The notes below the pieces were generated by a model, which saw nothing but the letters and a program-made list of their open reading frames with translations, was not told where the DNA came from and did not search any database. A stretch of DNA of 64,000 nucleotides from Sphingomonadales bacterium (GTDB lineage: Bacteria > Bacteroidota > Bacteroidia > Flavobacteriales_D > Crocinitomicaceae), in assembly GCA_016872115.1 (NCBI GenBank), contig VHBC01000007.1, positions 1-64,000 on the forward strand, written 5' to 3'. The translations under genes were made by a program, and so were the position numbers. Shown in pieces: positions 1-64,000 of this stretch (position 1 is its first letter; each line of letters begins with the position of its first letter).

Positions 1-86
1 TCTAAAAAATTAGGATTCACCCTATTTTCCCCTATTTTTTTAGTGCTTATTTATCAGTTCTTTAGGTGTTTTAAGTGATATTTTCC

Positions 87-116
87 TTGTTTTTATTGGA
101 TTTATACCTATCTTTG
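87..116 (+). promoter_or_regulatory. Promoter of the rpsF operon
   Basis: A -33 TTG (87-89) is followed after 19 bp by TATCTTTG (109-116), a perfect match to the Bacteroidota -7 consensus TAnnTTTG. It continues as TTTGCACC, as does the ndk promoter at 33248. The predicted start is near 121, giving a 5' leader of about 30 nt before rpsF. Motifs are seen directly; promoter activity is inferred. Confidence 0.72.
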
Positions 117-150
117 CACCCCAAATACTAATTAATTAAAGTTTAACCTT

Positions 151-489
151 ATGAATTCTTACGAAACTGTTTTCATTTTAACTCCCGTTTTGTCTGATGA
201 GCAGGCAAAGGAAGCAGTACAGAAATTCGAAGGCGAGATTACTTCAAAGGGAGGTAAAATCAAGCATTCGGAGAGCTGGGGTTTGCGCAAAATGGCCTAC
301 CCAATCCAGAAAAAATCAACTGGTTTTTATTTCCTAGTTGAATTTGAAGCTGAAGGCAACGTTGTTGCAGATTACGAATTGATGATGAAGCGCGACGAGC
401 GTGTTCTCCGATTCCTAACTGTAAAAATGGACGTCGATCACCTTGCCTACGCTGACAAGCGTCGCGCTAAAGCTGGAGCAACTGCCTAA
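151..489 (+). CDS. rpsF: 30S ribosomal protein S6
   Basis: S6 is a small-subunit ribosomal protein that binds 16S rRNA together with S18 in the platform of the 30S subunit. The 112-residue product opens with the family's typical start ([16 protein letters not shown]) and contains the [10 protein letters not shown] segment and the [15 protein letters not shown] segment near residues 77-90. The C-terminus is short, with a basic KRRAKAG stretch. It is the first gene of rpsF-rpsR-rplI, 31 bp before rpsR, and is served by the promoter at 87-116. The ATG at 151 fits the family N-terminus and there is no in-frame upstream alternative of note. Confidence 0.97.
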
Positions 490-520
490 TTATTGTCAAA
501 CCCATTAAAAACAACGTATC

Positions 521-781
521 ATGTCAAACGATATCCGTTACCTTACCCCGATTAACATCGATATTAAAAAGGAGAAGTACTGCCGCTTTAAGAAAAGTGG
601 TATCAAATTCATCGACTACAAAGACGCTAATTTCCTTTTGAAATTGGTAAACGAACAAGGTAAAATTTTACCGCGTCGCATCACCGGTACTTCTGCTAAG
701 TATCAAAAACGTGTCAACAAAGCCATCAAGCGTGCGCGTCACCTCGCCATCTTGCCTTACGTTGGCGACATGTTGAAATAA
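521..781 (+). CDS. rpsR: 30S ribosomal protein S18
   Basis: S18 is the S6 partner in the 30S platform. The 86-aa basic protein carries the family core [16 protein letters not shown] (about residues 20-35) and the [29 protein letters not shown] block (about 52-80), which is highly conserved in S18. Length is normal. It sits 31 bp after rpsF and 30 bp before rplI in the standard rpsF-rpsR-rplI order, so co-transcription is very likely. Confidence 0.97.
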
Positions 782-811
782 GTCATTGTTGAACGATATA
801 ATTTAGAAATC

Positions 812-1258
812 ATGGAAGTCATTCTAAAGAAAAATGTAGATAAATTAGGTTACGCCAATGAGGTAGTATCTGTTAAGCCTGGTTACGGTCGTAATTTCCT
901 TATTCCACAAGGCTACGCCATTTTGGCTACTGCTAGTGCCAAAAAAGCACACGAAGAAGTGATGCGCCAGAAGTCGCACAAAGAATCGAAAATGTTAGCT
1001 GAAGCACAAGAACTTGCTGCTAAATTGGCAGATCTATCTATTCGCATCGCTACCAAAGCTGGTGAAAACGGCAAAATTTTTGGTTCAGTAAACAACGTTC
1101 AACTCGCCGAGGCACTTATTGAGGCTGGTTTCGAAATTGACCGAAAATCATTAAAAATCAAAGATGAGCCTATTCGTGAACTCGGCTCTTTTGAAGCTGA
1201 AGCGAACCTTTACAAAGGAGTGAAACAATCTTTCACATTCGAAGTAGTAAGCGAATAA
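812..1258 (+). CDS. rplI: 50S ribosomal protein L9
   Basis: L9 binds 23S rRNA and has two globular domains joined by a long helix. The 148-aa product starts MEVILKKNVDKLG and shows the N-domain signature GYGRNFLIPQGYA (about residues 24-36), the charged connecting helix (about 42-75) and a C-domain with GKIFGSV (about 86-92). Length is normal. It is the last gene of the ribosomal operon and is followed 22 bp later by a strong hairpin terminator. Confidence 0.97.
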   Translation: MEVILKKNVDKLGYANEVVSVKPGYGRNFLIPQGYAILATASAKKAHEEVMRQKSHKESKMLAEAQELAAKLADLSIRIATKAGENGKIFGSVNNVQLAEALIEAGFEIDRKSLKIKDEPIRELGSFEAEANLYKGVKQSFTFEVVSE

Positions 1259-1280
1259 GCTAACAACTTTATTCAAAAGA

Positions 1281-1309
1281 AAAAGCCCCGCAATCGCGGG
1301 GCTTTTTTA
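1281..1309 (+). terminator. Rho-independent terminator, probably bidirectional
   Basis: The stem AAAAGCCCCGC (1281-1291) pairs with GCGGGGC plus the first T residues (1296 onward) around an AATC loop and ends in a run of six T. The A-run on the 5' side gives a T-run on the minus strand. It lies between convergent rplI and hldD and could end both transcripts. Confidence 0.9.
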
Positions 1310-1338
1310 TAAATTCAAATTTTGCTAAACTTCTTGAA

Positions 1339-2298
1339 TTATAACTCTTTGGTCAGGTGCTCCTTGACGTAGTCGCTTACGCCTTGTTCTAATGTATGAA
1401 AACCACCATTGTAACCTGCCGCCAATAATTTTGACATATCGGCTTGCGTGAAATATTGGTATTTATCTCGGATGTCTATAGGTGTATCTATGAATGTAAT
1501 TTGAGGTGCGAGGCCTAGTGCTTCAAAAGTGAGGCATGCGAGGTCGTAAAAAGTACGCGCTTTACCAGACCCTAAGTTGTAAATACCACTCTGCGGGAGT
1601 TGTGTTTGCACGAACTGACAAACTTTAGCGACGTCTTTGACATAAACAAAATCACGGAGTTGCTCACCGTCTTTGTAGTTGGGGTGATGCGAACGAAAAA
1701 GCTGCATAGCACCTTTTTCTTTTATTTGTTTGTAAGTGTGTAATACTACACTGGCCATGCGACCTTTGTGGTATTCTTTTGGTCCATAAACATTAAAGAA
1801 TTTGAGCCCATACCATTGAGGAGGCGTGCTTTTTTGCACTAAGGCCCAAACATCAAAATCGTTTTTTGATTGACCGTACAAATTAAGCGGTTGCAAGCTT
1901 TTGCTCAGGCTGTGGTCGTCTTTGTAGCCGAATTCACCAAGGCCGTAGGTGGCAGCACTACTCGCGTAGACAAGCGGAATTTGTGCAGTAGTACAAATTT
2001 CCCAGATGGTTTTGCTAAAAGCTAAATTGAGGTGATCCAAGATGGCTTGATTCTTTTCGGTGGTATCTGTGCGGGCTCCTAGATGAAATACAAAATCAAT
2101 AAACTTGCTATTTTCGGCAAACCAAGGTAAAAATGCTTCTCTGTCTAGGCATTGCTCAAATTGGAGCTTGGTCCAGTTGCGTTTTTTGGCTTCAGTAGAG
2201 AAGTCATCGACCAAGATGAGGTTGGTATGCCCAGCGGCATTGAGCCTTTCGGCTAGATAACTTGCAATAAAGCCTGCGGCTCCGGTAACGATTATCAT
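1339..2298 (-). CDS. hldD: ADP-L-glycero-D-manno-heptose 6-epimerase
   Basis: HldD (RfaD) epimerises ADP-D-glycero-beta-D-manno-heptose to the L form, supplying heptose for the lipopolysaccharide core. The 319-aa protein begins MIIVTGAAGFIASYL (Rossmann GxxGxxG for NADP). It contains YASSAATYG (about 111-119), the catalytic YGQSK, FFNVYGPKEYHKGRMASV, RDFVYVKDV, and the family-specific end YFTQADMSKLLAAGYN. An upstream in-frame extension exists, but the ATG at 2298 places the Rossmann motif at residue 1 as in the family, and it lies 1 bp after the deoxynucleoside kinase stop. It is likely co-transcribed with that kinase, although the functions are unrelated. Confidence 0.93.
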   Translation of the reverse strand: MIIVTGAAGFIASYLAERLNAAGHTNLILVDDFSTEAKKRNWTKLQFEQCLDREAFLPWFAENSKFIDFVFHLGARTDTTEKNQAILDHLNLAFSKTIWEICTTAQIPLVYASSAATYGLGEFGYKDDHSLSKSLQPLNLYGQSKNDFDVWALVQKSTPPQWYGLKFFNVYGPKEYHKGRMASVVLHTYKQIKEKGAMQLFRSHHPNYKDGEQLRDFVYVKDVAKVCQFVQTQLPQSGIYNLGSGKARTFYDLACLTFEALGLAPQITFIDTPIDIRDKYQYFTQADMSKLLAAGYNGGFHTLEQGVSDYVKEHLTKEL

Positions 2299-2299
2299 T

Positions 2300-2914
2300 T
2301 TAGAACAAACCGTTGATTTCGGCGTCGATGGCATTGATGATTTTACCGAGGTCTTCTTGGTTTTCAGGAAAGCGATTGTTGTCTACGTCGATGATAAGCA
2401 ATTTGCCTTTATCGTAGGTAGAAATCCAGGCTTCGTAGCGTTCATTGAGACGCTTGAGGTAGTCCAAGCGGATGCTTTCTTCGTAGTCGCGGCCGCGCTG
2501 TTGGATTTGCGAAACCAAGGTAGGAACCGATGCGCGCAAATAAATGAGTAAATCAGGCGCCGAAACAAAAGAATCCATGAGATTAAACAACGAAAAGTAG
2601 TTTTCGAAGTCACGGGTGGTCATTAGGCCCATTGAGTGAAGGTTGGGCGCGAATATAAATGCATCTTCGTAAATTGTGCGGTCTTGGATGACCGTATGGG
2701 TTGACTCCTTAATCTCTTGAATTTGCGTAAAACGACTATTGAGGTAATAGATTTGCAGATTAAAAGACCAACGCTGCATATCGTGGTAAAAGTCATTGAG
2801 GTAAGGATTCTGATCGACGTCTTCAAAATGAGTCTCCCAATTGTAATGTTTTGAAAGCAGGTTGGTTAAGGTAGTTTTTCCCGAACCAATATTTCCAGCA
2901 ATAGCTACGTGCAT
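2300..2914 (-). CDS. Deoxynucleoside kinase
   Basis: This cytosolic enzyme phosphorylates deoxynucleosides with ATP in nucleotide salvage. The 204-aa sequence has a P-loop GNIGSGKTT (residues 7-15), an FEDVDQNPYL segment like the substrate-binding loop of the dCK/dGK family, a DRT motif (78-80) in place of the usual DRS/ERS, and an arginine-rich LID (QQRGRDYEESI). Which base it prefers cannot be read from the sequence. It starts 1 bp upstream of hldD in transcription order and has a plausible promoter at 2934-2964. Confidence 0.9.
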   Translation of the reverse strand: MHVAIAGNIGSGKTTLTNLLSKHYNWETHFEDVDQNPYLNDFYHDMQRWSFNLQIYYLNSRFTQIQEIKESTHTVIQDRTIYEDAFIFAPNLHSMGLMTTRDFENYFSLFNLMDSFVSAPDLLIYLRASVPTLVSQIQQRGRDYEESIRLDYLKRLNERYEAWISTYDKGKLLIIDVDNNRFPENQEDLGKIINAIDAEINGLF

Positions 2915-2933
2915 AACCTTTTAATTTAGAGGG

Positions 2934-2964
2934 CTAAAATACGATAATTACCTCGAATCCTCAA
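2934..2964 (-). promoter_or_regulatory. Probable promoter of the kinase-hldD pair
   Basis: On the minus strand TTTTG (TTG at 2964-2962) is followed after 20 bp by TATTTTAG (2941-2934), one mismatch from TAnnTTTG. It lies 19 bp before the kinase ATG and is inferred from motif spacing only. Confidence 0.4.
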
Positions 2965-2974
2965 AAGAATCTGC

Positions 2975-3772
2975 CTATAATTTCAAGCGATAGATCTTGA
3001 TTTTTTTACCTTGCTGAAAATAAAAGCGATCCTGCAGCACTTGAAGTTGTTTGAAGTTCATTAGTGGTAATTCGATAGGGCCTTCGTTTACACCGGGACC
3101 AATTCTTTCGAATTGCAGTGCGTTCTTAATCCAAATGGCATTTTCAAATCCAAAAAGTTGGGTGCCAGGTGCTAGTGTCGTACTTTTTACCAACGTTAGA
3201 TTCCGATCAAATTCAAAGTAACGACCATCATTGAGCAAACAAATTAAATTTTGTTGGTATTCAAAGAATTGTGCAATCTTGGCATCATTTAGCCCACCAA
3301 AACAATTATCCACAATTTGAACCACTTGCGCAGTATTGATCTGAAACAAGACCAAGCGCTCACGGTATTGATCAAAAAGCCAAATAAATTCAGGTCGCTT
3401 ACTTGTTGCTATTGTGGTGATATTCGAAAAATTGAAATCGTAAAGCGCCAGAGGCTCATCGTTGAGTTGCAAGGTGTTGTCAAGGGTGCCAATCATTTGT
3501 TGTCCTTCTGAAAACAAAAGTGTACGCAAGCCATTGATGGGCAATACTGCTGTAAGCTCACCAAAATTCTTGAACGTTTCTTGAAATGGCTTAGGGTTTG
3601 AATTTTGTTGGAGCCAAAGCGTGTTGTTTTTCCATTGATAGAGTTGGCCCCATTCGTCACTGGTCCAAGAATGGCTACTGTCTGTTAATAGGAGTTCTTT
3701 TTCTAATACCCACGTTTGACCAATAAGGGAGCTTTGAAAAAAAAGTAAAAATATGAACGCTACAATTTTCAT
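2975..3772 (-). CDS. Exported hypothetical protein, beta-propeller-like
   Basis: I do not recognise the family. The 265-aa product has a clean signal peptide (MKIVAFIFLLFFQSSLIGQ, cleavage after about residue 19) and then a beta-rich sequence with repeated short strands and tryptophans (SWTSDEWGQLYQW near 34-46). It ends KIKIYRLKL, consistent with a small beta-propeller or beta-sandwich in the periplasm or outer membrane. Its ATG overlaps the GH3-gene stop by 4 bp (ATGA), so the two are translationally coupled. A similarly built protein is encoded at 36982-37851. Confidence 0.8.
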   Translation of the reverse strand: MKIVAFIFLLFFQSSLIGQTWVLEKELLLTDSSHSWTSDEWGQLYQWKNNTLWLQQNSNPKPFQETFKNFGELTAVLPINGLRTLLFSEGQQMIGTLDNTLQLNDEPLALYDFNFSNITTIATSKRPEFIWLFDQYRERLVLFQINTAQVVQIVDNCFGGLNDAKIAQFFEYQQNLICLLNDGRYFEFDRNLTLVKSTTLAPGTQLFGFENAIWIKNALQFERIGPGVNEGPIELPLMNFKQLQVLQDRFYFQQGKKIKIYRLKL

Positions 3773-5277
3773 TGGTGAGCTATTATTTCTTTAAGCAGTG
3801 TGTCGTTATTTTGTAAGCGAGGTACTTTGTGTTGTCCGCCAAGTTTTCCTTTGAATTTGAGCCAACGGTGAAAAGTACCATCGGCAACTACACTAATTAA
3901 CGGAGCACCAATATTTATATTGCCTTTGCGCTTGGCGTCGTAGTCGGCATTGATGCGTTTGAGCTCTGTATCGAGGGTCAAGGCGAAAGCCTCCAAATCC
4001 GCAGGTTTTTTTTCAAATTCGATCAACCAATGATGCGCCCCAACTTGGGTTGAGCGACAAAAATCGGGTGCAGCAGTATATTCTCGGATTTCAACCTGGT
4101 GTAAAGCACAAGTTCTACACAGGGCGGTATCCGCATGCTCAATAATCAACTTCTCTCCAAAAGCATTGATATAATGCGCAGTTCTACCACTCACAACAAA
4201 ACGATAAGGTTTGGTTTGGGTAAAACGAACGGTGTCGCCTATGATGTAACGCCAAAGACCAGCAGAGGTAGAAATGACCAATGCATAATCGGTATCAGGT
4301 ACGATTTCTCCCAATGAAAGTACTTCTTTTGAATCCAAACCGTCGAAGGAGTCCAATGGTATAAATTCATAAAACACCTCAGAATTGGTAAGTAAAAGTA
4401 GATCTTTACTATCGCTTTGATCCTGTAAGCCAAAATACCCTTCTGAGGCATTGTAATTTTCAACGTAATTCATATCGGGCTTGCCAATAATTTGCGCAAA
4501 AGCTTTTTGATACGGCGAAAAAGACATGCCCCCATGGATATAGAGTTCTAAATTGGGCCAAACTTCACCAATATTCTTTTTTTGACTTTTCTCGAGTACC
4601 TTCTGTAGAAGTAAAAGCGTCCAGCTCGGAACCCCAGCTATAATACAAATGTTTTCATCTAGAATCGAAGAGGCCATTCGGTCCAACTTTTCTTCCCAGT
4701 TTTCTAAAAGCGCAATTTCTTTTTTAGGCGTTCGGCGTAATTCGGTCCAGATGGGGAGGTTATTAATGATAATGGCTGATAGGTCGCCAATGAATACGCC
4801 GTGGCTGTGTTGTTCGATTTTACCTGTGCCACCTACAATTAAATGCTTTGCATTGTAGAGTTTGCGCCCTTCAAAATTGTGATAATACTGCGCTAATAAG
4901 TCTTTTCCACCGGCGTAGTGGTTTTCTAGAAGCGAGCTTTCGGTAATTGGGAGGATTTTAATACGATCGGCAGTAGTACCCGAAGATTTGGCAAACCATT
5001 TAGTGACACCAGGCCACAATAAATCGTTTTCGCCTTCTATGGCGCGGTCAATAAAAGGTTTGAGTGTTCCGTAATCGGCTAAGGGTACGCGCGTTTTGAA
5101 TTCTTGGTAATTTTCGAGGCTAGCAAAATGATGGGTTTTGCCATAAAAGGTTTGGGCGCCTTCTAGTAATAGGAATTCGAGTGTACGCGCCTGATTGGAG
5201 AGGGCTTCGTCGCGGTAGTCGTTGATGCGTTCCATACGCCGGCCAATCCACCAGGAAAATAAGGTGTTAAACGGCAT
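3769..5277 (-). CDS. GH3-family acyl-acid-amido synthetase-like protein
   Basis: The GH3 family was first known from plants, where members adenylate acyl acids (auxin, jasmonate) and join them to amino acids; bacterial members are common but mostly uncharacterised. The 502-aa protein has the three ATP-binding signatures: KSSGTTADRIKILPIT (motif I), YNASEGYFGLQD (motif II) and LWRYIIGDTVRFT (motif III). A basic C-terminal cap contains LKFKGKLGGQHKVPRL. The start MPFNTLFSWWIGRRM is usual for bacterial relatives. It overlaps the exported protein downstream by 4 bp and follows the 32-aa membrane peptide by 16 bp. Family assignment is firm; the substrate is unknown. Confidence 0.9.
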   Translation of the reverse strand: MPFNTLFSWWIGRRMERINDYRDEALSNQARTLEFLLLEGAQTFYGKTHHFASLENYQEFKTRVPLADYGTLKPFIDRAIEGENDLLWPGVTKWFAKSSGTTADRIKILPITESSLLENHYAGGKDLLAQYYHNFEGRKLYNAKHLIVGGTGKIEQHSHGVFIGDLSAIIINNLPIWTELRRTPKKEIALLENWEEKLDRMASSILDENICIIAGVPSWTLLLLQKVLEKSQKKNIGEVWPNLELYIHGGMSFSPYQKAFAQIIGKPDMNYVENYNASEGYFGLQDQSDSKDLLLLTNSEVFYEFIPLDSFDGLDSKEVLSLGEIVPDTDYALVISTSAGLWRYIIGDTVRFTQTKPYRFVVSGRTAHYINAFGEKLIIEHADTALCRTCALHQVEIREYTAAPDFCRSTQVGAHHWLIEFEKKPADLEAFALTLDTELKRINADYDAKRKGNINIGAPLISVVADGTFHRWLKFKGKLGGQHKVPRLQNNDTLLKEIIAHQ

Positions 5278-5293
5278 AGGAGCGACTTTTGAC

Positions 5294-5392
5294 TTAACCC
5301 CAAATAAGGATATACACTACAATGCTAAGAAGTGAAATTGTAATGATGGTTCCGATAGCAGCGGTTGATTCTTCGAAAAAATTATCTGACAT
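5294..5392 (-). CDS. 32-residue predicted single-pass membrane peptide
   Basis: A short ORF fills the gap between the GH3 and Bax-inhibitor genes: ATG at 5392 and TAA at 5296-5294. The translation has a polar acidic start (MSDNFFEESTAA) and then one uninterrupted hydrophobic stretch of about 18 residues (IGTIITISLLSIVVYILI) ending in WG. The composition of a clean transmembrane helix and the tight packing argue for a real gene, but no SD is visible and I do not recognise a family. Small subunits of respiratory or membrane enzyme complexes look like this. Confidence 0.5.
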   Translation of the reverse strand: MSDNFFEESTAAIGTIITISLLSIVVYILIWG

Positions 5393-5428
5393 AGCGTTTA
5401 AATTTGAGTCTCAAAATTAGCAAATTTT

Positions 5429-6145
5429 TTAATCTCTGTTGCCTAATAAGCGCAATAAAGACAAGAATAAATTGACAAAAGTCAGATACAATTGAAAACC
5501 AGCAAATAAGGCCAATTTTTGACGCAAAGTACCATCCATTTCAGCTTGGTAGGCCATGTTCTTGATCATTTGCATTTCATAAGCAACTAAACCTGTGAAA
5601 ATAAAGACAGAAACCAAAGAAATAATATAGTCAAAACCGCTACTTCCTAAAAACATATTGACTAAGCTTGAAATAATTACGCCAAAAAGCAACATGTAAA
5701 GTAAGCTGCCAAATTTGGTTAGATCTGTTTTCGTTGTGTAACCCAAAAAGGCCATGAATCCAAATGAGCCAGCAGTAAGTAAGAAGGTGGTGGCAAGTGT
5801 ACCGGTAGCGTAGGCCATGAATAGAACAGATAAACTCATGCCTAATAAAACTGCATAGATGACAAACAAAGCCATTAGGGTGCCAAATGAGAATTTATTG
5901 AAGCCGCCTGCCATGGCAAAAGAAATGAGAATCGGAGAGAATAATATTACGTAGAAAAAGATGGAGACTCCACCACTTGCCGTCATGAATAGCGAAGCGA
6001 GTAAGGCAGGGTTGGTACCTATGAAATACGAAATAACTCCTGAAATGGTGAGCGCTGCAAACATGTAGTTGTAAACACTTTTGATGAAGTCGCGGGCATA
6101 ATCTTGGCTAACTGAGCCACTGTTTGGGTAATTGAAATCTTCCAT
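5429..6145 (-). CDS. Bax inhibitor-1/YccA family membrane protein
   Basis: The 238-aa protein is almost entirely hydrophobic with seven predicted transmembrane segments. It carries family features: the N-terminal ARDFIKSVYNYMFAALTISGV entry and a C-terminal LYLTFVNLFLSLLRLLGNRD ending, the usual terminus of the YbhL/YccA (Bax1-I, TMBIM) group. Members act as pH-sensitive calcium leaks or protease modulators; the role here is not shown. It starts 2 bp after the folE stop, so the two are probably co-transcribed. Confidence 0.92.
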   Translation of the reverse strand: MEDFNYPNSGSVSQDYARDFIKSVYNYMFAALTISGVISYFIGTNPALLASLFMTASGGVSIFFYVILFSPILISFAMAGGFNKFSFGTLMALFVIYAVLLGMSLSVLFMAYATGTLATTFLLTAGSFGFMAFLGYTTKTDLTKFGSLLYMLLFGVIISSLVNMFLGSSGFDYIISLVSVFIFTGLVAYEMQMIKNMAYQAEMDGTLRQKLALFAGFQLYLTFVNLFLSLLRLLGNRD

Positions 6146-6147
6146 GG

Positions 6148-6714
6148 TTAATGAATTTTAGCTTGTACTAAATTAATAAATTCTTTTCTTGTTGCATCGT
6201 TGTTCATAAAAAGACCTGTGAAGGCGCTGGTAGTGGTGACTGAGTTTTGCTTTTGAACGCCGCGCATTTGCATGCACATGTGTGCACACTCGATGACAAC
6301 CGCCACACCTTTGGGTGTAAGTGTGCGTTGAATGGAGTCCCGAATTTCAAGCGTTAGGCGTTCTTGCACCTGCAGTCTTCGGGAAAATGCATCTACAATT
6401 CTTGGAATTTTACTCAGGCCAACGATTTTTCCATCTGGGATGTAAGCAACATGTGCTTTACCGAAGAACGGCAACATGTGGTGCTCGCACATCGAGTAGA
6501 CTTCAATGTCCTTGACAATCACCATTTCTGAATAATCCTCATGAAAAATGGCCGACTCGATGATTTCGTCTGGATTGAGTTGATAGCCGTTCGTTAAAAA
6601 TTGCATGGCTTTGGCCACGCGTTCAGGGGTTTTAAGTAAGCCTTCGCGGTTGGGGTCTTCGCCAATTTCTTTTAGAACTTTGGCGTATAGCGCTTGCAAA
6701 TTTGAATTTTCCAA
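6148..6714 (-). CDS. folE: GTP cyclohydrolase I
   Basis: FolE converts GTP to 7,8-dihydroneopterin triphosphate, the first step of folate, biopterin and queuosine synthesis. The 188-aa protein contains [18 protein letters not shown] (19-36), the zinc site [19 protein letters not shown] (75-93) with Cys76 and His79, and [11 protein letters not shown] (142-152) with the third ligand Cys147. It is therefore a type IA zinc enzyme. The start codon is TTG at 6714: an in-frame TAA directly precedes it and the next Met is residue 37, inside the conserved domain. It lies 34 bp after the PTPS-type gene. Confidence 0.95.
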
Positions 6715-6748
6715 TTAGTTGAATGTTTGAAGTGCTTACGGGTGGAGC

Positions 6749-7180
6749 TTAAAAAGGTTCATTGCCACCGTAATATTCTACAAAGTTGTTTTCTGTTTCG
6801 ACCAATTTGATTTTGGCAAGTTCTCCGCCATTTTCTAAAACTAGTGGTGCTAAGATGTCCCAAATGGCAATAGCAACGATTTCTGTAGAGGCCATTTTAC
6901 CATCGAGAAAGGGGACATCTAAGTTAAGGTTTTTGTGGTCAAGGGCTTCAATAATGTGGGTCTTGACAAAATGGCTTAGTAATTTGAGGTTCATGACAAA
7001 ACCGGTTTCAGGGTTTGGGATACCTTTGACAGTAACCCACAACTCGAAGTTGTGGCCATGCCAGTTTTGGTTGGAACATTTGCCAAAAACTTCCCAGTTT
7101 TTTTCATCTGACCACTCTGGGCGCCATAGTTTATGGGCTGCATTGAAGGTTTCGCGGCGAGTGATATAGGTAGTCTTCAT
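6749..7180 (-). CDS. 6-pyruvoyl-tetrahydropterin synthase / QueD-family protein
   Basis: This family uses dihydroneopterin triphosphate, the FolE product, to make 6-pyruvoyl- or 6-carboxy-tetrahydropterin. The 143-aa protein has the zinc ligands His16 (FNAAH) and His41/His43 (WHGHN), the catalytic Cys35 in KCSNQNWHGHNF, and the ALDHKNLNLDVPF and ETENNFVEYYGG blocks. The spacing Cys-x5-HGHN is that of PTPS-II, the biopterin-type enzyme of animals; QueD of E. coli has Cys-x3-HGH. Its place directly upstream of folE supports a pterin role. Automatic annotation would probably call it queD; I leave the symbol empty because the motif points elsewhere. Confidence 0.88.
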   Translation of the reverse strand: MKTTYITRRETFNAAHKLWRPEWSDEKNWEVFGKCSNQNWHGHNFELWVTVKGIPNPETGFVMNLKLLSHFVKTHIIEALDHKNLNLDVPFLDGKMASTEIVAIAIWDILAPLVLENGGELAKIKLVETENNFVEYYGGNEPF

Positions 7181-7194
7181 TTTTAGGAACCGAA

Positions 7195-8502
7195 TTACGA
7201 AGCAAAGTTAGTAAGAATGTTGCATTTCATGAGACCATCGCGATCGATTTCTGTGAGTTTAATCGTGCACATTTGATTGATGAGCTTGGCGTCGTAGGGT
7301 GTTTTTACCTTTACATAATTTTCTGTAAAGCCATACAGCCAACCTTCGTTTTCTTCTTGTTCGAATAAAACAGTCTTGTCTTTGCCGAGTTGTGTTTGAT
7401 AAAAAGCTTGCTTTTTGCGGTCTGATAGCAAATGCAAAATCTTACTGCGTTCACGCCTTACTTCCATGGGTACTTTAGTGCCGAGTTTAGGGGCACCTGT
7501 GTTGGCGCGTTCTGAATACGTAAATACGTGCAAATAAGAAATATCAAGTTCTTTTAAGAAGTTTACCGTAGCCAAAAAATCAGCGTCGGTTTCGCCAGGA
7601 AAACCAACGATGACATCAACACCTATACAGGTATCAGAATTGATTGCTTTGATTTGTGATATACGGTTGGTATATAGCGCTGTGTCGTATTTGCGACGCA
7701 TTTTTTCAAGGATGGTATCCGAGCCGCTTTGTAGGGGAATATGGAAATGTGGTACAAAACGCTCAGCGCGTTCAAGGCAAAAAGCGATGATTTCGTTGAA
7801 TAACAAATTGGGTTCAATAGAAGAAATTCGAAAGCGCTCAATACCTTGAACTTCGTCTAGGGCTTGCACCAATCCAAAGAAATTTTCTGGGCCACCCTGT
7901 CCGAAGTCACCAATATTAACCCCGGTTAATACAACTTCTTTGACTTCTGTTTGGGCAATTTTTTGGGCTTCGGCCACTGTTTGGGAAATGCTCGCATTGC
8001 GGCTTTTACCACGGGCGAGTGGAATAGTGCAAAAGGTACAAAAGTAATCGCAGCCGTCTTGTACCTTTAAAAAGGATCGCGTGCGGTCTCCATAAGAGTG
8101 CGATGGTATAAAATCGTGGGTATGTTTGATATTTTGGTGCACCACTTGCACTTGGTTGCGTTTTTGGAGGTGTTCCAGGACATTGAATTTGTCATTCGCC
8201 CCCAGTACGAGATCCACGCCAGGAATACGGCTAATTTCTTCGGGTTTGAGTTGCGCATAGCAACCCAGAATGATCACCATGGCCTCTGGTGATATTTTTT
8301 TGGCGCGTTTGACTAATTGCTTGCATTTTTTGTCGGCATTTTCTGTTACCGAACAAGTATTGATCACAAAAATATCGGGATGATCCTCAAAATCTACTTT
8401 AGCGAAACCCCCATCTTCAAAGAGTCTGGCAATAGTTGAAGTCTCTGAAAAATTAAGTTTACAGCCAAGTGTGTAAAAAGCAACGCGTTCGAATTGATTC
8501 AT
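7195..8502 (-). CDS. mtaB: tRNA t6A37 methylthiotransferase MtaB
   Basis: MtaB is a radical-SAM enzyme with two 4Fe-4S clusters that converts t6A to ms2t6A at position 37 of ANN-decoding tRNAs. The 435-aa protein starts with the MtaB-type TLGCKLN motif. It continues with the N-terminal cluster cysteines (NTCSVTENADKKCK, LGCYAQL), the radical-SAM triad DGCDYFCTFC with TIPLARGKSR, and a C-terminal TRAM-like domain (about 370-430). TLGCKLN rather than GCQMN separates it from MiaB. A consensus promoter at 8508-8538 places the transcription start almost on the ATG. Confidence 0.93.
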   Translation of the reverse strand: MNQFERVAFYTLGCKLNFSETSTIARLFEDGGFAKVDFEDHPDIFVINTCSVTENADKKCKQLVKRAKKISPEAMVIILGCYAQLKPEEISRIPGVDLVLGANDKFNVLEHLQKRNQVQVVHQNIKHTHDFIPSHSYGDRTRSFLKVQDGCDYFCTFCTIPLARGKSRNASISQTVAEAQKIAQTEVKEVVLTGVNIGDFGQGGPENFFGLVQALDEVQGIERFRISSIEPNLLFNEIIAFCLERAERFVPHFHIPLQSGSDTILEKMRRKYDTALYTNRISQIKAINSDTCIGVDVIVGFPGETDADFLATVNFLKELDISYLHVFTYSERANTGAPKLGTKVPMEVRRERSKILHLLSDRKKQAFYQTQLGKDKTVLFEQEENEGWLYGFTENYVKVKTPYDAKLINQMCTIKLTEIDRDGLMKCNILTNFAS

Positions 8503-8507
8503 CGCTG

Positions 8508-8538
8508 CAAATTTACAAATTCCTTAACTTTGCGTCAA
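8508..8538 (-). promoter_or_regulatory. Promoter of mtaB, near-leaderless
   Basis: On the minus strand TTG (8538-8536, within TTTTG) is followed after 20 bp by TAAATTTG (8515-8508), a full consensus. Only five bases (CAGCG) separate the -7 box from the mtaB ATG, so the mRNA should have almost no leader. It interleaves with the lhgO -7 box on the other strand. Confidence 0.62.
8525..8532 (+). promoter_or_regulatory. -7 promoter element of lhgO
   Basis: TAACTTTG matches TAnnTTTG and continues TTTGCG. It lies 15 bp before the lhgO ATG. A -33 TTG at the right distance is not evident. Confidence 0.48.
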
Positions 8539-8547
8539 AATTTAGTC

Positions 8548-9756
8548 ATGAAGTACGATATCGCAGTCATTGGAGGAGGAATTGTTGGCGCAGCCACTTT
8601 TTACAAAATGCAAAAGAAGTTCCCTGATCTCAGTATTGTACTCTTCGAAAAAGAACAATTACTTGCCAATCACCAAACTGGAAACAATTCAGGTGTCATC
8701 CACTCAGGCTTGTACTACAAACCAGGTTCGCTTAAGGCGCGCAACTGCATACAAGGCCGTAAAGAGCTCGTGCAATTTGCCAAAGAATACAACATTGCCC
8801 ACGACGTCTGCGGAAAAGTTGTTGTGGCAACTGACGCCAAAGAATTGCCTCACATGGATAAAATCTTCAATACTGGTCTTGAAAACGGCATTGAGGGTAT
8901 TGAAAAAATTACAGCTGCTCAAGTCAATGAAATCGAACCACACGTCAAGAGTATTGGTGGTATTTGGGTGCCTGTAACAGGTATCATCGACTTTAGAGGT
9001 GCCACTGAAAAAATGGCCGAATTGGCTTTGGCTGCCAATTCGCAAAGTGCAATGCACTTAGGTTGCGAAGTTCAAGGCATCGAAAAATCCGAGGACTCAA
9101 GTACAATTTTTACCATCAAAGGCAAGTTTGAAGCGCGTTATTTGGTTTTCTGCGCAGGTTTGCAGGCAGACCGACTTGCCCGTAAAGACGGCGTAGCACT
9201 TAAAGAAAAAGTAGTCGGCTTCCGTGGAGACTACTACGAGCTTACGCCTGAGGCACGCCACAAAGTAAAGAACTTGATATATCCGGTTCCAAATCCTGAT
9301 TTTCCCTTCCTTGGTGTGCATTTTACACGCATGACCAACGGCGAAATTGAATGTGGCCCTAATGCCGTGTTTACTTTCAAAAGGGAAGGATATGGCAAAA
9401 CTGATTTCTCGCTTCGCGACACCTTAGACGCACTTACCTACAAAGGTACTTGGAAGTTGTTCTTCAATAATATGTCTTTCGGCATCAATGAATACCGAAG
9501 GGCCTTTTCCAAAAAACTTTTCTTGAAAACCCTTCAGCGCATGATTCCTTCGTTAACAATGGAAGATATCCATCCAGGGCGTTCTGGAGTGCGCGCTTTG
9601 TTGTTAGCAGAAGACGGCGATACCCGCGACGACTTTCGTATAGAATACCACGGCAATTCGATTCATGTACTCAATGCGCCTTCGCCGGCGGCAACAGCCT
9701 CCTTGGCTATTGGTGAGTACATCGCAATTGAAGCCCAAAAGCATTTCAATTTGTAG
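8548..9756 (+). CDS. lhgO: L-2-hydroxyglutarate oxidase
   Basis: LhgO is an FAD enzyme that oxidises L-2-hydroxyglutarate to 2-oxoglutarate, a metabolite-repair or lysine-degradation step. The 402-aa protein opens MKYDIAVIGGGIVGAATF (FAD GxGxxG) and has the family hallmark NNSGVIHSGLYYKPGSLKARNC (about 49-70). It also has GIIDFRGATE, a YFCAGL-like strand (YLVFCAGLQADRLA) and the C-terminal HPGRSGVRALLL and NAPSPAATASLAIGE motifs. The ATG at 8548 is preferred over an upstream in-frame start because the Rossmann motif then begins at residue 3. It is divergent from mtaB and ends exactly where the opposite gene ends. Confidence 0.92.
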   Translation: MKYDIAVIGGGIVGAATFYKMQKKFPDLSIVLFEKEQLLANHQTGNNSGVIHSGLYYKPGSLKARNCIQGRKELVQFAKEYNIAHDVCGKVVVATDAKELPHMDKIFNTGLENGIEGIEKITAAQVNEIEPHVKSIGGIWVPVTGIIDFRGATEKMAELALAANSQSAMHLGCEVQGIEKSEDSSTIFTIKGKFEARYLVFCAGLQADRLARKDGVALKEKVVGFRGDYYELTPEARHKVKNLIYPVPNPDFPFLGVHFTRMTNGEIECGPNAVFTFKREGYGKTDFSLRDTLDALTYKGTWKLFFNNMSFGINEYRRAFSKKLFLKTLQRMIPSLTMEDIHPGRSGVRALLLAEDGDTRDDFRIEYHGNSIHVLNAPSPAATASLAIGEYIAIEAQKHFNL

Positions 9757-10380
9757 TTATTGTCTTTTGAGATTGCCGGCTTTCCATTCCTGAACCAACT
9801 TGGACCAAGCGTAGGGATTGAGCAAATTATTTTGTGGCAACTGTCCGTTGGTGTAAATTTTGGTGTTTTGCTGCTTGGTTAAGGCACCATAGGCCAAAGA
9901 AGCATCGGCATCTAGGCGTGCCGCTACAAATGCCAAAGATTCCCCACTTAGCTCGCGTTGAGCTCTTCTGATGTCGTCTTCGTAGGGGCTCATATTTATA
10001 AAGTGTTGGGCAAAAGCTTCTTTGTTAGGCCACGGATAAACTCTAATGTCAGGCATGGTGAGGGTGTCGTGGGTCAACATGTGAATAATGCTGTAGCGAT
10101 TTTCATTGAGGGTATCGGGCACCCAAAATGGACTCGATTGGTAACCTTTTCTCGAAAAAACAAGGGTATCTCCAGGTTGGCATACAATGGAGAAAAAACC
10201 ATAGCCATCTGAAATGACGCCTTTATTGAGTGTTTTGTTGTAGACGGTGGTGTAGGGGAGTTCGAAAGCTTCTTCGGTAACCACTACGCCAGATAACTGA
10301 ATGAGGGGGAGTTGGCCTGTTTGCGCATACAGTTGAAACAAACAAAAAAGTGCAAATAAGAGAGGATAAATACGTTTCAC
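9757..10380 (-). CDS. Exported protein with carboxypeptidase-regulatory-like domain
   Basis: The 207-aa product has a signal peptide (about residues 1-19, ending LYAQ) and then a CarboxypepD_reg-like beta-sandwich: LSGVVVTEEAFELPYTTVYNKTLNKGVISDGYGFFSI (about 29-65) and DTLVFSRKGYQSS. This is the fold found at the N-terminus of TonB-dependent receptors, but no barrel follows. The remaining 110 residues are helical and unrecognised. The start is GTG at 10380. Its stop abuts the lhgO stop tail to tail with no spacer. Probably periplasmic or surface anchored; the role is unknown. Confidence 0.82.
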   Translation of the reverse strand: MKRIYPLLFALFCLFQLYAQTGQLPLIQLSGVVVTEEAFELPYTTVYNKTLNKGVISDGYGFFSIVCQPGDTLVFSRKGYQSSPFWVPDTLNENRYSIIHMLTHDTLTMPDIRVYPWPNKEAFAQHFINMSPYEDDIRRAQRELSGESLAFVAARLDADASLAYGALTKQQNTKIYTNGQLPQNNLLNPYAWSKLVQEWKAGNLKRQ

Positions 10381-10430
10381 ATGCTAAAATTACAAATATC
10401 AGGACGAATCGGTGTAAATAAGGTAACTGA

Positions 10431-11954
<1,524 letters not shown>

Positions 11955-11986
11955 ATCAAATGATTCGTTTTAATTCGCATTACTTT

Positions 11987-13945
11987 ATGAAAAAGTCTAT
12001 TTTATTGTTTATTCTTGGCCTAACAACCCAAATTGTTTTTGCTCAGAAGCAGCCTGTGGTCATGACTATCAATAATAAACCAGTCACCAAATCTGAGTTC
12101 TTGCAGATTTACACCAAAAACAATCCCAATCCAAGTTTTGATAAAGATTCCTTGGACCGTTACATGGAACTATTTCAAGTATTCAAACTTAAAGTTGCCG
12201 AGGCCGAGGCTTTGGGTTATGACACACTTCCAAGACTCAAAAAAGAACTTGAAGGCTATAAAAAGCAATTAGCACTTCCTTATCTTATCGATTCTGTTCA
12301 AAACCAAGCGATGGTCCAAGAGGCCTATAACCGAACAGCAACTGAGGTGCGTTGTTCACATATTCTCATCAAATTAGATCCCAACGCGAGTCCAAAGGAT
12401 ACGCTAGACGCCTACAATCGTTTGTTGGGTCTAAAGGCCCGCATAGAAAAGGGCGAAGATTTTGCTGCCATCGCCAAATCTAAATTGGGTTCAGAAGACC
12501 CTTCTGTTGTAAACAACGGCGGTGATCTTGGTTATTTTACAGCATTCCAAATGGTTTATCCTTTTGAAGAAAAAGCATATACCACCTCTGTAGGAACCAT
12601 TTCAGAACCTTTCCGCACCCGCTTTGGCTATCATATTCTCAAAGTAACGGACAAACGCCCCGCACGCGGCACCATTAAAGTAGCACACCTCATGATTTCG
12701 ACAGGTCGCGAAGCCAGTTTAGAGACGCGTCAAAACGCCGAGAAAAAAATAAACGAAATTTATGACAGCCTTGCAACTGGAGCATCTTGGGAGAAAATGG
12801 TGAGCGCCTATTCTGAAGATGCCAATAGCATCAAAAAAGGGGGCGAATTACCTACATTTGGTTCGGGAACCAGCCAACGCATGGTTATGGAATTCGAAGA
12901 TGCTGCTTTTGCCCTTAAGCGTCCAGGAGAATTTTCCAAACCCATTAAAACGCAATACGGTTATCACATCATCAAACTCATCGAATGGACACCTGTAAAG
13001 TCTTTTGAAAGCCTGCGTCGTGAACTCCAGGCTAAAGTCAACAAAGATGAGCGCTCAAAAATAACCCAAGATTCCTTTGTTCAAAAACTCAAAGGGCAAT
13101 ACAATTACACATACAAAGGCGATAAAAATTTAGCCGCTTTTGAAGCCCAAATTGACAGTACTTTCTTTATGGGCAAATGGAAAGCAGCTGAAATCAAATC
13201 GAATAAAACCCTCTTTGTTTTAGGAAGTGAGAAATTCAAGCAGCAAGATTTTGCCGGCTATGTTGAGAAAAATTACCGTTCGGTGCGCAAAGATGAACCA
13301 AAGGTTGTCATCGCCCAGCTATATAAGCAATGGGAAAAAAGCAAAATCTTGGCCTATGAAGAGGCTTTGTTACCGGCCAAATACCCTGCCTATAAAGCCT
13401 TGTTACAAGAATATCACGACGGCATCATTCTTTATGAAATCATGCAAGACCAAGTATGGAACAAAGCGGTTAAAGATACAGCCGGATTACGCGCTTTCTT
13501 CATGGAAAACCGCAGCAAATATGCTTGGACAAAAAGATTAGACGCCACCGTTTACGAATGTAAAGATGAATTTATTGCCGTTCAAGTCTATGGCATGTTG
13601 GTGCAATCAGATAGCATCAATTCAAAAGCTGTCTTGGAGGTTGTTAACAAAGATTCAGAACTCAACCTCAAAGTCCGAATGAATAAATTTGAAGTGGCCC
13701 AAACACCTTATTTACAACAGCGCAGCTTTACGGTAGGTCTTAACCCGGTATACTCTTTTGATGGCAAATGGTATGTTGTAAAGGTTGCTGCAGTTCTCGA
13801 ACCAGCTCCCAAAGAATACACTGAGGCCAAAGGTCTGGCGACCTCTGATTATCAAGCTTACTTAGAGAAAAAATGGCTTGATTCGTTACGTTTGAAGCAC
13901 AAGATCGTCATAAATGAAGACGTACTTTATCAAATCGGCCAATAA
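11987..13945 (+). CDS. Periplasmic peptidyl-prolyl isomerase with two parvulin domains
   Basis: The 652-aa protein has a signal peptide (MKKSILLFILGLTTQIVFAQ), an N-terminal helical chaperone-like region, and two parvulin (PpiC/SurA) domains. The first runs from about 116 to 225 (RCSHILIKLD, GGDLGYFTAFQMVYPFEEKAY, RFGYHILKV) and the second from about 230 to 335 ([30 protein letters not shown]). A 300-residue C-terminal region without a recognised domain follows. Such proteins escort outer-membrane proteins across the periplasm. The ATG at 11987 opens the signal peptide; the in-frame start 27 bp earlier would bury it. Its stop overlaps the next ATG by 1 bp. Confidence 0.93.
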   Translation: MKKSILLFILGLTTQIVFAQKQPVVMTINNKPVTKSEFLQIYTKNNPNPSFDKDSLDRYMELFQVFKLKVAEAEALGYDTLPRLKKELEGYKKQLALPYLIDSVQNQAMVQEAYNRTATEVRCSHILIKLDPNASPKDTLDAYNRLLGLKARIEKGEDFAAIAKSKLGSEDPSVVNNGGDLGYFTAFQMVYPFEEKAYTTSVGTISEPFRTRFGYHILKVTDKRPARGTIKVAHLMISTGREASLETRQNAEKKINEIYDSLATGASWEKMVSAYSEDANSIKKGGELPTFGSGTSQRMVMEFEDAAFALKRPGEFSKPIKTQYGYHIIKLIEWTPVKSFESLRRELQAKVNKDERSKITQDSFVQKLKGQYNYTYKGDKNLAAFEAQIDSTFFMGKWKAAEIKSNKTLFVLGSEKFKQQDFAGYVEKNYRSVRKDEPKVVIAQLYKQWEKSKILAYEEALLPAKYPAYKALLQEYHDGIILYEIMQDQVWNKAVKDTAGLRAFFMENRSKYAWTKRLDATVYECKDEFIAVQVYGMLVQSDSINSKAVLEVVNKDSELNLKVRMNKFEVAQTPYLQQRSFTVGLNPVYSFDGKWYVVKVAAVLEPAPKEYTEAKGLATSDYQAYLEKKWLDSLRLKHKIVINEDVLYQIGQ

Positions 13946-15297
13946 TGTTCAGAAGATTCACCTTTTTTCTTGTAGTTCTTTGTTCCTTTACGGGGCAATT
14001 TCATGCCCAAAAACTCATCAATCAAATCGTTGCTCAAGTAGGAGACAACATCATTTTATGGTCTGATATCGAAGCCCAGCGCTTGCAGCTCTCTGAGAAA
14101 GAACGCGCTGAAAACGGTAAATCTTGTCAGATTTTAGAGCAGTTGCTCATAGAGGAATTGCTTGTCAACCAGGCCTTGCTAGATAGTTTGGTGGTATCCG
14201 ATGAACAAGTTGACTCTGAAATGGAGAACCGCTTGCGCATCATGGAAGGCAAAATGGGAGGTCGTGAAAACCTAGAGGCTTTCTATGGAAAATCCACAGT
14301 AGCCATCAAAGAGGAATTTCGTACCATCATTAAAAACAAAATGTTGGCCCAAGAAATGGAGCGTAAAATTACCGGTGATATCTCCGTGACTCCTAAAGAA
14401 GTAGCCGCTTTTTACCAGCAATTACCCAAAGACAGCATACCGTATATCAATATGAAACTTAGTTTTCAGCAAATTGTACAATTTCCTGTCCTGACTCCAG
14501 CCGATAAAAAACTTGCTTACGATCAACTTGTTGAAATTCGCAAACAAATTGTTAGTGGTTCGAGGCCATTTGAGACCATGGCCCGTCTGAAGTCCATGGA
14601 TCCGGGTTCTGCGAGTCAAGGTGGAAAAATTAGCGCGTCAAAGGGCATGATGGTTCCCCAATTTGAGGCGGCTGTTTTTGATTTGAAACCAGGTGAGGTT
14701 TCTGAGATTGTTGAGACCATGTACGGTTATCACATCATCAAATTATTTTCTCGAAAAGGCGACGACTACACTTGTTTGCACATTCTCATCATGCCTGAAT
14801 ATAGTTCGCAAAGCATTTCTATTGCCGCGGCCCGGATGGATAGCTGTTATCAGCTGCTTTCGCGCAATGAAATAACCTGGGACGAAGCAGTACTGCGTTT
14901 TTCTAACGACGAAGCCACTAAACAAAACAAAGGTGTGCTCACCAATCCATACACCATGGATATCTACTGGGACATGGAACAGCTCAACGAGATTGATCAA
15001 CAAATTTATCTTTTGACTGATGCACTCGAAAGCGGCGGTGTTTCGCTACCGTCGCTCTACATGGATTTATTTGAACGCAAACAAGGGATTCGTATTGTTC
15101 GCTTACAAAATCGCGTTGTTGCGCATCAAGCCAACTTAGAACAAGATTATGCCCTCATCAAAATGGCCGCTGAAAACGATAAAAAACAACGTGTCCTAGA
15201 CGATTGGACAGAAACAAAAATCCCGAATGCATACATTCGACTTGATGCACAATTCTTGGATTGTGATTTTCGTGTCAACTGGTTAAAAACTCCTTGA
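13945..15297 (+). CDS. SurA-like periplasmic chaperone/peptidyl-prolyl isomerase
   Basis: The 450-aa product carries a signal peptide (about 1-21) and the SurA N-terminal domain, beginning [25 protein letters not shown], which matches SurA's entry into its chaperone core. One clear parvulin domain (about 170-270) has [52 protein letters not shown] as its conserved stretch. A more degenerate second one follows (about 275-380, [10 protein letters not shown]). It probably assists outer-membrane protein folding together with the preceding PPIase, to which it is coupled by TAATG. Confidence 0.92.
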
Positions 15298-15305
15298 TTA
15301 TACAA

Positions 15306-16259
15306 ATGAACGATAAAGAAAAGTTAGATCTATTGGTATTGGATTACCAAGCCCTTAAAAGTGAGATTCATAAAGTGATCATTGGTCAGGACGAAGTCGT
15401 GGACCAAGTTTTAATTGCTATTTTTTCAAGAGCACATTGTCTTTTAGTTGGTGTGCCTGGCCTGGCTAAAACCTTGCTTGTCAATACAATTGCACAAACG
15501 CTTGGTTTGTCTTTTAACCGCATACAATTTACGCCGGACCTCATGCCTTCAGACATCATTGGATCTGAAATCCTCGACGAAACCAAGCAATTTAAGTTTA
15601 TTAAAGGACCAATTTTTGCCAACATGATTTTGGCTGACGAAATCAACCGTACACCGCCTAAAACCCAAGCGGCTCTGTTGGAAGCCATGCAAGAGAGAGC
15701 AGTCACCGCCGCGGGCTCGACTTACAAACTCGACGCGCCATTTTTTGTTTTGGCAACACAAAACCCGATAGAACAAGAAGGCACTTATCCTTTGCCTGAA
15801 GCTCAGCTCGACCGCTTTATGTTCAATATTTGGGTAGATTACCCGTCATATCAAGAAGAACTAGCCATAGTTAAATCGAGTACTACCGATCAAGACGCAG
15901 AATTGAATACTGTTCTTAACGCAGCCCAGATTATTGATTACCAAGGATTAATAAGAAGAATTCCTGTTCCTGAAAACGTTTTGGAGTATGCCGTGAGTTT
16001 GGTAGCCAAAACACGTCACAAAGATCCTCTCGCACCTCAAATCACCAAAGATTTCATTACTTGGGGCGCGGGCCCTCGTGCTTCTCAAAATTTGGTCATT
16101 GCAGCCAAATGCCATGCAGCGTTGCGCGGAAAATACAGCCCCGATATCGAGGACGTCAAAGCGGTAACAAAAGCTATTTTGCGCCACCGCTTGGTGCGCA
16201 ATTACCGCGCTGAAGCAGAGGGCTACACCATGGATGCTATAATCGATGCTTTATTGTAG
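15306..16259 (+). CDS. MoxR-family AAA+ ATPase
   Basis: MoxR ATPases act as chaperones in the maturation of partner proteins, often with VWA-domain proteins. The 317-aa protein has Walker [11 protein letters not shown] (about 47-56), Walker [25 protein letters not shown], sensor 1 [26 protein letters not shown] and a C-terminal lid with [15 protein letters not shown]. The ATG at 15306 is preferred over a TTG 12 bp earlier inside the surA-like stop region. The usual DUF58/VWA partners are not downstream here; instead it follows two outer-membrane chaperone genes. Confidence 0.92.
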
Positions 16260-16278
16260 TATAGTATTCTTTTATACT
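16258..16278. repeat. Inverted repeat upstream of the receptor cassette
   Basis: AGTATA (16258-16263) and TATACT (16273-16278) form a perfect 6-bp dyad with a 9-bp spacer, and a second AGTAT starts at 16263. It lies just upstream of the -33 element for the His-rich gene, where an AT-rich metal-regulator box could sit. The regulatory role is inference. Confidence 0.4.
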
Positions 16279-16285
16279 TTTATTC

Positions 16286-16313
16286 TTGAATCCAATTAAA
16301 TACCATAACTTTA
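16286..16313 (+). promoter_or_regulatory. Probable promoter of the His-rich/TonB receptor cassette
   Basis: TTG (16286-16288), 17 bp, TAACTTTA (16306-16313), one mismatch from TAnnTTTG. Four bases (CAGC) separate it from the GTG start at 16318, predicting a leaderless mRNA. Confidence 0.42.
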
Positions 16314-16317
16314 CAGC

Positions 16318-16617
16318 GTGAGAACACTCAGTATCCTATTGTTGGTTTGTTTTACGTTGGTCCTGACACCAAAGCAATGGTGGCACCATTGTTCGCATGC
16401 CGAGCACAAAAAAGCTGAGCACTCACATACCGATACCGCCGACGAAGATTGCCCAGTTTGCGATCTTTCACTCAGTGTTTTCACGAGGCCAACTGTCCCC
16501 GTTTTTTATTTTGAAAAACAAATCCCTATTGTGCATGAATGTGTCAAAATCAAAGGCCATTCTAGCACTTTTAGCCCACTTTTTCAACTCAGAGCACCGC
16601 CCTTTTCAATGTTTTGA
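16318..16617 (+). CDS. Small exported His/Cys-rich protein, putative metal binding
   Basis: The 99-aa product starts with GTG and a signal-like hydrophobic segment (RTLSILLLVCFTLVLTP). It then has a dense run of potential metal ligands, WWHHCSHAEHKKAEHSHTD (about 21-39), followed by DEDCPVCDL, and later histidines and a cysteine (HEC). I do not know a named family, but short exported proteins with HHC...CPVC motifs commonly precede TonB-dependent receptors in Bacteroidota. The next gene, 36 bp on, is such a receptor. Metal delivery or sensing is an inference from residues and context. Confidence 0.75.
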   Translation: MRTLSILLLVCFTLVLTPKQWWHHCSHAEHKKAEHSHTDTADEDCPVCDLSLSVFTRPTVPVFYFEKQIPIVHECVKIKGHSSTFSPLFQLRAPPFSMF

Positions 16618-16653
16618 TTTGCTTCAAAAGTTGAATTATTTAAGTGCTTTTCC

Positions 16654-18885
16654 ATGAAAAATTTTGTATTATGGGCGCTATTATTTAGCGTTCCAACCTT
16701 TGCTCAGCAAGGTGTTGTCGGTTTTGTGTACGACGCGCAAAATCAAAAACCCATTCAGGGTGTTATTATTTCTATTCCCGCGTTTCAAATTCAAATCCGT
16801 TCTGATGAACAAGGGAGGTTTGCGTTCCCATTTACCTGGGCTGATCAACAAGCCCTGCGTCTCAAGCACTCCGATTACCGTGTTCTTGATACCGTTGTTC
16901 TTGGAGGTGTATCTAACTTACGTTTTACACTTCAGCTAGGTCACATGACTACAGAAGAAGTTACCGTTAGTGGTCAACAACTAGCAGCCCGCAATAAAAA
17001 TACCGTGCCAATAGAAGTGAAGAACATCAAAGACCTTCAATTATCTGGCGCCATGAATGTCCCGGAGTTAATTACCAAAATACCAGGTGTTTATAATAGC
17101 AGTTTGGGAAATGGCATTGCAAAACCCGTCATTCGCGGGATGCAAGGGATGCGCGTGCTGATGCTTGTCAACGGTCTTCGGCTCGAGAACCAACAGTGGG
17201 GTGGAGACCACGGAATAGGTATCGGTGAACTAGCGCTTGGTTCTGTAGAAGTCATTAAAGGCCCGGCATCGGTGCTTTATGGTGCAGATGCTTTAGGTGG
17301 TGTCATTTATTTAGTCGATGAATCCTACGCGCGTATTGGCCAACAAACGCTAGAACTACAACAAAAATGGAATCAGAGCACCAGCGGCACTACATCTAGT
17401 ATTTTATACAAAAATAGCCAAGGCAATAAGCGCTTGCTTTTAGCCGGGAGCTATGCAAATCATGCCGATTTTCTTTTGCCAAATGGGCTTTATGCCAAGA
17501 ACTCTCGCTTTAATGAAGCCGTAGGCAAGATTTCTTATTCTTGGTTTAAGTCCAATCAGGTGCATCAGCTGCGCTATGCTTTCAATAATACAGTTACGGG
17601 CATTCCAGGTCACACACATGATACCTTAGCTACTCCGCTGAGTTTCCAAGTTCCAATTCAAGGCAGACGCTATTCTCTTCCTGCTCAATTTTTTACCAAT
17701 CAACTTTTGAGTTATGAGTACAAGCGTTTTTGGAAGGGCAATGAAGTCCAACTACTTCTGGGCCAAACCCATAACCGTTTGGTTGAATACGACGAAAAAG
17801 TGAGCAAGCCTTTTATGGAAATGGATTTGTTCAATTCGAGCTACCAAGCAAAATTGTCAAAAAAATGGCAGCGTCAGCAACTCGTTTTAGGCGCTGCTGG
17901 CATGCTGCAATTCAACCTCAATTCACCTATTGCTGCCGATCAGCTTTTGCCAGATGCGCGCACTTTTGATCAAGGTCTTTTTGCGTTGTATAAAATTGAA
18001 TTTTCCAATAGGCAGCTTGTTCAAATTGGTGTCCGACAAGATGTGCGTTGGATTCAAACCTTATCTGATTCAATTGCGCTTAAAAAATTGTATGCAAGCC
18101 CTAATCTTTCTGCCGGTTGGTCATGGCAAATGCATTCTCAGTTGCGTCAAAGACTTAATTTTTCAAGTGGTTTTCGGGCGCCTCACCTCAGCGAATTACT
18201 GGCCAACGGTTTCCATCATGGCGCTTTGCGTTACGAAATTGGCGATACAAGTTTGGCGCCTGAGCGTAGCTTGCAGCTCGATTGGTTTACTGAATTTACT
18301 GCCGAGCATGGTGACTTTTCAATCAATCCGTATCACGCATGGCTCAAGGATTACATCTACCTTCAGCCAAATGGTTCATCCATGGACGGCATTCCCGTTT
18401 TTGAATATGCGCAACTTCAAGATGGCAGGCTTTACGGTGTTGACCTGAGCGCACACTATCATCCGCATTGGCTGCATAACCTGCATTGGGAGGGCAATTT
18501 TTCTTACATTCAATTCTCGAGCTCGAAAGACAGCGCCATTTCCTTATTGCCACCTAGCCGTTTACAAAATGAACTTAAATACCACTGGGATTTCTCTAGT
18601 AAGGTCAAGAAAGTAGAGCTTAGTTTAAGTCATTTGTGGATGGCTGCTCAGAACCGGGTAGCATTTTTGGAAACACCGAGTCAAAATTATCAGGTGATCA
18701 ACCTAAATGCCCGTTTGTATTTCGAATACAAAGGAAATTGGCTACTACAAACTGGCGTGCGTAATTTAACCAACGCCAACTACATCGATCATCTGTCTCG
18801 ATTAAAAAACATAGGAATGCCGGGTCCTGGTAGGCATTTTTATCTCAGTTTAAAATACCAGGTTCAAAATCAAATTAAAAAATAA
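16654..18885 (+). CDS. TonB-dependent receptor, probably metal related
   Basis: This outer-membrane beta-barrel has 743 residues. It has a signal peptide (about 1-17), a CarboxypepD_reg-like domain (GVVGFVYDAQNQKPIQGVII onward, about 19-100), and a plug domain with PGVYNSSLGNGIAKPVIRGM and VEVIKGPASVLYGADALGGVI (about 140-225). The barrel ends in an aromatic C-terminal segment (HFYLSLKYQVQNQIKK). The plug loop ENQQWGGDHGIG and the extracellular loop GIPGHTHDTLATP are His containing, as in zinc/copper-type receptors. The flanking His-rich and Cys-rich small genes support metal or metallophore uptake, but the substrate is not proven. Confidence 0.9.
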   Translation: MKNFVLWALLFSVPTFAQQGVVGFVYDAQNQKPIQGVIISIPAFQIQIRSDEQGRFAFPFTWADQQALRLKHSDYRVLDTVVLGGVSNLRFTLQLGHMTTEEVTVSGQQLAARNKNTVPIEVKNIKDLQLSGAMNVPELITKIPGVYNSSLGNGIAKPVIRGMQGMRVLMLVNGLRLENQQWGGDHGIGIGELALGSVEVIKGPASVLYGADALGGVIYLVDESYARIGQQTLELQQKWNQSTSGTTSSILYKNSQGNKRLLLAGSYANHADFLLPNGLYAKNSRFNEAVGKISYSWFKSNQVHQLRYAFNNTVTGIPGHTHDTLATPLSFQVPIQGRRYSLPAQFFTNQLLSYEYKRFWKGNEVQLLLGQTHNRLVEYDEKVSKPFMEMDLFNSSYQAKLSKKWQRQQLVLGAAGMLQFNLNSPIAADQLLPDARTFDQGLFALYKIEFSNRQLVQIGVRQDVRWIQTLSDSIALKKLYASPNLSAGWSWQMHSQLRQRLNFSSGFRAPHLSELLANGFHHGALRYEIGDTSLAPERSLQLDWFTEFTAEHGDFSINPYHAWLKDYIYLQPNGSSMDGIPVFEYAQLQDGRLYGVDLSAHYHPHWLHNLHWEGNFSYIQFSSSKDSAISLLPPSRLQNELKYHWDFSSKVKKVELSLSHLWMAAQNRVAFLETPSQNYQVINLNARLYFEYKGNWLLQTGVRNLTNANYIDHLSRLKNIGMPGPGRHFYLSLKYQVQNQIKK

Positions 18886-18891
18886 AAAAAA

Positions 18892-19101
18892 ATGAAAAAA
18901 ATGATTTTAAGTGCAGTCGTATTGGGTTTTTTGACCCTTTCTTGCGGAAAAAACAAATGCGCAGAATGCCATTATGATGGGCCAAATGGCGAGGTGGAAA
19001 TGGGCGTTTACTGTGGTGATTCGCTACATGATTTAGAGGAATTAGGAACTTATACTGATAGCCTAGGGACTTCTTACGTAGTTCATTGCGGTGAGCATTA
19101 A
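18892..19101 (+). CDS. Small Cys-rich lipoprotein
   Basis: The 69-aa product has a lipoprotein signal with lipobox LTLSC (Cys18) and, in the mature part, four more cysteines in KNKCAECHYD, VYCGD and VVHCGEH, with nearby histidines. It starts 6 bp after the receptor stop in an A-rich stretch; an in-frame ATG at 18901 is an alternative start. No family is recognised. Position and ligand-like residues suggest a periplasmic-face accessory of the TonB-dependent receptor. Confidence 0.72.
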   Translation: MKKMILSAVVLGFLTLSCGKNKCAECHYDGPNGEVEMGVYCGDSLHDLEELGTYTDSLGTSYVVHCGEH

Positions 19102-19156
19102 AGCCAAGAACTTTTCAACATTTCTCGGATTTGTTGATAAGTGCAAACCCGATAAG

Positions 19157-19187
19157 TTGTCAAGATGACACAAAGGGCCTAATTTTA
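19157..19187 (+). promoter_or_regulatory. Dyad-rich promoter of the TPR-ComA-WD40 operon
   Basis: TTG (19157-19159), 20 bp, TAATTTTA (19180-19187, one mismatch from TAnnTTTG). A perfect palindrome TGTCA-AGA-TGACA (19158-19170) lies between the two elements. Two direct copies of GATAAGT (19136-19142 and 19151-19157) sit upstream, the second touching the -33. The -7 falls inside the inverted repeat listed at 19174-19204. The arrangement looks like a regulated promoter; all of this is motif inference. Confidence 0.45.
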
Positions 19188-19204
19188 TATAAGAATTGGG
19201 CCCT
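19174..19204. repeat. Inverted repeat abutting the TPR gene start codon
   Basis: The left arm AGGGCCTAATT (19174-19184) pairs with AATTGGGCCCT (19194-19204) around a 9-nt AT-rich centre, with one T/G pair as the only imperfection. It ends directly before the ATG at 19205. It covers the predicted -7 box and transcription start, so a DNA operator is more likely than an mRNA hairpin, although an RNA role is possible if transcription starts further upstream. Confidence 0.6.
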
Positions 19205-20602
19205 ATGTTTGACGACGACGAAGAAGACTACACCGACAGCAGCTTAAGTGAAGACATCGAGCACTTCGAGGCCCACCTGAAAGGTCAAACCTTAAATTTT
19301 ATTGACAGCGACCGCCTAGAAGGCCTAATTGACCACTACCTCATTCAAGGACAATTCAACAAAGCGAAAATTGCCGCAGAATTTGGAATTTACCAATTTG
19401 CCTACAACCCAATGTTTAAGCTCCGCAAAGCCCAAGCTTTAGGTGGTTTAGGTTTACTACAAGAGGCCTTAGATTGTGTCATACAACTCGAAAAGCAAGA
19501 GCTAGAAAGTGCTGAACTTTATTTGACAAAAGCCTCCATTCACGCTCAACAACGCGAACACAAGCAAGCCATCCGTTACTTCAAGCTGGCGCTTGAGCAT
19601 TCTGACCCTGCTGAGCACGATTACATTTACCTCGATATCGCCATCGAATTCGAGCGCTTGCAGCAATACCAAGACGCCATAGACACGCTTCATCAAGCCC
19701 TTAGGGCCAACATACATAACGAAGCTGCACTCTATGAACTCGGGCGGTGCTACGACGCGCTGGGTGCCACAGAGGCATCCATTGACGCTTATCTCAAATT
19801 TATTGATGAGCAACCCTTCTCAAGCACTGCTTGGTACAACTTAGGCAATGCCTACAGTAAAATGGAAAACTACGATAAAGCCGTCTGGGCTTATGAATAC
19901 GCCATTCTGATCAACGAAGAATTCGGTCCTGCTCATTTCAATCTCGGTAATGCATTTTTATCGCTAGAAAAATACCACAAAGCCATCGAACATTTCGAGC
20001 TCTGCATGAAGCACGACGGCGATGACGCCATGGCCCTTTGCTATATCGGAGAATCCTACGAACAGCTGAATGAATTAGCACTTTCGAAGCATTACTACAA
20101 ACTCAGCATTGACCTCGAACCAATGTTGCCAGAAGCCTGGTTGGGCTTAGGAATAGTGGAAGATTTACTTGGCTCTACCAAAGAAGGTATTGTCTTAATT
20201 CAAAAAGCCCTTGATTACGACCCAGAAAATGCGGGCATTCACCACGTTTTAGCTGGCGCATACCAAAAAATTGACCTCCGAACTGAAGCCGACTATCACT
20301 ACCTTAAAAGTCTTGAAATCCTGCCTGATGACCAAGAGGCTCTTTCGGATTACATCAGTTTTCTCTCAGAAGAGTCCTTGTCGGGTGCACAAGCATTTTT
20401 ATTGGCTTTTGAATCCCAACAACCCCAGTTATTAGATATCAAGCTTCATTTGGTCAATGTCAAATGGCAACTTGGTCAACACACCGAAGCAAAGCATCTG
20501 TACCGCCAATGTTTAGAACAAGATGCCACGCACTCTAAAACCATTTTTGAAATCAATCCGAAGCTCCTAGACGACTCCGATTTTTTATACTTAGCTGATT
20601 AA
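19205..20602 (+). CDS. Tetratricopeptide-repeat protein
   Basis: The 465-aa cytosolic protein has a very acidic N-terminus (MFDDDEEDYTDSSLSEDIEHFEAHL) and then about ten TPR units. Clear ones are DHYLIQGQFNKAKIAAEFGI, TAWYNLGNAYSKMENYDKAVWAYEYAI, GPAHFNLGNAFLSLEKYHKAIEHFELC and PEAWLGLGIVEDLLGSTKEGIVLIQKAL (listed in part). There is no signal peptide. The ATG at 19205 is preferred to the TTG at 19196 because that one lies inside the inverted repeat. It is the first gene of a four-gene operon, 2 bp before the ComA-like gene. It is probably a protein-interaction scaffold; partners are unknown. Confidence 0.9.
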   Translation: MFDDDEEDYTDSSLSEDIEHFEAHLKGQTLNFIDSDRLEGLIDHYLIQGQFNKAKIAAEFGIYQFAYNPMFKLRKAQALGGLGLLQEALDCVIQLEKQELESAELYLTKASIHAQQREHKQAIRYFKLALEHSDPAEHDYIYLDIAIEFERLQQYQDAIDTLHQALRANIHNEAALYELGRCYDALGATEASIDAYLKFIDEQPFSSTAWYNLGNAYSKMENYDKAVWAYEYAILINEEFGPAHFNLGNAFLSLEKYHKAIEHFELCMKHDGDDAMALCYIGESYEQLNELALSKHYYKLSIDLEPMLPEAWLGLGIVEDLLGSTKEGIVLIQKALDYDPENAGIHHVLAGAYQKIDLRTEADYHYLKSLEILPDDQEALSDYISFLSEESLSGAQAFLLAFESQQPQLLDIKLHLVNVKWQLGQHTEAKHLYRQCLEQDATHSKTIFEINPKLLDDSDFLYLAD

Positions 20603-20604
20603 TC

Positions 20605-21429
20605 ATGAACTTCAAACTTTCTTTTATACCTAAACGCAGTGAAAAACCCCGTAATACGGGCGTAACCATGATGATGGATAAAGGTCTTGGTCTCCAAGAA
20701 ACCGAACACTTTATTGAAGCCTCTGGACACTTAACAGATATTGTTAAGTTTGGTTTTGGAACTGCATTTGTGACGGGCCAGCTAGAAGAAAAAATCAAAA
20801 TGTACAAAGAGGCAGGTATCAGACCTTATTTTGGTGGTACCCTCTTCGAAGCTTTTTACGCCCGCGGTATGTTCAATAATTTTGTCAAGTTGCTCGATAA
20901 ATACGACCTCGATCTCGCTGAAATCTCTGATGGCTCTATCATTATTCCCCACGACGAAAAATGTAAGCTTATTCATGAATTATCCCAAACGCGTACCGTT
21001 CTTTCCGAGGTAGGTTCAAAAGACAGCGGTATCATGATTTCTCCGGCCAAATGGGTTCGCCTCATGAAAGCCGAATTGGCAGCCGGTAGCTGGAAAGTTA
21101 TTGCAGAAGGCAGAGAGGCTGGCAATGTAGGCGTATTCCGACCAAACGGAACCGCACACACCATGCTTATCAATCGCATTATTGCCAATGTCAAGCCCGA
21201 AGACATCTTATGGGAAGCGCCACAAAAAAACCAACAAGTTTGGTTTATCAAACTGTTTGGCGCTGAGGTAAACCTCGGCAATATTGCCCCAAATGACCTC
21301 ATTCCACTCGAATGCTTGCGCCTAGGTCTTCGTGGTGACACTTTCTTTGATTTCTTGCCAAAATCATACGCAGACCGCCTCAAACAAGTCAATGATGAGT
21401 CAGACGACGACTTAAGCGATGAGCAATAA
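20605..21429 (+). CDS. Phosphosulfolactate synthase (ComA family)
   Basis: ComA adds sulfite to phosphoenolpyruvate to give phosphosulfolactate, the first step of coenzyme M synthesis in methanogens; homologues occur in bacteria that do not make coenzyme M. The 274-aa protein shows the family motifs MMMDKGLG (about 18-25), DIVKFGFGTAF, GGTLFEAFYARG, LAEISDGSI, VLSEVG, IAEGREAGNVGVF, WEAPQKNQQVWFI, EVNLGNIAP and LRLGLRGDTFF. The phosphate- and magnesium-site residues look intact. In Bacteroidota it may feed sulfonate or sulfonolipid metabolism, which is inference. It lies between a TPR and a WD40 gene and overlaps the latter by 11 bp. Confidence 0.9.
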   Translation: MNFKLSFIPKRSEKPRNTGVTMMMDKGLGLQETEHFIEASGHLTDIVKFGFGTAFVTGQLEEKIKMYKEAGIRPYFGGTLFEAFYARGMFNNFVKLLDKYDLDLAEISDGSIIIPHDEKCKLIHELSQTRTVLSEVGSKDSGIMISPAKWVRLMKAELAAGSWKVIAEGREAGNVGVFRPNGTAHTMLINRIIANVKPEDILWEAPQKNQQVWFIKLFGAEVNLGNIAPNDLIPLECLRLGLRGDTFFDFLPKSYADRLKQVNDESDDDLSDEQ

Positions 21430-22330
21430 TAACCCCACGCTACCTTATTTTAAATTCCAACAATTAAGTGGTCACCAAGGGCCTATTTATGCGCTTAGCC
21501 AAGACAACTCTTTTTTTTATTCGGCAGCTGCCGACAAATTTGTAGCGCGTTGGCATCAATCAAATGGCCATCAGGATCACTTTGCCGTACGCTGCACCCA
21601 AGCGCCTTTTAGTTTATTTGTAGAACCCGCATTACATCATTTAGTAATTGGCTTATCTGACGGACACATTCATGTCATAGATACTCAGCAAAAACAAGAG
21701 GTCAAAAACCTAATTGTGCACCAAAGTGCTGTCTTTGCCATCAATTTTAATAGGTTTCTGCAACAATATTATACCGCCGATGCCGACGGATTATTGGCTA
21801 TCTGGGACGCTGATTGGCAATTATTGCTTCAAATACCTTTAGCCTGCGGGAAAATCCGTCAGATTGAAATCGCTCCCGATGGAAAATTTCTATTGTTAGC
21901 CTGTGCCGATGGGATCATTCGAAAGCTAGACACCACCTTTTTCAACGAAGATTTTCAGTTTAAAGCCCATTCAGATGCTTGTACAACATTAACTATAATT
22001 GAAAACGGAAATATCTTGAGCGCTGGCAAGGACGCTTATGTCAGGCGCTGGACCGCCGGGGGGCAGCAAATCAACGCTTTTCCAGCGCATTTAGGAACCA
22101 TCTATCAGCTTAAAATTTTAAATACACCTCATTACGTGACCGCCTCGCGGGACAAAACCATCAAAATTTGGGATCTTCAAACAGATCAAATTGTACAGCG
22201 TATCGACCTTCAAATGGCTGGGCATCGGCATTCAATCAATACCGTGTTGTGTACAGAAAACGGATTTTTAAGTGCCGGCGACGATAAAAGAATTATCGAA
22301 TGGCGCTTTTCCAATTCAAAAACACCTTAA
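21419..22330 (+). CDS. WD40-repeat protein
   Basis: The 303-aa protein is a predicted seven-bladed beta-propeller with recognisable WD repeats: FQQLSGHQGPIYALSQD with FVARWHQ, AVFAINFNRF with LLAIWDADW, and FKAHSDACTTLTI with AYVRRWTAGG. FPAHLGTIYQL with KTIKIWDLQ and GHRHSINTVL with RIIEWRF complete the set. There is no signal peptide, so it should be cytosolic. The start lies inside the comA-like gene (11-bp overlap), indicating coupled translation. WD40 propellers dock proteins; the physical link to a TPR protein and ComA suggests a complex, which remains untested. Confidence 0.9.
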   Translation: MSNNNPTLPYFKFQQLSGHQGPIYALSQDNSFFYSAAADKFVARWHQSNGHQDHFAVRCTQAPFSLFVEPALHHLVIGLSDGHIHVIDTQQKQEVKNLIVHQSAVFAINFNRFLQQYYTADADGLLAIWDADWQLLLQIPLACGKIRQIEIAPDGKFLLLACADGIIRKLDTTFFNEDFQFKAHSDACTTLTIIENGNILSAGKDAYVRRWTAGGQQINAFPAHLGTIYQLKILNTPHYVTASRDKTIKIWDLQTDQIVQRIDLQMAGHRHSINTVLCTENGFLSAGDDKRIIEWRFSNSKTP

Positions 22331-22339
22331 TTTTAACAC

Positions 22340-24547
22340 ATGAAATCGCTGCTCTTGTTTTTTGTGTTTATCAGCGTACAAGCCACAGCGCAGTTTCAGT
22401 TCAATTTCACCAATTATATTCCAGTTGTTTCCGATGGCCAATCGCTCCAAAAGGCTTGGTCTGGGGGGCTGAATAACCCACAGTTTTCCAGTTTAGACTA
22501 CGATTTCGATGGCGACGACGACCTTTTGGTCTTCGATCGCAGTGCCAATCAGCTACGGGTTTTCAAACACCAAGTTTCAGGTGTTGCGCATTCCTATGAA
22601 TTAGACCCTCGGGCCCATTTATTTTTTCCTGCCGAGCTTACCTATCGAGTGACTACTTATGACTACGACCAAGACGGAAGAAAAGATTTATTTTGCTATG
22701 CGGTAGGTGGCCTCAGGGCTTACAGGAATATCGGCTCAGCTGCTACTGGTCTGCAATGGCAAGTGTATAGCCCTTATTTGGTATCCAATTATGAAGGCCC
22801 TGTCTTGAATTTGTATGTCAGTGGAGCCGATATTCCTGCTTTGGTCGATGTGGAAGGCGATGGCGATATGGATATTTTGACTTACCACATAAGTGGAGAA
22901 TACCTACAGTATCATCAAAACCAAAGCCAAGAGTTGTATGGGCACTCGGATTCTTTGGTGTTTATCCTTAAAAATAGATGTTGGGGGAAATACCGAGAAG
23001 ACGTTACCTCAAACATACTTTTTTTAAATGATCAAAGCCCTCATTGCACTGACGGCAATGTTGTAAATCCTCAACTTAAACCGGACGAGGCACCTAAGGC
23101 GCATGCTGGATCTACTGTTTTGGCTATTGACCTCGACCAATCAGGCGTCCTGGACCTCGTTTTGGGCGATGTCGCTTATGGCAATCTCATTCGCCTCATC
23201 AATGGAGGTACAGCGCCAAATACCAATTCGGCGATGGTCAGTGCAGATTACAACTTTCCGAGTAACACAACGCCAGCAAACGTTCTTATTTTTCCGGCGG
23301 CTTACTTTCTAGATATCGATTTTGATCAGCAAAAAGACCTCATAGTAGCGCCAAATGCCAATAATGTTTCCGAGAATGAAAACAGCGTCTGGTATTATAA
23401 AAATTTAGGAAGCAATCAAGCACCTGTTTTTACTTTTCAAGACAACGATTGGCTGCAAGGCGACATGATAGACCATGGCGCAGGCTCTGTGCCATTGGCC
23501 TACGATGTCAATTCTGATGGTCTGACGGATTTGTTAGTGGCCAATTTTTATGCTTACAAGCCCGTTTTGGATAAAACCGCCCGTATCGCATATTATCAAA
23601 ACATAGGCACGGCCACTGCACCACAATTGCTTCTCATCGATGAAGACTTTTTGAATCTATCTACCGCAAATTTAGGCTTGCGTTTGCTGCCTGCTTTAGG
23701 AGACCTCAATGCCGATAATAAACCTGATTTGATCTTAGGGAAAGACGACGGCCAATTGATATATTTTAGTAACTCAAGTACAGGCACAAATCCAAGCTTT
23801 CAGTTGCAAGCTACGGCCCTTACAGATCAAAATAACCAAGTAATTCAAGTGCCGCTATTTTCAGCTCCTCAATTATTCGATTACAACCTAGATGGCTTAC
23901 TCGATCTCATCATTGGACATAAAGGTGGTTTATTGCAGTACTATCAAAATACCGGTTCTACGGCAAACCCCCAATTTACTTTAATTACAACGAATTTAGG
24001 TAGCGTCAACGTGCAGAGCAATGGTCCTGACGGCTTTGCTGTTCCGCATTTTTTTCGATACCTCGATACAACATATCTTCTGGTTGGTGCCCTCGATGGT
24101 TACATTCATTTTTATGACGGAATCAACGGAAATGCGAATGATGTATTCAATGAACGAAGCGCTGATTTTCTTGGTCTAAGTGCCCAAATTGGAGCCTACG
24201 CGGCGCCCGCTATTGCCAATTACGATAATGATAACCATTTAGAACTTTTGACAGGACAAGATTTGGGTGGTTTATTTTTACTCGAAAACGAGCCTGGTTC
24301 TGACTTGAGCGTTCAGCAAAATGCTTTGCCCGGATTAATAGTTTTTCCCAATCCAACTAAAGGTACTTTAAGATTAATGGGAATACAAGGAAATACAGAT
24401 GGCACAATCTTTAATTTACTCGGCCAGAAAGTAATTGGGTTAACCGATTTAATCGATCAATATACCATTGATATTTCTGATTTACCAACCGGAACTTATA
24501 TCTTGAAACTAGAAAACGGCCAGGGCACTGTTGTTGTGAAGCAATAA
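22340..24547 (+). CDS. FG-GAP/VCBS-repeat protein with T9SS type A sorting domain
   Basis: The 735-aa exported protein has a signal peptide (about 1-19, ending ATAQ). Many FG-GAP/VCBS units with Asp-rich calcium-loop motifs follow (SLDYDFDGDDDLLVFDRS, TTYDYDQDGRKDLFCY, DVEGDGDMDILTY, DVNSDGLTDLLVANF, DYNLDGLLDLIIGHKGG). The C-terminal secretion signal of about 70 residues starts near PGLIVFPNPTKGTLRL and has NLLGQKV and LPTGTYILKLENG, the T9SS type A pattern. It is therefore likely exported to the cell surface by the PorQ-containing system. It ends the four-gene operon, 9 bp after the WD40 gene. Confidence 0.92.
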   Translation: MKSLLLFFVFISVQATAQFQFNFTNYIPVVSDGQSLQKAWSGGLNNPQFSSLDYDFDGDDDLLVFDRSANQLRVFKHQVSGVAHSYELDPRAHLFFPAELTYRVTTYDYDQDGRKDLFCYAVGGLRAYRNIGSAATGLQWQVYSPYLVSNYEGPVLNLYVSGADIPALVDVEGDGDMDILTYHISGEYLQYHQNQSQELYGHSDSLVFILKNRCWGKYREDVTSNILFLNDQSPHCTDGNVVNPQLKPDEAPKAHAGSTVLAIDLDQSGVLDLVLGDVAYGNLIRLINGGTAPNTNSAMVSADYNFPSNTTPANVLIFPAAYFLDIDFDQQKDLIVAPNANNVSENENSVWYYKNLGSNQAPVFTFQDNDWLQGDMIDHGAGSVPLAYDVNSDGLTDLLVANFYAYKPVLDKTARIAYYQNIGTATAPQLLLIDEDFLNLSTANLGLRLLPALGDLNADNKPDLILGKDDGQLIYFSNSSTGTNPSFQLQATALTDQNNQVIQVPLFSAPQLFDYNLDGLLDLIIGHKGGLLQYYQNTGSTANPQFTLITTNLGSVNVQSNGPDGFAVPHFFRYLDTTYLLVGALDGYIHFYDGINGNANDVFNERSADFLGLSAQIGAYAAPAIANYDNDNHLELLTGQDLGGLFLLENEPGSDLSVQQNALPGLIVFPNPTKGTLRLMGIQGNTDGTIFNLLGQKVIGLTDLIDQYTIDISDLPTGTYILKLENGQGTVVVKQ

Positions 24548-24550
24548 TTA

Positions 24551-25159
24551 TTACTTGATTTGAAGCTCGAGTAGCGTTTGGCCATTGAGCTCAGCGCGCA
24601 ATACATCTCCGATTGCAACAGGACCCACCCCTGCAGGTGTTCCAGTAAAAATAAGATCTCCGGTTTTTAAGGTCATGTACTGAGAAACGTAGGCAATGAT
24701 TTGGTCGATGCTAAATATAAAGTCTTTTGGATTTCCCGTTTGGCGTAGGATGTCATTTTGAAACAACTTGAATTCTGCGCCCATTAAATCAATTTCTGTT
24801 TTTGGAATCCAGGTAGAGGAGAGGGGTGCGCTGTGGTCAAAGCCTTTTGCTCTTTCCCATGGTAAGCCTTTTTCCTTACACTGTTGTTGGATATCTCGGG
24901 CAGTGAAATCAATACCGAGTGTAAAGTGCGTGTAGTATTTGTGTGCAAAAGTTGGAGAGATGTGTTTTCCTACTTTTTCTATGCGCACCACAAGTTCACA
25001 TTCGAAATGGAGATCCGAGGTGAATTGAGGAAAATAAAAATGACCTTCCTTGAGTAAAGCTGTATCGGGTTTAAGGAAGTAGAGGGGTTCGGTTGGGAGG
25101 TCCGAGTTCATTTCCTTGGCATGTGCCGCATAGTTGCGTCCGATACAAATGATTTTCAT
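24551..25159 (-). CDS. Fumarylacetoacetate hydrolase-family protein
   Basis: The 202-aa protein has the short FAH fold seen in acylpyruvases and oxaloacetate decarboxylase/tautomerase (FAHD1/YcgM type). Motifs are CIGRNYAAHAKEMN (5-18), LYFLKPDTALL, the metal ligands in FECELVVRI (ExE), GIDFTARDIQ, KGFDHSAPL, and LKTGDLIFTGTPAGVGPV. It probably hydrolyses or tautomerises a 2-oxo acid such as acylpyruvate or oxaloacetate. The start overlaps the exonuclease stop by 4 bp, so they form one transcript with the E2 gene upstream. Confidence 0.92.
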   Translation of the reverse strand: MKIICIGRNYAAHAKEMNSDLPTEPLYFLKPDTALLKEGHFYFPQFTSDLHFECELVVRIEKVGKHISPTFAHKYYTHFTLGIDFTARDIQQQCKEKGLPWERAKGFDHSAPLSSTWIPKTEIDLMGAEFKLFQNDILRQTGNPKDFIFSIDQIIAYVSQYMTLKTGDLIFTGTPAGVGPVAIGDVLRAELNGQTLLELQIK

Positions 25160-25989
25160 GGCTTTTTGAATTTATTTTTGAGCGCCTCTAGTTTGTCTTC
25201 AATTTGTTGATTGCTGTTGTTGGCCTTGATGCGCTCCATTTCTTTACGTAAAACCTGTTTGGTCTGCAGCGGAAAATCAGCCTCGAGCATCCAGCCATAG
25301 TATCCGGGCTCTTGTTGTAAAACTTGGGCAACCGTTTTGCCTTTGTGTTTACCAAAATTATAGCACACTTCGTTTTTGTCATTGAAAGACAAGCGCCCTG
25401 CAAAATCAGCATTTTGCTGAGTGCCCACTGTTGAAAATTTAGCAAGACCAGCAATGTCGTTATCGAGGTTTTCGTATTTTTCGGTTTGAGCCTGCAGTAC
25501 TTCTAGTGTGGCAAGGGTGTCGTAAAGTGCATTGTGCGCGTTTTCAATTTGCTTGCCACAATAAAATTGATATGCCGCAGCAAGGGTGCGCTGTTCCATT
25601 TTGTGGAAGATGTTTTGTACGTCGACAAAATGCCGCGCTCCTAAATCGAAATCGATGCCACAGCGCAGCAGTTCCTCCGATAAAACAGGTATATCAAATT
25701 TATTTGAGTTGTATCCAGCAAGATCTGAATCGGCAATGAAATCGAGAAGACGCGGTGCCAATTCTTCAAAACTAAGTGCAGTAGCAACCATTTCATTGGT
25801 AATGCCGTGTATAGCTGCTATTTCTTCTGGGATGGGTTGCCCAGGATTTACCAACTCATTGAAGGTTTCGGTATGGCCATCTACAAAAAGCTTGATTACT
25901 GCAATTTGAACAATGCGGTCTTTGGTGATCTGAAGGCCAGTTGTTTCTAAGTCAAAAACACAGAGCGGTCTTACGAGTTGCAGCGCCAT
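25156..25989 (-). CDS. DEDDh 3'-5' exonuclease (DnaQ-like)
   Basis: The 277-aa protein has the DEDDh exonuclease motifs: FDLETTG (12-18), the second-metal region YNSNKFDIPVL (about 94-104) and AHNALYDTLATLEVL (His/Asp, about 151-165). A C-terminal extension contains CYNFGKHKGKTVAQVL, an ExoX-like/DUF3820-type domain for nucleic-acid contact. This suggests a stand-alone exonuclease in DNA repair or RNA turnover rather than the Pol III epsilon subunit. It starts directly at the E2 stop (0-bp spacing) and overlaps the FAH gene by 4 bp. Confidence 0.9.
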   Translation of the reverse strand: MALQLVRPLCVFDLETTGLQITKDRIVQIAVIKLFVDGHTETFNELVNPGQPIPEEIAAIHGITNEMVATALSFEELAPRLLDFIADSDLAGYNSNKFDIPVLSEELLRCGIDFDLGARHFVDVQNIFHKMEQRTLAAAYQFYCGKQIENAHNALYDTLATLEVLQAQTEKYENLDNDIAGLAKFSTVGTQQNADFAGRLSFNDKNEVCYNFGKHKGKTVAQVLQQEPGYYGWMLEADFPLQTKQVLRKEMERIKANNSNQQIEDKLEALKNKFKKP

Positions 25990-27312
25990 TTAGATGGTCG
26001 TTTCAGGGTCGAATTGCTCGAGATAGTCGGCAACTCTGCGCACAAATTGGCCACCTAGTGCGCCATCTACCACACGATGGTCGTAAGAATGAGACAAGAA
26101 CATTTTGTGGCGGATTCCAATGAAGTCACCGTCTGTAGTTTCAATTACAGCTGGTACTTTACGGATGGCACCGAGGGCCAAAATGGCTACTTGTGGCTGA
26201 TTGATAATTGGGGTTCCCATGACGTTTCCGAAAGTTCCGACATTCGTTACGGTGTAGGTTCCGCCTTGGATATCTTCTGGTTTCAATTTGTTGTTGCGGG
26301 CGTTGTTGGCCAGTTCGTTAACAGCTTTTGCTAAACCTACGAGGTTCATGCGATCTGCATTTTTAATAACTGGAACAATGAGGTTTCCGCTCGGCAAAGC
26401 AGCTGCCATACCGATGTTGATGTCTTTGCGTTTGATGATGTTAGTACCCGAAACCGATACGTTGATCATTGGGAAATCTTTGATGGCTTTAGCCACTGCC
26501 TCAATGAAAATAGGGGTAAAAGTGAGGTTTTCACCTTCGCGCTTTTTGTATTCGTTTTTCATGCGCTCGCGCCATTTTACGATGGTAGTTACATCGGCTT
26601 CAACGTAAGAGGTAACGTGTGGCGACACATGAACAGACATCACCATGTGTTCTGCGATGAGCTTGCGCATGCGGTCCATTTCGATGATTTCGTCTCCGCT
26701 GTTTGGCAAAACAACTGGTTCTTTGACTTGGATTGCACCTTGCATTGCAACCACCGGTGTTGCACCTGCAGAACTAGAAGCAGAGGCTGAAGATGGTTGA
26801 CGGTTTTCCAAGTAGGCAAGTATGTCTTTTTTAGTCACACGACCATCTTGACCTGAACCTTTAATTTGTGCGAGTTCAGCGGCAGCTATATTTTCTTTTT
26901 GAGCAATTGTACGAACCAAAGGTGAGTAAAAACGGCCATCTGTGCCTTTACTAGAGCCTACAGGTGTGGCGTTATTGCTGCTCGTTTCAGTCGTGTTTAC
27001 CGGTTCATTAGCTGGTGCAGAGGGCACAGCGGCTGGTGCAGCAACTGGAGCAGGTGCCTCGGTGCTCGGGCCGTCAGTAGATAAAATGGCAATCACATCT
27101 CCAACTTGGGCAACTTGGTCTTTTTCAAATAGAATTTTAACAAGTGTGCCGGCTGCTTCTGATGGGAGTTCGTTGTCGACCTTATCGGTTGCAACCTCAA
27201 CGAGTGGTTCGTCCATGGCAACTGTGTCACCAATATTTTTAAGCCAATTAGTGATGGTTGCTTCTGTGACGCTTTCTCCCATTTTGGGAAGACGTATTTC
27301 TATTTCTGCCAT
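25990..27312 (-). CDS. 2-oxoacid dehydrogenase E2 component (dihydrolipoamide acyltransferase)
   Basis: The E2 core of a 2-oxoacid dehydrogenase complex transfers acyl groups to CoA. The 440-aa protein has one lipoyl domain (2-78; lipoyl-Lys in VATDKVDNEL), a Pro/Ala-rich linker (about 80-115), a peripheral-subunit-binding domain (FYSPLVRTIAQKENI to GRVTKKDILAYL, about 130-170) and the catalytic domain ending SHSYDHRVVDGALGGQF with the HxxxDG motif. One lipoyl domain and the overall sequence suggest a branched-chain-type enzyme. The ATG at 27312 starts MAEIEIRLPKMGESV. The matching E1 is probably the fused protein at 56083-58077. Confidence 0.92.
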   Translation of the reverse strand: MAEIEIRLPKMGESVTEATITNWLKNIGDTVAMDEPLVEVATDKVDNELPSEAAGTLVKILFEKDQVAQVGDVIAILSTDGPSTEAPAPVAAPAAVPSAPANEPVNTTETSSNNATPVGSSKGTDGRFYSPLVRTIAQKENIAAAELAQIKGSGQDGRVTKKDILAYLENRQPSSASASSSAGATPVVAMQGAIQVKEPVVLPNSGDEIIEMDRMRKLIAEHMVMSVHVSPHVTSYVEADVTTIVKWRERMKNEYKKREGENLTFTPIFIEAVAKAIKDFPMINVSVSGTNIIKRKDINIGMAAALPSGNLIVPVIKNADRMNLVGLAKAVNELANNARNNKLKPEDIQGGTYTVTNVGTFGNVMGTPIINQPQVAILALGAIRKVPAVIETTDGDFIGIRHKMFLSHSYDHRVVDGALGGQFVRRVADYLEQFDPETTI

Positions 27313-27371
27313 GTTGTTGTTAAATTGATGTCGTTGATTTGCTTGCAAAATTAAGCAAATTCGAATTAATA

Positions 27372-29294
27372 TCAGTGTGCTTGGTTGTCGAGGTCATTGA
27401 CTTGCTTCCAAACCGATTTGAAGTCAAATAGCAAACTGTAGGATTTAGTATAAATAAAGGCCTGGATGTCAAATGCTTGGTCATTATTGAATCGAGGGCG
27501 AAGTAAAAAAGCCTTTCCTTTTTTGTCAGGATGCTGAGCCGAGCCTACTCCGACAAAAGAGTAACGGCCAATCAGTATATTAAGTAGATTGCTTAGGTAA
27601 CGATTTTTATGTTTGTATATCCAGAGCATTAGTGGACTAAAAAGCAATAATAAAAAGGCGGTCAGGAAATCAAAAATGCGTTTCAAACGTTTATTGGCAG
27701 GTAATTGAAGGGCGTCAAAATGCAAGTTATAGTATGTGCCAGCTTGGTCGATAGAAGAACTTCCAATTAAATAGCTTGTGTTGGGTTGGGCAATTTTATA
27801 TTCGAGGTCTTGGTTTGAGGTATCGGCCATCATTTGGATGATGTTTGATGCACCTACATCTTGAGCTGAAAAGATGAGCTCATTGAGTTGGTGCACTCTA
27901 ATTATTTCGTCAATTTGGTTGTTCTGAGCTGCTTTTTCGGCATCTATGGGTAGGAGTAAATCAATTTCAGGGTAGGTTGCACTTAGTAATTCGGATATCC
28001 GCTTAAATTCTATTGAATTGGCAATGATGCCAAAGCGTTTTTTTGGAAGTTTACCTAGATTTAGGCGGCCTTTGGTAAGCAATTCATATAGGCTCCTTGT
28101 GAGATAAAATGCAACGAGAAAACCGGCTGCACCCAGCAATATAAACAACCTAGAAAATTGCCATTCTTTCGGAAAGAGGGCATAGGCCACCAAAATAGAA
28201 ACGGTTCCAAAAAAAGTACTTTTCCAAATCTGTGCACTGCGTGTGCCTTTGTCATAGAGTCCGAATAACCACGCGCAAAACAACCAGGTCAAGATATAGC
28301 TCGGAATCAACCAATTGTAGGCCCAGTCTGGAAATTGAATTTGTTTGGCTTCCCATTGCTTGCCAAGAAAATGCAAAAAGACAAAAGAAATAATGGCATC
28401 GAGAGAGGGCCAAAACAAACGCAAAAAAAGTCTTTTGGCAATAGAAGCAGTTGCTCTGAGGTAAATTGCCGTATGAATGGCCATGGAAAAGATATGTGCG
28501 TGGCGCGCCGAGAAATGTTTTTTGGCAAAAATGACCATGGCGTTGTAAAAGACAAACACATAGTTCAAAGAACCCTTTTTGGTGCTTTCTCCTTTATAGT
28601 GAATGATTTTTGTTTCGGGAAAATAGACATTGGTGTAGCCTCCTTGTTGAATGCGATACGATAAATCGATGTCTTCGCCGTACATAAAAAAGGCTTCGTC
28701 GAGTAAACCAACTTTTGAAATCGTTTCGGCGCGCATGAACATGAAGGCACCGCTTAAAACATCGACCTCATGGATTTGATGTTCGTCGAGAAAACCGAGG
28801 TGGTATTTGCCAAATTTTTTGCTCTTCGGAAATAATTTCGAAAAGCCAAATATTTTGTAAAAGGAAACGGCAGGGGTAGGTAGACCGCGTTTCGACTCGG
28901 GTAAAAATCGCCCTTTTCCATCGAGCATGCGCACGCCCAACCCCCCTGTTTGGGGATGGCTATCCATGTAGGCAATACACTTGTCAAATGTATCCTGTTC
29001 GACAACCGTATCGGGATTGAGCAGCAAGACATAGCGCCCTTTACTTTGTATGATTGCTTGATTGTTGGCCTTGGAAAAGCCAACATTTTCCGCATTGGCA
29101 ATGAGCTTAACTGTGGGGAATTTTTTACGGATGAATTCTACGGATCCATCGACACTATTGTTGTCTACCACAAAAACCTCGATTTGCAGTCGTTGGCTCG
29201 CTGCAAAAACACTGTTCAAGCATTGCTCCAAGAAATTGACAACATTATAGTTGACAATCACTACACTGAGATCAAAAGGCGGGTCTTGGGTCAT
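27372..29294 (-). CDS. Family 2 glycosyltransferase fused to a membrane sugar-transferase-like half
   Basis: This 640-aa protein makes cell-surface glycans. Residues 1-260 form a GT2 (rhamnosyltransferase-like) domain: VVIVNYN, VVDNNSVDGS, NVGFSKANNQAI, LLNPDTVVE (DxD-like), GAFMFMRA, and MYGEDIDLSYR. Four transmembrane helices follow (about 285-420) and then a Rossmann-like part. The C-terminus (about 540-640; RIFDFLTAFLLLLFSPLMLW, LLNILIGRYSFVGVG) recalls polyprenyl-phosphate sugar transferases but lacks a KFRSM-type active site, so it may be inactive. It overlaps ridA by 4 bp. Confidence 0.88.
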   Translation of the reverse strand: MTQDPPFDLSVVIVNYNVVNFLEQCLNSVFAASQRLQIEVFVVDNNSVDGSVEFIRKKFPTVKLIANAENVGFSKANNQAIIQSKGRYVLLLNPDTVVEQDTFDKCIAYMDSHPQTGGLGVRMLDGKGRFLPESKRGLPTPAVSFYKIFGFSKLFPKSKKFGKYHLGFLDEHQIHEVDVLSGAFMFMRAETISKVGLLDEAFFMYGEDIDLSYRIQQGGYTNVYFPETKIIHYKGESTKKGSLNYVFVFYNAMVIFAKKHFSARHAHIFSMAIHTAIYLRATASIAKRLFLRLFWPSLDAIISFVFLHFLGKQWEAKQIQFPDWAYNWLIPSYILTWLFCAWLFGLYDKGTRSAQIWKSTFFGTVSILVAYALFPKEWQFSRLFILLGAAGFLVAFYLTRSLYELLTKGRLNLGKLPKKRFGIIANSIEFKRISELLSATYPEIDLLLPIDAEKAAQNNQIDEIIRVHQLNELIFSAQDVGASNIIQMMADTSNQDLEYKIAQPNTSYLIGSSSIDQAGTYYNLHFDALQLPANKRLKRIFDFLTAFLLLLFSPLMLWIYKHKNRYLSNLLNILIGRYSFVGVGSAQHPDKKGKAFLLRPRFNNDQAFDIQAFIYTKSYSLLFDFKSVWKQVNDLDNQAH

Positions 29295-29677
29295 TTTTGT
29301 GCGATACAAGAAATTTCGATGTTGACATCCAAAGGAAGTCGAGAGACTTCTATGGTTTGGCGCGCCGGCGGAACTTCTTTGAAAAACTGGGCGTAGATTT
29401 GATTCATGGCGGCAAATTCGTTGAGGTCTTTCATGAAAATACTAACCATAGTGACATCATGGAAATCGAAACCTGCCTCTGAAAGCAGTGCGCCAATATT
29501 GTGTAAAACCCTCTCGGTTGCTTGTTCAATGCTATTGATTTCGAGCTCTCCGTTGTTTGGGTTGAGCGGAATTTGACCGCTGATGTATAGTGTTTGGTCT
29601 TTGAGAATAGCTTGGCTGTATGGACCAACCGGTGCAGGTGCATTGGGTATTTGAATAGGTTTCTTCGGAGTCGACAT
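29291..29677 (-). CDS. ridA: RidA-family reactive-imine deaminase
   Basis: RidA hydrolyses reactive enamine/imine intermediates released by PLP enzymes, protecting them from damage. The 128-aa protein has APVGPYSQAI (14-23), LYISGQIPLNP (30-40) and the active-site Arg106 in PPARQTIEVSRLP, then VNIEISCIA near the end. This is the complete RidA signature. It lies upstream of the glycosyltransferase with a 4-bp overlap and is divergent from the amidotransferase gene across a 50-bp region holding a palindromic -7 element. Confidence 0.92.
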   Translation of the reverse strand: MSTPKKPIQIPNAPAPVGPYSQAILKDQTLYISGQIPLNPNNGELEINSIEQATERVLHNIGALLSEAGFDFHDVTMVSIFMKDLNEFAAMNQIYAQFFKEVPPARQTIEVSRLPLDVNIEISCIAQK

Positions 29678-29696
29678 GCCAAGTGCTTGAATTTAC

Positions 29697-29711
29697 TACT
29701 TTTGCAAAGTA
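29697..29711 (+). promoter_or_regulatory. Palindromic -7 element in the ridA/amidotransferase divergent region
   Basis: TACTTTTG (29697-29704) is a perfect -7 match for the plus-strand gene. It is half of a 15-bp palindrome TACTTT-TGC-AAAGTA, so the minus strand reads a very similar TACTTTGC toward ridA. No good -33 is seen for either direction. Confidence 0.42.
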
Positions 29712-29727
29712 ACAAAAAACAAGCTAC

Positions 29728-30291
29728 GTGAGGGTTCTTTTGATCGATTTTTATGACTCATTTACGTACAATCTCGCCCATTATTTGGAGTCATTTGGTA
29801 TCGAATTAGTCGTTTTACGTCACGATACGCTAGCTAATTGCACCTTACAGCACTTCGATGCATTTATTTTGTCACCGGGTCCTGGTTTGCCTCAAGAGAA
29901 AGAAGGTTTATTTGCTTTTCTTGAGCAGTATGTCGGTCAAAAACCAATTCTCGGGGTATGTCTAGGAATGCAGGCCCTCGCCGAATTTTTAGGCGCCACC
30001 CTTGAAAATCAACAGCATGTGAAGCACGGTGTTTCAGAAGAAATTGAAATCATTCGTCAAAATGGTTTGTTCAGTAGTTTACCCAAATCGATAGAAGTAG
30101 GTCTGTATCATTCTTGGAAGGTAAATTGTCCGGAGCCTTGGGTCAGTGCAAAAAGTAAATCTGGCGTGAATATGGCCATCGAAATCCCCGAGAAAAAAGT
30201 ATATGGTGTGCAGTTTCATCCCGAATCTGTCATGACTCCACATGGTAAAGAAATTTTAAAGAACTTTATCCAAATTGCACGCCATGACTAG
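29728..30291 (+). CDS. Anthranilate/aminodeoxychorismate synthase glutaminase subunit
   Basis: This class-I glutamine amidotransferase supplies ammonia to chorismate-using enzymes (TrpE for tryptophan or PabB for folate). The 187-aa protein begins with GTG (RVLLIDFYDSFTYNLAHYL) and has SPGPGLP, the nucleophile Cys78 in GVCLGMQALAEFLG, and the His/Glu pair in GVQFHPESVMTP. Length is normal. No component I gene is nearby, so trpG and pabA cannot be separated by context. It overlaps the DUF2147 gene by 8 bp. Confidence 0.92.
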   Translation: MRVLLIDFYDSFTYNLAHYLESFGIELVVLRHDTLANCTLQHFDAFILSPGPGLPQEKEGLFAFLEQYVGQKPILGVCLGMQALAEFLGATLENQQHVKHGVSEEIEIIRQNGLFSSLPKSIEVGLYHSWKVNCPEPWVSAKSKSGVNMAIEIPEKKVYGVQFHPESVMTPHGKEILKNFIQIARHD

Positions 30292-30730
30292 GTTTATTTT
30301 TTTCCTATGTACGCTCTTGCTGTCTCTTTGGTCTTATGGGCAATCTTGTACGGGCTATTGGATCACCATTGACGACGCAACTGGGTTAAAAAAATCGATT
30401 GTAGAGCTTTATAAAAAAGATGGTATTCTCTACGGAAAAGTGGTTTACATCTACAAACGTGGAAAAGATGGACCACATTCCAAATGCACTGAATGCAACG
30501 GCAAACTCTACAATCAACCGATCATGGGTATGGTTATTTTGCGTCAAATGGAGTGGGACGGCAGCCAATGGGAAAACGGCACCATTCTCGACCCCGATAA
30601 CGGCAAAACCTACACCTGCACACTATGGCTCAATGAGGAAAACAAAAACAAGTTGAATGTAAGGGGTTACATTGGCCCTTTTTTCCGCACCCAAGAATGG
30701 ATTCGAACGGATAAAATCCCTTTAGACTAG
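30284..30730 (+). CDS. Exported DUF2147 protein
   Basis: The 148-aa protein has a signal peptide (TRFIFFLCTLLLSLWSYGQ) and the DUF2147 pattern: CTGYWITIDDATGLKKSIVELYKKDG near the start, a CTECNGKLYNQPIMGM segment, DPDNGKTYTCTLWL, and LNVRGYIGPFFRTQEW near the end. DUF2147 proteins are small periplasmic or outer-membrane beta proteins of unknown function. The ATG at 30284, inside the previous gene, opens the signal peptide; an in-frame TTG 9 bp earlier is less likely. Confidence 0.88.
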   Translation: MTRFIFFLCTLLLSLWSYGQSCTGYWITIDDATGLKKSIVELYKKDGILYGKVVYIYKRGKDGPHSKCTECNGKLYNQPIMGMVILRQMEWDGSQWENGTILDPDNGKTYTCTLWLNEENKNKLNVRGYIGPFFRTQEWIRTDKIPLD

Positions 30731-30782
30731 AACTTAATTGTTTAACTTTTGTTGTTGTTTTGTATTGTCAAACTTCAACAAA

Positions 30783-33239
30783 ATGAAACAATTCTCACTA
30801 ACCTTCTTTTTACTCTTCTTCGCATTTTCCTTTTTTGCCCAAACCGGTCTTTTATCCGGAAAAATCACCAACGCAGCAAATGGTACACTCGTTTCGCCTG
30901 CCAAAGTAAATATCGTTGAACTACAATTGTTTAAAGCGGTTGATTTAGAAGGACGCTTCAGCTTTAATAATTTGGCACCGGGTATTTATACAATCAAAGT
31001 CACCGCTCCGGGCTTCCAAGAAAAAGTACAGTCTGAGGTACTCATCACCAATGCGCGCCCTACAGAACTCGATGTCGAATTAGAAGAAAAAGTACAAACT
31101 GCCAAAGATGTCAAGGTGAGCGCAGCGCCCTTCCAACGCAAGGTGGAGTCTCCTAATTCACTCAAAACACTCAGCGCAACAGAAATTGAACGCCTACCAG
31201 GTGCTAACCGAGACGTCAGTAAAGTTATTGCGGCGCTCCCTGGTGTGGCGGCGCGCGCTACTTTTCGCAATGATATCATTATTCGGGGAGGGTCGCCAGG
31301 CGAAAATAAATTTTATTTAGATGGCATCGAAGTGCCGAATATCAACCACTTTGCTACCCAAGGGAGCAGCGGTGGGCCTGTTGGGCTTTTGAATGTGAAT
31401 TTTATCAGAGAAGTCGAGTTTTACTCAGGTGCTTTTCCAGCGAACCGCGCCAACGGACTTTCTTCTGTGCTTTCTTTTAAGCAAAAAGACGGCAATAAAG
31501 ATGCGCTTATCACGAATTTTGCGTTGGGTTCTTCTGATGCTGCCCTCACTTTTGATGGTCCGCTTGGCAATAAAGGCGATTTTATCTTTTCGGTGCGGCG
31601 CTCTTATTTGCAATTTCTTTTTGCGGCGCTGAAATTACCTATTTTACCAACCTACAATGACTACCAATTCAAGTTTAACTTCCAATTAACGCCTAAAGAT
31701 AAACTCTCGATTATTGGTCTTGGTGCGCTCGATCAATTTGGTCTCAATGCAGATGTAAATAACGGACTTACAGATACCAATCAAATCAAATACAACAATT
31801 TTATTTTGGGCAATTTGCCAATGCAAGGGCAATGGAATTATACCATGGGAGCGGTATGGCAGCATTCTTCCAAATCTTCAATTCAAACGGTAGTAGCGAG
31901 CCGAAATATGTTGAATAACCGAGCCTATCGTTACAAAGACCGTATTGAAGAGCCACAAAATTTACTCCAAGACTACACCTCTTTTGAAGCCGAAAACAAA
32001 TTCCGTTTTGAGCACACCTACCTTAAGAATGGCTGGCGTTGGAATATCGGAGTTGGTTATGAATTTGCCAAATATTTCAATGATACCTATCAAAAACTCA
32101 CCATTTTTATCGAGCCGGCCATCATCGATTTTCAGTCGGAACTCAATTTGCACAAATACGCTGCCTTTTCTCAGTTAAGCAGAGCGTTTTGGAACGAAAG
32201 AATCCGCTTGTCGGTAGGTGTTCGTGCTGATGGCAACTCCTACAGCACCCAAATGCGCAATCCGTTCAAGCAATTTTCCCCTATGTTCTCGGCATCTTAC
32301 CGCCTCACCGAAGACTGGGCGATCAACACCAATATAGCGCGCTATCACCAATTGCCAGCATACACCATTCTCGGATTCAGAGATCCAGCGGGTACTTTAG
32401 TGAATGCTCAAAATGGTGTGCGCTATATCCAAGCCGATCATTTTGTGCTCGGAACAGAATACCTTTTGAAGTGGAATGCCCGCGTTACACTCGAAGGTTT
32501 TTACAAAAAGTATAATTACTATCCTTTCTCTTTAAAAGACTCGATTTCATTGGCCAATATCGGGTCAGATTTTGGTGTGGTAGGTAATGAGGCCGTGAGT
32601 TCAACATCAAACGGACGCAGTTACGGTGCCGAGTTCTTATACCAGCAAAAACTTTACAAAGGTTTTTATGCCGTATTGGCTTATACTTGGGTTCGCTCCG
32701 AATTCCAAGACAAAAACAACAATTACGTGCCAACTGCCTGGGATAGCCGCAATATCGTTTCTTTAACAGGTGGCAAACGTTTTAAAAATGGTTGGGAATT
32801 CGGAATGCGCTGGCTTTATTCCGGCGGAGCGCCCTACACTCCCTACGATATTGCCACTTCAAGTTTAACTGCGAATTGGGATGTCAATGGCATTGGTTTG
32901 TTAGATTACACGCAGCTCAATTCAGCACGCGAATCTAGTTTTCATCAATTAAATGTGCGCGTCGATAAAAAATTATATTTGAAGCAATTTAATATGAACT
33001 TCTATTTAGATATCCAAAATTTATATGCTTACAAAGCCAAGTTAGCGCCAATTTTGTTAGTGGAAACCGATGCCAATAACCAACCTGTTCTGGTCCCCGA
33101 TGATCCTACGAGATACCAAACTAAACTAATCGAAAACCCTTCTGGCATTGTACAGCCAACCATTGGTATTATCATTGAGTTTGTAACTAAAAAAGCAAGA
33201 CTAAAAACAGCCCGGGGCAAGGTAACAGATAAAAGTTAA
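30783..33239 (+). CDS. TonB-dependent receptor with carboxypeptidase-regulatory domain
   Basis: The 818-aa outer-membrane protein has a signal peptide (about 1-20, ending FFAQ), a CarboxypepD_reg-like domain (LLSGKITNAANGTLVSPAKVNI to TEVEL-like end, about 22-105) and a plug with GANRDVSKVIAALPGVAARATFRND and IIIRGGSPGENKFYLDGIEVPNINHF as its key parts. A long barrel of TonB-receptor type follows. It is not SusC-like and no SusD gene follows. An upstream in-frame ATG at 30738 would prepend a non-signal sequence, so 30783 is used. Substrate unknown. Confidence 0.92.
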   Translation: MKQFSLTFFLLFFAFSFFAQTGLLSGKITNAANGTLVSPAKVNIVELQLFKAVDLEGRFSFNNLAPGIYTIKVTAPGFQEKVQSEVLITNARPTELDVELEEKVQTAKDVKVSAAPFQRKVESPNSLKTLSATEIERLPGANRDVSKVIAALPGVAARATFRNDIIIRGGSPGENKFYLDGIEVPNINHFATQGSSGGPVGLLNVNFIREVEFYSGAFPANRANGLSSVLSFKQKDGNKDALITNFALGSSDAALTFDGPLGNKGDFIFSVRRSYLQFLFAALKLPILPTYNDYQFKFNFQLTPKDKLSIIGLGALDQFGLNADVNNGLTDTNQIKYNNFILGNLPMQGQWNYTMGAVWQHSSKSSIQTVVASRNMLNNRAYRYKDRIEEPQNLLQDYTSFEAENKFRFEHTYLKNGWRWNIGVGYEFAKYFNDTYQKLTIFIEPAIIDFQSELNLHKYAAFSQLSRAFWNERIRLSVGVRADGNSYSTQMRNPFKQFSPMFSASYRLTEDWAINTNIARYHQLPAYTILGFRDPAGTLVNAQNGVRYIQADHFVLGTEYLLKWNARVTLEGFYKKYNYYPFSLKDSISLANIGSDFGVVGNEAVSSTSNGRSYGAEFLYQQKLYKGFYAVLAYTWVRSEFQDKNNNYVPTAWDSRNIVSLTGGKRFKNGWEFGMRWLYSGGAPYTPYDIATSSLTANWDVNGIGLLDYTQLNSARESSFHQLNVRVDKKLYLKQFNMNFYLDIQNLYAYKAKLAPILLVETDANNQPVLVPDDPTRYQTKLIENPSGIVQPTIGIIIEFVTKKARLKTARGKVTDKS

Positions 33240-33247
33240 AAAAGTGG

Positions 33248-33255
33248 TATCTTTG
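33248..33255 (+). promoter_or_regulatory. -7 promoter element of ndk
   Basis: TATCTTTG followed by CACCC is identical over 12 bases to the rpsF -7 region. It sits 20 bp before the ndk ATG. No -33 TTG is evident at the usual distance. Confidence 0.5.
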
Positions 33256-33275
33256 CACCCAAATCAAATACATAC

Positions 33276-33695
33276 ATGGCAACCAACAGAACTTTTACAA
33301 TGCTCAAGCCCGACGCAATCGAAAACGGTCATATGGGCAAAATCATCGACATGATCATCGGTGCTGGCTTTCAAATCAAAGCAATGAAATATACCCGTTT
33401 GTCTGTGGCACAAGCCAAAGAATTTTATGCGGTGCATGCAGAGCGTCCTTTTTATGGCGAGCTCGTTGCATACATGACCAGCGGTCCAATTGTAGCAGCT
33501 ATTCTCGAAAAAGAAAATGCAGTTGCGGATTTCCGCGCACTTATCGGTGCTACCGATCCAGCAGAAGCTGCCGATGGCACAATCCGCAAGGCTTATGCTG
33601 AAAGCAAAGGACGCAATGCGGTTCACGGTTCAGATTCTGACGAAAACGCTGAAATCGAAGGTAAATTCCATTTTGCTGCCAACGAAATTTTCTAA
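33276..33695 (+). CDS. ndk: Nucleoside-diphosphate kinase
   Basis: Ndk transfers the terminal phosphate between nucleoside di- and triphosphates through a phosphohistidine. The 139-aa protein has [17 protein letters not shown] (7-23), [18 protein letters not shown] (57-74), [18 protein letters not shown] (91-108) and the active His117 in NAVHGSDS. Length and motifs are complete. It carries its own -7 element and is followed by a strong terminator. Confidence 0.97.
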
Positions 33696-33715
33696 TTTCG
33701 CTATCCTATTTTACT

Positions 33716-33743
33716 AAAAAGACCGCGACAGCGGTCTTTTTTT
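33716..33743 (+). terminator. Rho-independent terminator between ndk and prfC
   Basis: AAAAAGACCGC (33716-33726), loop GACA, GCGGTCTTTTTTT (33731-33743). The T-run ends 12 bp before the prfC ATG, so prfC must rely on read-through or on a promoter inside or upstream of the hairpin. Confidence 0.88.
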
Positions 33744-33755
33744 ATGTAGAGACCT

Positions 33756-35348
33756 ATGAAATTCACAGAAGCCATTGAAACCCGCCGGACTTTCGGTATC
33801 ATTTCACACCCAGATGCCGGTAAAACCACCCTCACCGAAAAACTCTTGCTTTTTGGTGGTGCTATCCAAACTGCCGGTGCGGTTAAAAACAATAAAATCA
33901 AGAAGTCTGCTACTTCTGATTTTATGGAGATTGAGAAGCAACGTGGTATTTCTGTCGCTACTTCCGTTATGGCTTTTGGCTATAACGGTAAACAAATCAA
34001 TATTTTAGATACACCTGGGCATAAAGATTTTGCCGAAGATACCTTTCGAACACTCACGGCCGTTGATAGCGTTATTCTCGTTATCGACTGCGCAAACGGG
34101 GTAGAGGCCCAAACCGAACGCCTCATGGAAGTTTGTCGGATGCGCAAAACGCCTGTGATCATTTTTATCAACAAAATGGATCGCGACGGTAAAGAAGCTT
34201 TCGATTTACTCGATGAACTCGAAGCCAAGCTGTCTATAAAAGTGCGTCCGCTCACTTGGCCAATTGGTATGGGTGATCGCTTTCAGGGTGTCTACAACAT
34301 CTATCAAAAAGGGCTCAACTTGTTTTCGGCAAACAAAACAAAAATTGCCGATGACATTGTTTCTATCGACAATCTCGCTGACCCAGCCTTGGATCAAATT
34401 ATTGGCGAAGCTTCTGCTCAAGAGCTCCGCGAAGAAATCGATATGGTAGAGGGCGTCTATGATCCTTTTGACCGTGCTACCTATTTGGCAGGCGATGTCG
34501 CGCCCGTATTTTTCGGATCGGCGGTCAATAATTTTGGCGTCAAAGAATTGCTCGACACTTTTTGCGAGATTTCTCCTTCGCCTAGAGGTCGAGAAACCGA
34601 TACCCGCGCAGTGGAACCTACTGACGAACGTTTTTCTGGTTTTGTCTTTAAGATTCACGCCAACCTCGATCCCAAACACCGCGATCGTATTGCCTTTTTG
34701 CGCATTGTATCGGGACGTTTTGAACGCAACAAGTTTTACCGTCATGTCCGTCTAGATAAAGACATGAAGTTTCCGAATCCGACCTCCTTTATGGCCCAAG
34801 ACAAAAGCGTCATCGACGATGCTTATCCCGGTGATGTCATTGGCTTGTACGATACCGGGTCATTTAAAATCGGCGACACGCTTACCACCGGTGAAAAAAT
34901 GATGTTCAAAGGCATCCCATCGTTTTCACCAGAAATTTTTCAAGAGCTCGAAAACTTAGATCCATTGAAGTCTAAACAACTCGACAAAGGCATTCGCCAG
35001 CTCATCGACGAAGGTGTGGCACAGTTGTTTGTGCAACAACCGGGGAATCGTAAAATTGTGGGAACAGTCGGGCAACTGCAGTTTGACGTAATTAACTACC
35101 GCCTCATCCATGAATATGGTGCCAACTGTCGCTTCGTACCACGTAATTACTTCAAAGCTTGCTGGATCACCACCACCAATGCCGAGCAGCTCGGGTCTTT
35201 TCAACGCGCCAAAAGCAATTATCTTGCGCTCGACAAAGACGAAAACCTTGTTTTTTTAGCAGAAACTCCTTTTTTGCTTCAGATGGCAGAACAAGATTAC
35301 CCTGACCTGACTTTCCATCAAACCTCTGCATTTAAGCTAGAAGTCTAA
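33756..35348 (+). CDS. prfC: Peptide chain release factor 3
   Basis: RF3 is a translational GTPase that ejects RF1/RF2 from the ribosome after peptide release. The 530-aa protein has G1 [15 protein letters not shown] (about 17-31), the switch region [14 protein letters not shown]3 [13 protein letters not shown]4 NKMDRDG, and the RF3-type segments [20 protein letters not shown] and [13 protein letters not shown]. The insert [21 protein letters not shown] marks RF3 rather than EF-G. It begins 12 bp after the ndk terminator and ends at a pair of alternative hairpins. Confidence 0.96.
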
Positions 35349-35373
35349 ATCGTTTTCTTGATTTAGATCAAGA
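35344..35373. repeat. Two mutually exclusive inverted repeats at the prfC stop codon
   Basis: TCTAAATC (35344-35351) pairs with GATTTAGA (35360-35367). Alternatively TCTTGAT (35356-35362) pairs with ATCAAGA (35367-35373). Both stems are perfect and share bases, so only one can form. The first arm contains the prfC TAA. No T-run follows, so this is not a standard terminator. Confidence 0.45.
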
Positions 35374-35498
35374 CCAAACAAGCCGACGGCAGGGTGGAAG
35401 AACCGACGTGCAGTGGATCAAAGCACATTCAGTTTTTCAAATTGAATTTCTTTTTTTATGTAATAGCTCAGAAAAATAAATTTTTCACGCCATAAAAC
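35374..35498. other. Non-coding gap without a recognised feature
   Basis: Between prfC and the tRNA-Lys terminator there is about 125 bp of non-coding DNA. The first 60 bp are richer in G/C than the flanks and contain two copies of CCGACG (around 35382 and 35403). The rest is A/T rich. I see no ORF, terminator or known RNA. A small RNA cannot be ruled out by eye. Confidence 0.3.
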
Positions 35499-35526
35499 AA
35501 AAAAAGCACCTCATTAAAGGTGCTTT
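35499..35526 (-). terminator. Terminator of the tRNA-Lys transcript
   Basis: On the minus strand AAAGCACCT (35526-35518), a 6-nt loop, AGGTGCTTT (35511-35503) and a run of T (to 35499) form an intrinsic terminator. It begins 8 bp beyond the 3' end of the tRNA. Confidence 0.88.
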
Positions 35527-35534
35527 GATCAGAG

Positions 35535-35607
35535 TGATTCCGCTGGGATTCGAACCCAGGGCCCATACATTAAAAGTGTATTGCTCTACCAGCTGAGCTA
35601 CGGAATC
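35535..35607 (-). tRNA. tRNA-Lys (anticodon UUU)
   Basis: The minus strand folds as a 73-nt tRNA. The acceptor GATTCCG (from 35607) pairs with CGGAATC and ends in discriminator A at 35535. The D-arm contains AGCTCAGCTGGTAGAGC, the anticodon stem is ATACA/TGTAT with loop CTTTTAA (anticodon TTT), and the T-arm is CTGGG-TTCGAAT-CCCAG. The 3' CCA is not encoded and must be added enzymatically. It has its own promoter (35624-35655) and terminator, so it is a single-gene transcription unit. Confidence 0.95.
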
Positions 35608-35623
35608 GGCCGTTTTGAGGCTG

Positions 35624-35655
35624 CAAATATACAACTATTCTTTAGATACAGCAAA
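35624..35655 (-). promoter_or_regulatory. Promoter of tRNA-Lys
   Basis: On the minus strand TTTG (35655-35652), 20 bp, TATATTTG (35631-35624) followed by CAG: a full consensus at optimal spacing. The expected start is about 11 nt before the mature tRNA 5' end. Confidence 0.7.
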
Positions 35656-35666
35656 GAAATATATGG

Positions 35667-35674
35667 TAAATTTG
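35667..35674 (+). promoter_or_regulatory. -7 promoter element of aroK
   Basis: TAAATTTG, a perfect -7 match, lies 56 bp before the aroK ATG and is divergent from the tRNA-Lys promoter. The -33 is not evident. Confidence 0.4.
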
Positions 35675-35730
35675 ATAATTATAGAGTTCCGATTTACAAA
35701 CGCCTGATAGCCAAAAGACTGTTTGAATAC

Positions 35731-36231
35731 ATGAAAAACATATTTTTAATAGGGATGATGGGGAGCGGTAAGTCAACTATTGGCGCTTTACTGGCTGAGC
35801 AGCTAGGTTACTACTTTATTGATACGGATGCCTTGATTGAAAAGCAGGAGGCTAAAAGTGTAGCAGAGATTTTTCGAGACAAAGGTGAAGCCTATTTTAG
35901 AATGCTTGAGAAAGCATTGGTTAGTGATTTACCTCGTGAAAACGCGGTAATTGCTTGTGGAGGTGGGCTTCCGTGTTTCGGTGACCTCCTTGGTTCAATT
36001 CAAAATAGTGGCATGGTTGTTTATTTGAGCGCAGATGCAGCAACTTTATTCAGTAGAATCAGTAAGGATACAAAACGACCTTTACTGCAAAATTTTGAAG
36101 ATTTCAAGGCGCTTTTAGAAAAGCGTGAGCCCATCTATCAAAGTGCCGAGGTGGTGGTAAATGCCGCTTGTGCTTTAGAGGAAGTCTTAGTAAATGTCTT
36201 TCTTGAAGCCAAGAGAAAAATTAAAGTATAG
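35731..36231 (+). CDS. aroK: Shikimate kinase
   Basis: AroK phosphorylates shikimate at O3 in aromatic amino-acid synthesis. The 166-aa protein opens MKNIFLIGMMGSGKST (P-loop 8-16) and has the substrate-binding DTDALIE, the FRDKGEAYFRMLE segment, VIACGGGLPC, and the LID Arg in SKDTKRPLL. The ORF extends 150 bp upstream, but the ATG at 35731 puts the P-loop at the family position. The last 45 bp are read in the opposite direction by the next gene's 3' end. Confidence 0.95.
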   Translation: MKNIFLIGMMGSGKSTIGALLAEQLGYYFIDTDALIEKQEAKSVAEIFRDKGEAYFRMLEKALVSDLPRENAVIACGGGLPCFGDLLGSIQNSGMVVYLSADAATLFSRISKDTKRPLLQNFEDFKALLEKREPIYQSAEVVVNAACALEEVLVNVFLEAKRKIKV

Positions 36232-36882
36232 CGGTGAAATATACTCAGTTGCAAGCGCAGTATTATTGTTTCCGTTGGCAAGAAGTAGGTAGTTGAGGGT
36301 GACATCTGAATAAATAGTTCCTAACGCGGGAATAGTGTATTTTAGCCCACCTTGTAAATAGCCACCTAATGCAAAGAGTTTTCCTTCGGTGGCATCGGCG
36401 GGGTCTGTTTGATATGCTTGTTCCCATTCGATTTGTCCACTCACATCCGTGGGCTCGTATGCTCTGCGCACAGTTCCAAAGGTAACAACGATACCAGAGC
36501 CTCCATATCCTGAAAATCCGTTGTCATAGTCGTTGCCAATATAATAGCGGTTTCCGCCCTCTAAGGAAACATAACTTGTTTTGTAGCGGCTATTGACTGC
36601 CAAAATATATGGATTGGTGTTTTGATTAATGGCAGTAACATAGCTCGTAAGGGTATTGTTATTGGCCTTTGGGAACAAATACGCCACACGACCATATAGG
36701 GTGACGTCGCCACTTCTTGGTATTTCTATGTGGGCGTGTAAGCCAGGCATCAGTAAATTTTGATTTTGGATACTTTGCGAATTGAAAAACTTGGTTGTAC
36801 TGAGTCCGCCGCCAAAGCTGAATTGGGCCAAAGCGCTGGACTGTATGAAGATGGCAATTAAAAAGAGGCTAAAATATTTCAT
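36187..36882 (-). CDS. Predicted outer-membrane beta-barrel protein
   Basis: The 231-aa product has a signal peptide (about 1-19, ending SALAQ) and alternating beta strands with Gly/aromatic content (FSFGGGLSTTKFF, VTLYGRVAYLF, YVSLEGGNRYYIG, GGYLQGGLKYTIP). It ends LYFNFSLGFKKDIY, typical of a small outer-membrane barrel of the OmpW/porin-like type, but no specific family is recognised. Its 3' end overlaps aroK by 45 bp in the antisense direction. A TATTTTTG -7-like box lies 29 bp upstream of its ATG (36912-36919, minus strand). Confidence 0.82.
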   Translation of the reverse strand: MKYFSLFLIAIFIQSSALAQFSFGGGLSTTKFFNSQSIQNQNLLMPGLHAHIEIPRSGDVTLYGRVAYLFPKANNNTLTSYVTAINQNTNPYILAVNSRYKTSYVSLEGGNRYYIGNDYDNGFSGYGGSGIVVTFGTVRRAYEPTDVSGQIEWEQAYQTDPADATEGKLFALGGYLQGGLKYTIPALGTIYSDVTLNYLLLANGNNNTALATEYISPLYFNFSLGFKKDIY

Positions 36883-36940
36883 GGTCAGAGAGCTAGCAAG
36901 AATCGTTCCAACAAAAATAGGGCCTTTTTATTGGATTTTT

Positions 36941-36973
36941 TTTGTAATTGTGTGTGTTTTTCATCTAAATTTG
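36941..36973 (+). promoter_or_regulatory. Promoter of the exported protein at 36982
   Basis: TTTG (36941-36944), 21 bp, TAAATTTG (36966-36973). The -7 ends 8 bp before the ATG, so the leader would be only a few bases long. Confidence 0.55.
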
Positions 36974-36981
36974 TTTCAGAC

Positions 36982-37851
36982 ATGAAACGTGCCCAATATT
37001 TCTTCTCTTTTGCATTAGCGACGATCTCGTTTATTGCCGCTCGTTCCATTCAAAAAGAAGGTATTCAAAACTATTTTGAACAAGTAGCAGACCAATTTCA
37101 AGAAGAGCTCGGTTTCATCGATTTCGAGCATCCTGCACAAGTTACCTACCTGCCAATGGGCCTACAGCCTTTAACCGCGCTTGCCAATATCGATACTTTG
37201 CAGTCTGTGGCTATCGGTCAAGATTCGCTGCAGTTGTTCTCTTTTGATCCTTCGCTCCATACCTTCTCACCGCTTTTGTCTTTTCCAGAGGAGAAAAAGA
37301 TATCCCAAATTGCAGCTTTCGATTCTACGCTTGTGTTGCTCGATCAAACGCAGCAGCTTCATTTTTTAGCCGCGCCATATCAACTCACAACCGAGCAAAC
37401 GTATGCGCTTTCTAATGAAGACAGCACGAAGCACTTAATTTGTTATCATCCTTTACTAAAGCGCTTGCTCATCCTCAATAGCACCTTACTAGATAACGGC
37501 ATGCGTCGTTTTGTTTGTCAGACCTTCAATACAAATAAACGCCAGTTAAGTCAGGTGCCTCTTTTCGTTTTTGAAAGCGATGAATTGCTTTTTGAGCCTA
37601 TTTCTATGGCCATTCAACCGCAATCCAATGCATGTTATTTATTATCTGCCACAGGAGAAGTGGTGGTATTGAATCAAGAGGGCGCAATTTTGAATCGACA
37701 ACAGCTGCCGCAAAGCGTGAGTCAACCCAAACTCATCAGTTTTGCACCCAACGGTGATTTATTAGCTACCGACGCCAATAATTTACATCCGGTAGTGGTT
37801 CGCCTAGCTTGGCAAAAAATGCCTTCTGAGCAAGGGACCTTCGTTCATTAG
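36982..37851 (+). CDS. Exported hypothetical protein, possibly beta-propeller
   Basis: I do not recognise the family. The 289-aa product has an N-terminal hydrophobic segment (AQYFFSFALATISFIAA) that could be a signal or anchor. Many short beta-strand repeats of the type QSVAIGQDSLQLFSFD, STLVLLDQTQQLHFL, NACYLLSATGEVVVLNQEG and NGDLLATDANNLHPVV follow, consistent with a propeller resembling SdiA-regulated-type proteins. The ATG at 36982 follows a consensus promoter. The last 48 bp overlap the 3' end of the opposite-strand wbqC gene. Confidence 0.78.
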   Translation: MKRAQYFFSFALATISFIAARSIQKEGIQNYFEQVADQFQEELGFIDFEHPAQVTYLPMGLQPLTALANIDTLQSVAIGQDSLQLFSFDPSLHTFSPLLSFPEEKKISQIAAFDSTLVLLDQTQQLHFLAAPYQLTTEQTYALSNEDSTKHLICYHPLLKRLLILNSTLLDNGMRRFVCQTFNTNKRQLSQVPLFVFESDELLFEPISMAIQPQSNACYLLSATGEVVVLNQEGAILNRQQLPQSVSQPKLISFAPNGDLLATDANNLHPVVVRLAWQKMPSEQGTFVH

Positions 37852-38388
37852 GCCGTCAATCACAGATAAGTTCGGCACAAAAGAAGTGCGCTCATTAAAA
37901 ACCTGCGTGTATGAATCTGTAGGGTGCCATTCTCTTCCTAACCAAGCTTTTTTGTCCGGGTTTATCAGTCCAGTATATGTTTGGCTCCATTTGATTTCTA
38001 GTTCTAAGCCAAGCGCGGTATCGATCCAATTTAAAATGGCTTCATTAAAAGTGATTAAGTACTGTGGCCGCAATAAGAAAAGCTGCTGTAGGTCGTAATA
38101 GTAGTAGTCAAAATGTGGTGCATTGGCGTAGGCACTTGCAATTGCTCTGAGGTGTTCAGCTTGCCAGTTTTTACTGTAGTCAATTTCGACTTTGGAAAGG
38201 GCTTGCTTGCCGTTGTGAATAACAGGGATATTGAGCTGTAGCGTACCGTTTGAAGTTAGTATTTCGCAACGCGTACGGATACTCTGCTTGATGAAGTGTT
38301 CGTTATAGTCTAAAGTGCATTCTTTTTTATTCAGGAGCACACGTACGTATGCTAAAGATGGAAAATAAGCACTTGGTAGCACTAACAT
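37804..38388 (-). CDS. WbqC-like family protein
   Basis: The 194-aa protein has the WbqC-like pattern: the start MLVLPSAYFPSLAYVRVLL, then NEHFIKQSIRTRCEI, the glycine-free LNIPVIHNGKQALSKVEIDYSKNWQAEHLRAI core (about 53-84), and HFDYYYYDLQQLFL. WbqC proteins lie in polysaccharide or envelope loci and are poorly characterised. The ATG at 38388 is 2 bp from the lepB stop; the upstream in-frame extension lies within lepB and is rejected. The 3' end overlaps the convergent exported-protein gene by 48 bp. Confidence 0.85.
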   Translation of the reverse strand: MLVLPSAYFPSLAYVRVLLNKKECTLDYNEHFIKQSIRTRCEILTSNGTLQLNIPVIHNGKQALSKVEIDYSKNWQAEHLRAIASAYANAPHFDYYYYDLQQLFLLRPQYLITFNEAILNWIDTALGLELEIKWSQTYTGLINPDKKAWLGREWHPTDSYTQVFNERTSFVPNLSVIDGLMNEGPLLRRHFLPS

Positions 38389-38389
38389 T

Positions 38390-40243
38390 TTAGTCGACGA
38401 TACGGAAAATACGGTCGAAGCGAATACCCATAAAGCTATCAACAAACGGAGATTTGGAGAACCAAATAAAAGAAGCGCGCCCAACGATATGGTCTTCTGG
38501 TACAAAGCCCCAAACGCGTGAGTCTGCGGAGTGATAGCGGTTGTCTCCCATCATCCAGTAGTAGTTCATGGCAAAACGGTAGCTTGTAGTGCGTTTGCCA
38601 TCGATAAAGATGTCATTGCCTTTAATCGCTAACTTGTGTCCTTCGTAGGCGGTAATGATGCGCTTGTACCAAGCAATATTTTTCGTGTTGATGGTAATTC
38701 GTTGCCCTTTCTTTGGAATTCGGAAAGACTGAAAATCGGTCATTGTATTGGCAATTTCCAAATCTTTAGGAAAACGGTCTAAATTTTGAATTTTTTGCAA
38801 AGCCGTCATTGGCATCCCTTTATTTCCATTGATCAAATAGGGTTCGCGAATTATAGCGAGTTTTATTTTGAAATCTGCTTCGATTTTTTGTTTTTCCTTT
38901 CGGGTGAGGTTTAAAATATAATATTCAGGGTCTGAAAACGCATCGAAATCGGTGCGTGCGCCATCCGAAGAATTTTCGAGGCTGTAGCGTGAGAGCATTT
39001 CGTCAACAGACGGAAAAGTTACTTTTGTTTTGAGTATGCGATACATGAGTGCTTGCCCGGGTGCTACATACGCTTTCTTGCCATTCACATAAAGGGTGGC
39101 ATTAATGATTTCAATTCGGTCGCCAGGTGTACCAACACAACGCTTGATGTAATTCTCTCGTTTGTCTACCGGGCGATAGATGAGCCCTCCGTGGGTCATG
39201 CCGTTGGCGTATTCTGGCGAATTAAGCGGGAAATAACCTGCTGCGAAGTGTTCCCTTGCGCGCTTTTTCCAAGATTCAAAACCGCTAAGGTATTCTTCGA
39301 GTAGCTTGTTTTGTCCAATTGAGTCAAGGGTGCGGAAATCTGTTCCGGGTTTGCTGCTTAAAAATTGGCTAAAGGCTTCTTGGTTCACGAGACCGTGGAA
39401 GTCGTGGCCCATGAGCCCGCTGGGTGTACGGGGGTCTAGAATAGCGGTATCTCCGGACGGAAAATTAAAAACGACGATATCGTTACGCTTAATTTTGCTC
39501 CAGCCAGGAAGACGGGTGTAGGTTCCTTTCTCCCAATCCAGATAAGATTTGATATTGACTAGCGGAACAATATTGTGTACTAAAGGGTAGGATAGAGGGG
39601 TGATTGGCACTTTTGAGCCGTAAGCAAATTTGTTGACAAAAAGGAAGTCTCCGACGACCATTGTTTTTTCCATGGACCCCGTAGGGATTTGAAATGGTTC
39701 GAATGAATAAGTTCTGATGACCGCTGCAGCTACCAATGCCCAAACAAAAGAGTCTCCATATTCTTTGACACGCGGTTTTGTGCCGGGTTTGTCTCGAGAT
39801 ACTTTGTCTAAAATTATCGCTATTGCGTGACCAATTACTGGAAGCGCCATAAACAGAACGATATGATCGCCCCATTTGCGCTGTTCAATTTCTTTGGAGT
39901 TGGCCCAATTGGTTGGCGCTCCGTAAGTTAAATTTTCCTTAGCTAATTTGGCATTTAATAAATAAGGAAAGAAAAGCGCTTGTAAGGTGTCCGTAAAACT
40001 ATAAAATCCAAAACGACGCAAAACGCTAACGTTGATGGTCATCCACATGACGATATGTACACCTGGGAAAATCAAAAGCAAGGCCCACCATGGTTTGTTG
40101 AGCACTTCCTTATAAAGAATAAAATAGTTGTAACCTGGTACGAAACCTTCCCAGGACTTACGACCTAACTTGGGAAATAGTTTGTGCCATTGTGCAAGGT
40201 AGGGATGTACTAGAATAAACAAATAGTAATATATAAAACTCAT
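38390..40243 (-). CDS. lepB: Signal peptidase I
   Basis: LepB cleaves signal peptides from exported proteins at the periplasmic face. The 617-aa protein is much longer than the E. coli enzyme (324 aa) but of the enlarged Bacteroidota type. It has transmembrane segments at about 52-70 and 127-146, a further hydrophobic stretch (165-176), the catalytic Ser190 in PTGSMEKTM, and the general-base Lys367 in YIKRCVGTPGDR. About 150 residues are inserted between the two catalytic boxes, and the end carries MMGDNRYHSADSR and GFVPEDHIVGRA. It overlaps dapB by 4 bp, inside the parA-to-wbqC operon. Confidence 0.95.
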   Translation of the reverse strand: MSFIYYYLFILVHPYLAQWHKLFPKLGRKSWEGFVPGYNYFILYKEVLNKPWWALLLIFPGVHIVMWMTINVSVLRRFGFYSFTDTLQALFFPYLLNAKLAKENLTYGAPTNWANSKEIEQRKWGDHIVLFMALPVIGHAIAIILDKVSRDKPGTKPRVKEYGDSFVWALVAAAVIRTYSFEPFQIPTGSMEKTMVVGDFLFVNKFAYGSKVPITPLSYPLVHNIVPLVNIKSYLDWEKGTYTRLPGWSKIKRNDIVVFNFPSGDTAILDPRTPSGLMGHDFHGLVNQEAFSQFLSSKPGTDFRTLDSIGQNKLLEEYLSGFESWKKRAREHFAAGYFPLNSPEYANGMTHGGLIYRPVDKRENYIKRCVGTPGDRIEIINATLYVNGKKAYVAPGQALMYRILKTKVTFPSVDEMLSRYSLENSSDGARTDFDAFSDPEYYILNLTRKEKQKIEADFKIKLAIIREPYLINGNKGMPMTALQKIQNLDRFPKDLEIANTMTDFQSFRIPKKGQRITINTKNIAWYKRIITAYEGHKLAIKGNDIFIDGKRTTSYRFAMNYYWMMGDNRYHSADSRVWGFVPEDHIVGRASFIWFSKSPFVDSFMGIRFDRIFRIVD

Positions 40244-40953
40244 AAGGAAGATTTTAGAACATCAGACATTGTGAAGATGCCTTTTCGTTGGTATATGAAT
40301 TCGGCTGCAAGAACCGCGCCAAGGGCAAATCCTTTACGGTTGTGCGCAACATGCTCAATACGGATGCTATCGATGTCTGAATGATAGGAGATTCCGTGGG
40401 TACCTGGTACATCTGGAATGCGGTGTGCAACGACGGGTATTTGCTCATTGCGGTTGGCATTTAGCGCCCAACTATTGTAGTGCGGATTAATTTGAAGGAT
40501 GTCCTCTAGGAGGCTAACAGCAGTCCCGCTGGGTGCATCTAATTTTTGGACGTGATGTGTTTCTTCTACTTGAATGCGGTAAGCTTCGTGCTTTTGCATC
40601 AGGCGAGCCAATTGGCGGTTTAGTTCGAAAAACAAATTAACTCCCACACTAAAATTGCTAGCGTAAAGTAAGGCGCTATTGTGTTGCTTTACAATGGATG
40701 TGACTTCGTCAAGGTGAGCACTCCAGGCGGTTGTACCCACCACAACAGGGATTTGTTTTTTCGCACAAAACGCAATGTGCTTGGGTGCTAGCTCTGGTCT
40801 AGTAAATTCTATACATACATCGATCGAAGACCATTCAACGGATCCGAGATCTGTTTTAGAATTGATTTTTGCAAGGATATGATGGCCGCGTTCGAGGGCA
40901 AGCGTTTCGATGGCTATGCCCATTTTTCCGTAACCGAGCAGTGCGATATTCAT
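40240..40953 (-). CDS. dapB: 4-Hydroxy-tetrahydrodipicolinate reductase
   Basis: DapB reduces the DapA product in lysine and diaminopimelate synthesis. The 237-aa protein begins MNIALLGYGKMG (NAD(P) GxGxMG), then has DVCIEFTRPE, VVGTTAW, the ASNFSVGVNLFF segment, and the catalytic region EETHHVQKLDAPSGTAVSL (His/Lys and substrate loop). The C-terminus has HGISYHSDIDSIRIEHVAHNRKGFALGAV. Slightly shorter than E. coli DapB (273 aa), as usual in Bacteroidota. It sits between lepB (4-bp overlap) and DUF5683 (19-bp gap). Confidence 0.95.
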   Translation of the reverse strand: MNIALLGYGKMGIAIETLALERGHHILAKINSKTDLGSVEWSSIDVCIEFTRPELAPKHIAFCAKKQIPVVVGTTAWSAHLDEVTSIVKQHNSALLYASNFSVGVNLFFELNRQLARLMQKHEAYRIQVEETHHVQKLDAPSGTAVSLLEDILQINPHYNSWALNANRNEQIPVVAHRIPDVPGTHGISYHSDIDSIRIEHVAHNRKGFALGAVLAAEFIYQRKGIFTMSDVLKSSL

Positions 40954-40972
40954 GGCTTAAAGATAAGGTTTC

Positions 40973-41512
40973 TCAATGAAAAGAGAGTTGTAGTTTGGCC
41001 CCAAATGTTTGATTCGGTAAAAAGACCGGGTCTAAAGACCAACTTAGGTCGGGGCTTGTCTCAAACTGAACAAAATGCGCCTCGGCTCCAGCTTCAGCAA
41101 TTTGAAAGAGGTATACAGCAGCCATACCGAGGATAGAAAGGTCTCGCCAATCTAAGTATTGACGATAGAGCTGCAAAACGGCGTAGTTGTCGTAGGCGGC
41201 CCATTTGGGGTCTAGATTGCCACCATTTTGGCGGTTTGTATACTCTTTTTTGAGGCTGAGTTGCGTTTGTTGATTGGTTATCAAAAAATAACCAGTAGCT
41301 CCTAGGCCCGCGTAGATGAGTGGTACTTTCCAGATGGCATTATTGTGAAGGGGCGAGACCACGCTATTTCTAATTTGTCCGGCACCTGGAATGATGGCCG
41401 AATACAACATACTTTTTTGATGAAAAGCCAGTACAATGCTATCTTTTTTTGGAATGCTATCTTGTGCAAAAAGTTGCTGACACACTAAGAATATGCAAAG
41501 CAAAAGCCTCAT
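40973..41512 (-). CDS. DUF5683-domain membrane protein
   Basis: The 179-aa product has a signal peptide (MRLLLCIFLVCQQLFAQ) and then the DUF5683 pattern: HQKSMLYSAIIPGAGQIRN, IWKVPLIYAGLGATGYFLITN, YRDWRD-like YLDWRDLSILGMAAVYLFQIAEAGAEAHF, ending FGAKLQLSFH. DUF5683 genes regularly follow parAB in Bacteroidota; the function is unknown. Its start overlaps the parB stop by 4 bp, so translation is coupled. Confidence 0.88.
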   Translation of the reverse strand: MRLLLCIFLVCQQLFAQDSIPKKDSIVLAFHQKSMLYSAIIPGAGQIRNSVVSPLHNNAIWKVPLIYAGLGATGYFLITNQQTQLSLKKEYTNRQNGGNLDPKWAAYDNYAVLQLYRQYLDWRDLSILGMAAVYLFQIAEAGAEAHFVQFETSPDLSWSLDPVFLPNQTFGAKLQLSFH

Positions 41513-42411
41513 TCTGATTTTTTGAGCATTTCTATCAGGCGTTGTAATTCGGATTCATGCGAGAAATGTACAATTAATTTGCCTTTCCCTTCAGGTGTTT
41601 TGTCTAAGCTGACTTTGGTGCCTAATTGGCTGCTGAGGTAAGAAACATAAAGCTTTTCTGTGGTATTAAGTGGCACTTTAGATTTGGAACCCATTGCACT
41701 ACTGCTTGTTTGGGTTCCGGCGAGTGGTTTGGCCAAAGCTTCGACGTCGCGAACAGAAAGTTGGTTATCGAGAATGCGTTGTAAGGCTGTTAATTGTTCT
41801 TTCTCTGTGCTGAGCGCCAACAGTGCGCGCGCATGACCCATAGTGATTTGCTTGTCCCGGACAGCGGCCTGTATGGCATCTGGGAGCTTAAGTAAGCGCA
41901 AATGATTGGCGATATGAGAGCGCGACTTGGCTACTTTTTCAGACAATTGTTCTTGGGTCAGTTGACATTCCTCAAGAAGCCGTTGATAAGAAAGTGCAAC
42001 TTCTATAGCGTTTAGGTCTTCGCGTTGGATGTTTTCAACCAACGCCATTTCAAGCATGGTTTGGTCGTTGGCAATTCGTACATAAGCAGGGACTTCGGTG
42101 AGCCCGGCTAGTTGCGCGGCACGAAAACGGCGTTCTCCTGAGATGAGTTGGTAGCGGTCACGGCCCATTTTGCGAACCGTAAGTGGTTGAATTATGCCGT
42201 GGGCTTGAATAGACGCCTTGAGTTCTTCGAGTGCGTTGATTTCAAAATGCGTTCTTGGGTTGAACGGATTGGCCTCTATAAGAGAAATAGCAATAAGTGC
42301 AACAGCCCCGGCCGGAACGGCACTCGCGCCGGTGATATCGGTATCGCTGTTTTGAAGCAGTGCGCTGAGCCCTCGGCCCAGAGCAGGTTGTTTTTTGGCG
42401 TTAGAGCTCAT
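41509..42411 (-). CDS. parB: Chromosome-partitioning protein ParB
   Basis: ParB binds parS sites and, as a CTP-dependent clamp, loads SMC and acts with ParA in chromosome segregation. The 300-aa protein has ALGRGLSALL (11-20), the NPFNPRTHFE and LTVRKMGRDRYQLISGERRFRAA CTP-binding motifs (about 52-110), VENIQREDLNAIE, the helix-turn-helix LTQEQLSEKVAKSRSHIANHLRLL, and MGHARALLAL. It overlaps parA by 11 bp and DUF5683 by 4 bp. I found no obvious parS in the window. Confidence 0.95.
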   Translation of the reverse strand: MSSNAKKQPALGRGLSALLQNSDTDITGASAVPAGAVALIAISLIEANPFNPRTHFEINALEELKASIQAHGIIQPLTVRKMGRDRYQLISGERRFRAAQLAGLTEVPAYVRIANDQTMLEMALVENIQREDLNAIEVALSYQRLLEECQLTQEQLSEKVAKSRSHIANHLRLLKLPDAIQAAVRDKQITMGHARALLALSTEKEQLTALQRILDNQLSVRDVEALAKPLAGTQTSSSAMGSKSKVPLNTTEKLYVSYLSSQLGTKVSLDKTPEGKGKLIVHFSHESELQRLIEMLKKSE

Positions 42412-43213
42412 GATTTATATCAATGATTTTATCGTCGTTTCCTATTTTGGTAAGATCGTTTTTCTGAAGTAGTTCTCTGGCAAAGTTGAGGTAATTGACG
42501 GCTCCTTTTGAAGAGGCGTCGTACATGATAACTGTTTGTCCGTGGCTAGAGGCCTCGCTGAGGGTGGTATTGCGATGAATAATGGTGTCAAAGACTAATT
42601 CCTGAAAATGCGTCTTGACTTCGTCGACAACTTGGTTGGCCAAACGCAAACGGGTATCGTACATGGTCAAGACCATACCTTCTATTTCTAGTGCCGGATT
42701 AAGCCTTCCTTGTACAATTTTTATGGTATTGAGGAGTTTACTGAGTCCTTCTAAGGCAAAATATTCGCATTGTACGGGGATCATGACGGCATCGGCGGCA
42801 ACCAAAGCATTGACTGTAATTAGGCCAAGCGAAGGCGAGCAGTCAATCAAGATAAAGTCGTAGTCGTCTTTGATTTGTTCGAGTGCTTTGCGCAAGAGGT
42901 ATTCTCGATTGGGCATATTGATCATTTCGAGCTCGGCGCCAACGAGGTCGACATGTGAAGGCAAAATAAATAGATTCGGATTACTTGTTGGTAAAATAGC
43001 TTCAGTTGCCGGACGTTCATTTACCAAACAGTCGTATATGTTTTTAACCAATTTGGGGTCAAAACCAGTGCCCGAAGTGGCGTTGGCTTGCGGATCGGCG
43101 TCTATAATCAGCGTCTTGTATTCGAGTACGCCCAAACAACCCCCTAAATTAATGGTTGTTGTTGTTTTTCCGACCCCACCTTTTTGATTGGCTATGGCAA
43201 TAATTTTACCCAT
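42401..43213 (-). CDS. parA: Chromosome-partitioning ATPase ParA
   Basis: ParA (Soj) is a deviant-Walker ATPase that moves ParB-parS complexes over the nucleoid. The 270-aa protein starts MGKIIAIANQKGGVGKTTTTINL (Walker A, 9-18), then LIIDADPQANATSG (A'), DFILIDCSPSLGLITVNAL (Walker B) and VQCEYFALEGLSKL. There is no N-terminal DNA-binding extension, so it is the chromosomal type. It is the first gene of the parA-parB-DUF5683-dapB-lepB-wbqC group; a weak -7 (TAACTTTA, minus strand, 43240-43233) lies 19 bp upstream. Confidence 0.96.
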   Translation of the reverse strand: MGKIIAIANQKGGVGKTTTTINLGGCLGVLEYKTLIIDADPQANATSGTGFDPKLVKNIYDCLVNERPATEAILPTSNPNLFILPSHVDLVGAELEMINMPNREYLLRKALEQIKDDYDFILIDCSPSLGLITVNALVAADAVMIPVQCEYFALEGLSKLLNTIKIVQGRLNPALEIEGMVLTMYDTRLRLANQVVDEVKTHFQELVFDTIIHRNTTLSEASSHGQTVIMYDASSKGAVNYLNFARELLQKNDLTKIGNDDKIIDINHEL

Positions 43214-43339
43214 AAATATGCTATTGAAAAGCTAAAGTTACGAGTTGTTGCGCATACTTATGAAGCTCACATTTCGGAACTTATCAACCATCTACGGGCT
43301 ATTGCTGTCAATATCCTTCATTCACAGTAATTTATGCAA

Positions 43340-43371
43340 TTGTAAAGCCCTTATTATTTTCCTTAATTTTG
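43340..43371 (+). promoter_or_regulatory. Promoter of the FHA-like gene, near-leaderless
   Basis: TTG (43340-43342), 21 bp, TAATTTTG (43364-43371), then CACTA and the ATG at 43377. Transcription should start on or within a base or two of the start codon. Confidence 0.52.
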
Positions 43372-43376
43372 CACTA

Positions 43377-43763
43377 ATGAATACAAGAAAGTATTTCTCA
43401 ATAGGTTCGAATCCAAACAACGATTTACAACTAGAGGGGGCGGGTATCAATCCGTTTCATTTGTTTTTATACAAAGATGCTGTGGGTCAGGTTTTCGTTA
43501 GTACCCGTGCACCGGGCACTTTGTTTACTATCAACAACGCAGCACATAAGGAATTGTATATTCTCGAAACGCAAGATCAATTGGCGCTTGCAGGTCATTT
43601 GATCGATTGGAAAGCCATTTTTGAAATCAATCAAGAAGAAATTCAAGTAGTCGAACAAACACAAACGAAAGCTTTCGAAACAGATAAACGGCTAAAAATT
43701 CAGTTGATACTTATTTATACGGCAATTGCAGCGCTGCTCATCTTGATGGCATTTTACATTTAA
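43377..43763 (+). CDS. Small FHA-like protein with C-terminal membrane anchor
   Basis: The 128-aa protein has an N-terminal sequence like the start of a forkhead-associated domain: KYFSIGSNPNNDLQLEGAGINPFHLFLY (IGS, asparagine pair, and NPFH in place of the usual S/xxH), then beta strands to about residue 75. A charged linker follows, and a single hydrophobic helix at the very C-terminus (LILIYTAIAALLILMAFYI). The long upstream ORF extension is rejected because the promoter -7 ends 5 bp before this ATG. It is divergent from parA. FHA domains bind phosphothreonine; key Arg/Ser residues are not conserved, so binding is doubtful. Confidence 0.7.
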   Translation: MNTRKYFSIGSNPNNDLQLEGAGINPFHLFLYKDAVGQVFVSTRAPGTLFTINNAAHKELYILETQDQLALAGHLIDWKAIFEINQEEIQVVEQTQTKAFETDKRLKIQLILIYTAIAALLILMAFYI

Positions 43764-43810
43764 TGCTCAAAAAAAATACAAGACCTATTTACGGAATCAG
43801 AAATAATTTG

Positions 43811-43818
43811 TAATATTG
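43811..43818 (+). promoter_or_regulatory. Probable -7 element of rplS
   Basis: TAATATTG, one mismatch from TAnnTTTG, followed by CACCC like the rpsF and ndk promoters. It is 37 bp before the rplS ATG. Confidence 0.4.
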
Positions 43819-43855
43819 CACCCCCGTTCAGTTGAATTGGGCTAAAATATCAGAG

Positions 43856-44212
43856 ATGAACGCCATTAAACAAATTGAGCAAGAGCTTATCGCCAAAAAT
43901 GAATTACCAGCTTTCGGAGCCGGTGACACCATTATTGTTTCATACCGAATTGTAGAGGGTAGCAAAGAGCGTATCCAGCAATTCCAAGGTGTTGTCTTGC
44001 AACGTCGCGGTGCTGGCGCAACCGAAACTTTCACAATCCGTAAAATGTCTGGCAATATCGGTGTAGAGCGTATTTTGCCTGTCAATTCTCCGTTTATCGA
44101 GAGCATCACCATCGTTAAACGCGGTGCTGTGCGTAGAGCGCGTATATTCTACTTCCGCGAGCGTACAGGAAAATCTGCACGTATCCGCGAGAAAAAGAAC
44201 TTTGCGAAATAA
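43856..44212 (+). CDS. rplS: 50S ribosomal protein L19
   Basis: L19 lies at the 30S-50S interface. The 118-aa protein has the L19 start MNAIKQIEQELI, the FGAGDTIIVSYRIVEGSKERIQQFQGVVL core (22-50), ETFTIRKMSGNIGVERILPVNSPFIESI (63-90) and the basic end ARIFYFRERTGKSARIREK. The ATG at 43856 is preferred to the in-frame TTG 24 bp earlier. It stands alone, without trmD or rimM, with a terminator 22 bp downstream. Confidence 0.96.
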   Translation: MNAIKQIEQELIAKNELPAFGAGDTIIVSYRIVEGSKERIQQFQGVVLQRRGAGATETFTIRKMSGNIGVERILPVNSPFIESITIVKRGAVRRARIFYFRERTGKSARIREKKNFAK

Positions 44213-44234
44213 TATATTTCCACATATAAAACAG

Positions 44235-44259
44235 AAAAGGAGCTTCGGCTCCTTTTTTT
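44235..44259 (+). terminator. Bidirectional terminator between rplS and the OmpA-type gene
   Basis: AAAAGGAGC, TTCG tetraloop, GCTCCTTTTTTT. The UUCG loop makes a very stable hairpin, and the A-run on the left gives a T-run for the convergent minus-strand gene. Confidence 0.92.
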
Positions 44260-44265
44260 GTTTCT

Positions 44266-46299
44266 TTATTCAATTGATAGGATTTCGAATTCAGTCCTTC
44301 GGTTCAATGCGCGGTTGTCAGCAGAATCATTTGGTACTCTAGGTTGTTGTTCTCCATAACCCTTATACTGCATCCGCTCGGCAGCAACACCTAATTTTTC
44401 CAAATAGTTTGCTACCGCTTGTGCTCTTGATTCAGATAAAATTAAATTGCGTTGTGCGTCACCTACATCGTCTGTGTGGCCATTGATTTGAATTCGCAAT
44501 TGCGGTTGTGTTTGCAAATAGTGCGCAAAGCCCTTCAATAAAAACTGGGCGTCTGAACTCAAAAGAGCGGCATCTGTATCAAAAACAATTGCCTCAATTG
44601 CATAAGCAGCACCTTGTTGTAAGGTATCAATCTGTAAAGGCTTGGCTTCAATTTTTGGGGTAGGACTTTTGAGTTGCGAGGTGTCGAGAAGTTGGGCTTG
44701 AAAGCTGTAACCAGCTTTACTTGCCTCGACACTTATTTTCTGATCGACTCTCACAGCAAGCGCATAACTACCATCTTCATTGCTTTGAATGGTTTGATCT
44801 CGCTCTGGCGCAGCTTCATAGCGCAAAGTAATATCAGCTTGTACTGCATTGCCATTCGCATCTTGAAGTTTTCCAGTTAAGATACGGGTTTCTTTAGGTC
44901 TGGCAGCTTTGTAAAGTTCAAAACTATAAATATCCCAATTTTGTCCTTGTGCACTTGAAAAGTAGGCTTTTTTACCATCGGTTGAAACAAAGATGCCTAA
45001 TTCATCAGCATCTGTATTAATTGGAAAACCAATGTTTTGAATTGGCCCCCAGCCCGTTGACTCTTTGCGCATCATGAAAATATCGAGGCCACCCATTCCT
45101 GGTCGCATGCGACTACTTTCCGATACAAAATAGAAGGTTTCGCCATCCTGATGGAAAAATGGACTTTTATCTTTACCAGGTGTATTGACGAGCGCAAATG
45201 GTTTGGCTGGCCCCCAGGTGCCGTCGGGTAGTCTTTCACTAAAATAGATATCGTTGTCTTGACTGCCTTTTCTCAAGCTTGTAAAATAGAGTATTTTGCC
45301 GTCGGCCGAAAGGGATGGTTGGGCCTCCCAACCATCTTTGGTGTTGATGTTTGGTCCTAGGTTGATCAGCGCGCCCCACAATGGCTCACCATTCTTGTCT
45401 TCTTTACCGCTAAGTCTACTGCTGTAAAGATCGCAATTAAGGTAATCCTGATTATATACTTTTTCTGCTTTGCAGGCGCATAAAATCAGTTCGCGGTTAT
45501 CTGCCGATAGACTTGCCGATCCATAATTATAAAACCGCCCGTCGTTGAAAGGAGCGGGTAGGGCTTTGCCGTTACTGAATTGCAGGTTTTGTTGGTGGCT
45601 GGCTACTGTAAATTCTTCTTGAACATAGCCTGAAATATCACCCAGATTAGTTTTGTCTGCTTTGCGTGTAAAAAAGAGTAATTGGTTATCAGGACTCAGC
45701 ATCGGGAAGTATTCGTCTTGTGGACTGCTTGCCCCTAAAACCCTGCCTACCTCAAATGGCACTGGATTTTTTTTTGCTTCGGCAGGAAAGCGTAATTCTT
45801 GGTAAACAGGTTCGATTTCATTTTTTAATTTGACATAAATCGGATTGGGATCTCCAGGATAGATTGAATCAAAATGCATAAAGGTTTCAAGGTAGGTAAG
45901 TGCAGCCGTTTTTTCACTGAAGCTGTAGAGAATGCGTGCAGCATAATAATAGGCTTCTGCTTTATAGCTCGGGCATTTTTGAATACTTCCTTGGTGGAAG
46001 ACCAACGCTTTTTGCATCGTTTTTTCGCCCTCGACTCTTGTTTGATTTTGTTTGAGAAGCTGACTGGCGCGCTGATAATGGATTTGACCTAGATAATAGT
46101 AAGCCTGAACGTTGTTTGGATACTTGCTAATGACTGCTGCCAATCCTTTAACTTGTGCTTCAAAAGTTTCAACTTGTAGGGCTTCTTCTAAGGCTTTATT
46201 GATTTTCTTATCGGTAGTCGAGCAATTAGTACCCTGAGCCATAACGAGCAAAGGACAGCCAACAAACAAAAGAAGTGTAAAAAATGTAACGAATTTCAT
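44266..46299 (-). CDS. OmpA-family protein with TPR and PD40 propeller
   Basis: The 677-aa envelope protein has a signal peptide (about 1-21, ending VMAQ), a TPR-like helical part (about 35-145), and a WD40-like/PD40 propeller (YFPMLSPDNQLLFFTR, SASLSADNRELILCA, QPSLSADGKILYFTS, DKSPFFHQDGETFYFVSES, LGIFVSTDGKKAYFSS; about 185-460). A CarboxypepD_reg-like segment (about 465-540) and a C-terminal OmpA peptidoglycan-binding domain (INGHTDDVGDAQRNLILSESRAQAV) complete it. This architecture resembles PorE-type T9SS proteins of Bacteroidota; that role is possible, not shown. The ATG at 46299 follows a GTG one codon earlier. Confidence 0.92.
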   Translation of the reverse strand: MKFVTFFTLLLFVGCPLLVMAQGTNCSTTDKKINKALEEALQVETFEAQVKGLAAVISKYPNNVQAYYYLGQIHYQRASQLLKQNQTRVEGEKTMQKALVFHQGSIQKCPSYKAEAYYYAARILYSFSEKTAALTYLETFMHFDSIYPGDPNPIYVKLKNEIEPVYQELRFPAEAKKNPVPFEVGRVLGASSPQDEYFPMLSPDNQLLFFTRKADKTNLGDISGYVQEEFTVASHQQNLQFSNGKALPAPFNDGRFYNYGSASLSADNRELILCACKAEKVYNQDYLNCDLYSSRLSGKEDKNGEPLWGALINLGPNINTKDGWEAQPSLSADGKILYFTSLRKGSQDNDIYFSERLPDGTWGPAKPFALVNTPGKDKSPFFHQDGETFYFVSESSRMRPGMGGLDIFMMRKESTGWGPIQNIGFPINTDADELGIFVSTDGKKAYFSSAQGQNWDIYSFELYKAARPKETRILTGKLQDANGNAVQADITLRYEAAPERDQTIQSNEDGSYALAVRVDQKISVEASKAGYSFQAQLLDTSQLKSPTPKIEAKPLQIDTLQQGAAYAIEAIVFDTDAALLSSDAQFLLKGFAHYLQTQPQLRIQINGHTDDVGDAQRNLILSESRAQAVANYLEKLGVAAERMQYKGYGEQQPRVPNDSADNRALNRRTEFEILSIE

Positions 46300-46330
46300 C
46301 ACCTCGGTTTAACGAGAATTATTGAAAAAG

Positions 46331-47347
46331 TTACAATTTAAGTAGGGTTTCTACACAGTAATCGATGTCTTCATTTGAAATATCCAAATGCGTAACCATT
46401 CTGATCATACCCGGGCCAAAAGCCATACAAGCGATGCCTTTTACTTTGAGCAGTTCAATAAAGACATCTCGGCGTTCAGGATCTTGTAAATTGGCCACCA
46501 CAATATTTGTTTGTACCGGGACTACAGATGCTATATAACTGCAAGATGTTAAAGCTTGTTCTAACTGCTTGGCATGCTGATGATCAATATGAAGCCTTTG
46601 AACATTGTTTTGAAGCGCATACAGCCCTCCGGCCGCAATCATGCCGGCTTGGCGCATGCCACCACCAAATACTTTTCTAACGCGCCTTGCTTTTTCAATG
46701 AATGCTGCCGAACCAAGTAGCAAGGAGCCAACTGGCGAACCGAGGCCTTTTGAAAGACAGATGGAAATGCTGTCATAAAATGCACCGTAATTTGCTGGGT
46801 CGAGCCCATTCACTGCCAAGGCATTAAAAACCCTTGCGCCATCGAGGTGCAGAGGCAGGTTCAATTCTTTACAAAGTTGACTTATTTGAGCAATTTGGTC
46901 GACCTCGTACACCGCACCGCCGCCGCGGTTGGCAGTATCTTCTATTGAGACAAGTTGGGTGAGCGGAAAATGCACGTCGTGCGAAGGATTCATCCAGTTG
47001 GCAATACTGGCAGCATTGATGCGGCCACGGTCTCCGGGCAACAAGCGAACCGAAGCGCCAGAATTTTTGGCAATACCCCCGCCTTCATATTTGTAAATAT
47101 GACTTTCTTCGTGGCAAATGACCTCACCGCCTGGTTGCACATGCACATTGATGGCAATTTGATTGGTTTGAGTCCCAGAGCTACAAAATAACGCGGCTTC
47201 TTTGCCAAAAAGTTGCGCCCCATAAGTCTCGAGTTCAAGAACCGTTGGGTCTTCTTTGAAAACGTCGTCGCCTACTTCGGCATTGGCAATGGCCTGGCGC
47301 ATGGCTGGGCTCGGCTTGGTAACGGTGTCGCTGCGGAGGTCAATCAT
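46331..47347 (-). CDS. ltaE: Low-specificity L-threonine aldolase
   Basis: This PLP enzyme splits threonine or allo-threonine to glycine and acetaldehyde. The 338-aa protein begins MIDLRSDTVTKPSPAMRQAI and has ANAEVGDDVFKEDPTV, FCSSGTQTNQIA, SHIYKYEGGG, SIEDTANRGGG, LHLDGARVFNA, and the PLP lysine in ICLSKGLGSPVGSLL. The 34-residue upstream in-frame extension overlaps the divergent promoter and gene and is rejected. It is divergent from the TauE/SafE permease across only 31 bp. Confidence 0.93.
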   Translation of the reverse strand: MIDLRSDTVTKPSPAMRQAIANAEVGDDVFKEDPTVLELETYGAQLFGKEAALFCSSGTQTNQIAINVHVQPGGEVICHEESHIYKYEGGGIAKNSGASVRLLPGDRGRINAASIANWMNPSHDVHFPLTQLVSIEDTANRGGGAVYEVDQIAQISQLCKELNLPLHLDGARVFNALAVNGLDPANYGAFYDSISICLSKGLGSPVGSLLLGSAAFIEKARRVRKVFGGGMRQAGMIAAGGLYALQNNVQRLHIDHQHAKQLEQALTSCSYIASVVPVQTNIVVANLQDPERRDVFIELLKVKGIACMAFGPGMIRMVTHLDISNEDIDYCVETLLKL

Positions 47348-47352
47348 TTTTG

Positions 47353-47360
47353 TACTTTTG
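47353..47360 (+). promoter_or_regulatory. -7 element of the TauE/SafE gene
   Basis: TACTTTTG, perfect -7 match, 18 bp before the ATG. It is separated by a single base from the opposite-strand -7 box. Confidence 0.4.
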
Positions 47361-47361
47361 A

Positions 47362-47369
47362 CAAAAATA
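47362..47369 (-). promoter_or_regulatory. -7 element of ltaE
   Basis: On the minus strand TATTTTTG (47369-47362) is a perfect -7 match, 14 bp before the ltaE ATG. A -33 TTG was not found at the usual distance. Confidence 0.4.
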
Positions 47370-47378
47370 CAAGGATCT

Positions 47379-48128
47379 ATGGATTTCGCCCTTTTAATAA
47401 TGATGTTGCTTTCATTTGTCGTTGCACCTTTTGTAGCGGCATTAGCCACTTTTTATACAGGTTTTGGGCTCAATACTATTTTGGTGCCTTTGTTCATGTT
47501 CAATTGGGATGCACCTTTGGCTGTCTTCATGGCGAGTATTGTTCATCTTTGTAATAATATCCTTAAGGTATCGTTAACGGCACGCTCAATTAACTGGGAT
47601 TTATTTAAGAATTTTGGTGTCCCTGCCATTCTTTTTGCCTTCTTAGGTGCATTTCTGCTCAATCAATTCAGTCGCAACACCTCAACTTACCTCGAACCTA
47701 TTTTCGGAGCCATTCTCATGTTGTTTGCCTTGCTCGAATTTTTTAACTGGAAGTTGCCAATAAAGGGCGCTTGGGCCATGCGCATCGGTGGTAGTTTAAG
47801 TGGTTTTTTTGGTGGTTTTTCAGGTCATCAGGGAGCGCTCAGGGCTTTATTCTTATCCAAATTAAAAATTGAACCCCTCGTTTTTGTAGCCACAACAGCC
47901 ATTATTTCGTTGTTGGTAGACCTAACTAGGGTTGGTGTTTACGCCTCATCGGCGCAGCACCTGAGCTACTATCCTAGTATGCTCATTTTTTTGGTTATTA
48001 CGGCGGCATTAGCTGGTACCTTAGTGGGTAGAAAATACATACAAAAGATCAAACACGAACTTTTTTCCAAGCTGGTTGGGTTGGCCTTGTTCGCAATGGG
48101 CTTGGCCTTACTGCTTGGGCTCATTTAG
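47379..48128 (+). CDS. TauE/SafE-family permease
   Basis: The 249-aa protein is predicted to span the membrane seven to eight times and has the family's glycine-rich half motifs: VAALATFYTGFGLNTILVP (about 14-32) and GGSLSGFFGGFSGHQGALRALFL (about 137-159). TauE/SafE members export sulfite or organosulfonates or take up related anions; the substrate here is unknown. AAGGA 4 bp before the ATG (47371-47375) is one of the few clear Shine-Dalgarno sequences in the window. The upstream ORF extension runs into ltaE and is rejected. The 3' end overlaps the MORN-repeat gene by 21 bp. Confidence 0.9.
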   Translation: MDFALLIMMLLSFVVAPFVAALATFYTGFGLNTILVPLFMFNWDAPLAVFMASIVHLCNNILKVSLTARSINWDLFKNFGVPAILFAFLGAFLLNQFSRNTSTYLEPIFGAILMLFALLEFFNWKLPIKGAWAMRIGGSLSGFFGGFSGHQGALRALFLSKLKIEPLVFVATTAIISLLVDLTRVGVYASSAQHLSYYPSMLIFLVITAALAGTLVGRKYIQKIKHELFSKLVGLALFAMGLALLLGLI

Positions 48129-49025
48129 CGGATAAAGCATTTTTTTAACGCCGTATTGGTCTATAACGAACTCTTCGATTTTCACACCTTTATTCGAATA
48201 AGTGCAGCTGTAATTGAGTTTTCCGTCTTGGTAATAGGTGAGGTGTTTATCAATAGGGAGATCCATGGCATACTTTTCAGTGCTCATGATTTGACCTAAT
48301 TCATTGTAAGAAACAAACAAACCATTCTTTTTTCCTTCTTTCCAATTCTCAGTGCGCGCTAATTTTCCACTGTCGAAAAAGTAAGACCACGTTCCGTTCT
48401 TTTTACCATTCTTGAAATACAACTCGCTTTCCTTCTGACCATTGCTGTTGTAAGTGATTTGTGGACCATCGAGCAGTCCGTTGAGGTAATTGCTTTTTTT
48501 TCGAATTTTTCCGTTGGGTAAATAGGTGCGTTGTGGCCCATCTAATTTGCCTAACGCATAGTTTTTATAGTTAAGGGTGTCGCCGTTTGGATTCAATTGT
48601 ATTGAAGGGCCGTGCAATTGACCAGCTTTGTAATTGATCTCAAATTGAATTCGGTTCAGCGAATCATAAAATACATACGTTGGGCCGTCTGCTAATCCAA
48701 TATGATAAGTTTGAATCGATTGAATACATCCTGTTTGGTAAAAAGAGGTGTCGGTTCCTTGACGTCTGCCTTCTACGAAATTTAATTTCTCCTCGATGGT
48801 GAAGCTAGGGTAGCAACTAACGCAAGCGCCTGTGTATGGGCTGGCAAAATCTTTGCGCAGCAAATAGATATTTGTCAATTCATCGTAAGCAATGCTCTCA
48901 TGGCAGAATTTGCTGCCTTTCATCGGGCATACTTGCCGGGTTTCCTTACAGGGCTCAGGGATTTGAGCATAGCTGTTTAGGTCTAGTAAAAAAGAGAAAA
49001 ATAAACAGATAACGCGCCATTGCAT
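48108..49025 (-). CDS. Exported MORN-repeat protein
   Basis: The 305-aa product has a signal peptide (about 1-20, ending NSYAQ) and a cysteine-containing head (CKETRQVCPMKGSKFC, GACVSCYP). About nine MORN_2-type repeats follow, each of the form G-x-x-D/N-G-x-x-x-x-Y (GLADGPTYVFYDS, GQLHGPSIQLNPNG, GKLDGPQRTYLPNG, GLLDGPQITYNSNG, GKKNGTWSYFFDSG, GKKNGLFVSYNELG). Such proteins are common in Bacteroidota and sometimes labelled YwqK-like antitoxins, but nothing here suggests toxin-antitoxin function. It lies 9 bp downstream of the thioesterase gene. Confidence 0.88.
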   Translation of the reverse strand: MQWRVICLFFSFLLDLNSYAQIPEPCKETRQVCPMKGSKFCHESIAYDELTNIYLLRKDFASPYTGACVSCYPSFTIEEKLNFVEGRRQGTDTSFYQTGCIQSIQTYHIGLADGPTYVFYDSLNRIQFEINYKAGQLHGPSIQLNPNGDTLNYKNYALGKLDGPQRTYLPNGKIRKKSNYLNGLLDGPQITYNSNGQKESELYFKNGKKNGTWSYFFDSGKLARTENWKEGKKNGLFVSYNELGQIMSTEKYAMDLPIDKHLTYYQDGKLNYSCTYSNKGVKIEEFVIDQYGVKKMLYPLNEPKQ

Positions 49026-49034
49026 TCCTTAAAG

Positions 49035-49433
49035 CTACTGCTTTTGGCGCAATTTTAAAAGAGCAGTACGCATGTCCTCAGGAATTTCAATACTTTGGTG
49101 TTTTTTAGCGTTGAAGCCAACCAATATACTTTTTCCAGTTGTTTTGAGTTGCCCATTTACAAAAACTTCATAGCTCAGTGTGAAACTTTTGTTACCAATA
49201 TGTATGCAGTGCATATGTATTTGTGGCGCATCATACAAGAAAATTGGCAAGAGGTAATTGACTTTGTTCTGAACCAAAACAACACCGTTTTCCATCCAGT
49301 CCCAATCTGGCCCAACGAGTTGATTGAAATAATGAATGCGCGTCATTTCAAAGTAACTGAGGTAAATCGCATTATTGACGTGTCCGAGGATATCTATATC
49401 AGTGAGTCTTACTTGAATGCTTGCCGGTGTCAT
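49035..49433 (-). CDS. Acyl-CoA thioesterase, 4HBT/YbgC type
   Basis: The 132-aa hot-dog-fold protein has RLTDIDILGHVNNAIYLSYFEMTRIHYF (9-36), with the catalytic Asp and the HVNNAxY motif of the YbgC/4-hydroxybenzoyl-CoA thioesterase group. VVLVQNKVNYLLPIFL and SYEVFVNGQLKTTGKSILVGF follow. It should hydrolyse short or aromatic acyl-CoAs in the cytosol. It overlaps the CapD-like gene by 4 bp. Confidence 0.9.
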   Translation of the reverse strand: MTPASIQVRLTDIDILGHVNNAIYLSYFEMTRIHYFNQLVGPDWDWMENGVVLVQNKVNYLLPIFLYDAPQIHMHCIHIGNKSFTLSYEVFVNGQLKTTGKSILVGFNAKKHQSIEIPEDMRTALLKLRQKQ

Positions 49434-51322
49434 TTGTCTAGTTTTTGAAATAAGGAGTTGTTGGAGATGTATTCAGGGACGAGTTGTTTCATCAGACTAA
49501 CACTTGCTTCGTTATCTTGGCTTGCTGCCGTTTGAAGAAGGGTAGAGATGAGTTCATTTTGAGCGGGCGCTGCAGGTCTTGTTTTTGCAATTAAAATCTG
49601 CGAATGGTAAGTGGGTATGGTATTTTCGGCATTTGCCAAGACTTCTTCATAGAGTTTTTCTCCTGGGCGTAAGCCTGTTATTTGGATGGGAATATCTGTA
49701 TATGGGCGCAAGCCTGAAAGCTGGATCATTTTTTTAGCTAAATCAATGATTTTGACCGGTGCACCCATTTCAAAGACGAAGATTTCACCACCGCTTCCCA
49801 TTGTTGCAGCCTCAAGTACCAATTGACATGCTTCGGGGATGGTCATGAAAAAACGCGTGATGCGTTCATCTGTTACTGTAACAGGTCCGCCTTTGGCAAT
49901 TTGTTTTTCAAACAACGGGATGACCGAACCATTTGACCCTAAAACATTACCAAAACGTGTTGTAATAAATGCTGTGGCTGTTTTTTCGTTAAGTTCACCC
50001 ACAAGCATTTCTGCAATGCGTTTGGAAGCGCCCATCACATTTGTTGGATTTACTGCTTTATCAGTAGAAACCATGACGAATTGTTTAACACCTGATTGGG
50101 CGGCCAATTGCGCCAATTGTTGAGTACCACCGATATTGTTTCTTATGGCTTCGGCTGGGTTGGCTTCCATGAGTGGTACATGTTTATAAGCAGCGGCATG
50201 AAAAACAATATGAGGCGTATATTCTTCGAATAGCTTCTGCATACGCTTGACATCGCAAATGTCTCCGATAACGTATGTAACATGCGTTTTAGGAAAGTTC
50301 TGTTCAAGTTGATGTTCAAGTTCGAACAAAGCGGATTCCGCTTGATCTAACAAAATCAGGTGCTTGCATTGCTGTAGTAAAATAGCATTTGCAAGGCCAC
50401 TGCCAATGCTGCCTGCGGCTCCGGTAATGAGCACGGTTTGACCAGAAAAATGAGCGGCTAGTTTGGGATTCTGAACCTCAATGACAGGACGACCAAGTAA
50501 ACTATTAATGTCTATTTTTTTGAGTTGCTTGACTTCAAAAGTTCCATTTATCCAAGTGCGTGCTTCTGGCACTCGTTTTATTTTCAAACCAAGATCTAAG
50601 CAAAGTTCGGCGAGTTCTCTGAGTTTGGTATTATCAAGTTGTTGGACGGCAATGACCAAAGTACGCACTTGTTTTTTGGGTATTAGTTCAGTAAGCGCAT
50701 TTTGGCCATGAACTTTAATTCCTTCAATGCGTTTGCCGTGTAAAGCAGGGTTGTCATCAATAAATCCGACCACATGTTGTAAGCTCGCATTGTCTTTTTC
50801 GAGTAGGCGTTTGGTCATTTGACCAGAAACACCTGCGCCAAAGATGAGAATGGCTTCTTCTTGTCCTTTGTCTCTGGTATATTCAAGGTAGAGTAATTTG
50901 ACAACAAAGCGTGCAGAAATGACAAAAGCCGTGCTGAAAATGAATTCCATAATCAGGACGGAATTCGGAAAAAGGTAGTAGCCATCGAGCTGATAATAGC
51001 GTATCATGCTACCTAAAATGAATAACATGGTGGTACTGACTTCAGCTACGAAAATTCGTTTGAAATCTGCAGTTGAGCTCAGCCTAACAATGCCTTGGTG
51101 TATTTGAAAAACACCGAAAACAAAAAGTTTAACTAATATAAAAAACCAAAGAGATTTGGAGAGGATGGCCCACTCTGCTTTGATCAAAGAAAAATCCGCC
51201 TTGAGATCAAAGCGGATTAAGTAAGCAAAAAATAATGCGAATAAATGAATGAGTAAGTCAAGTACGACAATTACCCATCTTGGTGTATTTTTCTTGAGTT
51301 CGAGCACACGCAAAGATAGCAA
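49430..51322 (-). CDS. Membrane nucleotide-sugar 4,6-dehydratase (WbpM/PglF/CapD type)
   Basis: The enzyme makes 4-keto-6-deoxy sugars for surface polysaccharides. The 630-aa protein has four N-terminal transmembrane helices (about 15-130), a first Rossmann domain (LIFGAGVSGQM, VVGFIDDNPALHGK) and a catalytic SDR domain (LITGAAGSIGSGLANAI, VFHAAAYKHVPLMEANP, VSTDKAVNPTNVMGASKR, RFGNVLGSNGSVIPLF, GLRPGEKLYEEVL). Met replaces the catalytic Tyr (MGASK), as in PglF/WbpM. The start is uncertain: the open frame begins with TTG at 51322, and GTG at 51307 is as plausible because a TATCTTTG box (51318-51311) ends just before it. There is no ATG. Confidence 0.92.
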   Translation of the reverse strand: MLSLRVLELKKNTPRWVIVVLDLLIHLFALFFAYLIRFDLKADFSLIKAEWAILSKSLWFFILVKLFVFGVFQIHQGIVRLSSTADFKRIFVAEVSTTMLFILGSMIRYYQLDGYYLFPNSVLIMEFIFSTAFVISARFVVKLLYLEYTRDKGQEEAILIFGAGVSGQMTKRLLEKDNASLQHVVGFIDDNPALHGKRIEGIKVHGQNALTELIPKKQVRTLVIAVQQLDNTKLRELAELCLDLGLKIKRVPEARTWINGTFEVKQLKKIDINSLLGRPVIEVQNPKLAAHFSGQTVLITGAAGSIGSGLANAILLQQCKHLILLDQAESALFELEHQLEQNFPKTHVTYVIGDICDVKRMQKLFEEYTPHIVFHAAAYKHVPLMEANPAEAIRNNIGGTQQLAQLAAQSGVKQFVMVSTDKAVNPTNVMGASKRIAEMLVGELNEKTATAFITTRFGNVLGSNGSVIPLFEKQIAKGGPVTVTDERITRFFMTIPEACQLVLEAATMGSGGEIFVFEMGAPVKIIDLAKKMIQLSGLRPYTDIPIQITGLRPGEKLYEEVLANAENTIPTYHSQILIAKTRPAAPAQNELISTLLQTAASQDNEASVSLMKQLVPEYISNNSLFQKLDK

Positions 51323-51327
51323 AAATG

Positions 51328-53574
51328 CTATTCTATGACGAGGTGCACTAAGCCGTGTTTCTCGATTTCGTCTCCAGCATTGGTAATGGTGCGCGCAATA
51401 TAGAAATAGACGCCTTCTTCCATTTTGTCTCCTTTTTCATCGGTGCCATCCCATTGGAAAGCCGGATTATTGAATTCTCGAACGGTAATGCCCCAACGGT
51501 TCACGATAATACATTCAAAGGTGCTTAGTCCGCCATAGAATAGCATTTGGAAGTAGTCGTTATTGCCGTCGTTATTTGGTGTAAACACGTTCGGGAACTC
51601 GATGTCACAGAAGTAGAAATCTATGGTAGCGGTATCGGTGCTGGTTCCACACATGTTGGTTGCTGAAATAAGGTAGTTTCCAGGAGTGGTTACCTGAATT
51701 GTTGGGGTAGTGGCCCCCGTGCTCCAGGCATAACTTACGTTTTGTGGTTGCTGCACAGCTGCAAGTGTGGCTGTTTCGCCGATGCACAAAGTAGTGTCTA
51801 TGATAGAGGTGTAGGGATCCGCTACGAATGTGAGGCTGAATGTTTCGTTGAAGTTACAAACGGTATCTTGTAAGTTAATAAGATAAATACCCGCGATGTC
51901 GGCAGTGATGAGGGGGTTTTGTCCACTGGCATTGCTGAAACTTACATTAGGAGAGTTGGCTGTCCAGTTGCTTCCGGTGTAGGAAAGAACGCCATAAACT
52001 TGTAGTTCTAAATTACACAAGACGGTATCGGTCATAGGTGAAATTGGCGAAGGGATGCTGTCGACAACAATTTGAGTACTGTCTGCACAACCGATTTGAT
52101 CGATTACAGTTACCCAATACGAGCCAGAATTTAAGTTGTTAAATTGGCCACTGAGATCGGTTCCAACGAGTGTGGGCCCTTGGTGTAATACGAATACATA
52201 AGGACCAACACCAAGTGTTGCACTTGTTGTGATGCTACCATCTTGTAAACTACAAAATTCTAAAGTAGAAGTTGTTTGACCTAATAGAGGATTGGTAGAT
52301 GGGTAAATGGTTGCGTTGGTTGAATCAAAACAACCATTGACATCTTCTACATATACTTGGTAGGTGCCAGGGACTAGGTTGTTAAACAATGGGCTCGCAG
52401 AGAAAGTATTGCCTCCATTTAAACTGTATTGATAGGCTGGTGTACCTCCTGTGACAGTAAGGTCAATGATGCCGTTGTCGAGCCCACAAGTGGTGGTGGT
52501 CAAAACCATGTCGGCAATGTTGACAGAATCTACTCCGAGTAGCGCTGCCTGAACGGTATCAGAACAGTTATTCTGATCGACGAGAATAATGGTGTAGTTG
52601 TTGATGCCAAGGCCTGTAAAAGTGCCACTATTTTGGAAAGTTAAACCGTTGTCGATGCTGTAGGTGTAGCCACCTGCGCCTCCGGATGAAGTGGCATCAA
52701 GTGTACCGTTGCTGCTACCGCAAGTTGGATTGTTTTCTGCAACGTTGTCGATTTGCGGATAAGAAATAGTGAGCGTGATGGTGTCGTAACAGGTATTGGT
52801 GCTATCGGTCATCATGACAACGTAACTAGTGGTGCCGGTAGGTGACACAGGCGTTGGGTTGTTGCCGGTGTAGACACCTGTTGGGTAAGAGTAGTTGTCA
52901 TGTAACCAAGTGATTGTGTAACTCGGGACAGAAGCGGTAATGCTAATGTTGTCTAGGCCCCAGTGATCATAGGGTGCGCCTGATACCGCGAGTTGGGTCC
53001 AGCGGAATTTGGTGCTTGCGGTTTGTGCGGCTACCGGAATGGGTTCGCAGTAGTTGTTCCAAGAAGTCAGGTAGGCGTCGTAACCACCATTAGGACTCCA
53101 GTAGTTCATGGTGACCCATGTGGCACCGTTATCAATGGAATATTGGAGGTAAACACCTTCGTTAGCTAAATCCGGACCTTCGCATGGAGCTGGTTGTGCT
53201 TGGATAGCATAGCGCATCTCAAAACAAACACTTCCACCGGCTGAGACATCTAATGGAACGGTAGCCATGATGCGGGGTGCCACCGATTGATTTCCCATCC
53301 ACATGAAGGCAGACCCATCTAAGGAAGGGACACCACAAGTGTTGTTCGCAATAGTGACTACTTGAGAAAAATCCCAACCAACAGGTTGGCCATTGTTGAA
53401 GTTTTCTCCAAATGCAAGTATGCTTGTGCCTGATCCGTTTACGCTTAGAATTGTAGAACCATTACACGGAACGATGGTATTTTGGGCAATGGCTTGAACA
53501 GTACATTGTGCTTGGCTTTTTTGAACAAAAACAAGCAGGCATGCCAAACTGGTGAGTAGGGTGATTTTTTTCAT
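51328..53574 (-). CDS. Gliding-motility-type exported protein with T9SS type B C-terminus
   Basis: The 748-aa protein has a signal peptide (about 1-23, ending SQAQ) and an N-terminal adhesin-like domain (about 30-220; FGENFNNGQPVGWDF, CFEMRYAIQ, FRWTQLA). A middle of SprB-like repeats with the pattern C-x-x-x-x-G-x-x-x-x-x-x-x-G-G-x-x-x-Y-x-Y-S-x-D/N-G follows (GGAGGYTYSIDNGLTF, GGTPAYQYSLNGGNTF; about 285-530). The C-terminal CHU/gliding-associated domain has FPNVFTPNNDGNNDYFQM, CIIVNRWGITVREF and WDGTDEKGDKMEEGVYFYI. It is a large surface protein exported by T9SS. The ATG at 53574 opens the signal peptide. Confidence 0.93.
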   Translation of the reverse strand: MKKITLLTSLACLLVFVQKSQAQCTVQAIAQNTIVPCNGSTILSVNGSGTSILAFGENFNNGQPVGWDFSQVVTIANNTCGVPSLDGSAFMWMGNQSVAPRIMATVPLDVSAGGSVCFEMRYAIQAQPAPCEGPDLANEGVYLQYSIDNGATWVTMNYWSPNGGYDAYLTSWNNYCEPIPVAAQTASTKFRWTQLAVSGAPYDHWGLDNISITASVPSYTITWLHDNYSYPTGVYTGNNPTPVSPTGTTSYVVMMTDSTNTCYDTITLTISYPQIDNVAENNPTCGSSNGTLDATSSGGAGGYTYSIDNGLTFQNSGTFTGLGINNYTIILVDQNNCSDTVQAALLGVDSVNIADMVLTTTTCGLDNGIIDLTVTGGTPAYQYSLNGGNTFSASPLFNNLVPGTYQVYVEDVNGCFDSTNATIYPSTNPLLGQTTSTLEFCSLQDGSITTSATLGVGPYVFVLHQGPTLVGTDLSGQFNNLNSGSYWVTVIDQIGCADSTQIVVDSIPSPISPMTDTVLCNLELQVYGVLSYTGSNWTANSPNVSFSNASGQNPLITADIAGIYLINLQDTVCNFNETFSLTFVADPYTSIIDTTLCIGETATLAAVQQPQNVSYAWSTGATTPTIQVTTPGNYLISATNMCGTSTDTATIDFYFCDIEFPNVFTPNNDGNNDYFQMLFYGGLSTFECIIVNRWGITVREFNNPAFQWDGTDEKGDKMEEGVYFYIARTITNAGDEIEKHGLVHLVIE

Positions 53575-53599
53575 GAGGAAAGGACAAAAACGCAATGTG

Positions 53600-54001
53600 T
53601 TAATGCACAGTTACGTTGTGAATATTGAAGTCAGACAGTTGGGTTTTAGTGAGGTGCGCAGGCATGTGGTCAAAAATAGTAAGACCCATGTTGTTGCGAT
53701 CTAAACAAACACCTGTTAGGGTTTGCTGTGGTTGTAAAATTTGGGTATAAAGGTATTCTTCATGGCCGCAAGTAGCACAATTCCCATCGTAATAAAGTTC
53801 AAAACTGTAAGAAACGGTTTTGACTTCGTTGGTGGTGTTGGTGATCGTAAGTGCGATAAGATCTGCTTGGTATCCTTCGGCAGGAACATCGCAGTGTAGT
53901 GGCGCGGTAGTGATTTTAACACCAGCTTGATCAATTGATTTTTGGGCGAAAAGTGCGCTGCTTCCAAAAAGCAAACTAAATAATGTAATGCGTAGTTTCA
54001 T
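53600..54001 (-). CDS. Exported hypothetical protein
   Basis: The 133-aa product has a signal peptide (about 1-19, ending LFAQ) and a single beta-sandwich-like domain with ITNTTNEVKTVSYSFELYYDG and two cysteine pairs (CDVP, NCATCGHEEYLY, GVCLDRN). The strand pattern resembles proteins that bind to larger surface assemblies, but no family is recognised. It is transcribed 25 bp before the large T9SS-exported protein and may work with it. Confidence 0.8.
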   Translation of the reverse strand: MKLRITLFSLLFGSSALFAQKSIDQAGVKITTAPLHCDVPAEGYQADLIALTITNTTNEVKTVSYSFELYYDGNCATCGHEEYLYTQILQPQQTLTGVCLDRNNMGLTIFDHMPAHLTKTQLSDFNIHNVTVH

Positions 54002-54015
54002 ATAGAAAGTTTAGT

Positions 54016-54046
54016 TTTGTGTTCAGACGCTTGTTACCTAAAATTG
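54016..54046 (+). promoter_or_regulatory. Probable promoter of the CYTH gene
   Basis: TTTG (54016-54019), 19 bp, TAAAATTG (54039-54046), one mismatch from TAnnTTTG, 37 bp before the TTG start codon. Confidence 0.4.
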
Positions 54047-54083
54047 GTTGCATCCCATGTAAAAATAATTCAAAATACTGAAA

Positions 54084-54536
54084 TTGAAAGAAATTGAACG
54101 CAAGTTTTTGGTTGCAAACGACGATTGGAAAAAGTCAAAGTGTATCGGTCAAAGAGAATTGAAGCAGGCTTACTTACTCCGGGAAGAGGACCGTTCTGTA
54201 CGGATACGCATTACCGACAACATGGCATTTTTCACCATCAAATTAGGTTCGGGTCTAACCCGTAGTGAATTCGAATACGAAATTCCGCAAGGTGAGGCAA
54301 ATGAAATGATTGAAGAGGCAGGTTTGGCGTGTTTGCACAAAACTAGATATTACATTCAGCATGGATCCGATACTTGGGAGTTGGATGTTTTTCACGGTGC
54401 TTTAAAGGGCCTGTTGTTAGCAGAGCTCGAACTCGAGAATGAAGACCAAACTTTTGATTACCCGAGTTGGCTCGGTCAAGAAGTCACCTTTGATTCGGCT
54501 TACCTCAATGCAAATTTGATTGATCGCCTAATGTAA
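54084..54536 (+). CDS. CYTH-domain protein (triphosphate tunnel metalloenzyme)
   Basis: CYTH enzymes bind triphosphates in a beta-barrel tunnel with metal; bacterial members hydrolyse tripolyphosphate or cyclise nucleotides. The 150-aa protein has the defining start KEIERKFLV (ExExK), RIRITDNMAFFTIK, FEYEIP, KTRYYI, WELDVFHGALKGLLLAELELENED (the metal-binding ELE) and DSAYLNANL. The start codon is TTG at 54084: an in-frame TAA lies at 54066 and no ATG or GTG lies between it and the ExExK motif. The stop abuts the convergent gene. Confidence 0.9.
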   Translation: MKEIERKFLVANDDWKKSKCIGQRELKQAYLLREEDRSVRIRITDNMAFFTIKLGSGLTRSEFEYEIPQGEANEMIEEAGLACLHKTRYYIQHGSDTWELDVFHGALKGLLLAELELENEDQTFDYPSWLGQEVTFDSAYLNANLIDRLM

Positions 54537-54863
54537 TTAAATAGTCTCTTTTAGGAGCGGTTCTTTAAGTAAATCGATGCAAGTGCAGCCTAACTCACAT
54601 GCAAACCACGCTTCAAAATCCTCGATTTGAAAAGTTTCTGGCCAAAGCGCTTGCCCAAATCCAAGAGCGTCAAATTCTTGTTGGGCAATTTTTTTACTGT
54701 ATTTTTTCAAGACAACATCATCGTCCCAGAAATCTTCTTCAATGAGGTAAATCGTTGCTTCTGCATCTGCGTGCAGCAATAGATCAGAATTTTTTTCGGC
54801 AGCCCATGCTACGAGCTTCTCTTTTGGTTTGACTTGGATAAATCCGCGGTTAACTAAATTCAT
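54537..54863 (-). CDS. Hypothetical protein
   Basis: No family is recognised. The 108-aa acidic cytosolic product has no signal peptide or membrane segment. Notable parts are IQVKPKEKLVAWAAEKN (9-25), an acidic patch IEEDFWDDDVVL (41-52), FEAWFACELGCTCIDLL with two cysteines (about 83-99), and a leucine-rich end. Its ATG overlaps the stop of the lipoprotein gene by 4 bp, so the two are one transcript. Real coding status is supported by this coupling and the tight packing. Confidence 0.72.
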   Translation of the reverse strand: MNLVNRGFIQVKPKEKLVAWAAEKNSDLLLHADAEATIYLIEEDFWDDDVVLKKYSKKIAQQEFDALGFGQALWPETFQIEDFEAWFACELGCTCIDLLKEPLLKETI

Positions 54864-55495
54864 AGGACGAGCAGTTTGTTATTTGAATATTGAAACCATT
54901 TCGTTTTTTGCTTCGGCTTCATGCGTAATACATAATGAATGCTTGAGTTATCTGGCTTCCCTTCAAACCACTTCAGCCATTTTTGATAAGCGAGCGGTTG
55001 TTCTGAATGCAAAAAGAAAAGTTCATTTTTTGCAATAACATACAAACCATGCGTTGCGTGCAAGACATCGCCTGAGCCCAATTGTATACTTTGTTGCTTG
55101 AGACCAGCTTGATCGAGCCAATTGTAAAAGGCCTCAAAACAAGCCGCCGAATCTGCAAAGGACCAACTTAAATATTGAAACTTTTGTGAAGTAGAATCAG
55201 TTAATAGCAGTCTTTTTTTAGCCGTGCTAAAACGATCTAAAAAATGTGTTTTCAACGTGGTGTCAAGCGTTATTTTAGCAATTCCTAGTTGGGCTGAGTC
55301 ATTGGCATAATAGTTGTAAAAAGAGGCGAGTGTGTCTTTTTCAATGCTACTGCTTTTTTTTTGTGTGCGACTATTTGACTTAGGTCGTATGTCGTCAAGG
55401 TTTATTTTTTTTGTAGGCTCCGACGAATGACAACTCCACAAAAGCAGTGTAAACATCGAAAAAAGATAGCTCAGTAATTTTGTAAAAGTGCGCAT
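54860..55495 (-). CDS. Predicted lipoprotein of unknown function
   Basis: The 211-aa product starts MRTFTKLLSYLFSMFTLLLWSC, a lipoprotein signal with its Cys at residue 22. A Ser/Lys-rich linker follows (about 25-52) and then a mixed domain with LSWSFADSAACFEAFYNWLDQ, SIQLGSGDVLHATHGLYVIAKNELFFLHS and VLRMKPKQKTKWFQYS. No family is recognised. The ATG at 55495 is chosen because it opens the signal peptide; the ORF extends upstream into the divergent gene. A consensus promoter lies at 55516-55545 on the minus strand. Confidence 0.8.
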   Translation of the reverse strand: MRTFTKLLSYLFSMFTLLLWSCHSSEPTKKINLDDIRPKSNSRTQKKSSSIEKDTLASFYNYYANDSAQLGIAKITLDTTLKTHFLDRFSTAKKRLLLTDSTSQKFQYLSWSFADSAACFEAFYNWLDQAGLKQQSIQLGSGDVLHATHGLYVIAKNELFFLHSEQPLAYQKWLKWFEGKPDNSSIHYVLRMKPKQKTKWFQYSNNKLLVL

Positions 55496-55512
55496 CTTTT
55501 TAATTAATTTTG
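55479..55512 (+). promoter_or_regulatory. Promoter of the plus-strand lipoprotein
   Basis: TTTG (55479-55482), 22 bp, TAATTTTG (55505-55512), 17 bp before the ATG at 55530. The -33 lies inside the opposite gene's coding start. Confidence 0.5.
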
Positions 55513-55515
55513 AAA

Positions 55516-55545
55516 CAAATTTAACAAACATGAAACAACTCGCAA
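55516..55545 (-). promoter_or_regulatory. Promoter of the minus-strand lipoprotein
   Basis: On the minus strand TTG (55545-55543), 19 bp, TAAATTTG (55523-55516), 20 bp before the ATG. The two divergent -7 boxes are three bases apart, so the promoters overlap head to head. Confidence 0.58.
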
Positions 55546-56078
55546 TTTTAATAATGCTGTCGCTGGTCGCAGTCTCTTGCGGTACCAAAATACCATACAC
55601 CACTGCCATTCGCGATGAATTCAGCCTCGATTCTGAAGAAAAGCTGCGTCAGGTTCAATTTTACACCTCACACACAATTATCCTCAATCAAGTAAACAAA
55701 CAATCAAGCGAACTCACTACCCAAAACGGCGCGCTTGTTTCTAGCTCTAGTTCTCAGTCTGAATCTGTAGTCATTCCTGCAGGTACGCGTTGTATTTTTG
55801 AAAGTTTTGGCGATGCTGGTCAGCTCAATGTGCGCTTTGAAACCGGAGACCAACGTTACATCCCTTTTGTTACAAAAACCGATGGCGCCGCTGTTCGTCG
55901 ATTCTATCTCGATGCCGATTGGGCAGCATCAGGTGGTCCTCGCATTAAATATGGTGGCAACGAATTCAAAGTAGACCTTACACGCGGTGCACCTCGCGCA
56001 GTACACTTACTCATTGTGAAGAAAAAATTAGAACGCACAAAGCGTAAAGAACGCGTAGTAAGAGGTATCAAAGTATAA
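55530..56078 (+). CDS. Predicted lipoprotein of unknown function
   Basis: The 182-aa product has a lipoprotein signal (MKQLAILIMLSLVAVSC, Cys17) and a mature domain with QVQFYTSHTIILNQVNKQSSEL (about 40-61), a serine-rich loop (VSSSSSQSESV), VIPAGTRCIFESFG and FEVDL-like strands (NEFKVDLTRGAPRAVHLLIVKKKL). The end is highly basic (ERTKRKERVVRGIKV). No family is recognised. It precedes the E1 gene by 4 bp, so it may share its transcript. The divergent partner is another lipoprotein. Confidence 0.8.
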   Translation: MKQLAILIMLSLVAVSCGTKIPYTTAIRDEFSLDSEEKLRQVQFYTSHTIILNQVNKQSSELTTQNGALVSSSSSQSESVVIPAGTRCIFESFGDAGQLNVRFETGDQRYIPFVTKTDGAAVRRFYLDADWAASGGPRIKYGGNEFKVDLTRGAPRAVHLLIVKKKLERTKRKERVVRGIKV

Positions 56079-56082
56079 CTAC

Positions 56083-58077
56083 ATGCCCGATCAACACAAC
56101 CCTGATTTCAAGCAATTCAATTTCAACGCCTCCGAACACCTCGAGATCTATAAAAAATTAATTCTCCCGCGCCTCATTGAGGAGAAAATGCTCATTTTGC
56201 TGCGTCAAGGTAAAATCAGTAAGTGGTTTTCCGGATGGGGGCAAGAGGCCGTTTCGGTGGGCTGTGCTTACGCTATGCAAACGCATGAGTACATTCTACC
56301 CATGCATCGCAATTTAGGTGTCTTTACAACGCGTCAAATCCCGCTGCAGCGCTTGTTTGCCCAATTTCAAGGAAAAGCCGACGGCTATACCAAAGGCCGT
56401 GACCGCAGTTTTCATTTTGGTACCCAAGACCACAAATTGGTGGGTATGATTTCCCACCTTGGTCCGCAATTGGGTATCGCAGACGGCATTGCGCTCAGCT
56501 CAAAAATTCGTCAAGCCAAAGATACCACACTCGTATTTACCGGCGATGGCGGTGCTTCAGAAGGTGATTTTCACGAAGCACTCAATGTAGCCGCTGTTTG
56601 GCAATTGCCTGTCATCTTTGCCATTGAAAATAACCAATGGGGATTGAGTACACCATCTTCGGAGCAATTTCGGTGCAAGCAGTTTATCGATAAAGGCATT
56701 GGCTATGGCATGGAAGCCATTCAAGTCGACGGTAACAACATCTTAGCCGTGATTGACGCTGTTCGTCAAATTCGCACGCAAATTCAAGACAAACCACGCC
56801 CATTTATTCTAGAGCTCATGACTTTCCGCATGCGCGGTCATGAAGAAGCATCAGGGACTAAATATTATCCCGAAGGTCTCCAAGCTGAGTGGGAGCCCAA
56901 AGATCCGGTATCTACCTACGAGTCTTACTTACTCGAAGAAAAAATAGTAGATGAGCCAACCATTGAGCATATCAAACAACAGTCCAAAGAAGAAATTCAA
57001 AGTGCTTTTGATGCGGCCAATGCGGCACCGAAAATCATTCCAGACTTACAACAAGAGTATTTAGATGTTTATGCGCCGCACACGCATCAAGCAATAGAAC
57101 CCACTGACAACGGCCAGGAGTTGCGTTTTATAGACGCCATTCAAGATGGTTTGCGCAGCGCCATGCAAAAACACCCAGAGCTGGTGCTTATGGGTCAGGA
57201 CATCGCCGAATATGGCGGCGCCTTTAAGGTAACCGAAGGATTCGTTGAGCAATTCGGAAAAGACCGCGTGCGCAATACGCCGCTTTGCGAGTCGGCTATT
57301 GTTGGTGCAGGGTTGGGTCTTAGTATTGCCGGTATGAAAGCCATGGTTGAAATGCAATTTGCAGATTTTGTGAGTGTTGGTTTCAATCAAATTGTAAACA
57401 ACCTTGCCAAATTGCATTGGCGTTGGGGTCAAAATGCCGATGTTGTGGTGCGTATGCCCACAGGAGCAGGCACGGCAGCAGGGCCCTTCCATTCGCAAAG
57501 CAATGAGGCCTGGTTTGTCCATACGCCCGGATTAAAAGTCGTTTATCCGTCCAACCCATACGACGCCAAAGGTTTGTTGTTGTCATCTTTCGAGGACCCC
57601 AACCCAGTTTTGTTTTTCGAACATAAATTTTTGTACCGAAGCCTTAAAGGAAATGTTCCCTCGAGTTATTACAACGTGCCTATCGGAAAAGCTGCTGTTG
57701 CCAATGAAGGCCAGGACCTAACCATCATAACCTATGGCCTTGGAGTTCATTGGGCCTTAGAAGCTGCAGCCGAGCGCCCTAAAAATTCATTTGAAATCTT
57801 GGATTTGCGCACGTTGTTGCCATTAGATATCGAAGCAATCATAGCTGCTGTTTCCAAAACCGGAAGAGTACTTGTACTTCACGAAGATACCCTAACTGCC
57901 GGAATCGGCGGTGAAATCGTAGCACTGATCAATGAGCATTGTTTTGCGCAACTAGATGCACCTGTGCTGCGCGTTGCATCTTTAGATACACCTGTGCCTT
58001 TTGCAGCAGATTTAGAAAAACAGTTTTTAGCTTCAAGTAGATTGCTTCAAACTATCGATCAAATATTGGCCTACTAG
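56083..58077 (+). CDS. Fused 2-oxoacid dehydrogenase E1 (alpha and beta)
   Basis: The protein decarboxylates a 2-oxo acid with thiamine diphosphate and passes the acyl group to the lipoyl-E2. The 664-aa chain joins E1-alpha (about 20-330) and E1-beta (about 345-660). The alpha half has GWGQEAVSVG (51-60), YILPMHRNLG, the ThDP motif GDGGASEGDFHEAL (154-167) ending at NN183-184, and FRMRGHEEAS. The beta half has GQDIAEYGGAFKVT, PLCESAIVGAGLGLSIAGMKAMVEMQF and HEDTLTAGIGGEI. This fused form is typical of Bacteroidota and is probably branched-chain type. The partner E2 is likely the gene at 25990-27312. Confidence 0.93.
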   Translation: MPDQHNPDFKQFNFNASEHLEIYKKLILPRLIEEKMLILLRQGKISKWFSGWGQEAVSVGCAYAMQTHEYILPMHRNLGVFTTRQIPLQRLFAQFQGKADGYTKGRDRSFHFGTQDHKLVGMISHLGPQLGIADGIALSSKIRQAKDTTLVFTGDGGASEGDFHEALNVAAVWQLPVIFAIENNQWGLSTPSSEQFRCKQFIDKGIGYGMEAIQVDGNNILAVIDAVRQIRTQIQDKPRPFILELMTFRMRGHEEASGTKYYPEGLQAEWEPKDPVSTYESYLLEEKIVDEPTIEHIKQQSKEEIQSAFDAANAAPKIIPDLQQEYLDVYAPHTHQAIEPTDNGQELRFIDAIQDGLRSAMQKHPELVLMGQDIAEYGGAFKVTEGFVEQFGKDRVRNTPLCESAIVGAGLGLSIAGMKAMVEMQFADFVSVGFNQIVNNLAKLHWRWGQNADVVVRMPTGAGTAAGPFHSQSNEAWFVHTPGLKVVYPSNPYDAKGLLLSSFEDPNPVLFFEHKFLYRSLKGNVPSSYYNVPIGKAAVANEGQDLTIITYGLGVHWALEAAAERPKNSFEILDLRTLLPLDIEAIIAAVSKTGRVLVLHEDTLTAGIGGEIVALINEHCFAQLDAPVLRVASLDTPVPFAADLEKQFLASSRLLQTIDQILAY

Positions 58078-59918
58078 TGAGACAAAAGCCAATTTTACGC
58101 TTTTTTATCATACTGCTGCTCGCCATGAGTCTGCTTCGGCTGGCCTTCGTTCTGGAGAATGCTAGTTTTTTCAAACAGATTCCTGTCTACCTTTTTTTCA
58201 TAGGCGCATATTTTGATCTGGTCACGCTCGCCCTTTGCAGTTTGCCTTTACTGCTTTTAGTTATTCCGTTGAATAATTTATCTGGAAACGCTTTTCAAAA
58301 ATTACGCACTATTGCCACGAAAGCATACCTCTTTTTAGTTGCAATTTTTGTTTTGGCGCTCAATTGTTGGGACATCGCCTATTTTGCCTACACCCAAAAA
58401 AGATCCGGGTTTAGCTATTTTTTACATCTGTTAACCGGTACCGAAACAAGCTCTTTGGCGGGTGAGTTTTTACTTGAATTTTGGTATTTACCACTTTTAT
58501 TCGTTTCGCTCAGTTTGATCTTTTGGAGAAGCTTACGAACAATTGCGCCTTTTAGGCAGAATATCCAACTAAAAGCAACAATATGGCCTATTCTTATCTA
58601 CGTAATTTCTATTATTGTATTAGCGAGAGGAGGAATTCAGCTAAGGCCAGTTGGTATTGTCGATGCTACTGCCCTTAGCAGCCTCGAGCAAGCGCCGATA
58701 GTGCTCAACACCGCCTTTACTGTCCTCAAGACAGCCAATGACCAACAACAAGCAAGTGTGCACTTTTTTAAAGATGAACAACTGCAACGGTATTTGCCTC
58801 AAAAAACTGCGGTTCAGATCGACCACTTGCCCAAGCATACCAATGTGGTCATTCTCATCCTAGAAAGTTTTGGAACCAATTATGTTGGGCCGAATAGCCC
58901 AAAATCATACACGCCTTTTCTTGATTCAATTCTGAAAAGAAGTTTGTTTTTTGACTACGCAATTGCCAATGGTCGTACTTCTATGGATGCCGTTCCTGCC
59001 ATTTTAGCCGGTATGCCTTCATGGTTACCTGAATCATATATTTTATCGCCATACTGCAGCAATCAGATCAATAGTTTGCCGCAACTTTTAAAAAGACAAG
59101 GATACAAAACCTCTTTTTTTCATGGCGCCAAAGAAGGATCCATGGGTTTCAAGAGTTTTACCAAGGCAATCGGTGTTGATGCTTATTATGGTTTGGAATC
59201 ATATCCCAATCAAAATCATTTTGATGGCAATTGGGGCGTTTGGGACCACCACATGCTTGCCTATTTTGGACGCAAACTCAGCAAGGTAAAGGAACCGTTT
59301 ATGAGTGCCCTCTTTACGCTCAGTTCTCATCATCCTTATCAAATTCCATCTTCGTATCAATCCAAGGTCCAAAAAGGACCTGAGCCACTTTGTAAAACGA
59401 TATCATACACTGATAAATCAATTGAGGAGTTTTTTAAACGTTTTACCAATGAAAAATGGTTCCAAAATACACTTTTTGTCATCACCGCAGATCATGTAGG
59501 CCCAACGCGTCAGCAGCGTTTTCAAACTTTAGATTGGCGTTACCGCATTCCAATTGCTTTTTATCATCCTCAGCTTAAGGTCCCTAAACCCAAAAATGGC
59601 GTAGTCTTCCAACAGATAGATATCCTGCCAACCATCCTAGATTTGCTTGGTTTAAAAAGACCGTCCTTCGCTTTGGGATCGTCGTGTTACGATGCGCAGC
59701 AAAGTCAAAAAATGGTCTATGATAACGGCAATTTGCTGTCATTTATCTACAACGGCACCAATCTTGTGCCAATCGCTTGGACGCCCGGGGTACAAAGACA
59801 ATACACCCCAGAACAATACGCCATCAGTCAAAAGATTAAAGGCCTGTATCAGTATTATAACAATAGTTTGATTGCCAATAAGTCCAGTGACCAAACCATC
59901 AAGTTAAGCTTACCATAG
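58077..59918 (+). CDS. LtaS-like membrane phospho-alcohol transferase (sulfatase fold)
   Basis: The 613-aa protein has five N-terminal transmembrane helices (about 8-210) and an extracytoplasmic alkaline-phosphatase/sulfatase-type domain. Motifs are NVVILILESFG (metal ligand Glu), NGRTSMDAVPAILAGMP with the catalytic Thr, TSFFHGAKEGSMGF, NWGVWDHHML, TLSSHHPY and FVITADHVGP (metal Asp/His). In Gram-positives LtaS polymerises glycerol phosphate. In a diderm it would more likely transfer phosphoglycerol or phosphoethanolamine to lipid or glycan, which is inference. GTG start; TAGTG overlap with the E1 gene. Confidence 0.9.
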   Translation: MRQKPILRFFIILLLAMSLLRLAFVLENASFFKQIPVYLFFIGAYFDLVTLALCSLPLLLLVIPLNNLSGNAFQKLRTIATKAYLFLVAIFVLALNCWDIAYFAYTQKRSGFSYFLHLLTGTETSSLAGEFLLEFWYLPLLFVSLSLIFWRSLRTIAPFRQNIQLKATIWPILIYVISIIVLARGGIQLRPVGIVDATALSSLEQAPIVLNTAFTVLKTANDQQQASVHFFKDEQLQRYLPQKTAVQIDHLPKHTNVVILILESFGTNYVGPNSPKSYTPFLDSILKRSLFFDYAIANGRTSMDAVPAILAGMPSWLPESYILSPYCSNQINSLPQLLKRQGYKTSFFHGAKEGSMGFKSFTKAIGVDAYYGLESYPNQNHFDGNWGVWDHHMLAYFGRKLSKVKEPFMSALFTLSSHHPYQIPSSYQSKVQKGPEPLCKTISYTDKSIEEFFKRFTNEKWFQNTLFVITADHVGPTRQQRFQTLDWRYRIPIAFYHPQLKVPKPKNGVVFQQIDILPTILDLLGLKRPSFALGSSCYDAQQSQKMVYDNGNLLSFIYNGTNLVPIAWTPGVQRQYTPEQYAISQKIKGLYQYYNNSLIANKSSDQTIKLSLP

Positions 59919-59925
59919 ATTTCCT

Positions 59926-59933
59926 TATCTTTG
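59926..59933 (+). promoter_or_regulatory. -7 promoter element of proS
   Basis: TATCTTTG followed by CGC is a perfect -7 match 21 bp before the proS ATG. A GTTA sequence (59903-59906) stands at the -33 distance instead of TTG. Confidence 0.52.
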
Positions 59934-59954
59934 CGCTTTCAATTGAAAGCAGCT

Positions 59955-61427
59955 ATGGCCGAAAAAAAAGTAACCCGTCAAGAAGATTACGCAACCTGGT
60001 ACAATGACCTCGTCTCTAAAGCAGACCTCGCCGAACACTCCGATGTGCGCGGCTGTATGGTCATTAAGCCTTATGGCTATGCGATTTGGGAAAATATGCG
60101 CGATGTCCTAGACGCCAAGTTTAAAGAAACCGGGCACTCCAACGCTTATTTTCCATTGTTTATTCCCAAGAGTTATCTCAGTAAAGAAGCTGCGCATGTC
60201 GATGGTTTTGCCAAGGAATGTGCTGTGGTTACCCACTATCGCCTTAAGAATGCCGAAGATGGCAGCGGGGTTATCGTAGATCCGGAAGCCAAGTTACAAG
60301 AAGAATTAATCGTAAGACCAACTTCCGAAACCATCATTTGGAACTCTTACAAAAATTGGATTCAATCATATCGCGATTTGCCAATATTAATCAATCAATG
60401 GGCCAATGTGGTGCGTTGGGAAATGCGCACCCGTTTGTTTTTACGTACAGCTGAATTCCTTTGGCAAGAAGGACACACAGCGCACGCTACCAAAACAGAG
60501 GCCATCGCCGAAGCAGAACAAATGCTAGATGTCTATGCTGACTTCGCAGAAAACTACATGGCCATGCCTGTTCTTAAAGGGCGCAAGACAGCAAGCGAGC
60601 GTTTTGCAGGTGCCGAAGACACCCTCTGTATAGAAGCTTTAATGCAAGATGGTAAAGCTTTGCAGGCGGGAACCAGCCATTTTCTCGGTCAAAATTTTGC
60701 CAAGGCATTTGAAGTGAAATTCGCTGACAAAGAAGGCAAACTCGACTACGTATGGGCTACGTCATGGGGCGTTTCAACGCGTCTAATGGGCGCACTCATT
60801 ATGACGCACTCCGACGATGAAGGTTTGGTTTTGCCACCAGCGCTTGCACCAGTTCAAGTTGTAGCTGTTCCCATTTACCGCAACGAAACCGAACGCGCCC
60901 AAATCGGTAGCAAGTTCCAAGAATTGGCTATAGAACTAAAAGCCAAAGGCATTCGTTTCAAATACGACGACGATGACAACCGCAGGCCGGGTTGGAAATT
61001 TGCTGAATACGAAAATAAAGGCGTTCCTGTCCGTTTGGCAATGGGTCCAAGAGACCTCGAAAACGGTAAAACAGAAGTTGCACGCCGTGATACTAAAACC
61101 AAAGAAACCCTTGATTTTTCAAATTTAGCCGCTAATATAGAAAGCTTATTGCAGGAAATTCAGCAAAATCTCTTGCAGCGCGCCAAAGACTTCCGTGCCG
61201 CAAACACCCACGTTGTCGATTCCTACACAGCGTTTAAGGTCGCCATTGAAAAAGGAGGGTTTTTCATGGCACATTGGGATGGCACAGCCGAAACCGAAGA
61301 ACGCATCAAGCAAGAAACCAAAGCAACCATCCGTTGTATTCCTTTTAATCAGGATAGAGAACCGGGTCAATGCATGGTCACAGGTAAGCCATCAGCAGGA
61401 AGGGTGGTTTTTGCGAAGGCCTATTAA
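59955..61427 (+). CDS. proS: Prolyl-tRNA synthetase, archaeal/eukaryotic-type
   Basis: ProS charges tRNA-Pro with proline. The 490-aa protein is the short form without the bacterial editing insert. It has class II motif 1 ([17 protein letters not shown]), motif 2 ([24 protein letters not shown]), [13 protein letters not shown] and motif 3 ([25 protein letters not shown]), an anticodon-binding domain (about 285-390), and a C-terminal domain ending in Tyr (VVFAKAY), the hallmark of the archaeal type. The ATG at 59955 fits the -7 box and the family start ([20 protein letters not shown]). Confidence 0.95.
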
Positions 61428-62134
61428 TGTCCGTATTTGAATTCAAAAATTTTTCTGTTCATCAGGCCAATAGCCCGTTGAAAGTCAGTACGGATGCAAT
61501 TTTGCTAGGTAGCATTGTAAAAATTGACAAACCAAATGCAAGTATACTCGATGTAGGAACCGGAAGTGGTGTCATCGCCTTATTGTTGGCCTCTCGTTTT
61601 CATACAATTACAATTGATGCCATCGATCCTGATACAGGTGCTTTCCAAGATGCAAAGCGCAATTTCGAATGTTCACCCTTTTCAGATCGATTGCGCCTTT
61701 TTTTAACCGAAATTGCGCAGTATGACCAGGACCTCAAATACGATACCATTGTCTCTAATCCGCCTTATTTTATTGATGGATTGCCCAGTGATAATGAAGC
61801 AATGAAGCAGGCTAAACATGTATCGATTAGTGCCTTTCATGCCTTGCTTCTCGAGATGAAACACCGCCTCAAATCAAATGGTGCATTGTGGCTGATTTTA
61901 GCGCCAGAAAGCGCAAATGAGGCCATCTCTTATCTTCAGAACATGGGCTTGTTCGTGCAGAAGAAGTTCCGTTTTCATGCCAATGCTTCGAAGCTTGATA
62001 AAAGATGGGTACTTTGTTTTTCGTTCGAAAAACACGTAGTAGAGCTAAAGGAATTTTACATCCGAAATCTAGATGGTACTTTTCATGACCAGTACAAGGC
62101 GCTTGCCGGCGGTTTTCATAACCGCTCGCTTTAA
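61427..62134 (+). CDS. trmN6: tRNA1(Val) adenine-37 N6-methyltransferase-like
   Basis: The protein is an SAM-dependent N6-adenine methyltransferase of the YfiC/TrmN6 group. The 235-aa sequence starts FEFKNFSVHQANSPLKVSTDAILLGS (the group's N-terminus). It has the SAM motif ILDVGTGSGVIALLLASRF (about 38-56), IDAIDPDTGAF, the catalytic NPPYF in IVSNPPYFIDGLP, and a C-terminal LYIRNLDGTFHDQYKAL-like end (FYIRNLDGTFHDQYKALAGGFH). E. coli TrmN6 modifies tRNA1-Val; the target here is presumed the same. It overlaps proS by 1 bp. Confidence 0.9.
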   Translation: MSVFEFKNFSVHQANSPLKVSTDAILLGSIVKIDKPNASILDVGTGSGVIALLLASRFHTITIDAIDPDTGAFQDAKRNFECSPFSDRLRLFLTEIAQYDQDLKYDTIVSNPPYFIDGLPSDNEAMKQAKHVSISAFHALLLEMKHRLKSNGALWLILAPESANEAISYLQNMGLFVQKKFRFHANASKLDKRWVLCFSFEKHVVELKEFYIRNLDGTFHDQYKALAGGFHNRSL

Positions 62135-63168
62135 ACTTTCTTTTTGAGTCGCTTCAAATCGGTGCTTAAACCAATTGTTTGGATGCTACCGGCTTTGGAG
62201 TAAAATTGAATGCCATAATCCAAATCAAAGCGTTTGACATGAATTCGGGTGCCAAAGCAAAAACCTGCTATGCCTGGAAAATCATTGAGTTTGAGCTGCT
62301 GTCTTCTATTGTAATCAAAACCCATTCGCAATTGTATTGCTCCTTTGGGTACGAGCTCTAATTGAAAGTGCAAATGATTGGCAATTTTTTCGCCCAAGTT
62401 GGGTACATAAACAGGAATGGTGTCTCCGGTAAGCGGATCTAAGGTTTCTTTGGCGTTAGGATCTAGCCAAATATTTTGCGGTGTATTGAGTGAATGGCCG
62501 ACCAAAGAAAACCGGAAAGGCGCGTGGGCTAATTTGTAACTTACGGCACCGTAAATATCCATAGGGAGTTTTGATCCGGATTGTGCAGTGTAGTCTTTAA
62601 AGACAAATCCTGCGTTTCTGAGCCCGACACTTGCCATAAATTGTTCGTTGGGATGCACCAAAAGCGCCGAAAAATGAAATGCAACAGCAAAAGCGCTGTA
62701 GCGTTGTAGCTGTGATCCCAATAAATTCAGTTGGGCCCCCAATTTAAAGTAGGGGTTTGGGGCATAAGCATAAGAGCTGCCAATGTTGTAGTCCAATGCA
62801 TTGAATGTGCCTGTTGTTTGACCATTGGCGTCTGTTTGGGTAAAATCACCGTAGTTCATGTAGCGAACATAAGGTGCAAAAACGCCCCATTTGGTTTTCA
62901 AAGCACTGACAAGCATACCATAACGTACACCGCTTGGTAAAATGCCTAAGCTCGAATGAAATTGAAGTGCATGTGCTGATTGAACCAATGCCGGTTGATC
63001 GAGGGTGAGGCAGATATCTTTGTCGTTGATAGCGTATAGTCTGCCGCCGACAGCAGCTGATCTAGCGTTATTGAGTTGATTGAGGTATGTAAAAGCGTAA
63101 TTGCCGTGCGTGTATTGTGCTTGCGCAACAAAAACAATACTTAGAAAAAATAAGATAATTGATTTCAT
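62131..63168 (-). CDS. porQ: Type IX secretion system protein PorQ-like
   Basis: PorQ is an outer-membrane beta-barrel of the T9SS, involved with surface attachment of cargo. The 345-aa protein has a signal peptide (about 1-17, ending VAQAQ). The PorQ-family N-terminus AFTYLNQLNNARSAAVGGRLYAINDKDICLTLDQPALVQ is seen in full around residues 25-63. Barrel strands with GMLVSALKTKWGVFAPYVRYMNYGDF and a C-terminal IQTIGLSTDLKRLKKK follow. The ATG at 63168 opens the signal peptide. It is 4 bp convergent-overlapped with the methyltransferase gene. Confidence 0.88.
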   Translation of the reverse strand: MKSIILFFLSIVFVAQAQYTHGNYAFTYLNQLNNARSAAVGGRLYAINDKDICLTLDQPALVQSAHALQFHSSLGILPSGVRYGMLVSALKTKWGVFAPYVRYMNYGDFTQTDANGQTTGTFNALDYNIGSSYAYAPNPYFKLGAQLNLLGSQLQRYSAFAVAFHFSALLVHPNEQFMASVGLRNAGFVFKDYTAQSGSKLPMDIYGAVSYKLAHAPFRFSLVGHSLNTPQNIWLDPNAKETLDPLTGDTIPVYVPNLGEKIANHLHFQLELVPKGAIQLRMGFDYNRRQQLKLNDFPGIAGFCFGTRIHVKRFDLDYGIQFYSKAGSIQTIGLSTDLKRLKKKV

Positions 63169-63256
63169 TTGAAAAACGGTTAGCACATGTTGCGCTCGTG
63201 AAAATACAATAAAAAAAGTTTTAAAATTTGGAACAATAATTGCTTGTGCAGATTTT

Positions 63257-63781
63257 ATGAAACCTACTGCCCAACTTTATCCTTCGTTTGAAGCAGTGCT
63301 CAGTGCACAACAACGTTTTTTTGAGCGAATTATTGCACGTTATTTCAAAGGAGAACAGCAAAAAGACGTATTTCAAGACTTTTGTGTGCATTTGCACACG
63401 CTTTACTTGCAAAAGTTTACAAGCAGTAGCCATCTTTTCGACTCAAAAGCTTGGCTGCGCACGGTGCTTGTCAACTTCTGTATTTCGCAGCTCAGAAAAG
63501 AAAAAGCCCAGAAAAATAGTGTTTGGAACCAAACTACGGTTGTGGTGAATCTTGTGGCTGAATCTGATACCATCAATGAATCCGAATTACAAGCGCTTTA
63601 CGAAGCAGCTTTAGGTTGCGTGAGCAAAAAGGAGGCACTTGTTCTCAAGTTGAAATTTGAATACAAATGCACGGCTAAAGAAATAGAGCATAAACTTGGT
63701 ATTCAGCACGTCGATGTTCTTCTTGCGCGAATAAAAGATAAAATCAGAAAGAAAATGGGAAGAATCAATCTTGAATTCTAA
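63257..63781 (+). CDS. ECF-type RNA polymerase sigma factor
   Basis: ECF sigma factors redirect RNA polymerase to stress or envelope regulons. The 174-aa protein has a region-2-like part (about 20-80; RYFKGEQQKDVFQDFCVHLHTLYLQKF with AWLRTVLVNFCISQLRKEKA as region 2.4) and a region-4 helix-turn-helix (about 118-165; CVSKKEALVLKLKFEYKCTAKEIEHKLGI, then HVDVLLARIKDKIRKKMG). No anti-sigma gene lies next to it; the neighbours are porQ (divergent) and an acyltransferase (convergent, 4-bp overlap). No consensus -33/-7 is seen upstream. Confidence 0.88.
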   Translation: MKPTAQLYPSFEAVLSAQQRFFERIIARYFKGEQQKDVFQDFCVHLHTLYLQKFTSSSHLFDSKAWLRTVLVNFCISQLRKEKAQKNSVWNQTTVVVNLVAESDTINESELQALYEAALGCVSKKEALVLKLKFEYKCTAKEIEHKLGIQHVDVLLARIKDKIRKKMGRINLEF

Positions 63782-64000
63782 AAATCGAGGTGTCTTTCCT
63801 TCTTTTCTAAATAGATATCGGCGATTGTAACCAAAATAGCCGTTTCCTCAACTGCGCCAAAATCTGCATTGACGGCAGTATCAAATGTGCGCATAGTTGG
63901 AGAGAGGTTCATATAAATATTCATGAGCGGCGGAATAAAGGTGCCACGTTCGCGTGCAAACAGATTGAGCACTTTAAAACCTTCTTTGAAATCCAGATCT
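63778..64000 (-). CDS. C-terminal part of a probable GNAT-type acyltransferase
   Basis: An open frame runs off the right edge of the window; 74 residues are visible and the start is missing. The readable sequence, DLDFKEGFKVLNLFARERG then TFIPPLMNIYMNLSPTMRTF, DTAVNADFGAVEETAILVTI and DIYLEKKERH, looks like the tail of the OlsB/GlsB-like GNAT acyltransferases (often labelled hemolysin) that make amino-acid lipids in Bacteroidota. The assignment rests on the PPLxxxYMxLSPTM and FGxVEETxIxV pattern and is moderate. It overlaps the ECF sigma stop by 4 bp tail to tail. Confidence 0.55.
   Translation of the reverse strand, partial: DLDFKEGFKVLNLFARERGTFIPPLMNIYMNLSPTMRTFDTAVNADFGAVEETAILVTIADIYLEKKERHLDF

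Follow-up and report, generated by a model that had tools for sequence, protein, structure and literature searches.

A bacterium of the Crocinitomicaceae (Bacteroidota) carries a gene for a ComA-family phosphosulfolactate synthase closely packed among genes for a TPR protein, a WD40 protein and an FG-GAP protein. The locus lies in a stretch of 64,000 nucleotides (assembly GCA_016872115.1, contig VHBC01000007.1, positions 1 to 64,000), referred to below as the window. It raises the question of what such an enzyme makes in Bacteroidota and whether its neighbours work with it. The original prediction was of a scaffolded, sulfonate-forming enzyme. The observation behind it is sound, and its core is probably ordinary: a ComA-family enzyme that makes sulfolactate together with ComB and is encoded inside an old gene string.

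Gene layout of the locus

From the sequence and the ORF calls, four ORFs follow each other on the same strand in the order TPR, ComA, WD40 and FG-GAP, with spacings of 2, -11 and 9 bp, exactly as had been claimed (Table 1). The gene content proposed for 19102-24547 also holds, but its left edge does not, since the ATG start codon of the TPR gene lies about 100 bp downstream of 19102, with an in-frame TTG at 19196. Position 19102 is the first base past the stop of the upstream 69-aa ORF. Within the TPR-ComA-WD40 string, ComA probably shares a transcript with its neighbours. The nearest named relatives of the locus are metagenome assemblies of Crocinitomicaceae and other Flavobacteriales.

Table 1. 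Features of the locus and its upstream flank (positions in the window)
Feature	Position	Strand	Evidence or remark
TonB-dependent receptor, upstream neighbour outside the unit	16654..18885	+	PF00593 2e-24
69-aa ORF, lipoprotein-like N-terminus, upstream neighbour outside the unit	18892..19101	+	sequence
TPR protein, 465 aa, full-length TPR solenoid	19205..20602	+	Pfam TPR_1 2e-35
ComA, phosphosulfolactate synthase family, 274 aa	20605..21429	+	PF02679 1.8e-87
WD40 beta-propeller, 303 aa	21419..22330	+	PF00400 4e-26; 11-bp overlap with ComA
FG-GAP repeat protein with T9SS sorting tail	22340..24547	+	PF13517 2.8e-21, PF18962 6e-11

An intact and old ComA-family gene

The ComA protein matches the whole PF02679 model (1-243) with 293 bits against a cutoff of 25.2. 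Its structural relatives are YitD of Bacillus subtilis (PDB 1U83, 40% identity, 1.4e-47) and ComA of Methanocaldococcus jannaschii (1QWG, 42% identity, 6.5e-44), the latter a member of the same family with the conserved polar columns in common. It falls below the curated cutoff of the NCBIfam archaeal-ComA equivalog TIGR03849 (244.4 versus 280 bits). Alignment shows that 69 of the 101 columns common to YitD and M. jannaschii ComA are kept, including the polar residues D25, K48, E82, E106, E135, K139, E168, R170, E171, E204, K208, N226, E236, R239 and D245. The motifs had been described as intact, and indeed the conserved polar columns of the solved ComA enzymes are retained; the kept charged or polar columns are near-invariant among 31 Bacteroidota sequences, and the importance of these residues is judged by such conservation.

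The ComA tree matches taxonomy and contains a Bacteroidota clade in which order and class form supported groups, so the gene is old and vertically inherited here. Judged by dN, it has also changed least among the four genes (dS is saturated in most comparisons): against the loci L034 and L033, dN is 0.07 for ComA, 0.09-0.17 for TPR, 0.32-0.48 for WD40 and 0.21-0.22 for FG-GAP. A search of the open literature found no paper on a Bacteroidota ComA.

Other Bacteroidota encode a further ComA paralog, divergent in sequence, which bears a GVTEIRGPYY motif and is devoid of several conserved residues (L200 ORF 8, L182 ORF 5). The paralogs of this group lack K139, K208, N226, D245 and the R170/E171 pair (numbering of the present ComA) and presumably resemble plant HSA32, HSA32-type relatives being members of the same Pfam family as ComA.

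ComB and the probable end product

The original prediction missed a ComB gene in the same genome, located on another contig than ComA (G000:C1:34102-34767, 258 bits). Among 60 relatives, ComB is found in 43 of the 51 genomes with ComA and in one of the nine without it (p ~4e-5, hypergeometric, by hand and uncorrected for phylogeny). Across the phylum, a cross-tally by hand, likewise uncorrected for phylogeny, gives 102/103 genomes with ComA above cutoff and 121/289 others. The unlinked ComB is a better-supported partner of ComA than the genes that adjoin it. ComB is also frequent where the phylum set shows no ComA, and may therefore act on further substrates; conversely, eight ComA-bearing relatives have no ComB match, among them the fairly complete G001, G033, G040 and G051, so that another phosphatase or another product is possible. 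ComB adjoins a gcvT-like gene or one resembling S1/P1 nucleases (both named from inspection of the sequences), with no evident sulfonate operon. In the present genome it overlaps the downstream S1/P1-nuclease-like gene (L205 8100-9891, contig C1), and the same pair occurs in L212 and L214.

Bacillus subtilis provides the closest known system, in which YitD and YitC are ComA and ComB and make the sulfolactate of spores, where it is an end product. As in that system, both enzymes are present here and ComC is not needed for the product; the differences are that the organism belongs to the Bacteroidota, that the genes of ComA and ComB are on separate contigs and that ComA sits in a TPR-WD40 string. 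The ComC family (PF02615) has no match in the genome under study and is absent in 59 of the 60 relatives. By this route, ComA would convert sulfite and phosphoenolpyruvate into (R)-2-phospho-3-sulfolactate, which the ComB phosphatase would dephosphorylate to (R)-3-sulfolactate. As there is no ComC-type dehydrogenase, sulfolactate is probably the end product and could serve as a solute, an export product or a sulfite sink.

The PAPS reductase family (PF01507) has no match in the genome either, so canonical sulfate assimilation seems absent. Assimilatory sulfate reduction was also discarded as the sulfite source on the grounds that the family does not track ComA in the relatives; G009 and G014 possess PAPS reductase and lack ComA.

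Conservation of gene order

The order of the genes was followed in 80 named loci, which were located via ComA and are therefore silent on genomes without it. TPR adjoins ComA in all 80, WD40 in 75 and FG-GAP in 25. Within the phylum set, 31 of the 36 class genomes that carry ComA have TPR immediately upstream of it, against none of the 18 genomes outside the class in which both are placed. This adjacency is therefore a class-level feature, and its frequency is far beyond chance. The TPR-ComA-WD40 order is a family-level feature, and the linkage to FG-GAP is local to the nearest clade. Conservation of the order beyond close relatives had been proposed as a check of the idea, and it is borne out family-wide for the three genes and class-wide for the first two, whereas membership of the FG-GAP protein in a common system finds no such backing.

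Genomes without ComA provide a natural check of the scaffold idea. ComA is missing in nine of the 60 relatives. Four of these (G009, G014, G018 and G030) keep TPR and WD40 abutting, the WD40 start being a few tens of bases from the TPR stop or overlapping it. The junctions of G014 and G030 are near-identical and may reflect one event, so that perhaps two or three of the losses are independent. In G052 and G058, TPR is retained although ComA is missing. Homologues of WD40 occur unlinked in other families. One assembly of the same genus group (G012) has neither TPR, ComA nor WD40 and has DUF368; it is possibly misplaced or mixed.

The TPR protein and its most widespread neighbour

The TPR family aligns end to end across the class, its AlphaFold model is all-helical (mean pLDDT 93.4) and no signal peptide was seen in the protein. 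The family has members in 308 of 392 phylum genomes and extends to families that have neither ComA nor ComB. The neighbour that accompanies it most widely is DUF368. Where both places are listed, DUF368 lies directly downstream of TPR in 28/31 genomes outside the class and in 15/25 ComA-less genomes of the class, and in all eight class genomes of the phylum set with the three genes, ComA is found between the two. Direct succession of TPR and DUF368, also with ComA absent or elsewhere, is seen in L224, L226, L232, L234 and L235. From the taxonomic spread rather than from tree reconstruction, we infer that the TPR-DUF368 pair predates ComA in the string.

The other families of the order usually show the string TPR-ComA-(rhodanese)-DUF368-AroE, with gene names assigned by phmmer among the neighbours and by inspection rather than by a Pfam scan, DUF368 alone being confirmed by PF04018. 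The rhodanese-like ORF of 105 aa follows ComA in several Flavobacteriales families (e.g. L143 6775-7092) and could bear on sulfite supply. In family f21 (L174, L176, L178), a DedA-type gene comes after ComA, with AroE next in L176; the DedA-type gene is a non-homologous candidate translocase in the place of DUF368. DUF368 (PopT) and DedA are both candidate translocases for undecaprenyl phosphate (PMC9876793). Elsewhere in the phylum, such genes are conserved next to TPR, ComA or both, but DUF368 has no match in the present genome or in 35 of 36 relatives of the same genus.

Weighing the explanations

The reading that we favour, and consider somewhat probable, is that ComA works as an enzyme and, with ComB, makes (R)-sulfolactate, while TPR is maintained separately in an older string. 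In this explanation the TPR gene, most widely accompanied by that of the DUF368 translocase, would be retained for its own sake; ComA would sit inside its string, and WD40 would hold a place there in a family devoid of DUF368. Two other fates of ComA carry far less weight. A drift to a non-catalytic role, as suspected for its plant HSA32 relatives, would fit the score under the archaeal equivalog cutoff and the eight relatives with ComA and without ComB; it is nonetheless very improbable and was set aside on the intact columns, several of which the separate Bacteroidota paralogs have lost, and ComA is moreover under strong constraint. A place in the coenzyme M pathway, like that in methanogens or in alkene-oxidising bacteria, has next to no probability. 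ComA catalyses the first step of this pathway and has bacterial plasmid homologues in Xanthobacter, Mycolicibacterium and Nocardioides, but ComC is absent, which speaks against the methanogen-type route, no coenzyme M genes were seen beside ComA at its loci and, unlike in M. jannaschii, sulfolactate is not evidently passed on to coenzyme M. The suggested link to sulfonolipids is unsupported, since in the published pathway these lipids are built from phosphoserine by way of cysteate synthase and an acyltransferase, with no part for ComA (PMC11211663).

The neighbours allow further readings. That TPR and WD40 scaffold ComA into a sulfonate-feeding complex, with FG-GAP as its exported partner, agrees with the class-wide and family-wide gene orders and with the overlaps or tiny gaps, and a scaffold with further clients could outlive ComA. 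This model, the one first proposed, is now improbable and was dropped as the main explanation: TPR and WD40 are not lost together with ComA and stay joined in genomes without it, so they are probably not its scaffold, TPR is found phylum-wide without ComA and often beside DUF368, WD40 homologues elsewhere are unlinked and the FG-GAP linkage is limited to one clade. The tight TPR-ComA spacing in Flavobacteriales may still permit a regulatory or physical link. Slightly less improbable, though still unlikely, is a role of TPR with DUF368 or DedA in undecaprenyl-phosphate recycling, with ComA also bearing on envelope physiology and for that reason staying in the string. It draws on the TPR-DUF368 adjacency outside the class and in ComA-less genomes of the class, on the position of ComA between the two genes and on DedA after ComA in f21; against it, AroE and rhodanese in the same string may point to plain persistence of gene order, and DUF368 is missing in the genus where TPR and ComA mostly stay. 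A bolder and rather doubtful proposal is that TPR acts throughout the phylum as a cytosolic partner in undecaprenyl-phosphate recycling and that ComA and ComB of Bacteroidota constitute a sulfolactate pathway not described before, with its first gene lodged in an envelope string. Separate maintenance of TPR beside a working ComA remains the preferred explanation.

Significance

The tempting scaffold reading is thus weakened, and the TPR-DUF368 pairing is a lead worth keeping. These findings suggest a capacity to produce sulfolactate, which is a currency of the sulfur cycle, in a large group of Bacteroidota with few cultured members. They also draw attention to an unstudied TPR protein encoded phylum-wide beside the gene of a candidate lipid-carrier translocase, an association that is genetically testable in cultured species.
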